A stretch of 64,000 nt of DNA from assembly GCA_003223325.1 (NCBI GenBank), contig QHYS01000057.1:1-64000 (forward strand), read 5' to 3'. This document shows positions 1 through 64,000 of this stretch, one piece after another. Under the pieces are notes generated by a model, which saw nothing but the letters and a program-made list of their open reading frames with translations, did no database searches and was not told where the DNA came from. Position 1 is the first letter of the stretch; each line of letters starts with the position of its first letter. The DNA is from Acidobacteriota bacterium (GTDB lineage Bacteria > Acidobacteriota > Terriglobia > Acidiferrales > UBA7541). Position numbers and translations under genes: made by a program.

Positions 1-1
1 C

Positions 2-622
2 CAGTTTGAAGGGTATCGACAGGTTCGCGACGTGGCTCCGAATTCCAAAGTAGAAACCTTTGCCGCATTGCGTCTCGAAGTGGATTGCTGGCGCTGGGAC
101 GGCGTCCCCTTCTTGCTGCGCACCGGCAAATGCATGGCTGTAACCGCCACCGAAGTGTTGGTCAAACTCAAACAGCCTCCCCTTCGGCGCTTCCCGAACC
201 AGAACAATTACTTCCGTTTGCGCCTCGGTCCGGATCTTTCCATAAATCTGGGCGCGCAAATCAAGCGTCCGGGCGCCGAAATGGTTTCGATGCCCGTCGA
301 ACTTTCGGCCGTCCAACTGGATCTCAGTGCCGAGCTCATGCCCTATGAGCGCTTGCTTACAGACGCCATGCGCGGCGATACGCTTCTCTTCGTGCGTCAA
401 GATGCCGTCGAAGCCGCCTGGGCTATCGTCGATCCCATCCTCGGATCCGATACGACGCCACTCTACTTTTATCCGCGCGGAACCTGGGGTCCGCCGGAAG
501 CCGATCGGCTGGCCGCTGATATAGGCGGCTGGCACAACCCCAAGCCTTCCGCGCAGGGTGGCACATCTCACTTTATGTGGCGGTACGATGAGCACGAAGA
601 CACCCTCAAAGCTGGCGGTTAG
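2..622 (+). CDS. zwf: glucose-6-phosphate dehydrogenase, C-terminal part (5' truncated by window edge)
   Basis: Open frame from base 2; protein has FAALRLEVDCWRWDGVPFLLRTGKCM, MPYERLLTDAMRGDTLLFVRQDAVEAAWAIVDPIL, Y..GTWGP typical of Zwf C-terminal domain. Confidence 0.93.
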   Translation, partial: QFEGYRQVRDVAPNSKVETFAALRLEVDCWRWDGVPFLLRTGKCMAVTATEVLVKLKQPPLRRFPNQNNYFRLRLGPDLSINLGAQIKRPGAEMVSMPVELSAVQLDLSAELMPYERLLTDAMRGDTLLFVRQDAVEAAWAIVDPILGSDTTPLYFYPRGTWGPPEADRLAADIGGWHNPKPSAQGGTSHFMWRYDEHEDTLKAGG

Positions 623-630
623 CCCCCCTG

Positions 631-1650
631 GTGTACAGGCTGAAGCGACCGGATTCGTCCTCGCTGCCGCCGCATCTGCCGCCCTCGGCGGACTTCTATT
701 TTTGGTTACGACACCGGAGTTATTTCGGGCGCGCTCATTTTCATTCGCACGCAATTTGGACTTTCCACCTTCCAACAAGAGCTGGCAGCCGGTGGCGCTG
801 GATGCTGGGACTCGCGTTTGTGCCCGGCGCTATCCTCGGTCTGGCCATGATTCGCATGCCCGAGAGCCCGCGATGGCTTGCCAAACGTGGCCAATCCCAT
901 CTTGCGCGCCGGGTATTGGCGCGAATTCGCGGCACAGAAAACGTCGAATCGGAGTGGCTGGAGATTCAGAAGACGCTCGCCGAGGCGGAGGAGCGTGGTC
1001 ACTTCTCTGATTTGTTTAATCCTTCCGTTCGAATGGCGCTGGTGATCGGCATCGGCCTGGCAATCTTTCAGCAGGTCACTGGGATCAACACGGTCATTTA
1101 TTATGCGCCGCTGATCGTGCAATCGGCGGGAATCTCCACAGCTTCGGGAGCCATCCTGGCCACGGCGGGCATCGGCCTGGTGAACGTCATGATGACCATC
1201 GTGGCCATGTGGCTGATCGACTATGCGGGCCGGCGCCCTCTCCTGTTGATTGGAATCGCGGGGATGATATTGAGCCTGGGTGTCCTCGGGTTCGTCTTTC
1301 TTATGCCCACCGGAGGAGTGCTGGCTTGGCTGTAGTCACACTGATGGTCTATGTAGCCTCGTTCGCCATCAGCCTCGGCCCATTTTCTGGCTGCTCATCG
1401 CGGAGATTTATCCGCTGAAAATGCGAGGCATCGCCGAGGGCTCAGCGGCGGGCGTGAACTGGGCCTTCAATTTTTTGGTGTCGATTACCTTCTTGACGCT
1501 GGTCGAAGTCTTGGGGCCGAGCCTGACTTTTTGGGTGTATGGCTGGCGATTGCGTCCTGGCTATTTTCGTATTATCTCGTGCCCGAAACCAAGGGACGCA
1601 CTCTCGAAGAGATCGAGCTTTCCCTCCGCCGGCGCCACCCCGCCTGAAAG
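631..1650 (+). pseudogene. sugar-porter family MFS transporter, multiply frameshifted and internally deleted
   Basis: Sugar-porter pieces spread over different frames: GYDTGVISGALIFIRTQFGLSTFQQELA, WRWMLGLAFVPGAILGLAMIRMPESPRWL, QQVTGINTVIYYAPLIVQSAG, AVVTLMVYVASFAISLGP, FWLLIAEIYPLKMRG, VPETKGRTLEEIE. Confidence 0.9.
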
Positions 1651-1718
1651 TTCACGGAAGTCTGAGCGAAGCGACTCATATCGAGCCCTACTGGGGGGCC
1701 TCGTTTGCGCACCACGCG

Positions 1719-2237
1719 CTACTTCGCGATCACTCCGCAGGCGATGCGATCTCCCGAATTGCCGGCGGGATCGGTCTTGTAATCATCGGGGCCGGCGTGA
1801 ACCACCAATGCAGTGCCTCCGGTATGAAACAGGGAATTTGCTCCATCGCCCATCGTCACCATATCCGCGACGATTGTCGCCTTGCCTTTCCCGCTCTTAT
1901 CCACGGTGAAATTGGGAAGATCTCCGGCGTGCGGACCGTCGAGATTATCCTTGCCATGCTTCTTTGCCGTAGGATTGAAATGTCCGCCTGCGGACGCCCA
2001 GGCTGGTCCTTGGCACATACCCACGTTGTGGATATGAATGGCATGCACGCCCGGCGGAAGATTCATAAAGTTCGCACTGATCCGAACGCCTTTGGCCGTA
2101 GCCGTCAGCGTTGCCGTGCCCACTTTGTTTCCTTTGCCGTCGACGAAATTCGCATGCGCTTTTGTGGTCTTGTTCTGCGCGAACGCCGCCGCCGCACTCA
2201 GTAATACGCCGACCAGCAATATGCTTCGAAATGACAT
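1719..2237 (-). CDS. sodC: superoxide dismutase [Cu-Zn], secreted
   Basis: [21 protein letters not shown] signal peptide; [43 protein letters not shown] match Cu/Zn SOD. Confidence 0.93.
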
Positions 2238-2519
2238 GACAATCCTCCGCCGTTCATAATGTCTTCCGCCTTGTTGCTGTTTATGCTCTCCGCGGTCGTG
2301 CTGCTCAGTTATACCCGCCCCCACCCGCCAAAATCAATCGCGGCTACTGGCTCCCTTTATCGCACCCATGGGACCAAGCCCCTCAGTGCGGGCACTCGCT
2401 TGTGCAGTTTTCCACAGGGCGCCGACGCCGTGGGGGTGTATCCTTATGCCCGGTGCTTCCGGTTCGGTGCCGCTCCGAAATCCGGCGAGAAGATCGCGTG
2501 AGAGCCTCCGGAAAGAAGG

Positions 2520-2780
2520 TTGAAGAGTATGCGAAAAGCGCCCCTTGACCCGAGGCTGAAATATCCCTGGCAGCAAACAGTTCTCGATTCTTTGATTGAA
2601 TACCCCCCGGTGCGCGATAAGATCACCGCAGCAGAAACGGCCATTTTCGGTCGGCTACTTGAAAGACCCACCGACCTGGGGGAGGTCCATGCCCTACGAG
2701 ACGCCTTGTTCGCCTTGCAAATAGTGTTTCCCGAGATCATTCCGAAACTAGCACCCAACGAGAATAAAAAGATCGCCTGA
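2520..2780 (+). CDS. hypothetical protein (small, no recognised family)
   Basis: 86-aa ORF preceded by GAAAGAAGG; amino-acid composition plausible; start could also be ATG 2529. Confidence 0.45.
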   Translation: MKSMRKAPLDPRLKYPWQQTVLDSLIEYPPVRDKITAAETAIFGRLLERPTDLGEVHALRDALFALQIVFPEIIPKLAPNENKKIA

Positions 2781-2962
2781 TCAGATGGCAAAGACCCTGC
2801 CCCTGACAATTCGACTCATCGGGAGTTAGGGGCGATACGCTTTGGTATAGAGCGGTCGCGAGTCCCGCCCGCATGTGCCGGAAGAACTCTCCAAAGCTGC
2901 CGGCATTCCGTAGCCAGATTTAAGGTACCTGCTTCGGCGGAACAAACGACGCGACCAACGAT

Positions 2963-3003
2963 GTCACGCCGCGCGAACATCGTGAGCGAGAGATCTCTCT
3001 TTA
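2963..3003 (+). repeat. dispersed intergenic repeat (GTCAyCCCGAGCGAACATCGTG...GATCTCTC), divergent copy
   Basis: gtcacgccgcgcgaacatcgtgagcgagagatctctct resembles copies at 17.6, 37.45 and 38.0 kb. Confidence 0.5.
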
Positions 3004-3309
3004 AGAAAATACCCGTCAACCGACCGAACTTCCCGTTGCTCTTATTTCGAATGTAGTGGCACAGGTTTCCGTTTCGAGCGCTCCAGGACCCGGTCAATGC
3101 GAAAACGTTTTCATCCCGAGCGGGTCGCTCACAGCGCGCCTCCGTTACGCCGTGGCCATTGTGTTGCTCCGGTCGATTGAGAATTAGCACTTCCAGAACC
3201 TAGGAGCGAAAGTGCCGCAGAACACTTGCAAAAAAAGAGGCGTGGGGTAACCCGTCGGTTTTGTTATTCTGCTGCACTGCAATTCACTTTATAAGAGCGG
3301 AGGAATCGC

Positions 3310-4482
3310 ATGATCCTGGGAGTCCCACGGGAAACTTTTCCCGGGGAACGACGAGTGGCTCTGGTGCCAAGCTCGATTCCAACGCTCGCCAAGGGTGGAC
3401 TGGAAGTCATCGTAGAAGGGGCTGCCGGCGCTCAGGCTGGATATCCCGACGCTGAGTACGTCGCCAAAGGCGCAAAAATGGTCCCTAAGCGCAGCGATCT
3501 CTTCGCTGCCGCCGAGATCCTGGTTCAGGTGCTCTGTTATGGCTCAAACGACAGCACCGGCCAAGCAGACGTGCCTCTTTTTCACAACGGGCAGTTACTT
3601 ATCGGATTTCTGCGGCCGCTCGGCGCGCTCGGGCCGCTACAGGAGATCGCGGCGAAAGGCGTGACTTCTTTTGCCGTCGAGTTGATGCCGCGCACCACGC
3701 GCGCCCAGAGCATGGACGCCCTCTCTTCCATGGGCACCATTTGCGGCTACAAAGCCGTCCTGATTGCCGCAGATACGCTACCTCGAATTTTCCCCATGCT
3801 TACGACCGCTGCCGGGACGATTACTCCGGGACGAGTGCTAGTCATCGGCGCGGGCGTTGCCGGTCTGCAAGCCATCGCCACAGCGCGCCGGCTGGGAGCG
3901 GTCACTTCGGCGTACGACTTGCGGCCTGCGGCCAAGGAGCAGGTGCAAAGTCTGGGAGGGCGTTTCGTCGAGCTTCCCATCGAAGCGAAGGACGCCGAGG
4001 ATGCTCGCGGGTATGCCAAGCCTCAGGACGAAAACTTCTACCGCCGGCAACGCGAGCTGCTGGGCAAAGTAGTCGCGGAAAACGACGTGGTCATTACGGC
4101 CGCCGTCGTTCCCGGCAAGAAATCGCCTCTGCTCGTCACCGCAGATATGGTCAAGGGCATGGCGCCCGGTTCCGTAATCGTCGATTTGGCAGCGGAACGT
4201 GGCGGAAATTGCGAACTCACGCGGCCCGGCGAAGAGGTGGTCGAGTACGGCGTCACCATTATCGGTCGGTTCAACCTCGCCAGTTCAGTGCCTTACCACG
4301 CCAGCCAGATGTACGCGCGCAACATCACTGCTTTCCTTCTGCACCTGGTCAAAGACGGAAAGCTTCGGCTCGACAACAACGATGAAATCATCCGCGAAAC
4401 GTTATTGACTCAGGGCGGCGAAGTGGTCAACAAAAGGGTGCGGGAATTTTTCTCGTTGTCAGCCCTTACCGCCCGGAGCTAG
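3310..4482 (+). CDS. pntAA: NAD(P) transhydrogenase subunit alpha part 1
   Basis: MILGVPRETFPGERRVALVP, VLVIGAGVAGLQAIATARRLGAVTSAYDLRPAAKEQVQSLG; followed by pntAB and pntB. Confidence 0.95.
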   Translation: MILGVPRETFPGERRVALVPSSIPTLAKGGLEVIVEGAAGAQAGYPDAEYVAKGAKMVPKRSDLFAAAEILVQVLCYGSNDSTGQADVPLFHNGQLLIGFLRPLGALGPLQEIAAKGVTSFAVELMPRTTRAQSMDALSSMGTICGYKAVLIAADTLPRIFPMLTTAAGTITPGRVLVIGAGVAGLQAIATARRLGAVTSAYDLRPAAKEQVQSLGGRFVELPIEAKDAEDARGYAKPQDENFYRRQRELLGKVVAENDVVITAAVVPGKKSPLLVTADMVKGMAPGSVIVDLAAERGGNCELTRPGEEVVEYGVTIIGRFNLASSVPYHASQMYARNITAFLLHLVKDGKLRLDNNDEIIRETLLTQGGEVVNKRVREFFSLSALTARS

Positions 4483-4522
4483 CCCGCAACTCCGGAACTA
4501 GGAGCCAGAACAAGGAGGTTCC

Positions 4523-4822
4523 GTGATCAAGCTGGACCTACTGACCAGCCTTTACGTCTTCATGCTAGCGGCCTTTATCGGCTTCGAATTCATTCGGCGC
4601 ATCACGCCCCTGCTGCACACCCCATTGATGTCCCTGACCAATGCTCTCGACGCCATCGCCGTTGTCGGCGCAATCCTTCTGGCAGGAGAACACAAAAATG
4701 CATTCACGACCGTGCTGGGAGTGATCGCCATCGTCGCCGCCACCAGCAACGTGGTCGGCGGCTTTTTGATCACCGACCGCATGCTCAGGATGTTCAAGGC
4801 GAGTGGCACGAAGAAATCATGA
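4523..4822 (+). CDS. pntAB: NAD(P) transhydrogenase subunit alpha part 2 (membrane)
   Basis: Small hydrophobic protein between pntAA and pntB; ...VVGGFLITDRMLRMFK; ATGA overlap with pntB. Confidence 0.93.
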   Translation: MIKLDLLTSLYVFMLAAFIGFEFIRRITPLLHTPLMSLTNALDAIAVVGAILLAGEHKNAFTTVLGVIAIVAATSNVVGGFLITDRMLRMFKASGTKKS

Positions 4823-6213
4823 ACATCGTGCCGGGCGCCGCGAACGTTATCGAGTTCACCTACCTCATCGCCACGGCCCTTTTCATTCTTTCCCTGAAAT
4901 GGATGAGTTCGCCGGTCACTGCACGCCGCGGCGTACGCGCCGGCGAAGTGGGAATGGTCTTGGCTATTGCCGGCACGCTGCTCAGTCACGACATCGTGGA
5001 CTACAAGTGGGTGGCCATGGCGCTGGTGCTCGGCTCGATCATCGGCGTTCCACTCGGCATGGTGCACATGACCGCCGTCCCGCAGCGGACCGCGCTCAGC
5101 CACGCCTTCGGCGCGCTTTGCGTCACTATGGTCGGCACCGCTGAATTTTATCTGCGTGCGCCCGCAGTTCCACGCTTCATGATGGCCGTGCTTTCGCTCG
5201 AAGTGATCCTCGGCGCACTTACCTTCACGGGCAGCTTAATGGCCGCCGGCAAGCTGCAAGAAGTTCTACCCCAGCGGCCCATCACTTACAAAGGCCAAAA
5301 CATCGTCAATCTGTCGCTGCTGGCGGTTGCGGTGGCAGTGGCCGTCGCACTGGTTCTTCATCCGGAAAAGATGAGCCTCTTTCCCGTGATCGTGGGCATT
5401 CCGCTGGTTTTCGGAGTGCTGATGATCGTGCCCATCGGCGGCGCGGATATGCCCACGGTCATCTCCCTTTTGAACTCCTACGCGGGACTCTCCGCTGCTG
5501 CGATGGGCTTTGTGCTAGATAGCAAACTCTTGATCATCGCTGGTGCCCTCGATGGCGCGTCCGGGTTCATTCTTTCGGTTAACATGTCCAAGGCGATGAA
5601 CCGGTCGTTTTCCAATGTGCTGTTTGGCGCGTTCGGGCAGGAACAGATCATCGACGCCAGCCAAGCCGAGGCACGGCCGGTGCACAGCGCAACGGCCGAA
5701 GAAGCCGCCGCGATTCTCGCCGCAGCCAACAAAGTCGTTATTGTTCCTGGGTACGGAATGGCCGTGGCCCAGGCACAACACAAGGTCCGCGAACTTTACG
5801 ACTCACTGACGAAACGCGGCATCGACATCAAGTTTGGCATCCACCCCGTCGCCGGGCGAATGCCGGGACACATGAATGTCTTACTGGCCGAAGCGGATAT
5901 TCCTTACGACAAGCTATTGGATATGGAGGTCATCAATGGCGAATTCCCACAAACCGACGTGGCGCTGGTGATCGGCGCGAACGATGTAACAAATCCCGCG
6001 GCGCGCAACGAAACCGGCAGTCCCATTTATGGAATGCCGATCCTCGATGTCGATAAAGCCCGCACCGTTATGGTCATCAAGCGCAGCATGAGTCCGGGCT
6101 TTGCGGGTATTGATAACCCACTCTACTACCTCGATCGGACTTTGATGCTCTTCGGCGATGCCAAAGCATTTGTAGGGGATATCGTCCGTGAATTAGCCGG
6201 CCCGCACCAGTAA
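4819..6213 (+). CDS. pntB: NAD(P)(+) transhydrogenase subunit beta
   Basis: GGADMPTVISLLNSYAGLSAAAMGFVL, VPGYGMAVAQAQHKVREL, KFGIHPVAGRMPGHMNVLLAEA typical of PntB. Confidence 0.97.
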   Translation: MNIVPGAANVIEFTYLIATALFILSLKWMSSPVTARRGVRAGEVGMVLAIAGTLLSHDIVDYKWVAMALVLGSIIGVPLGMVHMTAVPQRTALSHAFGALCVTMVGTAEFYLRAPAVPRFMMAVLSLEVILGALTFTGSLMAAGKLQEVLPQRPITYKGQNIVNLSLLAVAVAVAVALVLHPEKMSLFPVIVGIPLVFGVLMIVPIGGADMPTVISLLNSYAGLSAAAMGFVLDSKLLIIAGALDGASGFILSVNMSKAMNRSFSNVLFGAFGQEQIIDASQAEARPVHSATAEEAAAILAAANKVVIVPGYGMAVAQAQHKVRELYDSLTKRGIDIKFGIHPVAGRMPGHMNVLLAEADIPYDKLLDMEVINGEFPQTDVALVIGANDVTNPAARNETGSPIYGMPILDVDKARTVMVIKRSMSPGFAGIDNPLYYLDRTLMLFGDAKAFVGDIVRELAGPHQ

Positions 6214-6222
6214 TTCGGGTCT

Positions 6223-6249
6223 CGATCGCCGGTCGCGACGATCGTTTTT
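6223..6249 (+). terminator. possible rho-independent terminator downstream of pntB
   Basis: CGATCG-10 nt-CGATCG followed by TTTTT. Confidence 0.4.
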
Positions 6250-6692
6250 GGCGGCACCTACGACTTTTGAACCCCGCCACTGTGCAGGCGAAAAGACTAC
6301 ATCGTGATGCCTGGTCCATTTTGGACCATTCTGGCCTAAATTGAAAACGCGCCCCGTCGACACTTCACCGGCTTTTCCGTAACTCGCTGATTCTGCGTAC
6401 TTGCAAGCCGTGCTCATGGCAGGTCGTGTGCTGAAGGGTAAAGGAAGCCCCCTACAGCGACAGTAAGAGAACGCCACCGGGTACATCAGGAGCGCCAGTC
6501 CGGCGCCCAAGACTAGAATCGTGGAGCAGGCGAGGAGGGTTCGTTAGCTGCAGCTCGCGCCGGTCCAACTGATCTGGACGAATTTTGTCGAAAAGGCGCA
6601 CCGGCGATCCTCACTGATTGGTGGTACGATCCTGAACCTCCGGCCTGAGATCGCGCGCCGCGGAAACTAAGATAGAAGCGAGTGCAGAACTC

Positions 6693-7145
6693 TTGAATGC
6701 CATACCAAATTTGAGTTCGTTCAAAGACCGTCTGGCCATGGAGTATGGCCGAGCCGCGGCTGCCAACCAGGTTTTGTCCGTTCTGGTGATCACGGTACTG
6801 CTGCCGGAAGACGTCGCCTCCTCGCCATTTGCCATATCTCTGCTCAGCGATGCAGCCAAAGCAATTTCCCGCAAGCTACGCGCGCAAGACTCCCTTTATG
6901 TTCTCCGGCCGCACTGTTTTGGGACCATCCTGCCCACCGTCAGCCGGACCGTCGCCGAGCGCATCTCCAAGCGCGTGGCCGAGGGACTATCCGACGCCGC
7001 CGGCGCCCCAAATCGATTTTCTTACAAAGTTAGTATCGTAGACTGGCCCGCAAATGCAGCAAGCGCCCACGAACTTCAAGAGGCCGTGCTGACCCTCTTG
7101 CCTGCGGATAATTCGATGCGGTCCACGGCGGAGGAAACGCTGTAA
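6693..7145 (+). CDS. degenerate GGDEF-like domain protein
   Basis: RLAMEYGRAAAANQVLSVLVITV..., QDSLYVLRPHCFGTILP in place of the GGDEF loop, ...YKVSIVDWPANAASAHELQEAV; TTG start assumed. Confidence 0.55.
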   Translation: MNAIPNLSSFKDRLAMEYGRAAAANQVLSVLVITVLLPEDVASSPFAISLLSDAAKAISRKLRAQDSLYVLRPHCFGTILPTVSRTVAERISKRVAEGLSDAAGAPNRFSYKVSIVDWPANAASAHELQEAVLTLLPADNSMRSTAEETL

Positions 7146-7172
7146 AGGCTCAAGCCGTTCTCGCCCGATGCC

Positions 7173-7757
7173 TCAGGAGCCGTATAGGGGAAAAGGCGAG
7201 TTCGGCGAGGCGGTATCGAGATCCAGTCCCAATTGCAGTTTCGCGGCATCCGACATGCGGCCCGGATGCCAGGGCGGGTCGAAGACGATCTGAGCGTGCA
7301 CTTCTTTTACCTCGGGTAACTGCGACAATTTGCGTTCGATATCGGTGCGCAGCACGTCCCCCATGCCGCATCCGGGTGCGGTCATGGCCATCTTGATTTC
7401 GATTTTGTTCCCGCCGCCCTCAACTGGAGTGACCTGGCAGGAATAGATGAGCCCGAGATCGACGATGTTGACGGGGATTTCGGGATCATAGACAGTTTTC
7501 AAGTGATCCCAAACGAGTTTTTCGCTGAATTGGCCGGGCGCGGCCTGTGCCTCTTTTGGCTCCGAAGCGAGTCCCAGCGCGTCGGCATTCTTGGCTTCGA
7601 TGCGCATCATCGAGCCCTGTTCGGTAGCGACCGTATAGGTCCCACCGAGCGACTGCATGATTCTCACATGAGTTCCTGCGGGGAGTACTTGCACGCCACC
7701 ATAGGGAACCTCAGTGGCTTCACAGTCGCGGCTTAGCGCAATTAGGTTGCTCTGCAT
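7173..7757 (-). CDS. sufT: SufT, Fe-S assembly protein (MIP18/DUF59 family)
   Basis: VWDHLKTVYDPEIPVNIVDLGLIY, MTAPGCGMGDVLRTDIE, FDPPWHPGRMSDAAKLQLGL; last gene of SUF operon. Confidence 0.92.
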   Translation of the reverse strand: MQSNLIALSRDCEATEVPYGGVQVLPAGTHVRIMQSLGGTYTVATEQGSMMRIEAKNADALGLASEPKEAQAAPGQFSEKLVWDHLKTVYDPEIPVNIVDLGLIYSCQVTPVEGGGNKIEIKMAMTAPGCGMGDVLRTDIERKLSQLPEVKEVHAQIVFDPPWHPGRMSDAAKLQLGLDLDTASPNSPFPLYGS

Positions 7758-7765
7758 TGGCGCTC

Positions 7766-8212
7766 TTACTCCGTGGAGACGGCGTGCTGATCCCCCCGCA
7801 GCGCCGCCCGCAAGGCATGCCATGCCAGGGTGGCGCACTTCACGCGGACCGGATACTCCGAAACTCCCGCAAACGCCGCCAGCTTGCCCAGCTCGATCGA
7901 TTCCGTGCCGTTCTTTCCCGTAACAACGTGGTGGAACTTCTGAAACAGCTCCTCGGCCTCCTCGGTGCGTTTGCCCTTGACCGCCTGCGTCATCATCGAG
8001 GCGGAAGCTTTGGAGATGGCGCAACCGGAGCCTTGAAATGAGATATCGCGGATCTGGCCGTCTCCGACCTCCACATAAATCGTAAAATGGTCGCCACAGA
8101 GCGGGTTAAAGCCCTCGGCCTTGCGATTCGCAACTTCCAGCGTACGGTAGTTCCGCGGACGTTTGCTGTGCTCCAGGATGATGTCCTGATATAAATCGCG
8201 CAGTTCCGACAT
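7766..8212 (-). CDS. sufU: SUF system NifU-like scaffold/sulfurtransferase
   Basis: LYQDIILEHSKRPRN, NPLCGD, FQGSGCAISKASASMMTQAV, KCATLAW; TGATG overlap with sufS. Confidence 0.94.
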   Translation of the reverse strand: MSELRDLYQDIILEHSKRPRNYRTLEVANRKAEGFNPLCGDHFTIYVEVGDGQIRDISFQGSGCAISKASASMMTQAVKGKRTEEAEELFQKFHHVVTGKNGTESIELGKLAAFAGVSEYPVRVKCATLAWHALRAALRGDQHAVSTE

Positions 8213-9480
8213 CAGGCAAAAACCTCCCGAACCTTTTGCAGCCCGTTCGCCAACGCGTCCATCTCCTCCATGGTGTTGTAGAGCGCCAGAGACGCGCGTG
8301 CCGTAGCCGGCACGCCGAAGCGCTCCATCAACGGCTGCGCGCAGTGATGTCCGGTGCGAATGGCGATGCCTTCCTGATCCAGAATCGTGCCAACGTCGTG
8401 GGGATGAACGCCCTCGAGCACGAAGGAGAGAATGCCTTCCTTCTGCCTGGCTGTTCCGATCAGGCGCAACCCGGGAATCTCCCGCAAACGCTTGGTCCCG
8501 TAAGCGAGGATTTGCTTCTCGTGGCGCGCAATACTCTCGATGCCCATAGACTTCACGTACTCGAGCGCGGCGCCTAGTCCGATGGTGCCCGAAACGTGCG
8601 GCGTGCCCGCTTCGAATTTGTGGGGCAGGCGATTGTATAGAGTCTTTTCGAACGTGACGGAGCTAATCATGTCGCCGCCGCCCTGATAAGGCGGCATGGC
8701 CTCCAGCAGTTCGGCTTTGCCGTACAAAATGCCTATACCCGTAGGGGCATACACCTTGTGGCCGGAGAAGACGTAAAAATCGCAATCAATAGCACGCACG
8801 TCCACGGCCAAGTGGGGGATCGCCTGGGCTCCGTCCAGCAGCACACGAGCATCAAAGCGGTGCGCGGCTTCCACGATCTTGCGCACGGGATTTACCGTGC
8901 CCAAGGCGTTCGAGACGTGGGCCATGGCGACCAGCTTCGTCTTCGCTCCGAGCAGCTTTTCAAATTCGCCCAACAAAAGCTCGCCGGCATCATTGACAGG
9001 GGCAACGCGCAGATTTGCGCCCTGCTGCTCGCAGAGAATCTGCCACGGCACGATATTGGAGTGGTGCTCCATGGCCGAAATGAGAATTTCATCTCCGCGT
9101 CCGATGTTGGCGCGCCCCCAAGTCTGCGCCACTAGATTGATGCCCTCGGTCGTCCCGCGAACGAAGACAATTTCTCGCGCTTCGGCGGCGTTTAGAAATC
9201 GCTGCACGGTCGCGCGCGATTGCTCATAGCTTTCCGTAGCCAATTCGGAAAGCGTGTGCACGCCTCGATGGATATTCGAATTCTCCGCGGTGTAGTAGCG
9301 GACCATGGCGTCGATCACGGGCTGCGGCTTCTGCGTGGTCGCGGCGTTATCCAGATAAACGAGCGGCTTACCGTGAATCTTTCGCGCCAAGATGGGGAAA
9401 TCAGCACGCACTTTATACACGTCAAAATCAGTCCGTGTCGCCGTTTGCGGCCGGAACGCTGTATTTGCAGCAGTGGTCAT
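8212..9480 (-). CDS. sufS: cysteine desulfurase
   Basis: RADFPIL...VYLDNAATTQKPQPVIDAM, SGHKVYAPTGIGILYGK, RTGHHCAQPLM. Confidence 0.96.
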   Translation of the reverse strand: MTTAANTAFRPQTATRTDFDVYKVRADFPILARKIHGKPLVYLDNAATTQKPQPVIDAMVRYYTAENSNIHRGVHTLSELATESYEQSRATVQRFLNAAEAREIVFVRGTTEGINLVAQTWGRANIGRGDEILISAMEHHSNIVPWQILCEQQGANLRVAPVNDAGELLLGEFEKLLGAKTKLVAMAHVSNALGTVNPVRKIVEAAHRFDARVLLDGAQAIPHLAVDVRAIDCDFYVFSGHKVYAPTGIGILYGKAELLEAMPPYQGGGDMISSVTFEKTLYNRLPHKFEAGTPHVSGTIGLGAALEYVKSMGIESIARHEKQILAYGTKRLREIPGLRLIGTARQKEGILSFVLEGVHPHDVGTILDQEGIAIRTGHHCAQPLMERFGVPATARASLALYNTMEEMDALANGLQKVREVFA

Positions 9481-10865
9481 CCAACTTCCTCCCAGCGTCT
9501 CGCCGCTTCCCCCGCGCGCACGGCATCAGCGCCTGCCGGAGTAGAAGTCCCTGGGAGCCAACCCTGCACCAGGTCCTGCAGGTAATCGCGTACTGGCCGG
9601 CACTTCATGCGCTCCAGGCACTCATTGGCAAAGGCGAGCAGCAGCAGCCCGCGGGCGGAAGCTTCCTCGATACCGCGCGAGCGCATGTAGAAGAGAGCAT
9701 GCTCATCGACTTGGCCGATGGTGGCGCCGTGCGTGCATTTCACGTCGTCGGCGTAGATCTCGAGTTGGGGCTTGGTGTCAATTTGTGCGTCATCAGAGAG
9801 CAACAGGTTACGGTTGGTTTGCTTCGCATCGGTTTTTTGCGCATCTTTGTGAACGATGATGCGCCCGTGGAAGACGCCGTGAGAGTGGCCGTCGAGTATC
9901 CCGTTGTAAAACTGGCGGCTGCTGCAATGCGGGCTGGCGTGCTCGACGAGCATGTAATTGTCCATATGCTGACTGCCGTTGCCGATGAATAGTCCATTGA
10001 TCAGGCACTCGCCGCCTTCGCCGCCCAGCACCGGGTGAACATTGTTACGGACGAGTCCGCCGCCCAAAAGTACCGAATGCGAACTAACGTTGGCACTGCG
10101 CGCCTGCTGTGTACGCAGAGTCGAGACGTTAAAGGCTTGCCGGTCCTCACGCTCAATCAGGTAGTGGGAAATCACCGCGTCCTCGCCCGCGACCAGCTCC
10201 GTCACGGCGTTGGAAAAGAAAACCCCACTGCCCAGCGACACGTAATCCTCCACGATGCTGGCTTCCGTGGCGTCCTCCGCCACGATCAGGGTACGCGGGT
10301 TGGTCATCTCGGGATCGTCACCCGGAATGGAGATAAACAAAAAGCAGATCGGCGCTTCCAGCACCGTCCGGCGCGGCAAATAGACGTACGCCCCATCGTC
10401 GATGAATGCCGTATTCAGGGCGCAGAAGGAATCGCGCTCGATATTGACGTAGCGACCCAGGTGCGCTTCGAGGCCTCCATCTTGCGCAATCGCTTGTGCC
10501 AGGCTCCCCACCCGCACGCCAGGCGGCAAGCCGCTTAAATCCGACAACTCAGGAGCGAATCGGCCGTTGACGAAAACGAGTTGGCACGCCGCGCCGGGAA
10601 TGCGGCACGCCTCCAGAGTGTCTCCATAAATGGCGCCGGAAAGCCGCGCGTCGCGCGCGAGCTGAAAAGGAGTCTGCGCGATAGCATTTACGTTCGTGAA
10701 GCGCCAATCCTCCTGCCTGGTGGTGGGGAACCCAACCTCGCAGAAACGCGCAAATCCGCGCTCACACAAGCCGCGCAGCCACGCCGGTCGCCCTGCCTCG
10801 TTAGCGCCGTGCGTGTGGAATGCCTCCAGGTAATTCCGAAGCCGTTCTGTTGCCGCAGTTGCCAT
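9477..10865 (-). CDS. sufD: Fe-S cluster assembly protein SufD
   Basis: GHSHGVFHGRIIVHKDAQKTDAKQTNRNLLLSDDAQIDTKPQLEIYADDVKCTHGATIGQVDE. Confidence 0.95.
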   Translation of the reverse strand: MATAATERLRNYLEAFHTHGANEAGRPAWLRGLCERGFARFCEVGFPTTRQEDWRFTNVNAIAQTPFQLARDARLSGAIYGDTLEACRIPGAACQLVFVNGRFAPELSDLSGLPPGVRVGSLAQAIAQDGGLEAHLGRYVNIERDSFCALNTAFIDDGAYVYLPRRTVLEAPICFLFISIPGDDPEMTNPRTLIVAEDATEASIVEDYVSLGSGVFFSNAVTELVAGEDAVISHYLIEREDRQAFNVSTLRTQQARSANVSSHSVLLGGGLVRNNVHPVLGGEGGECLINGLFIGNGSQHMDNYMLVEHASPHCSSRQFYNGILDGHSHGVFHGRIIVHKDAQKTDAKQTNRNLLLSDDAQIDTKPQLEIYADDVKCTHGATIGQVDEHALFYMRSRGIEEASARGLLLLAFANECLERMKCRPVRDYLQDLVQGWLPGTSTPAGADAVRAGEAARRWEEVG

Positions 10866-10880
10866 CTCGACTCGCCTTCT

Positions 10881-11660
10881 CTAGTGCGCAGCAGCGGAGG
10901 CGGGCTCGGCCCAGCCGTAACCCTTCTCCTCCAACTCGAGCGCCAGTTCCGGCCCGCCGGACTTCACAATCCTGCCGTCTACCAGCACGTGCACATAGTC
11001 CGGAACGATGTAGTGCAGCAGGCGCTGGTAGTGGGTGACGACTAGAATGGCGCGATCGGCGCTGCGCATTGCGTTTACGCCCTTAGCGACGATCCTGAGC
11101 GCGTCAATATCGAGACCGGAATCGGTCTCATCGAGGATCGCCATGCGGGGTTCCAACACCGCCATCTGCACGATTTCATTCCGCTTCTTCTCGCCACCCG
11201 AAAAGCCTTCGTTGACCGGCCGATTCAGGAAGCGCTCGTCCATCTCCAGCAGGCGCATTTTCTCTTTCAGCAGAGGGAGGAAATCCATGGCATCGAGCTC
11301 TTCCTCTCCACGGTATTTGCGGATGGCGTTCACTGCCGCCCGCAGGAAATACGCGTTACTGATCCCGGGAATTTCCACAGGATACTGAAAGGCCATAAAC
11401 AATCCTTCACAGGCAGCTTCTTCCGGCTTCATCGCCAGCAGGTCCTTGCCATTGAGCAGCACCTGGCCCCGGGTAACCTCGTAGGTTTCGCGCCGCGCCA
11501 GCACTTGCGCCAGCGTGCTTTTGCCCGAGCCGTTCGGCCCCATGATGGAGTGCACCTCGCCGGCGTTGATGGCCAGATCAACTCCTTTGAGGACTTCGTG
11601 ATTGTGTATCTTTGCGTGAAGGTCTTTAATTTCTAGCATACTCATTTTGTTATCCGACAC
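10881..11660 (-). CDS. sufC: Fe-S cluster assembly ATPase SufC
   Basis: Walker [49 protein letters not shown] 11660 or ATG 11645 start. Confidence 0.95.
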
Positions 11661-13104
11661 TTCCTTCCAAGCTGATGCTCAGCAATTTCTGGGCTTCCAC
11701 CGCAAATTCCATCGGCAATTCGCGGAACACCTGCCGGCAGAATCCATTGATGATCATGGATACGGCTTCCTCGGCGCTGAGCCCGCGCTGTCGCAAATAG
11801 AAGATCTGGTCCTCGCCGATCTTCGAAGTCGACGCCTCATGTTCCATGCGCGCGCTGGAGTTCTGCACTTCGATGTACGGGAAGGTGTGCGCGCCGCACT
11901 TATCGCCGATCAGCAGCGAATCGCACTGAGTGTAGTTGCGCGCCCCCCTGGCGCCCTTTTGAATCTTGACCATGCCCCGATAGGTGTTCTGGCCGTGGCC
12001 TGCGGAAATGCCCTTGGAGACCACGGTGCTCGTGGTGTTTTTACCGATGTGGATCATCTTCGTTCCCGTGTCGGCTTGCTGATAATTATTGGTCAGCGCG
12101 ACCGAATAGAACTCGCCCACCGAGTTATCGCCTAACAGAATGCAGCTGGGGTACTTCCACGTGATCGCGGAGCCGGTCTCCACCTGCGTCCACGAGATTT
12201 TCGAATTGGGTCCCGCGCACTTGCCGCGCTTGGTGACAAAATTGTAGATTCCGCCGCGGCCTTCCTTGTCTCCGGGATACCAGTTCTGAACCGTGGAGTA
12301 CTTGATGGTGGCGTTCTCGAGCGCCACCAACTCGACCACCGCGGCGTGCAGCTGATGCTCATCACGAATCGGCGCCGTACACCCTTCGAGATAACTGACG
12401 TAAGCGCCTTCCTCGGCAATGATCAGGGTGCGCTCGAATTGTCCTGTTTCCGCCGCATTGATGCGGAAGTATGTGGAAAGCTCCATCGGGCAACGAACGC
12501 CTTTGGGAACGTATACAAACGAGCCGTCGCTGAAGACTGCCGAGTTCAGCGAAGCGAAAAAGTTATCCGTGTAGGGCACAACTGAGCCCAAATATTTTTT
12601 CACCAGCTCGGGGTGATTCTGCACAGCCTCCGAAAACGAGCAGAAGATCACACCGGCTTCAGCCAGTTTTTCCTTGAAAGTTGTAGCCACCGAAACGCTG
12701 TCGAAGACGGCGTCCACCGCTACGCCCGCCAGCCGCTGTTGCTCCACCAGGGGGATCCCCAGCCGGTCGTAAGTTCGCAGGACCTCGGGGTCAATCTCTT
12801 CCAGGCTCTTCAAGCTGGGCTTCTTCTTGGGCGCAGAGTAATAAACGATGTTCTGGTAGTCGATAGGGCCGAACTTCACATTCGCCCATTTGGGGTCCGC
12901 ATGCGACTTCTCTAGCGAGTCCCAGTGGCGATACGCCTTCAGCCGCCAATCCAGCATGAACTCCGGCTCGCCCTTTTTTGCCGAGATCAGCCGGATGATG
13001 TCTTCATTCAGACCTTTTGGGAGTTTGTCCTCTTCAACCGAAGTGACAAAGCCCCACTTATACTCTCGATTGGTAAGGTCTTGAATGGTGTTGATGGTGC
13101 TCAT
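11650..13104 (-). CDS. sufB: Fe-S cluster assembly protein SufB
   Basis: [67 protein letters not shown]; start preceded by AGGAGAG. Confidence 0.96.
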
Positions 13105-13570
13105 TATTCTCTCCTGAGCCAAAAGTGATGGATACTGTACGGCCATTTCCCGTGGAGGACTCGTGCATCGGTTTCGTCAGGTCAGACAGCCGGATGCTCC
13201 CCAGCGCGTGCTGCAGAGCCTTGCCGATAACACCTGAGTTGTAGCGAACCGTACAGGAGGGCTCCAAATCGCAACATCCGGGAGTCGTATTGCACTCGGT
13301 AAAGCCGATGGGCCCTTCGAAGGCGCCGATGATCTCGGCCACCGAAATCTCTCGCGCCGAGCGTGCCAATGCGTAACCGCCTCTCATGCCCCGGTGGGAA
13401 GTTACCAGACGATGGTCCAAAAGCGCCCGGAGCACCTTCCCAACCGTTGCCGCAGGCAACAGCGTGCCTCCCGCCAATTCGCGCGCCGTGTGCAGAGAAG
13501 GCTCAGGACTCCTGGCCATGTGCGTCATCACGACGACCGCGTAATCGGTGAGTTTGTTCAGCCTGAACAC
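13058..13570 (-). CDS. Rrf2-family transcriptional regulator of the SUF operon
   Basis: [19 protein letters not shown]... HTH; cysteine cluster [15 protein letters not shown]; first gene of SUF operon; GTG start. Confidence 0.92.
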
Positions 13571-13632
13571 CGTTTCCCCAAGCTACCCTGAGCTTCCCCG
13601 AGCCTTCCTGACCCGCTCTGCCACTGCAAGCA

Positions 13633-13657
13633 AATCTTGACTAACTTAGTCTAGATT
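13633..13657 (-). promoter_or_regulatory. predicted Rrf2/IscR-type operator of the SUF operon
   Basis: aatcttGACTAAcTTAGTCtagatt: 25 nt, 11 of 12 arm positions pair about a central base. Confidence 0.8.
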
Positions 13658-13659
13658 CT

Positions 13660-13687
13660 ATTTTAGCAACTCGGGCGGAATCGTCAA
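13660..13687 (-). promoter_or_regulatory. predicted sigma70-like promoter for the SUF operon
   Basis: On minus strand TTGACG (13687-13682), 16-nt spacer, TAAAAT (13665-13660), running directly into the palindrome. Confidence 0.65.
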
Positions 13688-14161
13688 GTCGCAAATGCAT
13701 GGAATGCATGGAAGTCAAACAATCGCGCGTACCAACCAGATCCCTTGCAGCAATGTCCTGGACTTCAGGACAGCAGTGTGGTTGGATGTACCCTCACCGG
13801 GGAACGTAACAAGACATTTTTGCACTAGTGCCGTCTAATCAGTCGTACACGCCGAAGAATCGCGCAACCCCAAGTCACGGTCGCGCGTTATATAATTCGA
13901 CGAGTAAGTTCGGGTTGGTGCGCAAGTTCGATAGGCAGTGTGGACTACCATGCTTCTTTGTTTCAGCGGTTGGCATCTAAAGTACGTGAGTATCAGCGCA
14001 TCCCATGCTTGTGAAAGGGTTAGCCTGAACACCAGGCCTGCGCAGAACGCCCTAATTGGCGCAGTCTCGGAAACTAATGCAACTCAACTATTTGCCATGC
14101 ATCAACCCTGGCCAGCGGCCGGGGACGGCTCAGTTCATCGAGTGGCAGGAGGCCATTGGTC

Positions 14162-15673
14162 ATGAACAATAAATTTCTTCACATTCGACGTTCGGTAGCG
14201 CTGGTCTCCCTGGCCGCGGCTGTGGTGATCGGCGGCGCGGTGGCTTGGTCGATCGGCTCGAGCGGTCACACGGTCCTCGGAGCCGGGAGTCCGGTGACAC
14301 TGCGAATTGCCGGCAATGTGCCGGCTGGTCCAGTGAATTTCAATGAAGGATTTTCGTCGGTGGTCGAACCACTGCTTCCAGCAGTAGTGAATATCTCCAC
14401 CTCCAAAGTAGTGAAAAACCAGCGGGGTGAGAACCCTTTCTTCAACGATCCCTTCTTCCGTCAATTTTTTGGAAATCCGTTTGGCAACGGAGAACAGCAG
14501 CCACGCGAGCAGCGCGAGCACAGCTTGGGATCAGGCGTCATCGTAAATCCTGATGGTTACATCCTCACAAACAATCATGTGGTGGAAGGCGCCAGTGACG
14601 TTCAGGTTACGCTCAGTGATAAGCGGAGCCTCAAAGCTAAGGTCGTCGGCACCGATCCCCGAACCGATATCGCCGTATTGAAGGTTCCCGCTTCCAATCT
14701 ATCCACAGTGACCTTGGGTGACTCAACTAAGGCTAAAGTTGGCGATGTCGTGCTCGCGATTGGCGACCCCTTCGGCATCGGCGAAACCGTGACCATGGGC
14801 ATCGTCAGTGCCAAAGGACGCCGAGACCTGCGGCTGGAGGGCCCGGAAGGATATGAGGACTTCATTCAAACCGACGCTTCCATCAATCCGGGAAACTCCG
14901 GAGGCGCTCTGGTTAACACGCGCGGCGAACTAATTGGCATCAACACCGCGATCATCAGTAACGGAGGCGGTGGCAACCAGGGAATCGGCTTCGCCGTTCC
15001 GGTCAACATGGCGCGCACGGTCATGGAGCAAATTCTCAAGACCGGCAAGGTTAGCCGCGGATATCTGGGCATCATGATCCAGGAAGTGACGCCCGATATT
15101 GCAAAGGCCTTCAACGTGCCTGCGGCCGAAGGTGCCCTTGTGGGCGACGTCTCGCCGGATAGCCCGGGTGCCAAGGCCGGGCTCCAGAAAGGCGACGTGA
15201 TCACCGCCCTGAATGGTCAGAAGATTTCTGACTCCTATGAACTGCGCCTGCGAATTTCGCAGACAGCGCCCAGCACGTCGGTAAAACTGGACGTTTATCG
15301 CAATGGCCAGAAGCAGCAAATGAACGCTACGCTCGGAGAATTCCCGGAGAAGACGCAAACGGCCGAGAATGCCCCACAGGGCGAAGGCCCGACGCTGGAA
15401 GGCGTGCAGGTGGAAAATCTCAACTCTGAAATGGCTCAGCAGTTGAACCTGCCGACCGGCACCCGCGGCGTGGTCATCACCCGCGTCGATCCGGACAGCC
15501 CTGCGGCTGAGACCGGGCTGCAGCGGGGAGACGTCATCCAGGAAGTCAATCGCAAAGCCGTGAACAACGTGGAGCAGTTCCGCGCCGCCGTTCGCGGAGC
15601 GGCGAATCAGCCCTTACTGCTGCTCGTCAATCGTGGCGGCAACACCCAATACGTGGTCATCTCGCCCAAGTAA
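14162..15673 (+). CDS. HtrA/DegQ-family periplasmic serine protease with two PDZ domains
   Basis: NNHVVEGA, DPRTDIAVLKV, QTDASINPGNSGGALVN catalytic motifs; two PDZ segments. Confidence 0.95.
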   Translation: MNNKFLHIRRSVALVSLAAAVVIGGAVAWSIGSSGHTVLGAGSPVTLRIAGNVPAGPVNFNEGFSSVVEPLLPAVVNISTSKVVKNQRGENPFFNDPFFRQFFGNPFGNGEQQPREQREHSLGSGVIVNPDGYILTNNHVVEGASDVQVTLSDKRSLKAKVVGTDPRTDIAVLKVPASNLSTVTLGDSTKAKVGDVVLAIGDPFGIGETVTMGIVSAKGRRDLRLEGPEGYEDFIQTDASINPGNSGGALVNTRGELIGINTAIISNGGGGNQGIGFAVPVNMARTVMEQILKTGKVSRGYLGIMIQEVTPDIAKAFNVPAAEGALVGDVSPDSPGAKAGLQKGDVITALNGQKISDSYELRLRISQTAPSTSVKLDVYRNGQKQQMNATLGEFPEKTQTAENAPQGEGPTLEGVQVENLNSEMAQQLNLPTGTRGVVITRVDPDSPAAETGLQRGDVIQEVNRKAVNNVEQFRAAVRGAANQPLLLLVNRGGNTQYVVISPK

Positions 15674-15696
15674 AGAACGACGCGGTAATTAAACAA

Positions 15697-15734
15697 AAAG
15701 GCCTGGCGCTGTATGTTGCCGGGCCTTTCGTTTT
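15697..15734 (+). terminator. rho-independent terminator downstream of htrA
   Basis: AAAGGCCTGGC-10 nt-GCCGGGCCTTT (11 bp with one G.T) followed by CGTTTT. Confidence 0.75.
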
Positions 15735-15806
15735 GAGATGCGCCTGAATCTTTCGCTGCCCGCCAGTCTATTGCGGGCTTGAGCCGCGAGTCACAAAACA
15801 GAGCTT

Positions 15807-15882
15807 GTCATTCTTAGGAACGCAGCGACGAAGAAGCCCTATTTTTTCGTCTTTCCGCAGAGAGAGCTTCGGTCAAAATGAC
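15807..15882. repeat. dispersed intergenic repeat, GTCATTC...GAATGAC class (copy 1)
   Basis: GTCATTCTTAGGAACGCAGCGACGAAGAAGCCC ... GGTCAAAATGAC; ends are inverted (GTCATT / AATGAC). Confidence 0.7.
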
Positions 15883-15909
15883 ATGGAAATTGATTTGTGC
15901 GCCAGCTAC

Positions 15910-17532
15910 TTAGCTGGCCGCTGAAGTGACTGCCGGCGCCGCGAGCGGCAGTCGTACGATGCGCGCCTCCATGACATTAGGAATGGCACGCAAACGCGGC
16001 AGAATCGCCTCCGATACTTCGCCATCGAGCTGCACTATGGCGAGCGCTTCGGCGCCCAGGTTGGGGTCACGCCGTCCCAAAGCAAAGGTTGCGATGTTCA
16101 GCCCCTGGCTCCCAAGCAGCGTGCCTACTTGGCCAATTACGCCGGGGACGTCGCGGTTGGTGATCACCAGCAGGTTGCCTTCGAGCGGCGCTTCGCAGGC
16201 GATGCCGTTGATCTGCAACACGCGCGGCGTGGTGCCGTAAAGAATAGTTCCCAGAGCAGAAAATTCGCGCCGCTTCCCATCGCCTGCCGAGTACGCCGCG
16301 ATCTCCAGCACGTCGGCGATGCCACGCTCGCGGGGCCGCCTGCCCTCTTCGATCTCCAAGCCCCGTTCCGCCGCGCGTGCGGTCGCGTTCACCAAATTGA
16401 CGTGCTCATCGAGCACCGCGTTCAAAACGCCGGCCAATGCCGCGCTGCGCAAGACGCGAGTGCCCAATTCGGCAGGTTCTCCTGCGCAGGCGAGGCGCAG
16501 CCGCCGCGCCGGAAATGGCGCTGCTTGCGCCACGAGCGAAGCCATGCGTTCGGCTAGGTCCAAATAGGGCCGCAGGCGGCGATATTGCTCCGGCGGAATC
16601 GGCGGCAGGTTCACGGAATTACGCATCGTTCCATCTTGCAGATATTCGCGAACTTGCTGCGCGATTTGCACGCCTACCTCTTCCTGCGCCTCGGCCGTCG
16701 AGCCGCCCACGTGCGGCGTGGCGATCAGGTTCGGCATTTGCAGCAACGGCGAATTACGCGGCGGCTCTTCGGCAAAAACGTCCAGCGCCGCGCCCGCCAG
16801 GTGCTTCGCGCGCAGGGCTTCGGCCAGCGCCGCTTCGTCCACTAGTTCGCCGCGCGCAGCGTTGACAAGCCGCGCCCCAGGCTTCATCTGCTTGAGCGTC
16901 TCCGCGTTGATCATGCGTTCGGTAGCCGTCGAGAGCGCCGTATGGAGCGAAACGTAATCGGCCCGCGCCAGAAGCTCCGTTAGCGGGACGAGTTCCGCGC
17001 CCCACTCCGCCGCGCGTTCCGTACTCACGTAAGGATCGTACGCGAGCACGCGCATCTCCAACGCCCGTGCACGTCGCGCCACCTCTGCGCCCACGCGGCC
17101 GAGGCCGATGAGACCGAGCGTCTTGCCGCGAAGCTCAGCGCCTGCGGCGCCGGACTTCTCCCATTTGCCCGCGTGCATACTGGCGTTCAGTTGGGGAATG
17201 GAGCGGGCCATGGACAACATCAAGGCGAGCGTGTGTTCCGCCACACTCGGCGCATTGCCTCCCGGAGTGTTCATGACCAGAATTCCGCGGCGCGTGGCCG
17301 CGTCCAGATCGATATTGTCTACGCCCACACCCGCGCGCCCGATTACGCGCAGACGCCGTGCCTGGCTCAGCAGTTCGTCGGTAACGCGGGTGGCGCTGCG
17401 CACCACCAGCGCATCCGCCTCAGCCAATTCGCTTGCCAGCGAAGCGGCCGCCGGTTGTACCACCTGCCAGCCGGGATCGGCCAGCAGTTTGACGCCGTGT
17501 TCGCTGATGCGGTCAGCAACAATAATTTTCAT
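15910..17532 (-). CDS. serA: D-3-phosphoglycerate dehydrogenase
   Basis: MKIIVADRISEHGVKLL, GRAGVGVDNIDLDAATRRGILVMNTPGGN, C-terminal ACT domain (NRDVPGVIGQVGTLLGSQGLNIATFALGR). Confidence 0.96.
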   Translation of the reverse strand: MKIIVADRISEHGVKLLADPGWQVVQPAAASLASELAEADALVVRSATRVTDELLSQARRLRVIGRAGVGVDNIDLDAATRRGILVMNTPGGNAPSVAEHTLALMLSMARSIPQLNASMHAGKWEKSGAAGAELRGKTLGLIGLGRVGAEVARRARALEMRVLAYDPYVSTERAAEWGAELVPLTELLARADYVSLHTALSTATERMINAETLKQMKPGARLVNAARGELVDEAALAEALRAKHLAGAALDVFAEEPPRNSPLLQMPNLIATPHVGGSTAEAQEEVGVQIAQQVREYLQDGTMRNSVNLPPIPPEQYRRLRPYLDLAERMASLVAQAAPFPARRLRLACAGEPAELGTRVLRSAALAGVLNAVLDEHVNLVNATARAAERGLEIEEGRRPRERGIADVLEIAAYSAGDGKRREFSALGTILYGTTPRVLQINGIACEAPLEGNLLVITNRDVPGVIGQVGTLLGSQGLNIATFALGRRDPNLGAEALAIVQLDGEVSEAILPRLRAIPNVMEARIVRLPLAAPAVTSAAS

Positions 17533-17571
17533 GGCCCAAAAGCCTATCGGCCGCGCATCTTTGTGTCAATT

Positions 17572-17627
17572 GACCATCCGATCAGATGGTCATCGCGAGC
17601 GGCAAACCGGAGCGAGGGATCTCTCCA
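17572..17627 (+). repeat. dispersed intergenic repeat, hairpin + CCCGAGCG class (copy 1)
   Basis: GACCATC-CGGATCA-GATGGTC then atcgcgagcggcaaaccggagcgagggatctctcc. Confidence 0.7.
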
Positions 17628-17718
17628 AATCTGTCGAACCTGGGCGGCCTTCGGCATTTTGCTTCTGGTGCGTGTGCTATAGTTGCCCTCGGGAGCGGAT
17701 CACGCAGAGAAAGCACAG

Positions 17719-18171
17719 ATGCCCTTTATCGATCGCATTCAAAAAGACCTCACCGAGGCCATGAAGTCGAAGGACGAACTGCGGCTGAGCGTATTGCGCA
17801 TGGTGAAAAGCGCGCTGAAAAACAAGGAAATCGAAAAGATTCGCCCGCTCGACGACGGCGAGTCGCTTCAGGTCTTACAGACTCTGGTAAAGCAGCGCAA
17901 GGAATCGGTCGAACAGTTTTCGCGCGGCGGCCGCGCCGATCTGGTGGACAAAGAAACCCGCGAAATCGCCATCATCGAAACCTATCTGCCGGCAGCTGCA
18001 AATGAATCCGATATGGATCGCGCTATCGAAGCAGCCATCGCCGAGACGTCTGCCAATTCCCCGAAGCAGATGGGCGCTGTTATCAAGGCCGCGCGAGCGT
18101 GCCTCGAAGGTAAAACCGTCGATGGCAAGGCGCTTTCCGATCGTGTGCGCGACCGCCTGTCCCGTATGTAG
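17719..18171 (+). CDS. GatB/YqeY domain-containing protein
   Basis: FIDRIQKDLTEAMKSKDELRLSVLRMVKSALKNKEIEK ... KQMGAVIKA....DGKALSDRVRDRL. Confidence 0.92.
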   Translation: MPFIDRIQKDLTEAMKSKDELRLSVLRMVKSALKNKEIEKIRPLDDGESLQVLQTLVKQRKESVEQFSRGGRADLVDKETREIAIIETYLPAAANESDMDRAIEAAIAETSANSPKQMGAVIKAARACLEGKTVDGKALSDRVRDRLSRM

Positions 18172-18191
18172 CACTGCCAACCTACGCGCCT

Positions 18192-18300
18192 GTCGTTCCG
18201 AGGAACGCAGCGCGCCTTTTGCGGCGCGCGATTTTTGCGGCGACGAGGAATCTCTCCGGTTGCCTTTTCTAGAGGGGATTCTTCGCTTCGCTCAAATGAC
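18192..18300. repeat. dispersed intergenic repeat, GTCATTCCGAGG class, full length (copy 2)
   Basis: GTCGTTCCGAGGAACGCAGCGCGCCTTTTGCGGCGCGC...GACGAGGAATCTCTCC ... GGGATTCTTCGCTTCGCTCAAATGAC. Confidence 0.8.
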
Positions 18301-18365
18301 AGCGGGCTGTTTTTAAAGCCTGTGCCTCGTTTTGCCTTGGTCTTTTCCTGCGCTACGATCGTCTT

Positions 18366-18983
18366 ATGCCGCTGCCCGACCTGATCCCCGTTCGCTATAC
18401 CGAAGAAGAAGCCGGCTACGTCAGTTTCCGGCCAGTTGTGCGGCAGAGCTTTCGTCCCGACCAACTGCTGGATATGGTGCTCAGCGTCACAGGCAAAGAC
18501 GCGGCGCGCATAAAACAGATCCTTCGCTCCGGCACGGTCGTTTTTCATTTCTACCGTTATTGGTGGACGGGCTTCGATATTGACCAATTTGAATTGGCCG
18601 GTCTGCTCGCGCGCTTTCCCGATCCCGACCCATTGCGCCAGTTTCGCAGCGAGGAATGCACCATCGTCGCCGTAGAATCCGGCGCCACACCGCCGCGGCC
18701 CATGGTCGAAATCCAAAAGCAGGCCATCTCAGGCTCGCGACTATTCCGCCAGCGAAGCTTTTGGGACGCGCTGCTGGCCGAAACGTCGTCAGCTCCGGTG
18801 ACCTACCGCGGCTATTCCTTTGCGCATCGCGCCGATCTTTACCGGCTCGAGCTCACTGGAGAGGCCCGCGTACGCCTCGCGGCAGCCGCCGCCTCGCTTG
18901 CGCCGCGCGCCATGCGCAAGGAACTGCAAGCCATCGGCCATGCCCCACGAGTCGTCTTCATCTGCCCCCGCGCGAGCGCCTAA
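18366..18983 (+). CDS. hypothetical protein
   Basis: 205-aa ORF with good composition (MPLPDLIPVRYTEEEAGYVSFRPVVRQSF...); followed by ABC ATPase gene. Confidence 0.7.
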   Translation: MPLPDLIPVRYTEEEAGYVSFRPVVRQSFRPDQLLDMVLSVTGKDAARIKQILRSGTVVFHFYRYWWTGFDIDQFELAGLLARFPDPDPLRQFRSEECTIVAVESGATPPRPMVEIQKQAISGSRLFRQRSFWDALLAETSSAPVTYRGYSFAHRADLYRLELTGEARVRLAAAAASLAPRAMRKELQAIGHAPRVVFICPRASA

Positions 18984-19001
18984 CGAATCCCCAAATCGCA
19001 T

Positions 19002-19832
19002 GTGACAACCGCCGCAGTTTCGGCTAACTTCAGTGATTTCGCTATGACCTCAGATCGCGGCAGTTTCGTTGACCTGGAACACGCTTCCGTGGCTCGTGGC
19101 GAGAAAATCGTGCTGCACGATATCTCTCTGCGCATCTCGAGCGGCGAGCACATCGCCATCCTCGGCCCTAACGGTTGTGGCAAATCCACTCTGATCAAAA
19201 CGATGACTTGCGAGTGTTATCCCATCGCCCGCGAAGGGATGCGCGCCCGCATCTTTGGCCGGGAGCGCTGGGACGTCTTCGAACTGCGCAAGCGCCTCGG
19301 CGTGGTCGCCGCCGAACTTCCCAGCGAGCGAACCCTGCACACGCTTGGCCGCGATGCGGTGATCTCCGGCTTTTTCGCCAGCTCCACCATCTGGCCTGAG
19401 ATGCACGTCAGCGAAGCCATGCGTGAGCGCGCCGCCACCGTTCTCCATCAGCTCGAGGCCAGTCATCTTACCGAAAAGCCGGTGGGCGAGATGTCTGCGG
19501 GGGAAATGCGCCGCGTCCTCATCGGGCGCGCGCTCGTGCACAATCCGGAGATGCTGCTCATCGATGAACCCAGCAACGCCCTCGACCTTGCCGCACAAAG
19601 CGAGCTCCGCCAGACGTTGCGCCGCCTCGCGCAACACGGCGTGGGCATCGTCCTCATCACGCATCACCTGGCCGACATTCTTCCGGAGATTGACCGCGTG
19701 GTGATGCTGCGAGAGGGGCGAATTTTCTCCGACGGGCCGAAATCGGAGGTGCTCACCGAAGAACGGCTCCAGCAGCTTTTCGGAGTGCCGGTTACCATAG
19801 CCCGGCGCGACGGCTTTTACCACGTCTGGTAG
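19002..19832 (+). CDS. ABC transporter ATP-binding protein
   Basis: GPNGCGKSTLIK, MSAGEMRRVLIGRALVHNPEMLLIDEPSNALD, LITHHLADILPEI. Confidence 0.93.
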   Translation: MTTAAVSANFSDFAMTSDRGSFVDLEHASVARGEKIVLHDISLRISSGEHIAILGPNGCGKSTLIKTMTCECYPIAREGMRARIFGRERWDVFELRKRLGVVAAELPSERTLHTLGRDAVISGFFASSTIWPEMHVSEAMRERAATVLHQLEASHLTEKPVGEMSAGEMRRVLIGRALVHNPEMLLIDEPSNALDLAAQSELRQTLRRLAQHGVGIVLITHHLADILPEIDRVVMLREGRIFSDGPKSEVLTEERLQQLFGVPVTIARRDGFYHVW

Positions 19833-19857
19833 CAACACAGAGCCTGAAGCAAACGAT

Positions 19858-19951
19858 GTCATTGTGAAGCGAAGCAAACAATCTCTATGCTGAAACCAGT
19901 CAAAAAGAGAGATTCTTCGTCATCCGCCCCGGGCGGACTCCTCCGAATGAC
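19858..19951. repeat. dispersed intergenic repeat, GTCATTCCGAGG class (copy 3, minus-oriented)
   Basis: Reverse complement GTCATTCGGAGGAGTCCGCCCGGGGCGGATGACGAAGAATCTCTC ...; other end GTCATTGTGAAGCGAAG. Confidence 0.75.
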
Positions 19952-20184
19952 AGGAGTGCCTGTAGGTCGCGGCTTCCGCCCCGACGTTGAGCCTGGAGAA
20001 TGAAACCGGAGCGAAGCGGTGTCGATGGTGCGTCCTCTCCATCACACCGTCGGTCTTGCCACCGCGCGGAACTCTTCGCGCCAATTCGCTACTCAGCACA
20101 CTCGTTTTAGGCCATAATGCGCGGCGCGGCGGCCGCAGCGCTGCGCTGGGTCGAAGCCGCCATTGGCTGCCCCTGAGGTGACGC

Positions 20185-22344
20185 TTGGCGACGAAAATCT
20201 GGAGCTCCACGGCACCTCCTGAAGACTTTCAGCCGTACATCGATTCGGAGCGAGGCGTTCCCGAATTCACCCTGCGCGCCATCCTGGCCGGCATTGTCGC
20301 CGGCCTTTTTTTCGGCGCCGTCACGGTGTACGTGGGCCTGCGCGCTGGCCTGACGGTTTCCGCTTCGATCCCCATTGCGGTGCTCTCCATCAGCATCCTG
20401 CGCGCCTTTGGCAAAGTCACGATCCTCGAGAACAACATCGTCCAAACGACCGGCTCGGCCGGTGAATCGATTGCCGGCGGCGTGATTTTCACGCTCCCGG
20501 CGCTGATTTTCCTGGGCTTTCCGCTGGAATACTGGGGCGTCTTTTTCCTAGCGCTGATTGGCGGATGGCTCGGTGTGCTCTTCATGATTCCGTTGCGGCG
20601 GCAGCTCATCGTCAAAGAACACGGCAACCTTCTCTATCCAGAGGGCACTGCCTGTGCCGACGTGCTCGTGGCGGGCGACCGCGGCGGTTCGTTCGCCGGC
20701 CGCGTCTTCTGGGGATTAGGCCTCGGCGGCCTGTACTCCGTGCTGATGAACACGATCGGAGCATGGCGCGATACGCCCATGTACAACCCCAAGTGGCTCC
20801 CCGGAGCGTCTTTTCGCGCGAATATCACTCCCGAATATCTCGGGGTGGGCTATATCATCGGCCCGCGCATCGCCGGCATTCTCTTTTCGGGCGGCGTTTT
20901 TTCATGGCTGGTACTGATGCCGGCCATTCGTTTTTTCGGCTCGCTGGCGCCCAATCAAGCGCTCTATCCGAGCACGGTCCCTATTCCGCAGATGACCTCC
21001 GATCAACTCTGGTCGAGCTACATCCGTCCGATGGGCGCAGGCGCCGTGGCCGCCGCGGGAGTGATCACGCTGGCGAAAACGATGCCCACCATCTGGGCGG
21101 CGCTCACGACGGGCCTAAAGGAAATCAAGGCCGGCCGCCAAGGCCGCGCGCGCGTGGCCAATCGCATCGAACACGATTTGCCCATGAAGTTCGTCGCTCT
21201 TAGTGCTGCGGCGGTGGCGGCCATGATTTGGGTCCTGCTTACCTTTCGTCCCATTCCCGGCGCGCAAACCGGGCTCTTCGCCAACTTCCTCGCCGCCATT
21301 TTTGTGATTGTCTTTGGCTTCTTGTTCACCACAGTCTCTTCGCGCATCACGGGGCTCATCGGCACTTCCTCGAATCCGATCAGCGGCATGGCCATCGCCA
21401 CGCTAATGGCCACGTGCGCGATCTTCCTGCTGGCCGGCTGGACCGGCGGCAGTTATTCCGCTCTGGCCCTCACCATTGGCGGCGTGGTCTGCGTTGCCGC
21501 CGCGAACGCTGGCGGCACTTCGCAGGATTTGAAGACTGGCTTTCTCGTGGGTGCGACTCCCTCGAGGCAGCAAATCGCGCTGATCATCGGCGCCATGGCT
21601 TCGGTATTTGTGATCGGCGGAACGCTGAAGCTGATGAACCTCGGCTTGGCGGAATACAAGCCGGTGCAAATTGATTTAAACATCGCGCAGCTGCCCACCG
21701 GTGTGCAGGTGGAAAACCCGGATTACGTCTACCAGGGCAAGACCTATACGCTCATCAACGCGCTCGGTTCGGGCGTCGTACCCGACGGCAAATACCTCTA
21801 CGATCCCGATACCCAGCGCGTCGAGATTCAGTGGGTGCAGGGCATCGGCAGCGACAAAGCCGCCGCGCCTCAGGCCCGGCTGATGGCCACAGTCATCAAC
21901 GGCATACTCAACCGCCAACTTCCCTGGCGGCTCGTGCTGCTGGGAGTCTTTCTCGTTTTCACTGTGGAATTGCTCGGCATTCGCTCCTTGCCCTTTGCCA
22001 CCGGCGCATATCTTTCCATCGCCACAACCATGGCCATTTTCGCCGGTGGCGTGGTGCGCTGGCTGGTGGAACGCAGCCGCGGACCCGCCGCCGGAAATGA
22101 AGTCGGTCCCGGCCCGCTTTACGCCAGTGGCTTGATCGCTGGCGGCGGCGTCTTTGGCCTGCTCGGCATTGTCGTTACGCTGCTCGAGGACCAGGAGTTC
22201 CGCTACCACATTTTCCGCTCCGGCCTCTTCCAGTTTGGTCCGAAGATTATGGGCGGCTTGGCCGATCGCCACCTCTTCGCGGTTTTCATGTTCGTCCTGC
22301 TCGCCGCGTCTCAGTTCTACTTCGGCCGCAAGAAGATGGAGTAG
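20185..22344 (+). CDS. oligopeptide transporter, OPT family
   Basis: [74 protein letters not shown] start. Confidence 0.92.
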
Positions 22345-22949
22345 ATTTTGTGCCCTCGGCTGACTGCTGGGCATAGCAAGCCGGTGGTCGGGACGCTTGA
22401 CCCTGAGGGCTTCTGCCTCGATTCGCTGAACTTCTCAGGAAGATTTGCACCCCAAATCGTTTTGTCTGAGGGACCTCCTGTATTGAGCCCGAAGGCCCGT
22501 GCGTGCACAATGCATCCCATCGATCATGCGATTGGGAGAAGGACTGGTATGGCTCGAGAACCACAAGGCGAGACCGAGTTCAGAGCACACCACGTTGGAC
22601 TTGAGCGCCTCAGAGAACACTTAGAACGCGTGCTGCTGAGCTCTGAGGTGCAATACGGTGTCCGCTTCGACGAGGATAGCGCAAGCGGCGAATTTGCCTA
22701 TTCCTGGGCCGCCATCTGGTCGGAAAACTGAGACCGCTTTATCTCCATCCATCCCCCTTCCCGCAAATCTAGTTCCCCGGCGAGATGGAGTAGCTGTTTA
22801 GCCGCCCTTCCAGCTGGTACGATTTCGGCGGCCACTCATAGCAATATCTCTGAAAACTGACATCTGACTTTTGGCGCGTGGAATAACCTTTTACCGTTGC
22901 GCTCCTTGGCGGAAAGGCGTAGTTTCCGAAATATCGATAGAGGTGTGCT

Positions 22950-23360
22950 GTGGAAAAGAAATTCCTTCTGGTTTCAGCGGTCGCGGCTGGGCTGCTCTCT
23001 GCCACCGCGGCGTTTGCGCATCACGGGACCGCGGGATATGACATGGCGAAGGTTGTCACCCTCACGGGTGCCGTGACCAAGGTCGATTGGACTAATCCGC
23101 ACATTGTCATCTACATGGACGCGAAGGATGCTGGCGGAAACCTCCAGCATTGGTCTCTCGAACTCTCCGCTCCGCTTCTCATGCAGCGTTTCGGCTGGAC
23201 GAAGAATTCCGTCAAGGCTGGAGACCAACTGGTCGCCGAAACCCATCCCGCAAAGAACGGCGCCCCGGTCGGAACCAGCGGGACCGCAACTTTTATCCTG
23301 AAGTTCGTGGTGAACGGCACACCGCTGCCCGTAGTCGGAGGCGCGCCGCTTCGCGAGTGA
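22950..23360 (+). CDS. DUF6152-family secreted protein (copy 1)
   Basis: Signal peptide ending AFA then HHGTAGYD; LTGAVTKVDWTNPHIVIYMDAKD; GTG start; paralogue at 56160-56567. Confidence 0.85.
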   Translation: MEKKFLLVSAVAAGLLSATAAFAHHGTAGYDMAKVVTLTGAVTKVDWTNPHIVIYMDAKDAGGNLQHWSLELSAPLLMQRFGWTKNSVKAGDQLVAETHPAKNGAPVGTSGTATFILKFVVNGTPLPVVGGAPLRE

Positions 23361-23387
23361 AGCCCGCAGCGGCTTCGCGCTGGAGCC

Positions 23388-24221
23388 TTGCGTCAGATGA
23401 TGAGGAGTCACACGATGCGGAATTGCCGGATCAGCTTGCCTAAGAGCTTGGCCGTCTTCGTGGGCTTACTGTGCTGCACCCCGGTCCTGCTTGCACAAAC
23501 CGAGGCCCCACAAAAGCCGGCGAATTCACCCGCCGCCCCGGCTTCTTCTCGGGCGCCAGACCTCTCTGGGAATTGGGCCATAAAGCCGGGCGGGACGAGT
23601 TGGGATCCGTCCGACCCCAATGGCAGCAAGCCCGAGCAGCTCCCGATGACGCCGTGGGGACTCGAACGGCTAAGGGCCGCCAAGCCTCCCTTCGGAGCCC
23701 ACCAGTCCTTCGAGCCCAATGATCCCCACCAAAGGTATTGCGATCCCCCCGGCACGCTGCGTATGTACTCTTACCCCTGGCAATTCACCATCGTGCAAAC
23801 TCCCGCTCAGGTTTACCTGCTCTTTGAATACCTTCATACCTGGCGTGTGGTTACCATGGATCGGCCGCATCCCAAAGATTTGGACTCCAGCTGGCTCGGC
23901 GATTCGGTGGGCCGCTACGAGGGCGATGCGCTCGTCATTGACACCATCGGCTACAACGACAAGACCTGGCTCGACATGGTGGGACATCCGCACAGCGATC
24001 AATTGCACACCACCGAGCGCCTGCGCCGCCTGAATCACGATACCTTGGAGCTGGAGCTCACCATCGGAGACCCCAAGGCCTATAGCCGGTCCTTCACTTC
24101 AAAGAAAATCTTCAAGCTGAGCTCTTTTCCCATGGGCGAGACGATGTGCTCCCTCTCCGAGGATCAGTCGTTTCAGCGGAACATTATGGATCGCACGGTT
24201 TCCTCGCCCCCCGCGAAATAG
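23388..24221 (+). CDS. secreted protein of uncharacterised family, partner of DUF6152 gene (copy 1)
   Basis: PDLSGNWA, GDSVGRYEGDALVIDTIGYNDKTWLDMVGHPHSDQLHTTERLRR; paralogue at 55422-56144. Confidence 0.8.
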   Translation: MRQMMRSHTMRNCRISLPKSLAVFVGLLCCTPVLLAQTEAPQKPANSPAAPASSRAPDLSGNWAIKPGGTSWDPSDPNGSKPEQLPMTPWGLERLRAAKPPFGAHQSFEPNDPHQRYCDPPGTLRMYSYPWQFTIVQTPAQVYLLFEYLHTWRVVTMDRPHPKDLDSSWLGDSVGRYEGDALVIDTIGYNDKTWLDMVGHPHSDQLHTTERLRRLNHDTLELELTIGDPKAYSRSFTSKKIFKLSSFPMGETMCSLSEDQSFQRNIMDRTVSSPPAK

Positions 24222-24303
24222 TCCTGCATGTTGCGATTTGTTCGGTCCGCAAAAGGGAGATCGCCTTTTCTCCGCGGTGTCATTCTTTCTACAGGGATAA
24301 TCC

Positions 24304-24942
24304 ATGACTCAGGAAACTTGGAGCGCTGTCGATCGCTATATCACCGACCTCTTTGTGCCGCCTGACGCTGCGCTGAATGCGGCACTCCGGGCCAGCGAGG
24401 CGGCGGGCTTGCCGGCAATCAGCGTATCGCCGCCGCAAGGCAAATTCTTGCACTGGCTCGCGAGGGCCTTAGGAGCCCGCGCAGCCCTGGAGTTGGGCAC
24501 GCTGGGGGGTTACAGCACAATCTGGCTGGCCTGGGCGCTACCCGCTGGTGGCCGCTTGATTACGTTAGAGGCTGACACAAAACACGCAGAAATTGCCCGG
24601 GCCAATATCGCGCGGGCCGGTCTTACCAGTATTGTGGAGTTGCGCCTCGGACGAGCCTTGGATACCTTGCCGAAACTCGCCGCCGAGGGCCGCGGCCCCT
24701 TCGACCTGATCTTTATCGATGCGGATAAACCGAACTATGCGGATTACTTTACCTGGGCGCTCAAGCTCTCCCGCCGCGGCACCGTGATCATCGGCGATAA
24801 CGTTATACGCCAGGGGGCCGTGATCGACACCGCCGGCGATGACCCGAGACTCCTCGGGGTGCGCCGCTTCAACGAATTAGTCGCCGCAGAGCGGCGCGTC
24901 AGCGCGACAGCAATCCAGACCGTCGGTGCTATAGGGATATGA
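24304..24942 (+). CDS. O-methyltransferase family 3, C-terminus frameshifted
   Basis: ALELGTLGGYSTIWLAWALP, FDLIFIDADKPNYADYF, IIGDNVIRQGAVID; the natural C-terminus GYDGFTIAVVTD* is in another frame, ending at 24973. Confidence 0.9.
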   Translation: MTQETWSAVDRYITDLFVPPDAALNAALRASEAAGLPAISVSPPQGKFLHWLARALGARAALELGTLGGYSTIWLAWALPAGGRLITLEADTKHAEIARANIARAGLTSIVELRLGRALDTLPKLAAEGRGPFDLIFIDADKPNYADYFTWALKLSRRGTVIIGDNVIRQGAVIDTAGDDPRLLGVRRFNELVAAERRVSATAIQTVGAIGI

Positions 24943-25019
24943 TGGCTTTACGATTGCCGTGGTCACCGACTAGCTCTGCGAAGCGCCCGGCGATGATAAC
25001 CGGTTCCAATACCTCGAAT

Positions 25020-25790
25020 TTAGTTGCCGCTGAGCTGCGTGGAGCTCGTTCCCACCATTCGGAAATGGGCGCGCCGATTTTGCTGCCAGCAGCTTTCACT
25101 CTCTTGGGTACAGAAGGGGCGTTCTTTGCCGTAGCTCACTGTCTGAATCCGATCAACTGCCACTCCTTGCGACACCAGAAAATCCTTAGCGGCGTCAGAA
25201 CGGCGATCCCCTAACGCTACGTTGTATTCGGTCGAGCCGCGTTCGTCGCAGTGCCCCTCGATCATGATGGCAACCTGCGGATAAGAACGCAGGAATTCAA
25301 CCGTTTTGGAGAGCGCGGAGCGAGCATCGTCCCGAATGCTGGCTTTGTCGTAATCGAAGAATGCATCTCGCACTTCTTTGGTGAACATCTCTTCCACCGA
25401 AGGCTGCGGCGCGGCTGCAGCCGCCGGAGTAGGAACGGAGACCGTCACGCGCGCGCTTGCGCTCGCAGAACCGCCAGGACCCGTCGCGGTCGCGGTATAA
25501 GTGGTGGATTGCGCCGGCGTAACGCTGGCCGTGCCTTCCGCCGCGACGCTGCCCACCTCCGGCGTCACGCGCACCGAGGTCGCATTGGTCGCGGTCCAGC
25601 GCAAGGTAACCGACTGACCGCCGGAAATATTGCTGCGCGAGGCCTGCAGGCTCACGGTAGGCTGAGCGGGCGGCGGAGTAACCGCGGGCGCGCGTGGGGC
25701 TTGGTTGGCCACTCGATGACTGCACCCTGCGCTTACGACAAGAAAACCAAGCAGGCCCCACAGCCTTGTGTTGCCAAAGCGAATTCTCAT
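25020..25790 (-). CDS. pal: peptidoglycan-associated lipoprotein with an extra Ig-like segment
   Basis: Lipobox VVSAGC; C-terminal OmpA-like IMIEGHCDERGSTEYNVALGDRRSDAAKDFL; middle segment SGGQSVTLRWTATNATSVRVTPEVGSVAAEGTASVTPAQSTTYTATATGPGGSASASARVTV. Confidence 0.93.
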   Translation of the reverse strand: MRIRFGNTRLWGLLGFLVVSAGCSHRVANQAPRAPAVTPPPAQPTVSLQASRSNISGGQSVTLRWTATNATSVRVTPEVGSVAAEGTASVTPAQSTTYTATATGPGGSASASARVTVSVPTPAAAAAPQPSVEEMFTKEVRDAFFDYDKASIRDDARSALSKTVEFLRSYPQVAIMIEGHCDERGSTEYNVALGDRRSDAAKDFLVSQGVAVDRIQTVSYGKERPFCTQESESCWQQNRRAHFRMVGTSSTQLSGN

Positions 25791-25986
25791 TCGATCCTCC
25801 TCAATCTGGGCGTAGAGAGAAGCTCCTCCGGTAGTCAGCTTAGATATATCGTAATACGATACTACTGCGATCCTGGTATGAAAAGCAAGCGCAGACAGTT
25901 AACCCCGTTTGCGGTACGAACCGGGGCCGCCGTTTGGACAGCAGTTGAGGGAGAGCTAGTCGAGAAAAGCCGTTAGAATTATCCGA

Positions 25987-27717
25987 TCATTTCTCGTCGG
26001 GCAAGGCGAAAACGAAAAGCGTGGAGGTTTCCTGCCCAATGTGATTCTTCGCTTCCGGCCAATACAGCGGGGCACGAGCCTCGATCAGCGAACCGCCGCC
26101 GGAATCAATGGCTACATATTGTCGCCCGTTTACCGCATAACTGATCGCCGGAGACGCAATGCGGCTGCCGGTATTGAAGGACCAGAGTTTCTGCCCGGTC
26201 CGGTCGTCAAGGGCGAATGCATATCCTTCGATGTCGCCGCCAAAAATCAACTCACCTGCCGTGGCCAGCAGCGACGAGGCGTTGAAGTATTTCGTCGGGA
26301 AGGTCCATTGCTTCTTCCCTGTCAAAGGGTCGATAGCGGTGATATGCGGGACTGCATTGGGGTTCAGCTGTTCCTCTCTGAGCCCGCCCCAGAAGCTCTG
26401 GCCCTCTTTTACGGCATCCTGTCTTTGAGGCGTGAGCTGCGAACAGACCTCCAAAGCAGTCGTGTACCACAAACCCGTACTTGGGCTATACGCCGAATGG
26501 TTCCGATTACGGCCGCCCTGTGTTCCGGGACAGAACAAATAATCTTTGCCCGCTTCCGGCGCGACCGGCTCCAGAGGCTTTCCGTCCTTATCCAAACCTT
26601 TGGCCCACGTCACCGTATCGACGTAAGGAAATCCCTGAACAAACTTGCCCGTTTCGCGGTCGAGAACGTAAGCAAATCCGTTCTTACTCGAATGAATCAC
26701 GAGCTTGCGCATCTGCCCGTTTCGTTCAACGTCAATCAGCACAGGCTCAGGATTCGAGTCGTAGTCGTACACATCGTGCGGAGTTTCTTGGAAATACCAC
26801 CGCAGCTTTCCCGTGTCTGCATCGAGCGCCACCAGCGAATCGGTGTAAAGATTTGCACCCAGACGGTCGCCGCCATAAAGGTCGGACGAAGGATTACCCA
26901 CACCCCAGAAAATCAAGTTGAGCTCAGGATCATAGGAGCCGGTAAACCAACTTGATCCCCCGCCCAGCTTCCAGGAATCTCCCGTCCAGGTCTCGGAACC
27001 AGGCTGACTGGGCTCCGGAATCGTGTAAAAGCGCCAGGCAAGTTGTCCCGTTTTGGCGTCGAAAGCGCTGATATAGCCGCGATGAGCGCTCTCGCCACCA
27101 GTCACGCCGGTAATGACTTTGTCCTTCACGAGGAGTGGAGCTGAGCTGATCCCGCATCCGCACTTTAGGGAATTTTCGATTTCGATATTCCAAACCTCCT
27201 TCCCCGTATTCGCATCGAGAGCCACGAGGTGGTTCTCTCTTGTACCCATAAAAAGCATGCCGAAGCCAATCGCCAAGCCTCGAGCACGCCCGTTACCCGC
27301 GCGAGCGTCTTTGGCCGCCTTATACGCATAATTCCAAAGCAGCTTTCCTGAGACGGCATCCAAGGCGAACACACTGTTTTCTTGGTTCACGAGGTAGAGC
27401 TTGCCGTCGGCAATAATTGGCGCGGATTCGAGGCCTCCACGACCGCCGGTGGGAAAAGTCCATGCCGGCGCCAGCCGGTGAACATTCTCGCGCGTGATCT
27501 GATTCAACTGGCTATAGCTCCAGGCCCTGTAATTTCCGTAGAACGTGAGCCAATTCTGCGGCTCTTTCGCAGCATGGACGATACGCTCCGGCGTGACTTC
27601 CTGCCCTGCGGCCCGCGTCGCTCCCAGCAAACAAAGCCCGAAGAGAAACAAACCGATGCCAGCCTCCAATCGGTGCCGATGAAGCCCAAGACTCTCCGCC
27701 CGCTCCTGGTTCGACAC
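25987..27717 (-). CDS. PQQ-dependent dehydrogenase (quinoprotein), secreted
   Basis: NWLTFYGNYRAWSYSQLNQITRENVHRLAPAWTFPTG; WD/PQQ repeats; NRNHSAYSPSTGLWYT; GTG start preceded by AGGAGG. Confidence 0.93.
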   Translation of the reverse strand: MSNQERAESLGLHRHRLEAGIGLFLFGLCLLGATRAAGQEVTPERIVHAAKEPQNWLTFYGNYRAWSYSQLNQITRENVHRLAPAWTFPTGGRGGLESAPIIADGKLYLVNQENSVFALDAVSGKLLWNYAYKAAKDARAGNGRARGLAIGFGMLFMGTRENHLVALDANTGKEVWNIEIENSLKCGCGISSAPLLVKDKVITGVTGGESAHRGYISAFDAKTGQLAWRFYTIPEPSQPGSETWTGDSWKLGGGSSWFTGSYDPELNLIFWGVGNPSSDLYGGDRLGANLYTDSLVALDADTGKLRWYFQETPHDVYDYDSNPEPVLIDVERNGQMRKLVIHSSKNGFAYVLDRETGKFVQGFPYVDTVTWAKGLDKDGKPLEPVAPEAGKDYLFCPGTQGGRNRNHSAYSPSTGLWYTTALEVCSQLTPQRQDAVKEGQSFWGGLREEQLNPNAVPHITAIDPLTGKKQWTFPTKYFNASSLLATAGELIFGGDIEGYAFALDDRTGQKLWSFNTGSRIASPAISYAVNGRQYVAIDSGGGSLIEARAPLYWPEAKNHIGQETSTLFVFALPDEK

Positions 27718-28262
27718 GTTGTCCTCCTCTAAATCAGGGGTAGCCTGCGTCTGCCCGAAGTGGGCAGAGTATAACGCCGTCAGCACACGAAAATGAACGG
27801 GGTGGGCGCCTCGCAAAGGCGGCCTGCTCGGCATGGCCAGCCCCGAAATGACAGTTACCGAAACACAGGCCTGCAGGGTGTAGCACTTTTCCCGTTCGTA
27901 TAGCCCAACCGCCGCACCTTCACAAGGGTGAGGCCGTGCTTCCCATTCGAGTTCCTGATGGCAAATACTTCACTTCGCAACTTGGTTGTGCTTAATCAGC
28001 TGCGCCAGAGCCAGCAGCTTTGCGCTGAAGCGCAGCTTGCTTTGGGTTGCAGCGTCCAGGTTTACGATAAAGCGTGCTCGGTCGCGCCGAAAAAGCCTCG
28101 GCACGTGTGGCGCTGTGCAGAATCCAAACACTGGTGCCGTTGTCAAACAATCCGGTGTCAGCTTGCTTCGACCAGACTCGTGTCAGAATTCCCGATGTTG
28201 CAAAGCGGCTCGCCCGCCGTCACTTTGACTCCCGAGGCAGCTACCCTTTAGACTCTTTCCAT

Positions 28263-29042
28263 ATGAGCTACTTCCCGCGGTATCCCCGGGGGCGTTCGCA
28301 ATGGCGTGAATTCGTGACTCCTGCCATTCGCAATCTCGTGCTTGCCTGCGCCGGCGTCTTTCTCGTTCAGACGCTCCTTCAACTTTTCAACCTGCCCGCC
28401 TACCTGCTGTTCAATCGTGAATTCGGACTCGTTCCATTCGTTTTCCTTTTCAGGCTGCACCTCTGGCAACCGGTAACCTACATCTTCCTGCACGGCGGCC
28501 TGTGGCACATCCTGCTGAACATGCTTTTTCTGTGGATGTTTGGCGTGGACCTCGAGCGCGCCTGGGGTACGCACCGCTTTTATACTTACTTCTTCATCAC
28601 GGGCGTCGGCGCAGCTTGCATCAACGTACTCGCCGAAATCGTAGTCCATCCCGGCGGCGCTGGAGCTTCCTTCATACCCACCATTGGCGCCTCAGGCGCG
28701 ATCTACGGAATCCTGCTCGCTTCGGCCGTCATGTTCCCGGACCGCAAGATTTGGCTGATTCCCTTCCCCATTACGATTCCGATGAAGATTTACGTCATCG
28801 GCGCAGGCGCCATCGAATTTTTCCTGACGCTCGGCTCCGGCGGCGGCGATAACGTCAGCCACGTCACCCACCTCGGCGGTATGCTCGTCGGTTATCTCTA
28901 TTTGCGCCGCGGTTCTTGGTTCTATCGCGCACGCAATGGCATCTCCGATTGGCAGCGGCGACGCGCACGTCGCAAATTCGATGTGTATATGAGCAAGCAT
29001 AAAAATGAGCCGCCCTCCCATCCCGATCACTGGGTCAACTAA
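28263..29042 (+). CDS. rhomboid-family intramembrane protease
   Basis: HGGLWHILLNMLFLWMFG, GASGAIYGILLA (catalytic Ser), SHVTHLGGMLVGYLYLR (catalytic His). Confidence 0.93.
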   Translation: MSYFPRYPRGRSQWREFVTPAIRNLVLACAGVFLVQTLLQLFNLPAYLLFNREFGLVPFVFLFRLHLWQPVTYIFLHGGLWHILLNMLFLWMFGVDLERAWGTHRFYTYFFITGVGAACINVLAEIVVHPGGAGASFIPTIGASGAIYGILLASAVMFPDRKIWLIPFPITIPMKIYVIGAGAIEFFLTLGSGGGDNVSHVTHLGGMLVGYLYLRRGSWFYRARNGISDWQRRRARRKFDVYMSKHKNEPPSHPDHWVN

Positions 29043-29117
29043 CACGCTTCGCGCTTCCGGCAGACCCTGGGGGGGTATGCAAGGGTGGCATCGCTGAAGC
29101 TGCTTACCAAAACTTGC

Positions 29118-29417
29118 TCACAGCTTCCCTGCAAACCTTAGGAAATGCTCGAGAATGAGTGCAAGCTTAGAAGGATCACCCGCTCCCACGAACTGGCCAT
29201 CCCTCTTTTGGCAATCTATCCAGTCGCTTTCACCCTTGGTGGCACTGATGGGTTCGAACTTGACGGCCTCCAACGGAGTCTCGCGCAGATTCACTTTCAG
29301 GATCCAACCCGGGTTGTCGAGGGTCCCGATATCAATCCCTGACCGATGCTCCCACTCGCCATTGCATTGCTGTGAATACCAATCCGCCAGTTTCGTGATC
29401 AAGTTCAACTCTGACAT
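29118..29417 (-). CDS. immunity protein 53 (Imm53)-like
   Basis: LITKLADWYSQQCNGEWEHRSGIDIGTLDNPGWILKVNLRETPLEAVKF...DWIDCQKRDGQFVGAGDPSKLALILEHFLRF. Confidence 0.75.
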   Translation of the reverse strand: MSELNLITKLADWYSQQCNGEWEHRSGIDIGTLDNPGWILKVNLRETPLEAVKFEPISATKGESDWIDCQKRDGQFVGAGDPSKLALILEHFLRFAGKL

Positions 29418-29443
29418 CTCTAGACTCCGGATCTGCTCGACCT

Positions 29444-30910
29444 CTAACGCCACACCTGTTCGCCGCCGCCGATGATGTGCAATTTCATGAAATTCGTGGT
29501 TCCGCCCACGCCCAGCGGAGTGCCCGCCACCATGCCTACCAAATCGCCCTGCCGCACCAGGCCCTCCTCGAGCAGGCGGCGCTCCGCCATTTTCGCCATA
29601 CCGTCGATATCCCGTAGCATCGCCGCCTTTCGCGGCAGCACGCCCCAGAGCAGCGTGACTTGCCGGCGCGTCTCTTGACTGCGCGAAAAAGCGATGATCG
29701 GCGGACGAGGCCGGTGCTTCGAAATCAGCCGCGCGGACGAACCACTTTCCGTGAAAACCGCGATCACTTTCATCGAAAGTTCTTCCGAAGCGTGGCAAAT
29801 CAGTTCCGCGGTAGTTTCGGCAAGGCTCAAAAGCGCCCGCCGGTGCGGGCGGATATGTTCCGTGATGCTCGATTCCGCTTCCAGCACGATGCGGTCCATC
29901 ATCTTTACCGATTCCACCGGGTAGCATCCTGTGGCCGTTTCGGCGCTGAGCATCACGGCGTCACTGCCGTCAAAAATCGCGTTGGCCACGTCGGATGCTT
30001 CGGCGCGCGTCGGGCGCGGATTGTGGGTCATCGATTCCAACATCTGCGTCGCGGTGATCACGGGCACCCGCGCCTCGCGCGCATGGCTGATCACCATTTT
30101 CTGGATCACGGGAACGCGTTCCGGGCTCATCTCCACACCTAGGTCGCCGCGCGCCACCATGACTCCTTCCGACACTTCCAGAATTTCGTCGAGGTTGTCG
30201 ATGGCCTCGGGCTTCTCGAGCTTGGCAATCACCGGAACTCTCTTGCCGGCCTTGTCCATGGCCGCCTTGGCCGCCAGCACCTCCTCCGCGGTGCGCACGA
30301 AGCTCACGCCGATGTAGTTCACGCCGCATTCCAGGGCGAAGCGCAGGTCAGTCAGATCCTTTTCCGTCAAGGCCGGAATGCGCAGCTTCACCGCCGGAAG
30401 ATTGACGCCCTGGTGCTCGCGCAGTTCGCCGCCATTCACCACGCGGCACACAATGCGCTGCCGCGCGGTGGATAGCACGCGCAGTTCGATCAGCCCGTCT
30501 GCCAGCAGGATTCGATCGCCCTTGTGCACTTCCGTAGGCAGGCGCTTGTAGCTAATCGAAACGCTTTCGTTATTCCCCGGTGCATCCACCGTCGTGATTG
30601 TGAACCGGCTGTCTGCGCGCAGGTTCACACTGTGCCCGCCTTCTAGCTCGCCCGTGCGGATTTTCGGTCCTTGCAAGTCGGCGAGTATGCCGATCGGCTT
30701 CTGCTGGCGCCCCGAAGCCGCTCGTATGAGCGTGACTGTGCGCGCGTGCTCCTCCTGAGTGCCGTGAGAAAAGTTCAATCGCGCCACGTCCATCCCCGCT
30801 CGCATTAAATGATCGACTACCGCGGGCGTATGGCTCGCCGGACCGAGCGTGCAGACGATCTTGGCCCGGCGAACTTGGCTGGCCTTCCCGTTACTTCGTG
30901 ACGAATTCAT
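29444..30910 (-). CDS. pyk: pyruvate kinase
   Basis: RRAKIVCTLGPASHTPAVVDHLMRAGMDVARLNFSHG, VMVARGDLGVEMSPERVPVIQK, MLESMTHNPRPTRAEASDVANAIFDGSDAVMLSAETA. Confidence 0.97.
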   Translation of the reverse strand: MNSSRSNGKASQVRRAKIVCTLGPASHTPAVVDHLMRAGMDVARLNFSHGTQEEHARTVTLIRAASGRQQKPIGILADLQGPKIRTGELEGGHSVNLRADSRFTITTVDAPGNNESVSISYKRLPTEVHKGDRILLADGLIELRVLSTARQRIVCRVVNGGELREHQGVNLPAVKLRIPALTEKDLTDLRFALECGVNYIGVSFVRTAEEVLAAKAAMDKAGKRVPVIAKLEKPEAIDNLDEILEVSEGVMVARGDLGVEMSPERVPVIQKMVISHAREARVPVITATQMLESMTHNPRPTRAEASDVANAIFDGSDAVMLSAETATGCYPVESVKMMDRIVLEAESSITEHIRPHRRALLSLAETTAELICHASEELSMKVIAVFTESGSSARLISKHRPRPPIIAFSRSQETRRQVTLLWGVLPRKAAMLRDIDGMAKMAERRLLEEGLVRQGDLVGMVAGTPLGVGGTTNFMKLHIIGGGEQVWR

Positions 30911-32333
30911 GAACCGCCTTGTACAGGAAGTCGACGCCCGTTCGGAAGCTGGTGATGGGAATGCGTTCATCGTCTCCGTGCATGCGCAGGATATCCGCCT
31001 CGGTCAGCGGAAAGGGAACTAATCCATACGACTGCACATTGTGCAGGCGCAGATAAGCGGAGTCGGTGTACCACGTAGATAAATAGGGAACCACCACAGC
31101 CCCGGGGAATTGCCGCTGCGCGAGGCGCTCGATGGTCTGGTAGAGCTCCGATGTAGTGGATGAGGAAGGGGCATTTGGTCCGGCATCCGGCTGCACCGTG
31201 AACTTGACCTGCGGATCGTTCACGGCTTTTTGCATTTGCTCGAGCACATCCTGGATCGAATTTCCCGGCAACAGACGGATGTTCAGGTTGGCCGAAGCTT
31301 GCGAAGGAACCACGTTTGCGCGAACGCCGGCGGTCAACTCGGTGGGCGTGATGGTATCGCGTAGCATCGAGTTCCATATCGGACTCATCGCCGCTAGACG
31401 CAAGGCTGCCAGATCGGCCCGGTCTGAAGTGTCCAATGCGCGCATCCATTTGGCGATATCTTCGTCTTCGACGGGAGTAAGTTGCTCGAAATAACGCCGC
31501 GTCACGGTCAGCAGATGCAGCGGCGTTTCGAGCGTCCCCACTTTCTGCACCGCTGCCGCTAAATGCACCACCGGATTGTCCCGTTGTGGGATGGATGCGT
31601 GTCCCGAGGTCCCCGTCGCCGTTACCGTCACGTTGTAAGCCACTTTCTCGCTGGTTTGGATGGCCACATATTGCACTTTGCCGTTTTGCAATACCACGTT
31701 TCCGCCTTCATTGAGGGCATAACCGCAGGCGATCTTGTCCCAATATCGGTCAACCACCGCCCTTATGCCGGCATCGCCGCCTTGCTCCTCGTCGTCATCC
31801 GCCAAGAAAATGACGTCCCGGCTCAGGCGCGTCCCCGAGCGTTTGAGTCCGATAAACCCGGCAAGGTTTGCCGCCACCATGCCTTTGTCATCGATCGCCC
31901 CGCGCCCGTAGATATAGTTGTCCTTCTGTGTAGCAGCGAAGGGGTCCACGCTCCACTTGGCTCGGTCCACACCCACAACGTCCAGATGGGCGAGCAGCAA
32001 AAGCGCCCTGGAGGAATCCGGTAAAGGTCCGGCTTGCAGCCGCGCGACCACGATCCCCCTTCCCGGTGTCATCTCCAGAATCGCCGCCGGGATATTCTCT
32101 TTCTGCAGCACGTTCTGGATGTATTTCGCAGCTTCCAACTCGTTGCCCGGAGGGTTCGTGGTATTGATTCGAATCAGGTCGGTCAGCCAGGTTTGCGCTT
32201 CAGCCGTCAACTGCAACAGGTCCAGCGTCCCACCCTGCGTAGGCGCTTGCGATTTCAATGTCGCCGGCCGCAGCGCCAGCATGAAGATAATTCCGGCAAG
32301 TAGGCTGAAAGCAGAAAAGATTCGCCTAGCCAT
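30891..32333 (-). CDS. M20 family metallopeptidase with signal peptide
   Basis: IRINTTNPPGNE, LLLAHLDVVGVD, YGRGAIDDKGMVA, LADDDEEQGGDAGI, VVPYLSTWYTDSAYLR. Confidence 0.94.
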   Translation of the reverse strand: MARRIFSAFSLLAGIIFMLALRPATLKSQAPTQGGTLDLLQLTAEAQTWLTDLIRINTTNPPGNELEAAKYIQNVLQKENIPAAILEMTPGRGIVVARLQAGPLPDSSRALLLLAHLDVVGVDRAKWSVDPFAATQKDNYIYGRGAIDDKGMVAANLAGFIGLKRSGTRLSRDVIFLADDDEEQGGDAGIRAVVDRYWDKIACGYALNEGGNVVLQNGKVQYVAIQTSEKVAYNVTVTATGTSGHASIPQRDNPVVHLAAAVQKVGTLETPLHLLTVTRRYFEQLTPVEDEDIAKWMRALDTSDRADLAALRLAAMSPIWNSMLRDTITPTELTAGVRANVVPSQASANLNIRLLPGNSIQDVLEQMQKAVNDPQVKFTVQPDAGPNAPSSSTTSELYQTIERLAQRQFPGAVVVPYLSTWYTDSAYLRLHNVQSYGLVPFPLTEADILRMHGDDERIPITSFRTGVDFLYKAVHEFVTK

Positions 32334-32543
32334 TCCTTCTCCTTCTCCTTTTCCTAAACGGCTCTGCCCTTCGCACTTTTGCGCGAAGCTTTCGATACTA
32401 ACATGGCTGGCTTACCGGCGAGCCGCGCGTTCGATCCGCAATGCCATTAAGACATCACTGAAATTTGCTTTTGAGATTTGTACATCCTACGGTTTCGTGG
32501 CACCATCAAAGCTACTGAGTGGCTGCGACATACAGCGCCTGCT

Positions 32544-33638
32544 ATGATAAGGTTCATAGTCGCATACGCCTTGATTGCAGTTTTGGCCCTTGGGCCGCCG
32601 TTTGCCATCGCTCACGGTCAGGGACCACAACGCCCTCCGGCGCAGTCACCCCAACAGCAGGCTCCGCCATCCCAACCTGCGCCGCCCCCACAAGGACCCC
32701 CGCAAGGACAAGAGCAACAGCAGTCAGGCCAGCCCGGATTCGCCATCTCTATGACCGTCCCGGTAGTCAATGTCGATGTCGTCGTTACCGATAACGACGG
32801 CAATTACCTGAATGGCCTGAAGAAAGAGAACTTTCGCGTCAGCGAAGACGGCGTGTCCCAGATGATCACCAATTTTGGTACCACCGACGCTCCTATCACG
32901 GTGGTCCTGCTGCTCGAGTTCAGCCAACTCGGCTACGGCTGGTTTTTGTATAACGCCGTGAACTGGGCCGATGTATTTCTGCACCAGCTCAAGCCTAACG
33001 ACTGGGTTGCGCTTGAATCCTTCAATATGCGCTCGAACGTGGAGGTGGACTTTACGCACAATCCTCGTGAAGTCGAGCAAGGCCTCGTCTCGCTCTACTT
33101 CCCCCCCTTCCATGAGTCCAATCTTTTCGATGCCCTCGCGGACGTGACCGACCGACTCCAGGACGTCAAGGGTAAGAAGGCCGTCCTGGTCCTGGCCTCC
33201 GGCATCGACACCTTCAGTCGGCTTACCTTGGACAAGACCATTGCCAAATTGAAGCAAACCGATGTAACCGTCTATTGCGTGGGCGTCGCCGAGCAACTGT
33301 TTGTTCGGACCATCTCGAACGGCGGGCTCACCTATCTCCAGGCTCAGAATCAGCTGAAGAGCTTTGCTGAAATGACCGGCGGTCGCGTCTGGTTCCCGAG
33401 ATTCGATGGCGAGATTCCCGGCATCATGGCCGACGTCGCCGGCAGCCTCAGAAACGAATATAGCCTTGGCTACATTCCCATCAACCAGAAGAACGACGGC
33501 AAATATCGCAAGATCAAAGTGGAACTCGTCGCCCCTGACGGCGGGCCACTGACCGTTTTGGATCAGAAAGGCAAGAAACGCAAATTCCAGGTATACGCAC
33601 GGCAGGGCTACACCGCCCCCACCAGCACCGTCAACTAG
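32544..33638 (+). CDS. VWFA-related domain secreted protein (acidobacterial type)
   Basis: Signal peptide, Pro/Gln-rich linker, VNVDVVVTDNDGNYLNGLKKENFRVSEDG; VWA-like KKAVLVLASGIDTFSRLTLDKTIAKLKQTDVTVYCVGV; YSLGYIP. Confidence 0.9.
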   Translation: MIRFIVAYALIAVLALGPPFAIAHGQGPQRPPAQSPQQQAPPSQPAPPPQGPPQGQEQQQSGQPGFAISMTVPVVNVDVVVTDNDGNYLNGLKKENFRVSEDGVSQMITNFGTTDAPITVVLLLEFSQLGYGWFLYNAVNWADVFLHQLKPNDWVALESFNMRSNVEVDFTHNPREVEQGLVSLYFPPFHESNLFDALADVTDRLQDVKGKKAVLVLASGIDTFSRLTLDKTIAKLKQTDVTVYCVGVAEQLFVRTISNGGLTYLQAQNQLKSFAEMTGGRVWFPRFDGEIPGIMADVAGSLRNEYSLGYIPINQKNDGKYRKIKVELVAPDGGPLTVLDQKGKKRKFQVYARQGYTAPTSTVN

Positions 33639-33810
33639 ATTCAGGACTGCAGTTTCGGCTCAAACCATTCTTTTGGTTTAGTGTACGCGAGAGCGAAATG
33701 GAGAAGCAGGTCGCGCTTTCCCGGTCCGGTTCCGCGCCACTATAAAACGACCTCGTAAAGACAAAAAGCAAGAGCGCCTACTAACCACCTCCGACTCAAT
33801 ATCCCCGCTC

Positions 33811-34818
33811 TCAATATCCCCGCTCCAAATCCACCCGATTCCGCAGCGGCTCGCCCCGGAACCAGCGCTCCAGATTGTCAATGAGCAGCTCTGCTTCTCT
33901 CTGCCAGATTCGCTCGCTTATCCCGCTCGTGTGCGGCGTGATGAAAGCATTTTCAAGCGACCATAAGGGATTTTCTGGCGGCAGCGGCTCCGGCGACGCC
34001 ACGTCCAGCGCCGCTCCGCCGATGGCGCGCCTTTCGAGCGCGGTGACGAGTGCCGCCTGGTCCACGAGCGAGCCTCGCGCCACATTTACCAAAACTGCGC
34101 TCCGCTTCATCGCGGCAAGCTGTTCATCGCCGATCAAATGATGTGTTTCAGGCGTTTCCGGAGCCGCCAAAATCACGTAGTCGGCAGACCGCAGCGCGGC
34201 CTTAAGCTCCGTAGCCGGAAAAGTGCGTTCCGTCAGTGACGCATCCGCCTTGCCCGAACGCGTCACCGCCCAGATATGCATCCCGAAGCCGCGCAGCCGC
34301 TCGGCCACGGCTCGCCCCACTCCGCCGAAACCCACGAGCAGGGCCACGGCGCCGCTCAGTTCCCGCGGACGCGCAGGCCCATCCCAAATCTCCTGCTGCG
34401 CCCATTTTCTCTGCGCTTGGAAGCGCATGGCCCCGGGGAAATCGCGCGCCATGGCCACGATCATTCCGGCGATGTGTTCAGCCATGGCCGGCGCGTGTAC
34501 GCCGCTGGCATTGGTGAGGATAATCCCCGAACTGCGAAATTCCGGATACATCAGTTGGCCCACGCCGGCGGAGGTCGTATGTACCCACTTCAGCCGCCGG
34601 GCCTCGCTCAACTGCTCCGGCCGCAGCAGCAAGCCCACGAAAATATCGGTATCCGGAAGCTCTGCCGTGATCCGGTCGTAATGCGGCAAGTCCAGCACGC
34701 GCATCTCCGGCCATCTCTGGCGCACCGCAGCCGCCATTTCCGGCGGCGAACGCCACAGCGTGAATCGGTGATAAGAAGAGATGACCAGCTTGGTCTCAGC
34801 CGGCTTCTGCGCATTCAT
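33811..34818 (-). CDS. D-2-hydroxyacid dehydrogenase
   Basis: VALLVGFGGVGRAVAERLRGFGMHIWAVTRS, VLVNVARGSLVDQAAL, ALDVASPEPLPPENPLW. Confidence 0.94.
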   Translation of the reverse strand: MNAQKPAETKLVISSYHRFTLWRSPPEMAAAVRQRWPEMRVLDLPHYDRITAELPDTDIFVGLLLRPEQLSEARRLKWVHTTSAGVGQLMYPEFRSSGIILTNASGVHAPAMAEHIAGMIVAMARDFPGAMRFQAQRKWAQQEIWDGPARPRELSGAVALLVGFGGVGRAVAERLRGFGMHIWAVTRSGKADASLTERTFPATELKAALRSADYVILAAPETPETHHLIGDEQLAAMKRSAVLVNVARGSLVDQAALVTALERRAIGGAALDVASPEPLPPENPLWSLENAFITPHTSGISERIWQREAELLIDNLERWFRGEPLRNRVDLERGY

Positions 34819-35060
34819 TCACGTTTGTCGTGCATTCGCTCCAACATCGTCATTCTGATGCTAGCGTCACCGACATCTGCTTTCCGGAAATCGCGCCTTT
34901 CGATTTCCAGTCGGGACGCAAAGCGAAGAATCCCTCTTCGCCTTTGCCTGCCATACCGAGAGCAGCCTGTGTGTTTAAGGCGAGCTCCATTCATAAACTG
35001 CATCCCGAGGGCTGCCCTTGCCCGAGGGATCTGCTTTTGGTTTTTCTCATCCCGCGTCCT

Positions 35061-36623
35061 CTACTTCGACGCCGAGCGCAAATCGCTCCCCGTCATCTCT
35101 TTGGGCCGCGGAATCCCCAAAACTCCCAGCATGGTCGGCGCGATGTCCCGCAGCGCGCCGCCGGGTTTAAGCCGTGCGGATCGATCCTCGTGCACCAGAA
35201 TGAACGGCACCGGATTCGTCGTGTGATACGTGTGCGCACCGCCGGTCACTGGATCGATCATGGTTTCGGCATTGCCATGGTCCGCCGTGATGATCCAGGC
35301 CCCGCCGCGCGGCCGCAGCGCCTGATAAATCCGCCCGAGACACGCGTCCACCGCCTCCACGGCGCGTATCGCCGCCTCCAGCTTGCCCGAATGGCCAACC
35401 ATATCGGCGTTGGCAAAATTCATGATCACCGCGTCGAACGCCCCCTTCTCGATGGCCTGAACGACGTTATCCGTGATGCCCTCGGCAGACATTTCCGGCT
35501 TCAGATCGTAGGTCGCCACTTTCGGCGAAGGCACCAGGATGCGTTCTTCGCCGCCAAAGGGCTTCTCCACGCCGCCATTAAAAAAATAAGTCACATGCGC
35601 GTACTTCTCGGTCTCCGCCACACGCAGATTGCGAAAGTTCATCTCCGCAAACACCTGCGCCAGGATGTACTCGAGTTTCTCCGGCCCAAAAAGATATTGG
35701 AGCCAGGAGAATGTCTTGTCATATTGCGTCATGGCCACGAAGAAAAGGTTCTTTGGCCGCGCCGCATCGGCGAATTTATCGAAGCCCGGCTCCGCGATCG
35801 CCCGCGTTATCTGACGCGCACGGTCGGCGCGGAAATTGGAAAAGATTACGGCATCATCGTCGCGAATCGGCGCGACCGGCGCGGCCGTGGCCCCGCTGTC
35901 GGTCGTGATCACGACCGGCTCGACGAATTCGTCCGTGATACCCTGTTCGTAGCTCTGGCGCACCGCCTCGATGGGATCCGCCGAGCGACGCTCGGCTTCC
36001 CCATGCACGACCGCGCGATAGGCGCGCTCGATACGCTCCCAGCGGTTATCGCGATCCATCGCGTAGTATCGGCCCACGACCGACGGGATCCCCCCCACGC
36101 CCAGCTCGCGCATTTTTTGTTGCAGTTTCCGCAGGTAATCGATGCCACTATGTGGCGGCGTGTCGCGCCCGTCCAGGAAGCAATGTACAAAGACGCGCTC
36201 GACCTTGTTCTGCTGCGCCATCCGCAGCAGCGCGAAAAGATGATCGATGTGCGAGTGCACGCCGCCATCGCTCACCAGCCCCAAAAGATGCAGTTGCCGC
36301 TCGCGCCCGCGCTTCATCGCGCCGAGCAAAAGTTCATTGCGAAAAAGCGCGCCGCTGCTGAACGCCTGATCGATCCTCGTGATGTCCATCAACACGATGC
36401 GCCCGGCCCCGATATTCAGGTGCCCTACTTCGCTGTTGCCCATCTGCCCTTCCGGCAGCCCGACCGATGGGCCCGAAGTGTGAATCAGGGTGTTCGGAAA
36501 CTGCGCCAGCAGCTTGTCGTAATTCGGCTTGCGCGCCAGGGCGATGGCGTTGCCCTTGCTCTCGGCTCGATAGCCCCATCCATCGAGCACCGTCAGTATG
36601 ATCGGTTTGGGTCGTTTGCCCAT
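35061..36623 (-). CDS. gpmI: 2,3-bisphosphoglycerate-independent phosphoglycerate mutase
   Basis: [62 protein letters not shown]. Confidence 0.97.
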
Positions 36624-37032
36624 AAGCCGTCAACAATACACGCTATCGCCACGAAATGGACCTTTGGCTCTGTTGCCTCTTGAATGTTCAGCCGTCTCGT
36701 CATTCTGAGAGGCTGTGACTTTTTGATTTTTCGCAAAAACCGTCGCTGAAAACATTGAGGTTAGGTGCGAAAAATTCGCGAATTGTGAATAAACTTGCAG
36801 CCTCCCAGCGGAGTGTCCCGATCTGTTTCCTCAGGGACTGGCGTATTTGCGATTTCCGCTCGGGACACGCAGTCGAAGAATCCCTCCTGATTTCATCGAG
36901 CGACCAGCCGCAACCAAGCATCTTGCCATCGGCAGAGGGCAATAAGGGCAATACCGGTATATTGTATCCGGGGTCGGAGAAGCATATGATGCCCGAAAAA
37001 TAAGCCGGAAATCGAGTGGAAAGGACTACTCC

Positions 37033-37449
37033 ATGAAACTTGCCTTTGGTTTGGCGTTGTGCGCGTGCTTAACGGGCGCCGTGCTGTGGGCTCAGAGCGA
37101 CGACTTCGCCGAATATCAGGGCTGGATGAAATCCAATGCCGCTACTGTGGCCGATATCAGTAAGAATCTCACAGCCAAAGACGGCGCCGCGGCCCACACC
37201 GGCGTTCGAAAGCTCCAGGAGAACCTGGCCATGGTCATGGCCTATTGGCAGTCCCGAAACGTAACCGACGGCGTCAGATTCGCTCTTGACGCTACCTACG
37301 GGGTCGCCCAGGTCGACGTGCTGATCTCTCAGAGTAAGTTCGACGATGCCGCCGCGGCGCTGAAGACGGCTCAAGGCAGTTGCGCCAACTGCCACATGGC
37401 CCACCGCGACAAAGCCCCCGACGGATCCTTCAAGATCAAAATAAAGTGA
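37033..37449 (+). CDS. cytochrome c'-like four-helix protein
   Basis: Signal peptide; C-terminal CANCH heme-binding motif (GSCANCHMAHRDKAPDGSFK). Confidence 0.85.
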   Translation: MKLAFGLALCACLTGAVLWAQSDDFAEYQGWMKSNAATVADISKNLTAKDGAAAHTGVRKLQENLAMVMAYWQSRNVTDGVRFALDATYGVAQVDVLISQSKFDDAAAALKTAQGSCANCHMAHRDKAPDGSFKIKIK

Positions 37450-37505
37450 ACATCCGATCAGGATGTTCATCCCGAGCGAACATCGTGCGTGAAGGATCTC
37501 TCTTG
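37448..37505 (+). repeat. dispersed intergenic repeat, hairpin + CCCGAGCG class (copy 2)
   Basis: GAACATC-CGATCAG-GATGTTC then atcccgagcgaacatcgtgcgtgaaggatctctc. Confidence 0.75.
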
Positions 37506-37524
37506 GTATCGTATCCTTCCGTCG

Positions 37525-37701
37525 GTGGAACACCGATTCATGTGCCCGTACTGTGGTGAAGAAATCTCCATGATCCTGGATCTCTCCGTTCCGCGCCAGG
37601 TTTACATCGAAGATTGCGAGGTCTGCTGCAATCCCATCGAGATCAGCTATACCGCTGAAGACGACGAGCTCATCGGCTTCACCGCCAAGCGCCTCGAATA
37701 G
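37525..37701 (+). CDS. CPXCG motif-containing cysteine-rich protein
   Basis: VEHRFMCPYCGEEISMILDLS...YIEDCEVCCNPIEISY; GTG start chosen because the longer ORF begins inside a repeat. Confidence 0.85.
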   Translation: MEHRFMCPYCGEEISMILDLSVPRQVYIEDCEVCCNPIEISYTAEDDELIGFTAKRLE

Positions 37702-37860
37702 CAGCGCCCCGGCGCTATGATTTGATCGCGCTCTTCCGCCTGTCTCCCCGAAAGCAACCTCAAAACTGAGTGTCGGCGGCGACGATAGGCGAGCCTTTCC
37801 CAGTCGGAGCGTCATACTCTTTGGATAGGTTTTCGACCCGAATCATGGGGCCCCTTTGGG

Positions 37861-37899
37861 GCGCGCAAAAGTCTACCTGCAGGATGAGCTTTTGCGCGC
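37861..37899. repeat. perfect 11-bp inverted repeat (hairpin)
   Basis: GCGCGCAAAAG-17 nt-CTTTTGCGCGC in noncoding DNA. Confidence 0.85.
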
Positions 37900-38010
37900 G
37901 AGCTCTTGCACCTTAACAATGTCACGAGGTTCTCAACCCCTAAACAAGGCTGTCAACGCCGCGCCGGACCCAACCTGCAGTGCGTTTTATTTCCGCGTCT
38001 GCGGTAAAAT

Positions 38011-38075
38011 GGCCATGCGACCAGGATGGCCGTCCCGAGCGAACATGGTGAAGGAGCGGGGGACCTCTCCTAGGC
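38011..38075 (+). repeat. dispersed intergenic repeat, hairpin + CCCGAGCG class (copy 3)
   Basis: GGCCATG-CGACCAG-GATGGCC then gtcccgagcgaacatggtgaaggagcgggggacctctcc. Confidence 0.75.
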
Positions 38076-38348
38076 CCAGCAACCGCTTTACTCCTGCGGT
38101 AAAATAAAACATGCTTGAATTCTGCCCCGAGACGCACCTAAGGTCCCCGCGCGCGTTAGTCCACCATCAGCGCGTGTTATCGGTTTTTGCCCGTGGCACA
38201 GCCACCTTCAGCGATCCGCCTGCGTTTCCGCGGGGCATAGCCATTGCGGGGCACGGCACAACGGTGCCCAATAGAGCCAACTCCTCTAGAATGATATCCT
38301 TGCATGGAAATGGGGGGTACCCCGCTGTTAAAGCAATCCGTCAACTTT

Positions 38349-40196
38349 ATGAATAACGCCATCCGCAATATCGCCATCATCGCCCACGTGGACCACGGCA
38401 AAACCACTCTCGTGGACGCCATGCTGCGCCAAAGCGGCATCTTCCGCAGCAATCAGGAAGTCGTCGAGCGCGTCATGGATTCCAACGAACTCGAACGTGA
38501 ACGCGGCATTACCATCCTGGCCAAGAACACCGCGCTTTTCTATCGCGATATCCGTATCAATATCGTGGATACGCCCGGGCACAGCGACTTTGGCGGCGAG
38601 GTCGAGCGCGCACTGCGTATGGTTGACGGCGTGCTCCTCCTGGTGGACGCCAGCGAAGGCCCGCTGCCCCAGACGCGCTACGTCCTGCAAAAGGCCCTGC
38701 AGGCGAAGCTTCCTCCCATCGTCGTCCTGAATAAGATCGACCGCTCCGATGCCCGCCCCGCGGCCGTCCTCGACGAAATTTACAGTCTTTTCATCGACCT
38801 TGACGCCACCGAAGACCAACTCGATTTTCCGGTGCTCTACACGAACGCCAAGACCGGCGTCGCCCACCGCCAGTGGGGAGAATCCAGCGGAGATGATGCC
38901 CGCGATCTCACGTTCCTGTTCGACGCCATTCTGAACACCATCCCCCCGCCCGCCGGCGATCCGCAAAAGACGCTCCAGGTTCAAGTCACCAATCTCGATT
39001 ACAGCGATTATCTCGGCCGCATCGCCATCGCGCGCGTTTTCGAGGGAACCCTGCACTGCGGCGATCAGGTCGGCATCGCCAAACTCGGCGGCTCTCTTCA
39101 AACCACGCGCATCAGCAAGCTCTTTACCTTTCGCGGCCTCGAGCGCGACGAAGCCGAAACCGTCTGCGCGGGAGATATCGTCGCTATCGCCGGCGTCGAA
39201 GGCATTCAGATTGGCGAGACTCTCACCGATCCGGAAAATCCTGCTCCGCTCGAGCCGCTGCTGATCGATGAGCCTACGCTGGCCATGATCTTCACGGTCA
39301 ATAGCTCGCCTCTCTCCGGACGAGACGGCCACTCGGTTACCTCCCGTGACCTGCGTGATCGCCTGCAGAAGGAACTGCTCACTAACGTCTCCATCCGCGT
39401 CGAGAATACCGACACTCCGGAAGCGTTTCGCGTCCTCGGCCGTGGCGAATTGCAATTGGCTATTCTCATTGAAACCATGCGCCGCGAAGGATACGAATTG
39501 ATGGTCGGCAAGCCCGAGATTGTGGTCCGCTCCGAAAACGGCCGCCGCCTCGAGCCGCTCGAGATGCTGGTCATCGATTGCCCGGAAAGCTTCATTGGCA
39601 TCGTCATGGAAACGCTCGGAGCCCGCCGCGGCGAGCTCACCCAGATGATCAACCACGGCTCTGGCCGCGTGCGCATGGAATTTCGCATTCCCTCGCGCGG
39701 CCTGATCGGCCTGCGCGGACAATTGCTCACCGAAACTCGTGGCACTGCCTTGATCCATTCCATCCTTGCGGGCTGGACCGATTACGTCGGCGAAATGGCA
39801 TCGCGCGCGACCGGGGCGGTCGTCGCCGACCGCGGCGGCATGACCACGGCTTTTGCGCTGTGGAATCTTCAGGAACGCGGTGTGATGTTCGTTGCTCCCG
39901 GCACCGAGGTCTACGAAGGGATGATCGTCGGTGATAATTCCCGCGAAGCCGATATGGACGTCAACGTCACGAAAGAAAAAAAGCAGACCAATATGCGCGC
40001 TTCCACTGCCGACGAAGCCATTCGCCTGATTCCCCATCGCGAGCTGAGCCTCGAACAGGCCATCGAGTACATCGCCGAAGACGAATACGTGGAAGTCACA
40101 CCGAAGTCTCTGCGCCTGCGTAAAAAAGTTCTCGACGCCAAGAAGCGCCCTCGCCGCTGGCAGCAGATTCGCGCCAGCGCTGAAACCCCCGCGTGA
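38349..40196 (+). CDS. typA: translational GTPase TypA/BipA
   Basis: [57 protein letters not shown]-terminal BipA domain. Confidence 0.97.
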
Positions 40197-40218
40197 GCGG
40201 ATCGCGTTCAGCTAAGGT

Positions 40219-40275
40219 GTCATTCCGAGGCGTCCGCCCTTGCGCGGACGACGAGGGGGGACCTGGGGGTAGGAG
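40219..40275 (+). repeat. dispersed intergenic repeat, GTCATTCCGAGG class (copy 4)
   Basis: GTCATTCCGAGG-CGTCCGC-CCTTGC-GCGGACG-ACGAGGGGGGACCTGGGGG. Confidence 0.75.
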
Positions 40276-40419
40276 GACAACATCCAATGGGTGTCGAGCA
40301 TCATTCGCTGTTTACGATTGGGATAGAGTCGATATTTGAAAATTCTGTGCATAGCTCCGGTAACGGCTCGCTGACCCAGACTAAAGTCTGAGATTGCGCT
40401 CGCCGAGAGGTTCAATTCG

Positions 40420-41085
40420 TTACGCGGAGTACACCGATTCCCGCGATCTTTTCGCCGCAGCGGCCTGCTGCTTTCTCTGCAACGCATGACGAATCGCGCG
40501 ATAGCCGAGCAGCACGGCGACGACTGCCGCGAAGCGCAGCGGCACGGTTTCGTCCGACTTCACCAGCCAGTAGTAGTGAGTGACCCCGGCGATTGCGCTG
40601 ATGTAAATCAGATTGTGCAGCATCTGCCAGCGCCGGCCGCCCAGGCGCCGGATCATCCCGCTGGTGGAAGTTGCCGCCAGAGGAATCAGGAGCACAAACG
40701 CCGTGAATCCCTCGGTGATGAATGGCCGCTTGTAAACGTCGGCGATCATAGCGTGAACATCGAAACCCGAATACAGCCAGACCCAAGTCGCGAAATGGAG
40801 AGAGACGTAAAAGAAGGCGAAGAGACCAAACATGCGCCGGAGGCGAATCAGCCAGTTCTGTTTCAGAATCCGCCGCAGCGGCGTTATCGATAGGGTCGCG
40901 CACAGGCCCACCAGTGTCCACGTTCCCGTGGAGTGCGTGATGTATTCAACCGGGTTCGCACCCAACTCGTCGTGGAAACCCATCCAGACGAGATGTGCCA
41001 GGGGCGCCAAACATACCAGGAAAATCGGCGGCTTGAGCCACCGTATATTTATGTGCCGAGAAAGATCCTTCATGTTCGAGCGCAA
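40420..41085 (-). CDS. msrQ: protein-methionine-sulfoxide reductase heme-binding subunit MsrQ
   Basis: Multi-TM ferric-reductase-like protein (GTWTLVGLCATLSITPLRR, LRRMFGLFAFFYVSLHFATWVWLY, LGGRRWQMLHNLIYISAIAGVTHYYWLVKSD) next to msrP. Confidence 0.94.
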   Translation of the reverse strand: MRSNMKDLSRHINIRWLKPPIFLVCLAPLAHLVWMGFHDELGANPVEYITHSTGTWTLVGLCATLSITPLRRILKQNWLIRLRRMFGLFAFFYVSLHFATWVWLYSGFDVHAMIADVYKRPFITEGFTAFVLLIPLAATSTSGMIRRLGGRRWQMLHNLIYISAIAGVTHYYWLVKSDETVPLRFAAVVAVLLGYRAIRHALQRKQQAAAAKRSRESVYSA

Positions 41086-41097
41086 GCGAAGGCGCTC

Positions 41098-42072
41098 TCA
41101 GTAATATTTTCGCAGATCCATCCCGTTGTACATGCTGGCGACTTGATCGCCGTAGCCATTGAACATCAGCGTCTTGATCCGTTTGCCGAAGAACGATCCA
41201 TCCAGCCGGCGTTCGGTCGCCTGGCTCCAGCGTGGATGATCCACCTGCGGGTTGACGTTGGAGTAGAAGCCATATTCATGGGCATTGGCGAGGTTCCAGG
41301 TGGTCGGAGGCATATTCTGCGTGAAGCGAACCTTCACGATCGACTTAATGCTCTTAAACCCGTACTTCCACGGAAGCACCATGCGCACCGGCGCACCATC
41401 CTGGTTCGGCAGAGTCTCCCCATACATTCCGAAGGTCAGCAACGCCAGCGGGTTCATCGCTTCGTCGATCCGCAGGCCCTCGACGTAGGGGAGTGCGATC
41501 CCCGCGCGCGGCCCGAGCGGCATCTGCTTGATGTCGTAGTAGCTCTGGAAGGCGACAAACTTCGCGCTCGGCTTGGGATCTACAAGCTTCGCCAGCACGC
41601 TGAAGGGATAGCCGATCCACGGAACCACGATGGACCACGCCTCCACGCAGCGGTGTCGGTAAATCCGTTCTTCGAGCGGGGCGAGCTTGCGCAACTGTTC
41701 GATGTCGAAGTTGCGCGGCTTGTTCACTTCGCCTTCGACCGACACACTCCACGGCGACGTCACGAATTTCGTGGCATTTCTGGACGGATCATTCTTGCCC
41801 GTTCCGAATTCATAGTAGTTGTTGTAGCTCTCCACGTCCTTGGCAGGCGTTGGCGGTTCGTCGGTCGAAAAAGGACTCTTCGCTAGCGGCCCCAGCTTCG
41901 CTTCGTCGGCGAACACACGCGCCGACTCGAACCAATCCGAAACCGAGCGCGCAGCCAGCGTAACCGCCCCGGTCGCCACCGCGACACCGGCCAGAAATTT
42001 TCGCCGATTCATATACGCGGAATTCGGGGTGACTTCGGAATAGGGGATATCGCTGGGCTTCTTGATCAGCAT
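41098..42072 (-). CDS. msrP: protein-methionine-sulfoxide reductase catalytic subunit MsrP
   Basis: Tat motif NRRKFLAG; LAPLEERIYRHRCVEAWSIVVPWIGYPFSVL, LPWKYGFKSIKSIVKVRF. Confidence 0.96.
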   Translation of the reverse strand: MLIKKPSDIPYSEVTPNSAYMNRRKFLAGVAVATGAVTLAARSVSDWFESARVFADEAKLGPLAKSPFSTDEPPTPAKDVESYNNYYEFGTGKNDPSRNATKFVTSPWSVSVEGEVNKPRNFDIEQLRKLAPLEERIYRHRCVEAWSIVVPWIGYPFSVLAKLVDPKPSAKFVAFQSYYDIKQMPLGPRAGIALPYVEGLRIDEAMNPLALLTFGMYGETLPNQDGAPVRMVLPWKYGFKSIKSIVKVRFTQNMPPTTWNLANAHEYGFYSNVNPQVDHPRWSQATERRLDGSFFGKRIKTLMFNGYGDQVASMYNGMDLRKYY

Positions 42073-42162
42073 GGCTGCCTCCGTGACGCCGGTCTCTTAT
42101 CTGATTTTACCGCGTTTGTTGAAGGTTGGTGTAACGATCCTCGGCATTTTTGGTACTTAAAG

Positions 42163-43827
42163 TCATCCGGCTCCCCGATCGGCCGCCGTCGCCCCGGTCG
42201 CCGCACGTGGCAGCGTGATCTGCTTAGCGTAGAGTTCGCGCACGCGTTCCAGCGTATCGATCTGCTCCGGTGTCTTGTCCGCACGGATTCGCAGAATTCG
42301 CGGAAAGCGAAGCGCAAATCCGCTTTCGTGCCGGTTCGAGCGCTGCATGTTGTTGAAGGCCACCTCCAGCACGATTTTTGGCTCCACGATGCGCCGGAAT
42401 CCCTGATCTTGCAAAGTGTGCTTCACAAAATAATCCGTGAACTCGTGGATCTCGGCGTCGGTAAGTCCGGAATAAGCTTTCCCGATATTGAGCAGACGAT
42501 CGCCTTGGCGCACGGCAAAGGTATAGTCGGAGAGCACGCCGTGACGTTTGCCGTGGCCATATTCCACCGCCGTAACGACAACGTCCAGCGTGGCGAAGGG
42601 CTCTTTCAGCTTGAACCAGAAGCGGCCGCGGCGTCCCGGGGTATAGAGCGAGTCCGGAGCCTTGGCGACGATTCCTTCGTGCCCTGCGGCCAGAGCGGCC
42701 CGAAAACTTTCCTCGAGCGCCTCGCGCGTCTCGCACATACGTTCCGGCGCCAGTCGCAGCTGCTTCGTTTGTGCCGGCGCGAGAAGGTGCTTCAGCCGGC
42801 GGCGCCGTTCGACGAAAGGCGTATCCAAAAGAAGCTCGCCGTCGTAATAAAGAAGATCGAACAGCACGAACTTCACAGGAATTTCTTCCATCAGCCAGAG
42901 ATCGGGATTCCGGCGCCCCAGCCGTTTCTGAAGTTGTGTGAAGGGCAAAGCTTGCGCTCCGTGCCAAGCGAGAATCTCCCCGTCGACGATGAATTCGCCG
43001 GGCAGTGCGAGCAGGGGATCACGCAATTCGGGGAATTCGATCACTTCGTCCAGCGTCCGCGAAAAAATCTTCACACCGTTGCCGCTTTTATGCGCCTGCG
43101 CACGAATGCCGTCATATTTTTCTTCCACGACCATCGGCTCGGCGGCGTTCTGGAAAACCTCTGCGGCAGTTTCAACAGGAGTTGCTAGCATGAAGTCGAT
43201 TGGATGAAAGAGCCGGAAGCGCACCGTTTCGAGCTCATTGCGAAACGCGCATTGCAGCGTTTCGCCGATATCGCCGAGCAGCATATTGGCGCGCCGCACG
43301 GAGGCGAGGGGGCGTTCATAGGCCTTGGCGATGGCTTCCTCCACCAGGCTCTCGCGGAGGCCAATGCGCAGATCGCCGGTCATGACCTTGACTATGTACT
43401 TCACTTCGGGCGGCCGGGCCCTCGCCAGGAGCCTGCGAACCAATTCCGTTTTTTCATTTTGCCCACGGGCGCTCGCCAATTCGCCGAAAACGGATGTGGC
43501 TTCCGCGAGCGAGACGCCCGGCGCGTCAACGCGCTCGGCCAAGAGTTCTTCGGCCATGTCGCCGAGATCGCCGTGCTTGCGATAGGCGCCACTCATGGCC
43601 TCGCCACTCTTCTCGGAGAGTTCGCCAATCAAGCGCCAGAGCAGCCTGCCGCCTATTCCGAGAACGCGTTCGTCCCAGCGCGGAAAAGGTCTGCCGGTGA
43701 GGAAGGTCGCGGCGCGCGCTGCGTCCTCGACGGGTAACGTCTGCAGAAGACTGCTCACCAGCCGCACTTTGTCCGTTTTCTTGGTAGTGGCGGCGACGGC
43801 ATCGCAAGTCTGAGCGAATCGCAGCAT
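42163..43827 (-). CDS. ATP-dependent DNA ligase
   Basis: Ligase motif I VEEKYDGIRAQAH, VDGEILAWHGAQALPF, EGIVAKAPDSLYTPGRRGRFWFKLKE. Confidence 0.95.
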   Translation of the reverse strand: MLRFAQTCDAVAATTKKTDKVRLVSSLLQTLPVEDAARAATFLTGRPFPRWDERVLGIGGRLLWRLIGELSEKSGEAMSGAYRKHGDLGDMAEELLAERVDAPGVSLAEATSVFGELASARGQNEKTELVRRLLARARPPEVKYIVKVMTGDLRIGLRESLVEEAIAKAYERPLASVRRANMLLGDIGETLQCAFRNELETVRFRLFHPIDFMLATPVETAAEVFQNAAEPMVVEEKYDGIRAQAHKSGNGVKIFSRTLDEVIEFPELRDPLLALPGEFIVDGEILAWHGAQALPFTQLQKRLGRRNPDLWLMEEIPVKFVLFDLLYYDGELLLDTPFVERRRRLKHLLAPAQTKQLRLAPERMCETREALEESFRAALAAGHEGIVAKAPDSLYTPGRRGRFWFKLKEPFATLDVVVTAVEYGHGKRHGVLSDYTFAVRQGDRLLNIGKAYSGLTDAEIHEFTDYFVKHTLQDQGFRRIVEPKIVLEVAFNNMQRSNRHESGFALRFPRILRIRADKTPEQIDTLERVRELYAKQITLPRAATGATAADRGAG

Positions 43828-43855
43828 TTGACAGGCAGGGTAGTTTCCGAACGCG

Positions 43856-48186
<4,331 letters not shown>

Positions 48187-48281
48187 TGGGTAATTGTAGC
48201 TCGTCGGCGAAGAAAGTGCGAAGAGCGTAGAAATGACGCTGGGGAACGGCGCGGCCTTATTCGCGTAGGCCGGGAGGCGCC

Positions 48282-48524
48282 ATGAAACTCCGCAAATCGC
48301 CGGAAGCAATGAGGGTAGGGCTGATTCAACCGCATGGGGCCAAGCCTTTCGCGCCTGTGGCGGGACGCGTCATGAAGGAGTACGTCGCGCTGCCGGAGTC
48401 GATGATTCGCGACAGCCAACGCCTGTCTTCGTGGGTGGCCAAGGCCCTCGTTTATGGCGAGTCGCTCGTGCCCAAAACAAAAAGGACACACACAACGAAA
48501 AGCAAGGCCAAGAAAAAGAAATAA
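48282..48524 (+). CDS. small hypothetical protein with polybasic tail
   Basis: 80-aa ORF, GGGAGG upstream of ATG; tail [16 protein letters not shown]. Confidence 0.5.
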
Positions 48525-48542
48525 TTTCGATTGCCTCTTTTT

Positions 48543-49283
48543 TCAAGTGGCCAGATTCGCGGGATTGCTTCTGGGCCGGCTGGCGGCAGCCAGCAGCGCC
48601 TCGGCGTAGAGAGCGCCCGCGGGCGTGTCTTCGTGTTTAAAATAGGTAAAAACGTCACCCGCTTGCGCCAACTGCAGAGCCTGGTTCGCCAGCTCAGCGC
48701 GCTGCGTTGCGGGATAACTCTGTTTGCGCAGCCGAAAGTAGGTGAAGTCGGCAGTCTGAACGTTGGGAGTCTCCAATTTTTCGCTCTCCGCCTGGCATAA
48801 AGCGGCGTTCGCCCCCCGCAAGGCATCGAAAACTTCGCCGCAGAACCAAGACTCATGCCGAAACTCAAAGGCAACACGCGTTTCGCGCGGTAATTGCGCC
48901 AGAAAATTCTTGAGGCGCGGCAGATCGCAGCGCAAGAACGGCGGCAATTGAAACAGGACGGGGCCCAGCTTGCCGGCGCTGTGCAAAGGGCTGAGCGAGG
49001 CGAGAAAGCGCGAGGTCCACTCCTCGGAATCTTTCAGCCGCTTGACGTGTGTGATGTTCTGGTGCGCCTTCACGGCAAATTGGAAACCCTGGGGCGTGGA
49101 AGCGATCCAGCCCGCCAGCAATTTCTCCGTGGGGAAGCGGCGAAACGTGTAATTCAGTTCGACGGAATTCAACCGACTGGCGTAGTAGCCCAGGAATTTG
49201 GCTGCAGGAAGTTTGGCGGGATAAAACTCCGGCTTCCATTGCGGGTACGCCCAGCCAGAGGTCCCTGCATACAGCTTACCCAT
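48543..49283 (-). CDS. DUF72 (YecE-like) domain protein
   Basis: MGKLYAGTSGWAYPQWKPEFYPAKLPAAKFLGYYASRLNSVELNYTFRRFP; LPRETRVAFEFRHESW. Confidence 0.93.
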   Translation of the reverse strand: MGKLYAGTSGWAYPQWKPEFYPAKLPAAKFLGYYASRLNSVELNYTFRRFPTEKLLAGWIASTPQGFQFAVKAHQNITHVKRLKDSEEWTSRFLASLSPLHSAGKLGPVLFQLPPFLRCDLPRLKNFLAQLPRETRVAFEFRHESWFCGEVFDALRGANAALCQAESEKLETPNVQTADFTYFRLRKQSYPATQRAELANQALQLAQAGDVFTYFKHEDTPAGALYAEALLAAASRPRSNPANLAT

Positions 49284-49347
49284 GGTTTCTTAGCTCTATC
49301 GGCATCTCGCGAGCCTCGCGCGGCGGCCCTGCTCGCGCGAGCAGCAA

Positions 49348-50628
49348 TTATCTTCCTGCGCCTACTTCATAACTCATCGGCAAGGGCAAGCCTTGGCTTG
49401 ACCGCTGGGCGTTTTGCTTGCGCTGCCATTCCATCCAGGCTCTCAGGAGCCCGGCCGTCAAAATGCAAGTGGCCCAAAAATCGACGCCGACGACCTGAAA
49501 CAACCGTTGGGCCTTCGCGCCGGCGATTAATGGCTCGACAGCTTCTATCGCTACTGCCGCGCAAATCAGCAGCTTCGATCGCGGCGAAGGAAATCCCGGC
49601 GCCGTTAAAAGCAAACCCGCAACCATCGCCGGCCAGAGCAATACGACGAAGGCGATCCTGTGTGAGACAGGTTCAAGAAGAGGCAGCGCACAAAAAGCCA
49701 GCGCCTCGCTCAAAAGAAGCCGCGGCTGGCTCTCCCGCGTCGCAGGAGTCTTGCGCACCAGCCACAGCAGCCCGAGATATGCGCCGGCCGCCAGCAGCGC
49801 CGAAATCCAGGTCACTAAGCGCGGGTCCATATGCAGCAAATGAAGCTGATGGTAATTAGGGTCCGGCCATTTCGAATAGTCCATGGTCGTCAGATATCTT
49901 TGCAGGACGCCGCTCAGCGACTGGCTCGGGAACCACGTGCTAACCCCCAGGCTGCCCGTGCCCCATTCCTGTGCAATCCACTGGCGAACCAAACGGAGAT
50001 TGTCGCCCCATCCGAAGTATGCCGCGGGCAACAACATGAATCCGGTGATCAGGATCAGCGTCAGCGCGGCGACGCGCGCCCGCCGCCGTGCCGCAATAAT
50101 GGGCAAAAAAAACAGAGGCCACACCTTCAAGCTGGTGGCGAAGGCCAGAAGGAAAGCGGACCGGCTCGAATTCGCCTCGAGCGAAAGCAGGCTCGCCGCA
50201 ACCAAGGCGAACACTAGAAACTGTGCGTTTCCCAAGCCGAACTCTTGCGTCACGAAACCGCCGCACAGTAGCACCGGCACGAGCCACCAGAAACCAGTTC
50301 GCGGAAAATCCAAGCGCCGGCCGAGCGCGCAAGCCAATGCATACAACACAGCGCATTTCAGCGCAGCCCAGGCCGCGGCCGCTGCTTTATAAGGCAGCAA
50401 GGCGAAGGGCAGAAAGGCCAGCAGGAAAACCGGCGGATAGCGAAAATACTGCGGCCATCCAATGCCGCTCAAGGGCCCATACAATTGCCCTTGATGGTCG
50501 AGCAGTACGCGCGACACATAGTAATAAACCCGAAGATCGGCCGAACGCGTGGCTCGCGAGTAAACAAGAGCCACGGCCAGCAACGCTAGAGTCACAAGCA
50601 GCGCCTGAACGATGCGTCTCAAACGCAA
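49348..50628 (-). CDS. glycosyltransferase family 87 (DUF2029)-like membrane protein
   Basis: RSADLRVYYYVSRVLLDHQGQLYGPLSGIGWPQYFRYPPVFLLAFLPFALLPYKAAAAAWAALK; multi-TM. Confidence 0.85.
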   Translation of the reverse strand: MRLRRIVQALLVTLALLAVALVYSRATRSADLRVYYYVSRVLLDHQGQLYGPLSGIGWPQYFRYPPVFLLAFLPFALLPYKAAAAAWAALKCAVLYALACALGRRLDFPRTGFWWLVPVLLCGGFVTQEFGLGNAQFLVFALVAASLLSLEANSSRSAFLLAFATSLKVWPLFFLPIIAARRRARVAALTLILITGFMLLPAAYFGWGDNLRLVRQWIAQEWGTGSLGVSTWFPSQSLSGVLQRYLTTMDYSKWPDPNYHQLHLLHMDPRLVTWISALLAAGAYLGLLWLVRKTPATRESQPRLLLSEALAFCALPLLEPVSHRIAFVVLLWPAMVAGLLLTAPGFPSPRSKLLICAAVAIEAVEPLIAGAKAQRLFQVVGVDFWATCILTAGLLRAWMEWQRKQNAQRSSQGLPLPMSYEVGAGR

Positions 50629-50802
50629 GCAGCACCCTTCGAAATACCAAAGATCCTCCGAACTATAGCAGGTTCAGCGCTAACGGATTACCGAAGCAAT
50701 CTGCTAACTTCGATTGACACCCAAACCCTTAGGAGTAAACTTCGCACACGATTTCTTGAAATGAGCGCCTTCTCCCTCGAAACAAACCTGCGGAGGAAAA
50801 CG

Positions 50803-52095
50803 ATGCGCAGAGCCGGACTGACGCTGATAGCTATTGCCTTTGGTGTGTTGATTGGATTTCTTGTGGCGAATCGATGGTCCGTTCGCGGACAGGCCCGGCC
50901 CGCCGCCGGATTCGCTGCCGTGCCCGGCGAAATCGGTGGCTGGGATCTCACCGGACCGTATGACGTGGTGAAGGACTGGCCCAAGCCACTGAGCCAGTTG
51001 TCAGGACACGAAAAGTGGACCTGGGGCTCGGTTGAAGGCGTTTTCGCCGAGAGCCCCAATAGGGTATTCATCTTTCAGCGCGGCGAATTGCCGGCGATGG
51101 CCCGGCCGATGACTCGCGCGATTCCTGAAATCGGGCCAAGCCTTTCTTTTCCGGTAGGCCAGGTGCCGTTCCGCAACGCCTCCCAAGGGCCCGCCTCCAG
51201 CCCACCGGGAGCCGGAGGTCCGGGTGCCGATCCTTCCGATCCCGCGCAAGCCTGGAAAGGAAGGATGGGCACCGACGCGCGTTGGGAACATCTGCTCGTC
51301 GCGGTGGATGCCAATGGCAACATCACCGAGCAATGGACGCAGTGGGATTCGCTTTTCAAGCGGCCTCATTCCATTTACATCAATCCCTATGATCCGGACA
51401 AATACGTCTGGGTGGTCGACGATCACAATCACGCCCTGTTCAAGTTCACCCACGACGGCAAACAGCTCGTACAAACCATCGGGACCAAAGGCGAGGCTGG
51501 CGAGGATGACAAGCACTTTAATCGCCCGACGTATATTGCCTGGCTGCCGGACAGCACCATGTTTGTATCGGATGGATATAACGGACACAGGGTGGTGAAG
51601 CTGGACAAGAACGGCAAATTCTTGATGGCTTGGGGCGAAAAGGGCAATCCCCCAAACGAGACGCGGCCGGGCTACTTCAACGTGGTACACGGCATCGCCG
51701 CCGATCCGGTGTCGCGCCGCATTTACGTCAGCGATCGAGGCAACCGCCGCATGCAAGTATTCGATGAGAACGGAAAATTCATCGAGCAGTGGCCGTTCGC
51801 GCAGCCGTCATCGGTGAACTGCCTATACATCGGGGCCGATCGGAAGGTGTGGGCATTTGAGGACGCCACCTCGAAAGTCGTGGAATACGACTCCGACGGC
51901 CACCTTCTGTATGCCTGGGGCACTCTGGGTGATTGGCCCGGAGGCTTGTTCAACATGCATGGCGCAAGCGTAGACCAGGAAGGCAACCTCTATGTCGCCG
52001 AAGTGGCCGGTGGGCGTGTGCAGAAGTTCCGTCCGCGCTCGGGCGCGAATCCCGAGTACCTGGTCAGCAAGCCGGTCTACGCCGCTTGGAAATAA
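50803..52095 (+). CDS. NHL-repeat secreted protein (peptidylglycine lyase-like beta-propeller)
   Basis: GGAGG RBS; TM/signal; KYVWVVDDHNHALFKFTHDGKQLVQTIGTKGEAGEDDKHFNRPTYIAWLPD, RIYVSDRGNRRMQVFDENGKFIEQW. Confidence 0.88.
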   Translation: MRRAGLTLIAIAFGVLIGFLVANRWSVRGQARPAAGFAAVPGEIGGWDLTGPYDVVKDWPKPLSQLSGHEKWTWGSVEGVFAESPNRVFIFQRGELPAMARPMTRAIPEIGPSLSFPVGQVPFRNASQGPASSPPGAGGPGADPSDPAQAWKGRMGTDARWEHLLVAVDANGNITEQWTQWDSLFKRPHSIYINPYDPDKYVWVVDDHNHALFKFTHDGKQLVQTIGTKGEAGEDDKHFNRPTYIAWLPDSTMFVSDGYNGHRVVKLDKNGKFLMAWGEKGNPPNETRPGYFNVVHGIAADPVSRRIYVSDRGNRRMQVFDENGKFIEQWPFAQPSSVNCLYIGADRKVWAFEDATSKVVEYDSDGHLLYAWGTLGDWPGGLFNMHGASVDQEGNLYVAEVAGGRVQKFRPRSGANPEYLVSKPVYAAWK

Positions 52096-52185
52096 CGGGC
52101 GTTTACCTCGTCATTTCCACTTCGCGCAAAAGTCGTGACCATCAGATGGTGCATTCCAACTAGCGGCAGCGCCAGCCTTTGCACC

Positions 52186-53237
52186 CTAGTTCCGGCCGTG
52201 GCCTTCTTGATCTTCGTCGTCGGCATACACCACGACACCGACACCGGTCACGGGCACAAAGATGTGGTTATTCTCACTGTTTGCTGCGAGCGAGTGTGTA
52301 TCCCCCACATCGATGCTAGCAATTACCTGATAGCTCGTAGCGTCGACTACGAATATGGGTTGATTGCCAAAGTAAACGCGGTTGTCTCCCGGGTTGTACC
52401 AAATTTCGTCGCCGCTGACTCCGGCGATCGTGGCCAGGGTGGCGCCTGTTCTGGCATCGAGGACCACACCACAGCTGGTCATTAAACGCTGCCCGGGCAG
52501 CAGGGCCAAACCGGCCGGACCGCAAGGCGTCGTTATGGGGAAGACGTTGGTCACGCTTTCCGTCTTGGGATTGATTTCGTCAACTTCTCCGTTCGGGTTC
52601 GCGACCGTGGCGGGCACCGACATGTAAAACCTATGCCTTTGCTGGTCCCAAACGGGCTGCTCGAGGCCGGCGGTAGCTTGGGGGTAGGAGATATGCCCAA
52701 CACGGTACGAGTTTCCACCGAGATAAACGTCACAAACGGAACTGCGTCCCTGTCGTTGGCAACCAAGATGACTTGATCCACAGGATCATAAGCCAACTCG
52801 TCCGCCCGGTGATCTCCGCCGGTAGGTATGCTGGTCACAACGGACCCTGTGGCCAGGTCGACGACTTTCACCGTGCTGTCGCCGTCGCCTGCCCAAAGCT
52901 CATTCCGTTTATGGATGACCAACACACCGTCTGGACCGGACAGCCCGGATCCGGCATTGCCGACAAACCCAGTAATGGAATAGAGAAAGGTGTCATGTTC
53001 GGCATCGATAACTTCGACGCGTCCCGTCCCCGGAGTGCTGGTGCGATCTGCAAGGTAGTAGGTCTCGCTCGCGGAATCAACCCAACTAATGTCGAAATGT
53101 GGGAGGTTCCCGGGGATGGTGATTGTGGTTATTTTTCGAGGTACGATGTTGTCATCTGCAGACGAAGTTGCTACCGCAAATAAAGCTAGCAGGCCCCAAA
53201 CCAGCAGTGAGATGGGAATTAGGTTCCTCTGCTTCAT
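52186..53237 (-). pseudogene. YVTN-type beta-propeller secreted protein, frameshifted near 52.69 kb
   Basis: N-part MKQRNLIPISLLVWGLLALFAVATSSADDNIVPRKITTITIPG...; C-part MSVPATVANPNGEVDEINPKTESVTNVFPITTPCGPAGLALLPGQRLM; connecting GHISYPQATAGLEQPVWDQQRHRFY lies in the second frame. Confidence 0.82.
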
Positions 53238-54034
53238 TAGAGGGCTCCTCCTGTTTTTGGCTTTCAAAACCCAGGGATATTTTGCGGCGAAGTACACTCC
53301 ATTCATTTGCAGTTGTCAAGGACAGGGAGACCAGGGAGACTTCCGTCGGTCGCCGGAAATCCTTCCTCGATGCGCCTGGTTCCGTCAGAACAAACTTGGA
53401 GAAGTGACTGTCGTCGATAAGCGTTTTGCTCTGCAGGTATAGCGATACCGGGATTCAATTCCACTCCCCTGTAAGTCCCTTATCACCGTATGGCTATAGA
53501 CACGAGACCTTAATTGTTGCCATTTGCTGCATCTATTTGTTGTTGGTACGGCCAAGTCGCCTGATAGTCCAACGCCGAAGCCCCGCCGAATCTGTTAAGC
53601 AAAGACGTTAACTTTTCAGTTGGAAGGGTTGTTACCAATCAACCCGACCGAAAGACCGAAACAACTGCTCGTTACCGTTGATTCGAGGTCGCGGCTGTGA
53701 AATCGTCCAGAAGAAGCGTGGCCGCTGGCGCTTTGTAGGCACACGAGAAATGGTAGTCTGGGTTCAGTAATGCTTGGGCACTAAGGTCCTGCCCCTTCAA
53801 AAGGTGAGCGAGATTTTCCGCCTGCGAATACGTCAGTTTGAACATAATCTCGACCTTGCCATCGGTGAACGCACTTACATCCGGGGAGTATTTTCGGCGA
53901 ATAGCCGGTGCCGGCTCTCGCGATGGTGAAATGATTTTCGACGGCGAAATCTACTTCAGGTTGTCGGTTGGATTTTTCCACGGTCGACTTTTTGGCGAGA
54001 ACGGACTGGAAAGTTTTGGTCGCAATGAGGGTTA

Positions 54035-54106
54035 TAGCCCTGACGGGAATCGAACCCGTGTTTCCAGATTGAGAATCTGGTGTGCTAACCCCTGCACCAC
54101 AGGGCC
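54035..54106 (-). tRNA. tRNA-Glu (anticodon CTC)
   Basis: GGCCCTG-TG-GTGC..GCAC-A-CCAGA-TTCTCAA-TCTGG-AAAC-ACGGG-TTCGATT-CCCGT-CAGGGCT-A folds as a 72-nt cloverleaf; CCA not encoded. Confidence 0.95.
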
Positions 54107-54512
54107 ATCGAAGGCAAGTTTAGCAGGATTTCACAAAGCGCGGGACTGGTCGAGCACGTGGCCTGGTTTTCGGTGTCGGTACAAATACTCGCCTCGGCTG
54201 GTCCGCTCTCATTGCGGCTGTCTCTGTCATGAGTTGGGCGTATCGTTCAAGCTCAGTCTTTGGGATAAGGCAGTGCCTTGTTGCAACATCCGTACCCGTT
54301 TGAGGCCGCGTCCTAACCCTTAGACGATACCGCCGCGGAAGAAAAGCATAGAAATCTTCGCATGAGCGGTTCGTCAACGTATCTTGTCGATGAGTGTAGC
54401 CGTTGGACTCAAATTCGTGAACCCAACATTTGCCCGATTGGATATCAAGTAAGCCTTTCACTATCGATGTGAGCCTGTTTCACTTGGCTTGGCGGGTACG
54501 AAATACGAACTT

Positions 54513-55412
54513 CTAGTGTAGGCCGGCCTGTCCGAGCATTTCCAAGAACTGCCTGTGCGTCCGCATATCGATTGACTCGGCGACCAGTCTCCCGGAGCGG
54601 TCATACACAAAACTCTTCGGAATTCCATTGATCTGGAATAGCTCGTTCACTTTTCGTCCCGAATCCAGAAGAACCGGATAGGTGACGTTTCGCTTGGCAA
54701 TGAACGGCTTTACCTTCGTCACGTCCTCATCTGAGATGCCTAGTATCACGAATCCTTGGTCTTTGAACCGCTCGTACAGGCTTTCGAGATCAGGCATCTC
54801 CTTGAGACAGGGTGGGCACCAGGTGGCCCAGAAGTTGACCAATACTACTTTGCCGCCGAGATCCCTCAGCGTCCAACTTTGCCCCTGCAAGTCTGTCAAC
54901 GTGAAATTCGCGCCCTGACGCCGCTCGTCGTCTGCATCAATTTTCGACAACGCTGCGGCAAACTGCAAATCGTCCAAGGACGCCTGAACATGCTCGTATC
55001 GCACGAGCTGCGCGAGCTCGACATAGGGAACCCCAGGTTGTCCCGGCTTTGAGTGGATCGGTTGCTCGCGGAGCGAATCCGCCAACGTGGTTGCGACCTC
55101 TTGTAGCGCGTCGTATCCAAAGTCGCCCTCGGTTGACAAGCTTGCAAGCTGAACAGCCAGGCGCAGTTTATTCGGCGTCACAGGAAGCTGTCGAATCGCA
55201 GACGCCAGCTGTCTGGTCTTGCGAGCCCTTGCCTCGTCCGACCTCTGACGAAGTCCATCCAGATCCTTGGCGATAGGCGCCTCTTGGCTGCTCCACGCGA
55301 TCGGCCGCTTTTGCGCGCCGGCAGGGTATGGACTCGCGAGCAACCATGCAAGGATCGGCGGTGTCAGAATGAACGCCATTCCTTGTGCAAGACTTAGCTG
55401 CCGTCGAATCAT
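54513..55412 (-). CDS. TlpA-family thiol:disulfide oxidoreductase, secreted/anchored
   Basis: FTLTDLQGQSWTLRDLGGKVVLVNFWATWCPPCLKEMPDLE; INGIPKSFVYDRSGRLV. Confidence 0.93.
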   Translation of the reverse strand: MIRRQLSLAQGMAFILTPPILAWLLASPYPAGAQKRPIAWSSQEAPIAKDLDGLRQRSDEARARKTRQLASAIRQLPVTPNKLRLAVQLASLSTEGDFGYDALQEVATTLADSLREQPIHSKPGQPGVPYVELAQLVRYEHVQASLDDLQFAAALSKIDADDERRQGANFTLTDLQGQSWTLRDLGGKVVLVNFWATWCPPCLKEMPDLESLYERFKDQGFVILGISDEDVTKVKPFIAKRNVTYPVLLDSGRKVNELFQINGIPKSFVYDRSGRLVAESIDMRTHRQFLEMLGQAGLH

Positions 55413-55421
55413 GTGTAAACC

Positions 55422-56144
55422 TTATTTATTCAATTTATTCGTGCGCCTGAGGTGGGCCCTGTCCTTCTCATTCTCCTCGCAGGAATAGGACATGATCTCG
55501 GTGTTCTGGCGTTTGATGGGCAGAGTGACAGACCAAGGTTCGGTATAAAACTTGGGGTCCTCGAAACGGACGGTCCACTTGATATTGTCCGCGTCGACCT
55601 TTTGAAAACGCTCGACCAGATGCAGTTGGTCGCTGTGCTGATGGCCGGCGGTATCGAGCCAGGTCCGATCGTTGAGACCGACCGTATCGACCACTAAAGT
55701 GTCTCCTTCCCAGTGGCCGATCGAATCGCCAAACCACGTCGGGTCCACATCGCTCGGATGGCTGCGTCCATCGGTGTTGATAATTCGGAAAGTGCGCTGA
55801 TTCTCAAACAAGATGGCCGTCACCGCAGGCGTCTGAACGATCTGGAAGGGCATGAGGCCCGCTTGAATTCCTCTCGCCGGGCCGATGGGCAAGCACTGCG
55901 TCAACGGATCATCGATTTCGTCTTCTTTTTTGAAGAGGTCGGCGGCGTAAGGGGTAAACGGAGGCTGATGACCGAGCGGTTTGGAAATGTCCGGCGTAAA
56001 AGGCGCCGACCAAACTCCATTCAGATCCGGCGGACCCGACGCTTGGGCACCGCCCGCGGGGCGTCCGGAACATGCAGTAAAAAACGGCAGGGCGAGGAGG
56101 GCAACAATGACCCCGATGAACGCTGAGCGAGAAGGGTGACTCAT
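55422..56144 (-). CDS. lipoprotein of uncharacterised family, partner of DUF6152 gene (copy 2)
   Basis: Lipobox-like FFTACSG; PDLNGVWSAPF; FGDSIGHWEGDTLVVDTVGLNDRTWLDTAGHQHSDQLHLVERF. Confidence 0.82.
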   Translation of the reverse strand: MSHPSRSAFIGVIVALLALPFFTACSGRPAGGAQASGPPDLNGVWSAPFTPDISKPLGHQPPFTPYAADLFKKEDEIDDPLTQCLPIGPARGIQAGLMPFQIVQTPAVTAILFENQRTFRIINTDGRSHPSDVDPTWFGDSIGHWEGDTLVVDTVGLNDRTWLDTAGHQHSDQLHLVERFQKVDADNIKWTVRFEDPKFYTEPWSVTLPIKRQNTEIMSYSCEENEKDRAHLRRTNKLNK

Positions 56145-56159
56145 TTTCGCGGTCCAGGC

Positions 56160-56567
56160 TCAGTTCTTATCGTAGGCTTTGATGTTTCCAGGGCCGACCG
56201 TGAGTTGGTGGCCATCCTGAAACGTAATCGTCGTGCAAGCAACTAGATGGGCGCCATCTCGGGCACGAAAACCCTTGGCCGTGAGCATGTCGCCGGGTTT
56301 GACGGTATCTTTTCGCCATCCCTGCCGGGAAAGAATATTGGGGGGGCTTCCCTCAAAGGCCCAGTTCACCACTTTGCCGTTCGCGTCTTTGACGTCCAGG
56401 TAGAAGTAGATGTGCGGATTCATGAACTCCATTTTGGTGACCACTCCGGTGAGCGTCACAGGTTTGGTCTCGTCAAATTCCACGCTGAATCCGTGGTGCG
56501 CCACCACCGGCGCGGCGAATACGAACGCAGAGGCAAGCGCCAGGGCACAGAAAAGAGTGCTTCGCAT
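56160..56567 (-). CDS. DUF6152-family secreted protein (copy 2)
   Basis: MRSTLFCALALASAFVFAAPVVAHHGFSVEFDETKPVTLTGVVTKMEFMNPHIYFYLDVKDANGKVVNWAFEGSPPNIL; GGAGG RBS. Confidence 0.88.
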   Translation of the reverse strand: MRSTLFCALALASAFVFAAPVVAHHGFSVEFDETKPVTLTGVVTKMEFMNPHIYFYLDVKDANGKVVNWAFEGSPPNILSRQGWRKDTVKPGDMLTAKGFRARDGAHLVACTTITFQDGHQLTVGPGNIKAYDKN

Positions 56568-56660
56568 AAATTTCCTCCAGGAGCAGCTCCCTAAGCCGTT
56601 TATATGCCAGCGATCCGTGCGGGTCAAGCATCGCGGGCGCACCAAGAGGACAAGCGCGCG

Positions 56661-58173
56661 TCATTCGGGCTTGGCCGAGGCTAGCGTTGCGGCGCCGGTG
56701 TCCGGCGCGCCGTGCCAGGGCCATTCGCCGCGCCGGAAGGCACGGAAGAAATAGAGCACGAGACCCGCAATAAGCAGCACGATGGCGTAACGAATTTCGC
56801 GCAGGAAATTCGGCCGCGAAATCAGAATGTAGACAAATCCCGCGATAGCGCAGAGCGCCGGCAACGGATAGAGCCACATGCGGAAGGGCCGCGGCATGTC
56901 TGGTTGCCGGGCCCGCAAGATCAACAGGCCCACCTGCTGCAATAAAAATTGCAGCAGGATGCGGATCACGACGAGCGCCGCGATCACGTCGGCCAATTGC
57001 AAAAAGCAGAACGCCGCCGCGACCACTCCCATCACCAGCAGCGAAACATTGGGGAATTTGTGTCGCGGATGAAGCCGGCCGAAAACTTCGAAATAATTTC
57101 CGTCCAGAGCGGCGGCGTAAGGCACACGCGAATATCCCAGGAGTAAAGAGAAGATCGATCCGAAGGCGGTCCAGATAATCAGCAGAGTGGCCAGCTTGCC
57201 GGCCCAGCCGCCATAAATCTGTTGCATGAAAACGGCAATAACCGAGGAGCGCGCGTTTTCGCTCGTTTGCCCCTGGAGCTGCTGCCAGGGAATCACGCCC
57301 CGAAATGAGTACCGCGCGCGGCACGTTGCGCTCTGGCTTCTCCACTTCACCCGCCAGATAACAGATGTTGTAGTAACCCCAATAATCGTATGCCGTCACG
57401 AGCAGCGCCGCTCCAAGCCCGGTAAAGAAGTTCATCGAAGGCGTGAACGCGCCTGGCGGAAAATCGAAAGCTTGGGCGGCATGAAAATGCGTGATGCCGG
57501 CGGAGATCACCCAGGCAACCGTAACGAGTACGCCTCCCCACAACCACTTCGAGAGACGCCCGATGCTGGTGATCCGCCGATAGAGCAGCGCGACGGCAAA
57601 GGCGCATGTGCCTATGGCCAGCCAGGTGCCGGGCGTGATGACCACATTCGTTTCCAGCCGTCCGAGCAGCGGGATGGCCAGATGCACATTGCCCCGTAGC
57701 AACACTCCGCGCAGATTGGGCCAGAGAAAACCTGCGTACGCGGCGAGCCCGATGCAGCCGGAAGCAATCGAGAGCGGCGCGCTGAAGGTCAACTGCCAAA
57801 TGAAGAGAAACGACATCATCCGGCCGAGGCCCTTCGGCCCATAAATCTGTTTCAGATATTCGTAGGGCCCGCCAGCGCGCGGCATGGACGCGCCCAGTTC
57901 GGCGACTACCAGGCCGTCGCAGACGGAAAGCGCCGCACCGAGAATCCATCCGACGAGCGCCTGCGGACCGTGCATCGCGGCAACCACCAGCGGCAGCGTG
58001 ATGAATGGGCCGACGCCGATCATGTCCAGCATGTTCAGCGCGACGGCACTGCCGAGGCCCATGCCGCGGATCAGATTTTGAGATGGCTGCGGAGAATGGG
58101 CCTGTGACTGGTGCAAACCGGAGGAATCTTGCCGCCAACTTTGGGCCGCACCGTCTTTGGTGGAAGAGGTCAC
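56661..58173 (-). pseudogene. APC-family amino acid permease with internal deletion/frameshift near 57.3 kb
   Basis: N-part ALNMLDMIGVGPFITLPLVVAAMHGPQALVGWILGA...GEVEKPERNVPRAVLIS; C-part GVIPWQQLQGQTSENARSSVIAVFMQQIYGGWAGKLATLLIIWTAFGSIFSLLLGYSRVPYAAALDG in another frame. Confidence 0.88.
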
Positions 58174-58185
58174 AGCGTCGGGCGC

Positions 58186-59322
58186 TCAGGCGCAGGCGCT
58201 GACTGCGGCTTCCAGCACGCGGCGGTAATAAGCCTCGTAATGAGGGATTACGTCCTCGGCGCAGAATCGGCGGCGCGCATCTTCGCGGGCGCGCCGGCCC
58301 ATCTCTCTGCCGCGATCGGCGCGCGAAAGAATTTCGACAGCAAAGCGCCCGGCGGAAGCGACGTCGCGCGGTTCGACAAGATAACCGTCGACGCCGTGCT
58401 CAACGACGTCGGGCATGCCGCCGGCCGTCGTGCCGATCACGGGCACTTCGCAAGCCATCGCTTCGAGCGCCGCGAGACCAAACGCTTCGAGATCGGAGGG
58501 CAGCAGGAAAAGGTCGGCTACGCCGAGTTTTTCATAAACGCGATCTTGCTTGCCCAGCAGGAAGACGTCTTTTGTAAGCCCCTTGCGCCGGATCGCCCAT
58601 TCGACGGCGCCGCGGTCGGGGCCGTCGCCCATAAGCACAAGCTTCGCGGGCATCTTGCTGCGGACCAAATCGAAAATCTCTAGGACGTCAGGAACGCGCT
58701 TGACCGGCCGGAAATTCGATAGGTGCATCAGAATGGGCTCGCCGTTGGGCGCCCATTGTGCGCGCAAAGCGGGGTCATCCTTGCGGCAGTAGACATCGCA
58801 ATTGACGAAATTGGGAATGACCTCGATGGGCCGCTTGATGTCGAAAACTTCGATGGTTTTCTTTTTCAGGTAGTTCGAGATGCACGTCACGCCGTCGGAC
58901 TGTTCGATGGAAAAGCGCGTGATGGGCAGAAAGCTGCGATCGTTTCCGACCAGAGTGATATCCGTGCCGTGTAGCGTGGTGATAAAGGGCAGCCGGCGCG
59001 GGGCAGCCATGGAGCGCGCCAGTAGGGCGCTGACCGAATGCGGAATTGCGTAGTGCACATGCAGCAGGTCGAGACGCGCGGATTCCGCCACTTCCAACAT
59101 TTTTACTGAGAGCGTGAGCGTGTAAGGCGCATGATCGAAGAGCGGGTAATTGGAAACCTCTACTTCGTGGAACGTGATGCGGTCGTTTGCCGTGAGACGC
59201 ACCGGCGGCGCATAACTGATGAAATGCACATCATGGCCGCGAGCCGCCAGTTCCATGCCTAATTCCGTGGCAACTACCCCCGATCCACCGTAGGTGGGAT
59301 AGCACGTGATTCCGATTTTCAT
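58186..59322 (-). CDS. bshA: N-acetyl-alpha-D-glucosaminyl L-malate synthase (BshA-type glycosyltransferase)
   Basis: [103 protein letters not shown]. Confidence 0.92.
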
Positions 59323-59468
59323 ATGATCGCGGCTTCACTCCGCCTTTGTCTGTGTCGCCAATTCGAGGGCCAACCATGTTACACCATCTCTAGAAACACC
59401 TGCGGCGGGCAAACGGCGGGCAAACCGATCCAAAGGTCGGGACTAACCTTTCCTACAGGTGGTGGGAT

Positions 59469-62429
59469 ATGCTATGGGGCAGCGTGAAGGCGGAGATCAC
59501 AGAACGCGCAGGAGAGCCGCAGGTGCGCAGGAATCTCGGAGTTGGCGCACTCGCACTGGTTTTTCTAACGCTGACGGTCGTCGCGCTGGTGCTTTCGGGC
59601 GCTGTGCGTGGGCAGGCGCCGGCTGCGGCACCTTCGGCGCCAAATGATCCGAATAGCGCCGCGGCGGCTGCCTGGGAGTGGCCTACGCCCGATGCGCGTC
59701 CTCTCGAAATCGATCGCGGCGCCGCAGGGCTCTGGCAAACCCTGCTGAAGCTGCATACGCGCGCAAGTCTTCTGATGCTGACCGCGCATCCCGACGACGA
59801 AGACGGCGGCATGCTCACCTACCAATCGCGCGGGCACGGCGTGCGGGCGATTCTACTCACGCTAAACCGCGGCGAGGGCGGCCAGAACGTGATGTCTGAC
59901 GATTTCTGGGACGCGCTGGGCCTGGTGCGGACCGAAGAACTGCTAGCGGCCGACCGTTATTACGATGTGCAGCAGTTCTGGGGCACAGTGGCGGATTTCG
60001 GATTTTCGAAAAGGCGCGAGGAAGCGCTTGAAGTTTGGGGGCATGACCGGCTGCTCGAGGATGCCGTGCGCGTAGTGCGCATGACGCGCCCGCTGGTGAT
60101 TACATCTGTCTTCGTCGGTGGACCCACGGACGGCCATGGGCAGCATGGAGCCGCCGGACAAATTGCGCAGGAAGTGTTCGCAGCGGCTGGCGACCCGAAG
60201 ATGTTTCCGCAGCAAATTCGCGCCGGGCTGCGGCCCTGGTCACCCGTAAAGATGTACGCGCGCGTGCCGATTTTCCCGATTACCGATAAGGGCATGCTCG
60301 ATTCGGCCACGGGAAAGTACCATCCCGTGCGCTTTTATGATTTTGTTCACAACACGTGGACGGAAGGGCCCCTGAGCACGAATTTGGAAATTCCCGAGGG
60401 CGACGGCGATCCCCTGCTGGGTGCGAGCTTCACGCAGATCGCGCGGCAAGGCTGGTCGTTGCAGAAATCGCAGAATGGCGGAGGCGGAATTCCGCTCTCC
60501 GCACCCCTTGCAGCGCCGTACCACCGTTTCGGCTCATCGATTCCGGCCGCTGATAAAGAGCAATCGTATTTCGACGGCGTGGACACTTCTGTGGCTGGCA
60601 TCGCCGATCTCGCCAGCGGCCCGGATAATGCCTTCTTGAAAGAGGGGCTGGGCCGCATCAATTCCGTGGTGGAGCAGGCCATGACGGGTTTTTCCGCCAG
60701 CGAGCCGGAAAAAATCGCGCCGCTCATGGCCGAAGGACTGAAGGAGACCAATGCGCTCATCGCGCTGGTGGCAAACAGCAAGCTTTCCGAGCAAGCGAAA
60801 TACGATGTGAGCTACGAGTTGCGTGCCAAACAGGACCAATTTCAAAAGGCGATTCTTCAGGCGCTGAACCTTTCACTCGAAGCCACGGTCGCTCCCGAGC
60901 GCGAGCCCAACCGCGGGAATCCTCTTTTCGCATTGCCTGCGGAAACGATGAGATCGCTTGTGCCCAGCGCGCAGTTCGTCGTGCGTGTGCACCTGAATAA
61001 CGCGGGCACGACAGCGCTGGCGCTCAACCGCATTTGGCTGCAGAGTCCGGCAGGCGAATCGTGGAGCGTATCAGCCGATTCCGCCACACCCACCCCGGCG
61101 AACTTGGAAGCGCGGCATGCTTTGGATCAGCGCTTCAACGTGAAGCCGCCGCAAGATGCCGCGCTGACGCGTCCTTACTTCTCGCGGCCCAACGAAGAGC
61201 TGCCCTATTACGACAAATTGGACGAACGCTACCGCAATTGCTCGTTTGCTCCTTATCCCCTGGCGGCCTGGGTTGAATTCAGCTATATGGGCGTGCCGTT
61301 GCGCGTCGGCCAGGTGATCCAGACCGTGCAGCAGCAGACCGGCCAAGGCATCGTGCTCAATCCGCTGGAGGTGACGCCCGCGGTTTCTGTGAGGATCTTC
61401 CCCGATGCCGGCATCACGCCACTCGGCTCGAAATCCTTCGCGCTTTCAGCGCAAGTACACAGCGAAGCGCAAACAGGTGCGAAAGGCACGGTGCGGCTGG
61501 ATCTGCCCGATGGCTGGCACTCCGAGCCAGCCTCGGCTCCCTTTGCGCTCGAGCGCGCCGGCCAGGAACAAATCGTGCGCTTCGAGGTGATCGCCGATCG
61601 CCTGGAGACCAAGGCGTACACGGTGACTGCGGTCGCCGAATCTGGCGGGCGGCAATATCGCGAAGGCTTCATCACCGCGGGCTATCCAGGACTGCGCCCC
61701 TATAACCTTTACGTTCCGGCTACCTACCGCACCTCCGGCGTGGACGTGAAAATTTCTCAAGGAGTGCGGGTCGGATATGTGATGGGCACGGGCGATACAG
61801 TGCCGCAGTCACTCGAAGATCTCGGAGTCCACGTGCAACTCCTGAACGCGCAAGACATCTCTAGCGGCGATCTGCAAAAATACGATGTCATTTTGCTGGG
61901 GGTGCGCGCATATACGGCCCGGCCGGAACTCGCTACCAACCACAAGCGGCTGCTCGAATACGTGCGCAATGGGGGCGTGGTGATCGTGCAGTATCAGTCC
62001 GTGCAGTACGATCACAATTTCGGGCCCTATCCTTATACTTTGCCCAATGATGCCGAGCGCGTGGTGGACGAACGCTCGCCCGTCGTGTTCGTTGACCCGA
62101 AAAGCCCGGTGCTCACCTGGCCCAACCAGATCAACCAATCGGATTTTGCTGGCTGGGTCGAGGAACGAGGGCACAGCTTCCTAAAAACATGGGACCCGCA
62201 ATACGTCGCGCCGCTCGAAACCCATGATGCGGATCAAAAGCTACAGAAAGGTGGTTTGGTTTACGCACGATATGGGCGGGGAGTCTACGTCTACGTGGCC
62301 TTCGCGTTGTATCGGCAATTGCCGGACGGCGTCGCGGGCGCGTATCGGCTCTTTGCCAATTTACTGAGCTTGCCGCGCAATCCGGCGCTCAAGCAGCCCT
62401 CCGGCGCTAACAACAGCGCCCGCCGCTAG
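59469..62429 (+). CDS. large PIG-L family deacetylase with C-terminal accessory domains
   Basis: LLMLTAHPDDEDGGMLTYQSRGHGVRAILLTLNRGEGGQN; N-terminal TM; C-terminal segment LQKYDVILLGVRAYTARPELATNHKRLLEYVRNGGVVIVQYQS. Confidence 0.92.
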   Translation: MLWGSVKAEITERAGEPQVRRNLGVGALALVFLTLTVVALVLSGAVRGQAPAAAPSAPNDPNSAAAAAWEWPTPDARPLEIDRGAAGLWQTLLKLHTRASLLMLTAHPDDEDGGMLTYQSRGHGVRAILLTLNRGEGGQNVMSDDFWDALGLVRTEELLAADRYYDVQQFWGTVADFGFSKRREEALEVWGHDRLLEDAVRVVRMTRPLVITSVFVGGPTDGHGQHGAAGQIAQEVFAAAGDPKMFPQQIRAGLRPWSPVKMYARVPIFPITDKGMLDSATGKYHPVRFYDFVHNTWTEGPLSTNLEIPEGDGDPLLGASFTQIARQGWSLQKSQNGGGGIPLSAPLAAPYHRFGSSIPAADKEQSYFDGVDTSVAGIADLASGPDNAFLKEGLGRINSVVEQAMTGFSASEPEKIAPLMAEGLKETNALIALVANSKLSEQAKYDVSYELRAKQDQFQKAILQALNLSLEATVAPEREPNRGNPLFALPAETMRSLVPSAQFVVRVHLNNAGTTALALNRIWLQSPAGESWSVSADSATPTPANLEARHALDQRFNVKPPQDAALTRPYFSRPNEELPYYDKLDERYRNCSFAPYPLAAWVEFSYMGVPLRVGQVIQTVQQQTGQGIVLNPLEVTPAVSVRIFPDAGITPLGSKSFALSAQVHSEAQTGAKGTVRLDLPDGWHSEPASAPFALERAGQEQIVRFEVIADRLETKAYTVTAVAESGGRQYREGFITAGYPGLRPYNLYVPATYRTSGVDVKISQGVRVGYVMGTGDTVPQSLEDLGVHVQLLNAQDISSGDLQKYDVILLGVRAYTARPELATNHKRLLEYVRNGGVVIVQYQSVQYDHNFGPYPYTLPNDAERVVDERSPVVFVDPKSPVLTWPNQINQSDFAGWVEERGHSFLKTWDPQYVAPLETHDADQKLQKGGLVYARYGRGVYVYVAFALYRQLPDGVAGAYRLFANLLSLPRNPALKQPSGANNSARR

Positions 62430-62963
62430 CCATTTTCGAAATCCGCGAATCCGCCTCCACATATTCACACTCGATCAAGTAGTCCCTTGGGGCCGATCCT
62501 TCCAAGACGAGCATTTGCCTGAATCCTTCCATCGTCTGGCGATTCTCGAATTGTGCCCGATGTCAGAATTTTTCCGCTGCTTACTCTAGACGGCCGCCCG
62601 TCATCTTACGTCACCGTGATCTCGGACCAACTCCGCGGGGTTTGTGAAATCTCGATTGAGACCGTGCCGTACGAATTTCAGCGCGGCGGAAACCAAATGA
62701 TGCGAATTCGCGCACTTATGTAAGCGTGCCTCGGAAGGCGCGTTTTCGGGTAGTGCTCATTTGAATTTCGACAGAATCTAGGAACTCAAATTGGGGCGCT
62801 ACCCCTTTTCGGCGGACTTATTGCATTGCTACTGAATGTGGTAGACTCCGCCGAGACCGGCCCGCGGAGCAAAACCAGGGTGGCCGAGGCCTAGTAATCT
62901 TCTACTTCCTTGCTCCCGGTCAGGAACCAGCAACTCAGCACTCCGAAATAGGGAGGCTTAACT

Positions 62964-64000
62964 ATGGCTATGCATGATGCTGAATCGGCAACCCGCGGCG
63001 CGAATTCCCGCAAAAAGCCCTTCTATCGAACTCTCTGGGGCCAGGTGCTCATCGGCGTAGCGATCGGCATCATTCTGGGCTGGAAGTGGCCGCACACGGC
63101 CATCGCCATGAAGCCGCTCGGGGACGCCTTTATCCGCGTCATCTCCATGATCATCACGCTGGTCATCTTTTGCACCATCGTGACCGGCATTGCTGGCATG
63201 GGAGACCTGAAAAAGGTGGGGCGCATCGGCGGCAAGGCCCTGCTCTATTTCGAAGTCGTCTCCACGATTGCGCTGCTGATCGGCCTGGTGGTGGGCAACC
63301 TGGTTCAGACGGGCGCGGGTTTCAACGCCGATCCCGCCAAACTCAATGCCGCCGCAGTGGCCAGTTACGCGGGCGCGGCGAAAACGGCAACCGTCACGGA
63401 CTTTCTCATGCACATTATCCCTACGACTGTGGTGGATGCTTTTGCCCGCGGAGACATCCTGGAAGTGGTTTTCGTTTCCGTCCTGTTTGGCTTGGCCATG
63501 TCAGTGATGGGCAAGCGCGTCAAGCCCCTGGTGGACACCATCGAGGGATTGACGCAGGCTGTCTTCGGCGTGGTGAATCTGGTAATGAAGGCTGCTCCGA
63601 TTGGCGCTTTTGGCGCCATGGCCTTCACCATAGGCCAGTACGGCCTTCGATCGGTGATTCCGCTGGCGAAGCTCATCAGCGCGGTTTGGATCACGTCGAT
63701 CCTCTTTGTGCTTGTGGTGCTGGGAGCGATTTGCTGGGCCTCCGGTTTCGGAATCATCAGATTCCTTTCTTATATCAAGGAAGAGATCGTCCTGTGCCTC
63801 ACCTTGAGCTCTTCCGAGCCGGCGCTGCCTACATTGATGGAAAAGATGGAGAGCCTCGGCTGCTCGAAGGCTCTGGTCGGCCTGGTCGTGCCCACCGGCT
63901 ACACTTTCAATACAGATGGCAGCAGCATCTACATGACCCTGGCCGCCCTTTTTGTGGCCCAGGCCACCAATATTCATCTCACCGTCGGACAGCAATTAAC
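62964..64000 (+). CDS. dicarboxylate/amino acid:cation symporter (DctA/GltP-like), 3' truncated by window edge
   Basis: ATG with GGGAGG upstream; [97 protein letters not shown]. Absent from the ORF track because it has no stop in the window. Confidence 0.96.

Follow-up and report, generated by a model that had tools for sequence, protein, structure and literature searches.

The window, a stretch of 64,000 nucleotides of acidobacterial DNA, contains two genes of the DUF6152 family (PF19649). Copy 1 (P0001, 56160..56567 on the minus strand) encodes 135 amino acids from an ATG start that is preceded by the ribosome-binding site GGAGG (56574-56578), and copy 2 (P0002, 22950..23360 on the plus strand) encodes 136 amino acids from a GTG start. 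They match the family profile over nearly the whole domain, with E-values of 3.6e-29 and 6.2e-30 and scores of 101.2 and 103.6 bits, respectively, against a curated cut-off of 27. The predicted signal peptide of P0001 (MRSTLFCALALASAFVFAAPVVA, codons at 56499..56567), assigned from its sequence, the signal peptidase I signature of the family and a rule-based score, ends in FAAPVVA and is followed by HHGFSVEFD; the codons of the first two mature residues (His1-His2) are at 56493..56498, and those of an internal NPH motif (mature N27-P28-H29, within FMNPHIYFYLD) are at 56412..56420. The signal peptide of P0002, read from the sequence (codons at 22950..23018, ending in LLSATAAFA), is followed by HHGTAGYD (His1-His2 codons at 23019..23024) and further in by WTNPHIVIYMD (NPH codons at 23094..23102). 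With Ala directly before HHG and NPH leading into a strand in both proteins, the two copies are as described in the sequence-only reading, which had pointed to a histidine pair following a signal peptidase site and to a conserved internal histidine.

Each DUF6152 gene is followed on the same strand by a gene for a secreted protein of one unnamed family. The partner of copy 1 (55422..56144, minus strand, 240 amino acids with a lipobox-like signal) lies 15 nt downstream; that of copy 2 (23388..24221, plus strand, up to 277 amino acids) is 35% identical to it in sequence. The partner family, which has hundreds of copies in the loci that were fetched, matches no Pfam or NCBIfam entry; its members carry the motifs PDLxGxW, WEGDTLVVDT and PHSxxLHxxER, in that order, and two conserved cysteines. 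A partner modelled by AlphaFold2 with a pLDDT of 91.6 weakly resembles fatty acid-binding protein (FABP), SAHS, retinol-binding protein and nitrophorin in Foldseek searches (E 1e-3, TM 0.4-0.5), and on this model the partner may be described as a calycin-like barrel. Nine nucleotides after the partner of copy 1 is a gene for a TlpA/AhpC-TSA-type thioredoxin-like protein (54513..55412, minus strand; PF00578, 2.2e-29), possibly the third gene of the copy-1 operon and specific to it, as such genes are not among the common neighbours of the family. On the other side of copy 1, an amino-acid permease gene (56661-58173, minus strand) is split by a frameshift, and about 47 nt present in the close relative L110 are absent near 57300; it is either a decayed gene or an assembly error. 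A gene for a secreted beta-propeller-like protein (52186-53306, minus strand) also appears to occupy two frames near 52600, possibly due to a frameshift.

The pairing of DUF6152 with the barrel extends well beyond these two loci. About 109 kb of the contig from which the window is taken encode exactly three DUF6152 proteins and three partners, all paired; 275 of the 349 unfused DUF6152 genes with enough flanking sequence have a same-strand partner no more than 400 nt away, and in 19 of 538 proteins the two are fused, with DUF6152 on the N-terminal side. Genes for PQQ dehydrogenases and for reaction-centre-type cytochrome c proteins recur in the neighbourhood of some copies. One frequent cluster of apparent neighbours was discarded, being an antisense frame of the partner gene.

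The genome that contains the window has 100 DUF6152 matches in 6.1 Mb, or about one copy per 60 kb, and three other genomes of the genus have 31-82 copies. The full family alignment was too divergent for scanning the collection, and a subset served instead. Of 396 genomes sampled from the phylum, 53 carry DUF6152, mostly at low copy number, with scattered large expansions elsewhere (88, 69, 67, 46, 43, 34 and 25 copies). A marine gammaproteobacterial metagenome-assembled genome of 2.2 Mb (G433) has 75 copies, about one per 30 kb, in a class where only 8 of 369 sampled genomes have any. The expansion is both extreme and patchy, occurring in a few genera and absent from most of their relatives. 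Among the roughly 100 copies in the genome of the window, those at L082, L083 and L079 are frameshifted or truncated, which suggests that gene birth and death are still under way.

Conservation was assessed in 538 distinct DUF6152 proteins, comprising the copies of this genome and relatives from Acidobacteriota and beyond. The histidine pair is at the expected point in 533 of them; four of the five others are truncated, frameshifted or masked orfs, leaving one real exception. The pattern across the family is far beyond random expectation, and a chance motif was rejected; in the window itself, CAYCAYGG occurs 15 times where eight would be expected, but only two of the 15 are at signal peptide ends with NPH following. 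Relative to the pair, position -1 is Ala in 94% of the proteins that have it, position -3 is Ala, Val or Leu in 85% and position -4 is Pro in 66%; the stretch upstream is hydrophobic, and the sequence is variable from position +3 onward. Such a profile marks a signal peptidase I site directly before the histidines. In 305 of 413 proteins, a cleavage scorer of our own making gave its highest score to precisely this site; no other offset came first in more than 24. Being a rule of thumb, the scorer is not decisive for one protein, and it gave P0001 a score of 4.2 before the pair and 4.0 five residues earlier, and P0002 a score of 4.4 before the pair and 4.5 at -3. At the level of the family, the cleavage prediction that the sequence-only reading had called for and the conservation of the pair that it required both came out in its favour: the mature DUF6152 protein almost certainly starts with two histidines, the cut being supported family-wide, and from this we infer a free His-His N-terminus for each single protein.

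The internal histidine is conserved to the same degree. H29 is His in all 525 aligned copies that bear the N-terminal pair, and the only columns of the alignment at 100% are H1, H2 and H29, ahead of P28 (99%), G69 (99%), G60 (97%), N27 (96%), W46 (94%) and E49 (91%). It is retained in divergent copies that have lost P28 (SNH, ANH, AAH) or N27 (VPH, SPH, TPH), and the combination of A|HHG with NPH is also found in Proteobacteria that match PF19649 only weakly (E 1e-7 to 1e-11). The sole intact member without the pair, a protein fused to its partner (L468 463-1633) and followed by a normal copy with HH and NPH, has a mature start of QLPFAATYD and NPR in place of NPH. Because none of the other members, more than 530 in number, shows such losses, the joint loss is unlikely to be a coincidence; H1, H2 and H29 therefore behave as a single functional unit, with the limit on any explanation built upon it that the co-loss is a single case.

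An AlphaFold2 model of mature P0001, computed with 88 paralogues (pLDDT 91.2, pTM 0.83), is an OB-fold. Its elements (strands 8-25, 30-37 and 43-49, helix 53-57, strands 71-79, 85-93 and 98-100) follow the DSSP order E-E-E-H-E-E of a barrel of five strands in which a helix separates strands 3 and 4, and its N-terminus is confidently modelled since residues 1-10 have a mean pLDDT of 89. The very top Foldseek matches in the PDB are all OB-folds (the anticodon domain of LysRS, PriB and SSB), matched weakly at E ~2e-3 and TM ~0.5. Faint Pfam matches to DUF4131 (0.01) and DUF5666 (0.005) are also consistent with an OB-fold, and a search of PDB sequences with the family profile gave no credible match. 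CopC and the lytic polysaccharide monooxygenases (LPMOs; AA9/AA10) are beta-sandwiches of the Ig-like/FN3 type, a fold that the DUF6152 model does not share, and they were matched in neither the Pfam nor the PDB sequence searches; a histidine brace by homology of fold was accordingly ruled out, and any analogy is functional at best. Thus, of the proposal that DUF6152 is like a histidine brace, what stands at the level of the family is the N-terminal pair with an invariant internal histidine, lost together in the one exception, and what falls is kinship with LPMOs and CopC.

Whether the histidines meet in space was approached through co-variation. Direct-coupling analysis recovered the expected strand ladders and linked residue 8 with residues 31, 70 and 67, close to the NPH turn (z >4), even with the genome of the window left out. 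In a tree-controlled test, 18 independent pairs gave 2.2 versus 1.2, which does not support the co-variation; it is not counted as evidence for that reason, and co-evolution was dropped as an argument for proximity of the N-terminus to NPH. Coarse C-alpha modelling with the ladder restraints allowed 14-27 A, neither excluding nor requiring convergence.

In all six of the distant Proteobacteria with a single divergent copy, DUF6152 has a different neighbour: an adjacent gene on the same strand encodes a DUF6644-like protein with four transmembrane segments (4-TM), and no partner barrel was seen beside DUF6152 in these six. Among 44 DUF6644-like proteins, 41 matched DUF6644, 11 matched DUF2214 (best 5.6e-7) and three matched CopD (PF05425; best 0.002), the last far below Pfam's cut-off for membership. 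The DUF6644-like proteins have invariant His and Trp residues and often occur two in tandem; their genes are next to or near DUF6152 at L568-L573 and also at L005, L106, L283, L403 and other loci. The pair is suggestive of a CopC/CopD-like arrangement.

The reading that we favour, and in which we place about half of our confidence, is that DUF6152 is a secreted or periplasmic metal-binding protein with one site on an OB-fold. Signal peptidase I would cut directly before His-His, as the family-wide signature indicates; the free N-terminal amine and the imidazole of His1, together with His2 and with H29 of the NPH turn, would then form a single transition-metal site on the barrel. The metal would most probably be Cu(II); Ni, Zn and Co are other candidates. 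In the manner of CopC or an 'anglerase', DUF6152 may capture the metal and hand it on to a partner that is either secreted or in the membrane. To judge from gene neighbourhood, the recipient in single-copy Proteobacteria may be the adjacent, faintly CopD-like 4-TM protein, and in the expanded lineages, where fusions also occur, it may be the calycin-like barrel.

The site could be simpler than this. It is unlikely, though far from fanciful, that the N-terminal histidines bind metal alone, as in Ang-1, and that H29 has a role of its own, structural or functional, in the turn between strands 1 and 2. Chelation by an N-terminal His is possible with no further ligand from the protein, and in RbAng-1a His1 is joined by an Asn (PMC12537917). 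In the OB topology read from the DSSP string, strand 1 has residue 1 at one end and residue 29 at the other, and, as a point against one shared site, a canonical OB topology could set the start of that strand and the strand 1-2 loop apart. However, H29 is just as invariant as H1 and H2 and was lost with them in the only exception. If the histidines instead bound heme or another ligand, served in secretion or processing, or formed an interface with the partner, no metal need be involved; some calycins do bind heme, and nitrophorin is among the weak Foldseek matches of the partner. We consider this improbable, as signals for processing would leave an invariant internal histidine unexplained, and an exposed terminal pair with a distant invariant histidine is unusual outside metal or heme sites.

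Rather unlikely, yet less so than a role without metal, is a catalytic site: DUF6152 and the calycin-like barrel would constitute a secreted two-part redox enzyme, either a copper oxidase or a peroxygenase, in which the barrel holds a small organic substrate and the 100 or so pairs act on different ones. The near one-to-one pairing and the fusions speak for such an enzyme, as do the fold of the partner, the lineage-specific expansion and the recurrence of PQQ dehydrogenases and c-type cytochromes near some copies. The similarity to calycins is weak, however, and in single-copy Proteobacteria it is the 4-TM protein, not a barrel, that adjoins the gene. About 100 paralogues count against a pure copper chaperone and suit a system with many specificities. 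At its most ambitious, and this we regard as a long shot, the interpretation would be that DUF6152 and the barrel are an undescribed secreted two-part metalloenzyme, joining an OB-fold with a bis-His copper site to a ligand-binding barrel, with 70-100 divergent pairs per genome serving many small molecules.

As a candidate for a new family of N-terminal-histidine metalloproteins, DUF6152 is both well founded and testable. The prediction is sharp and cheap to check: none of the three residues should be dispensable, and the N-terminus must be the authentic one. If it is true, the few proteins that bind metal by their own N-terminal histidine would be joined by another family, and by one with a fold new among them, and an uncharacterised gene family that ranks among the most amplified in this analysis would gain its first functional handle. 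The Pfam entry PF19649 gives no function, and a literature search found no mention of DUF6152 or PF19649; the histidine pair at the signal peptidase site, the invariance of H29, the OB-fold, the partner and the expansion of paralogues are described here.

CusF is an OB-fold periplasmic protein that binds Cu(I) or Ag(I) through internal His, Met and Trp ligands. DUF6152 resembles it as a small periplasmic OB-fold for which copper binding is proposed, and differs in its N-terminal histidines and in having no sequence match to it in the Pfam and PDB searches. With CopC and the LPMOs, DUF6152 shares the sequence side of the copper histidine brace as defined in PMC10952591, one histidine at the mature N-terminus and another inside the chain, the former being predicted family-wide and the latter present as H29. 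It is also like CopC in context, as its gene in Proteobacteria adjoins one for a 4-TM protein whose similarity to CopD is weak; it is unlike them in having an OB-fold rather than an Ig-like/FN3 sandwich and two consecutive N-terminal histidines. Signal strapping has brought to light secreted proteins that were found by their N-terminal histidine and bind Ni or Cu with nanomolar affinity, in families of which two (Ang domains) are fused to permeases of the HupE/UreJ type (PMC12537917). DUF6152 is like these proteins (DUF4198, DUF6702, Ang-1 and Ang-2) in being secreted with a conserved histidine at the predicted mature N-terminus. The N-terminal histidine is conserved in 79% of DUF4198, 65% of DUF6702 and 100% of Ang proteins, and the crystal structures of DUF4198 and Ang-1 are beta-sandwiches (PMC12537917); in contrast to DUF4198 and DUF6702, DUF6152 shows stronger conservation, with HH and H29 invariant, and its modelled fold is an OB-fold. 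By sequence logic DUF6152 fits the class of signal-strapped N-terminal-histidine metalloproteins, and there is a strong case for regarding it as a candidate metal-binding protein of a new kind, the metal probably being copper.
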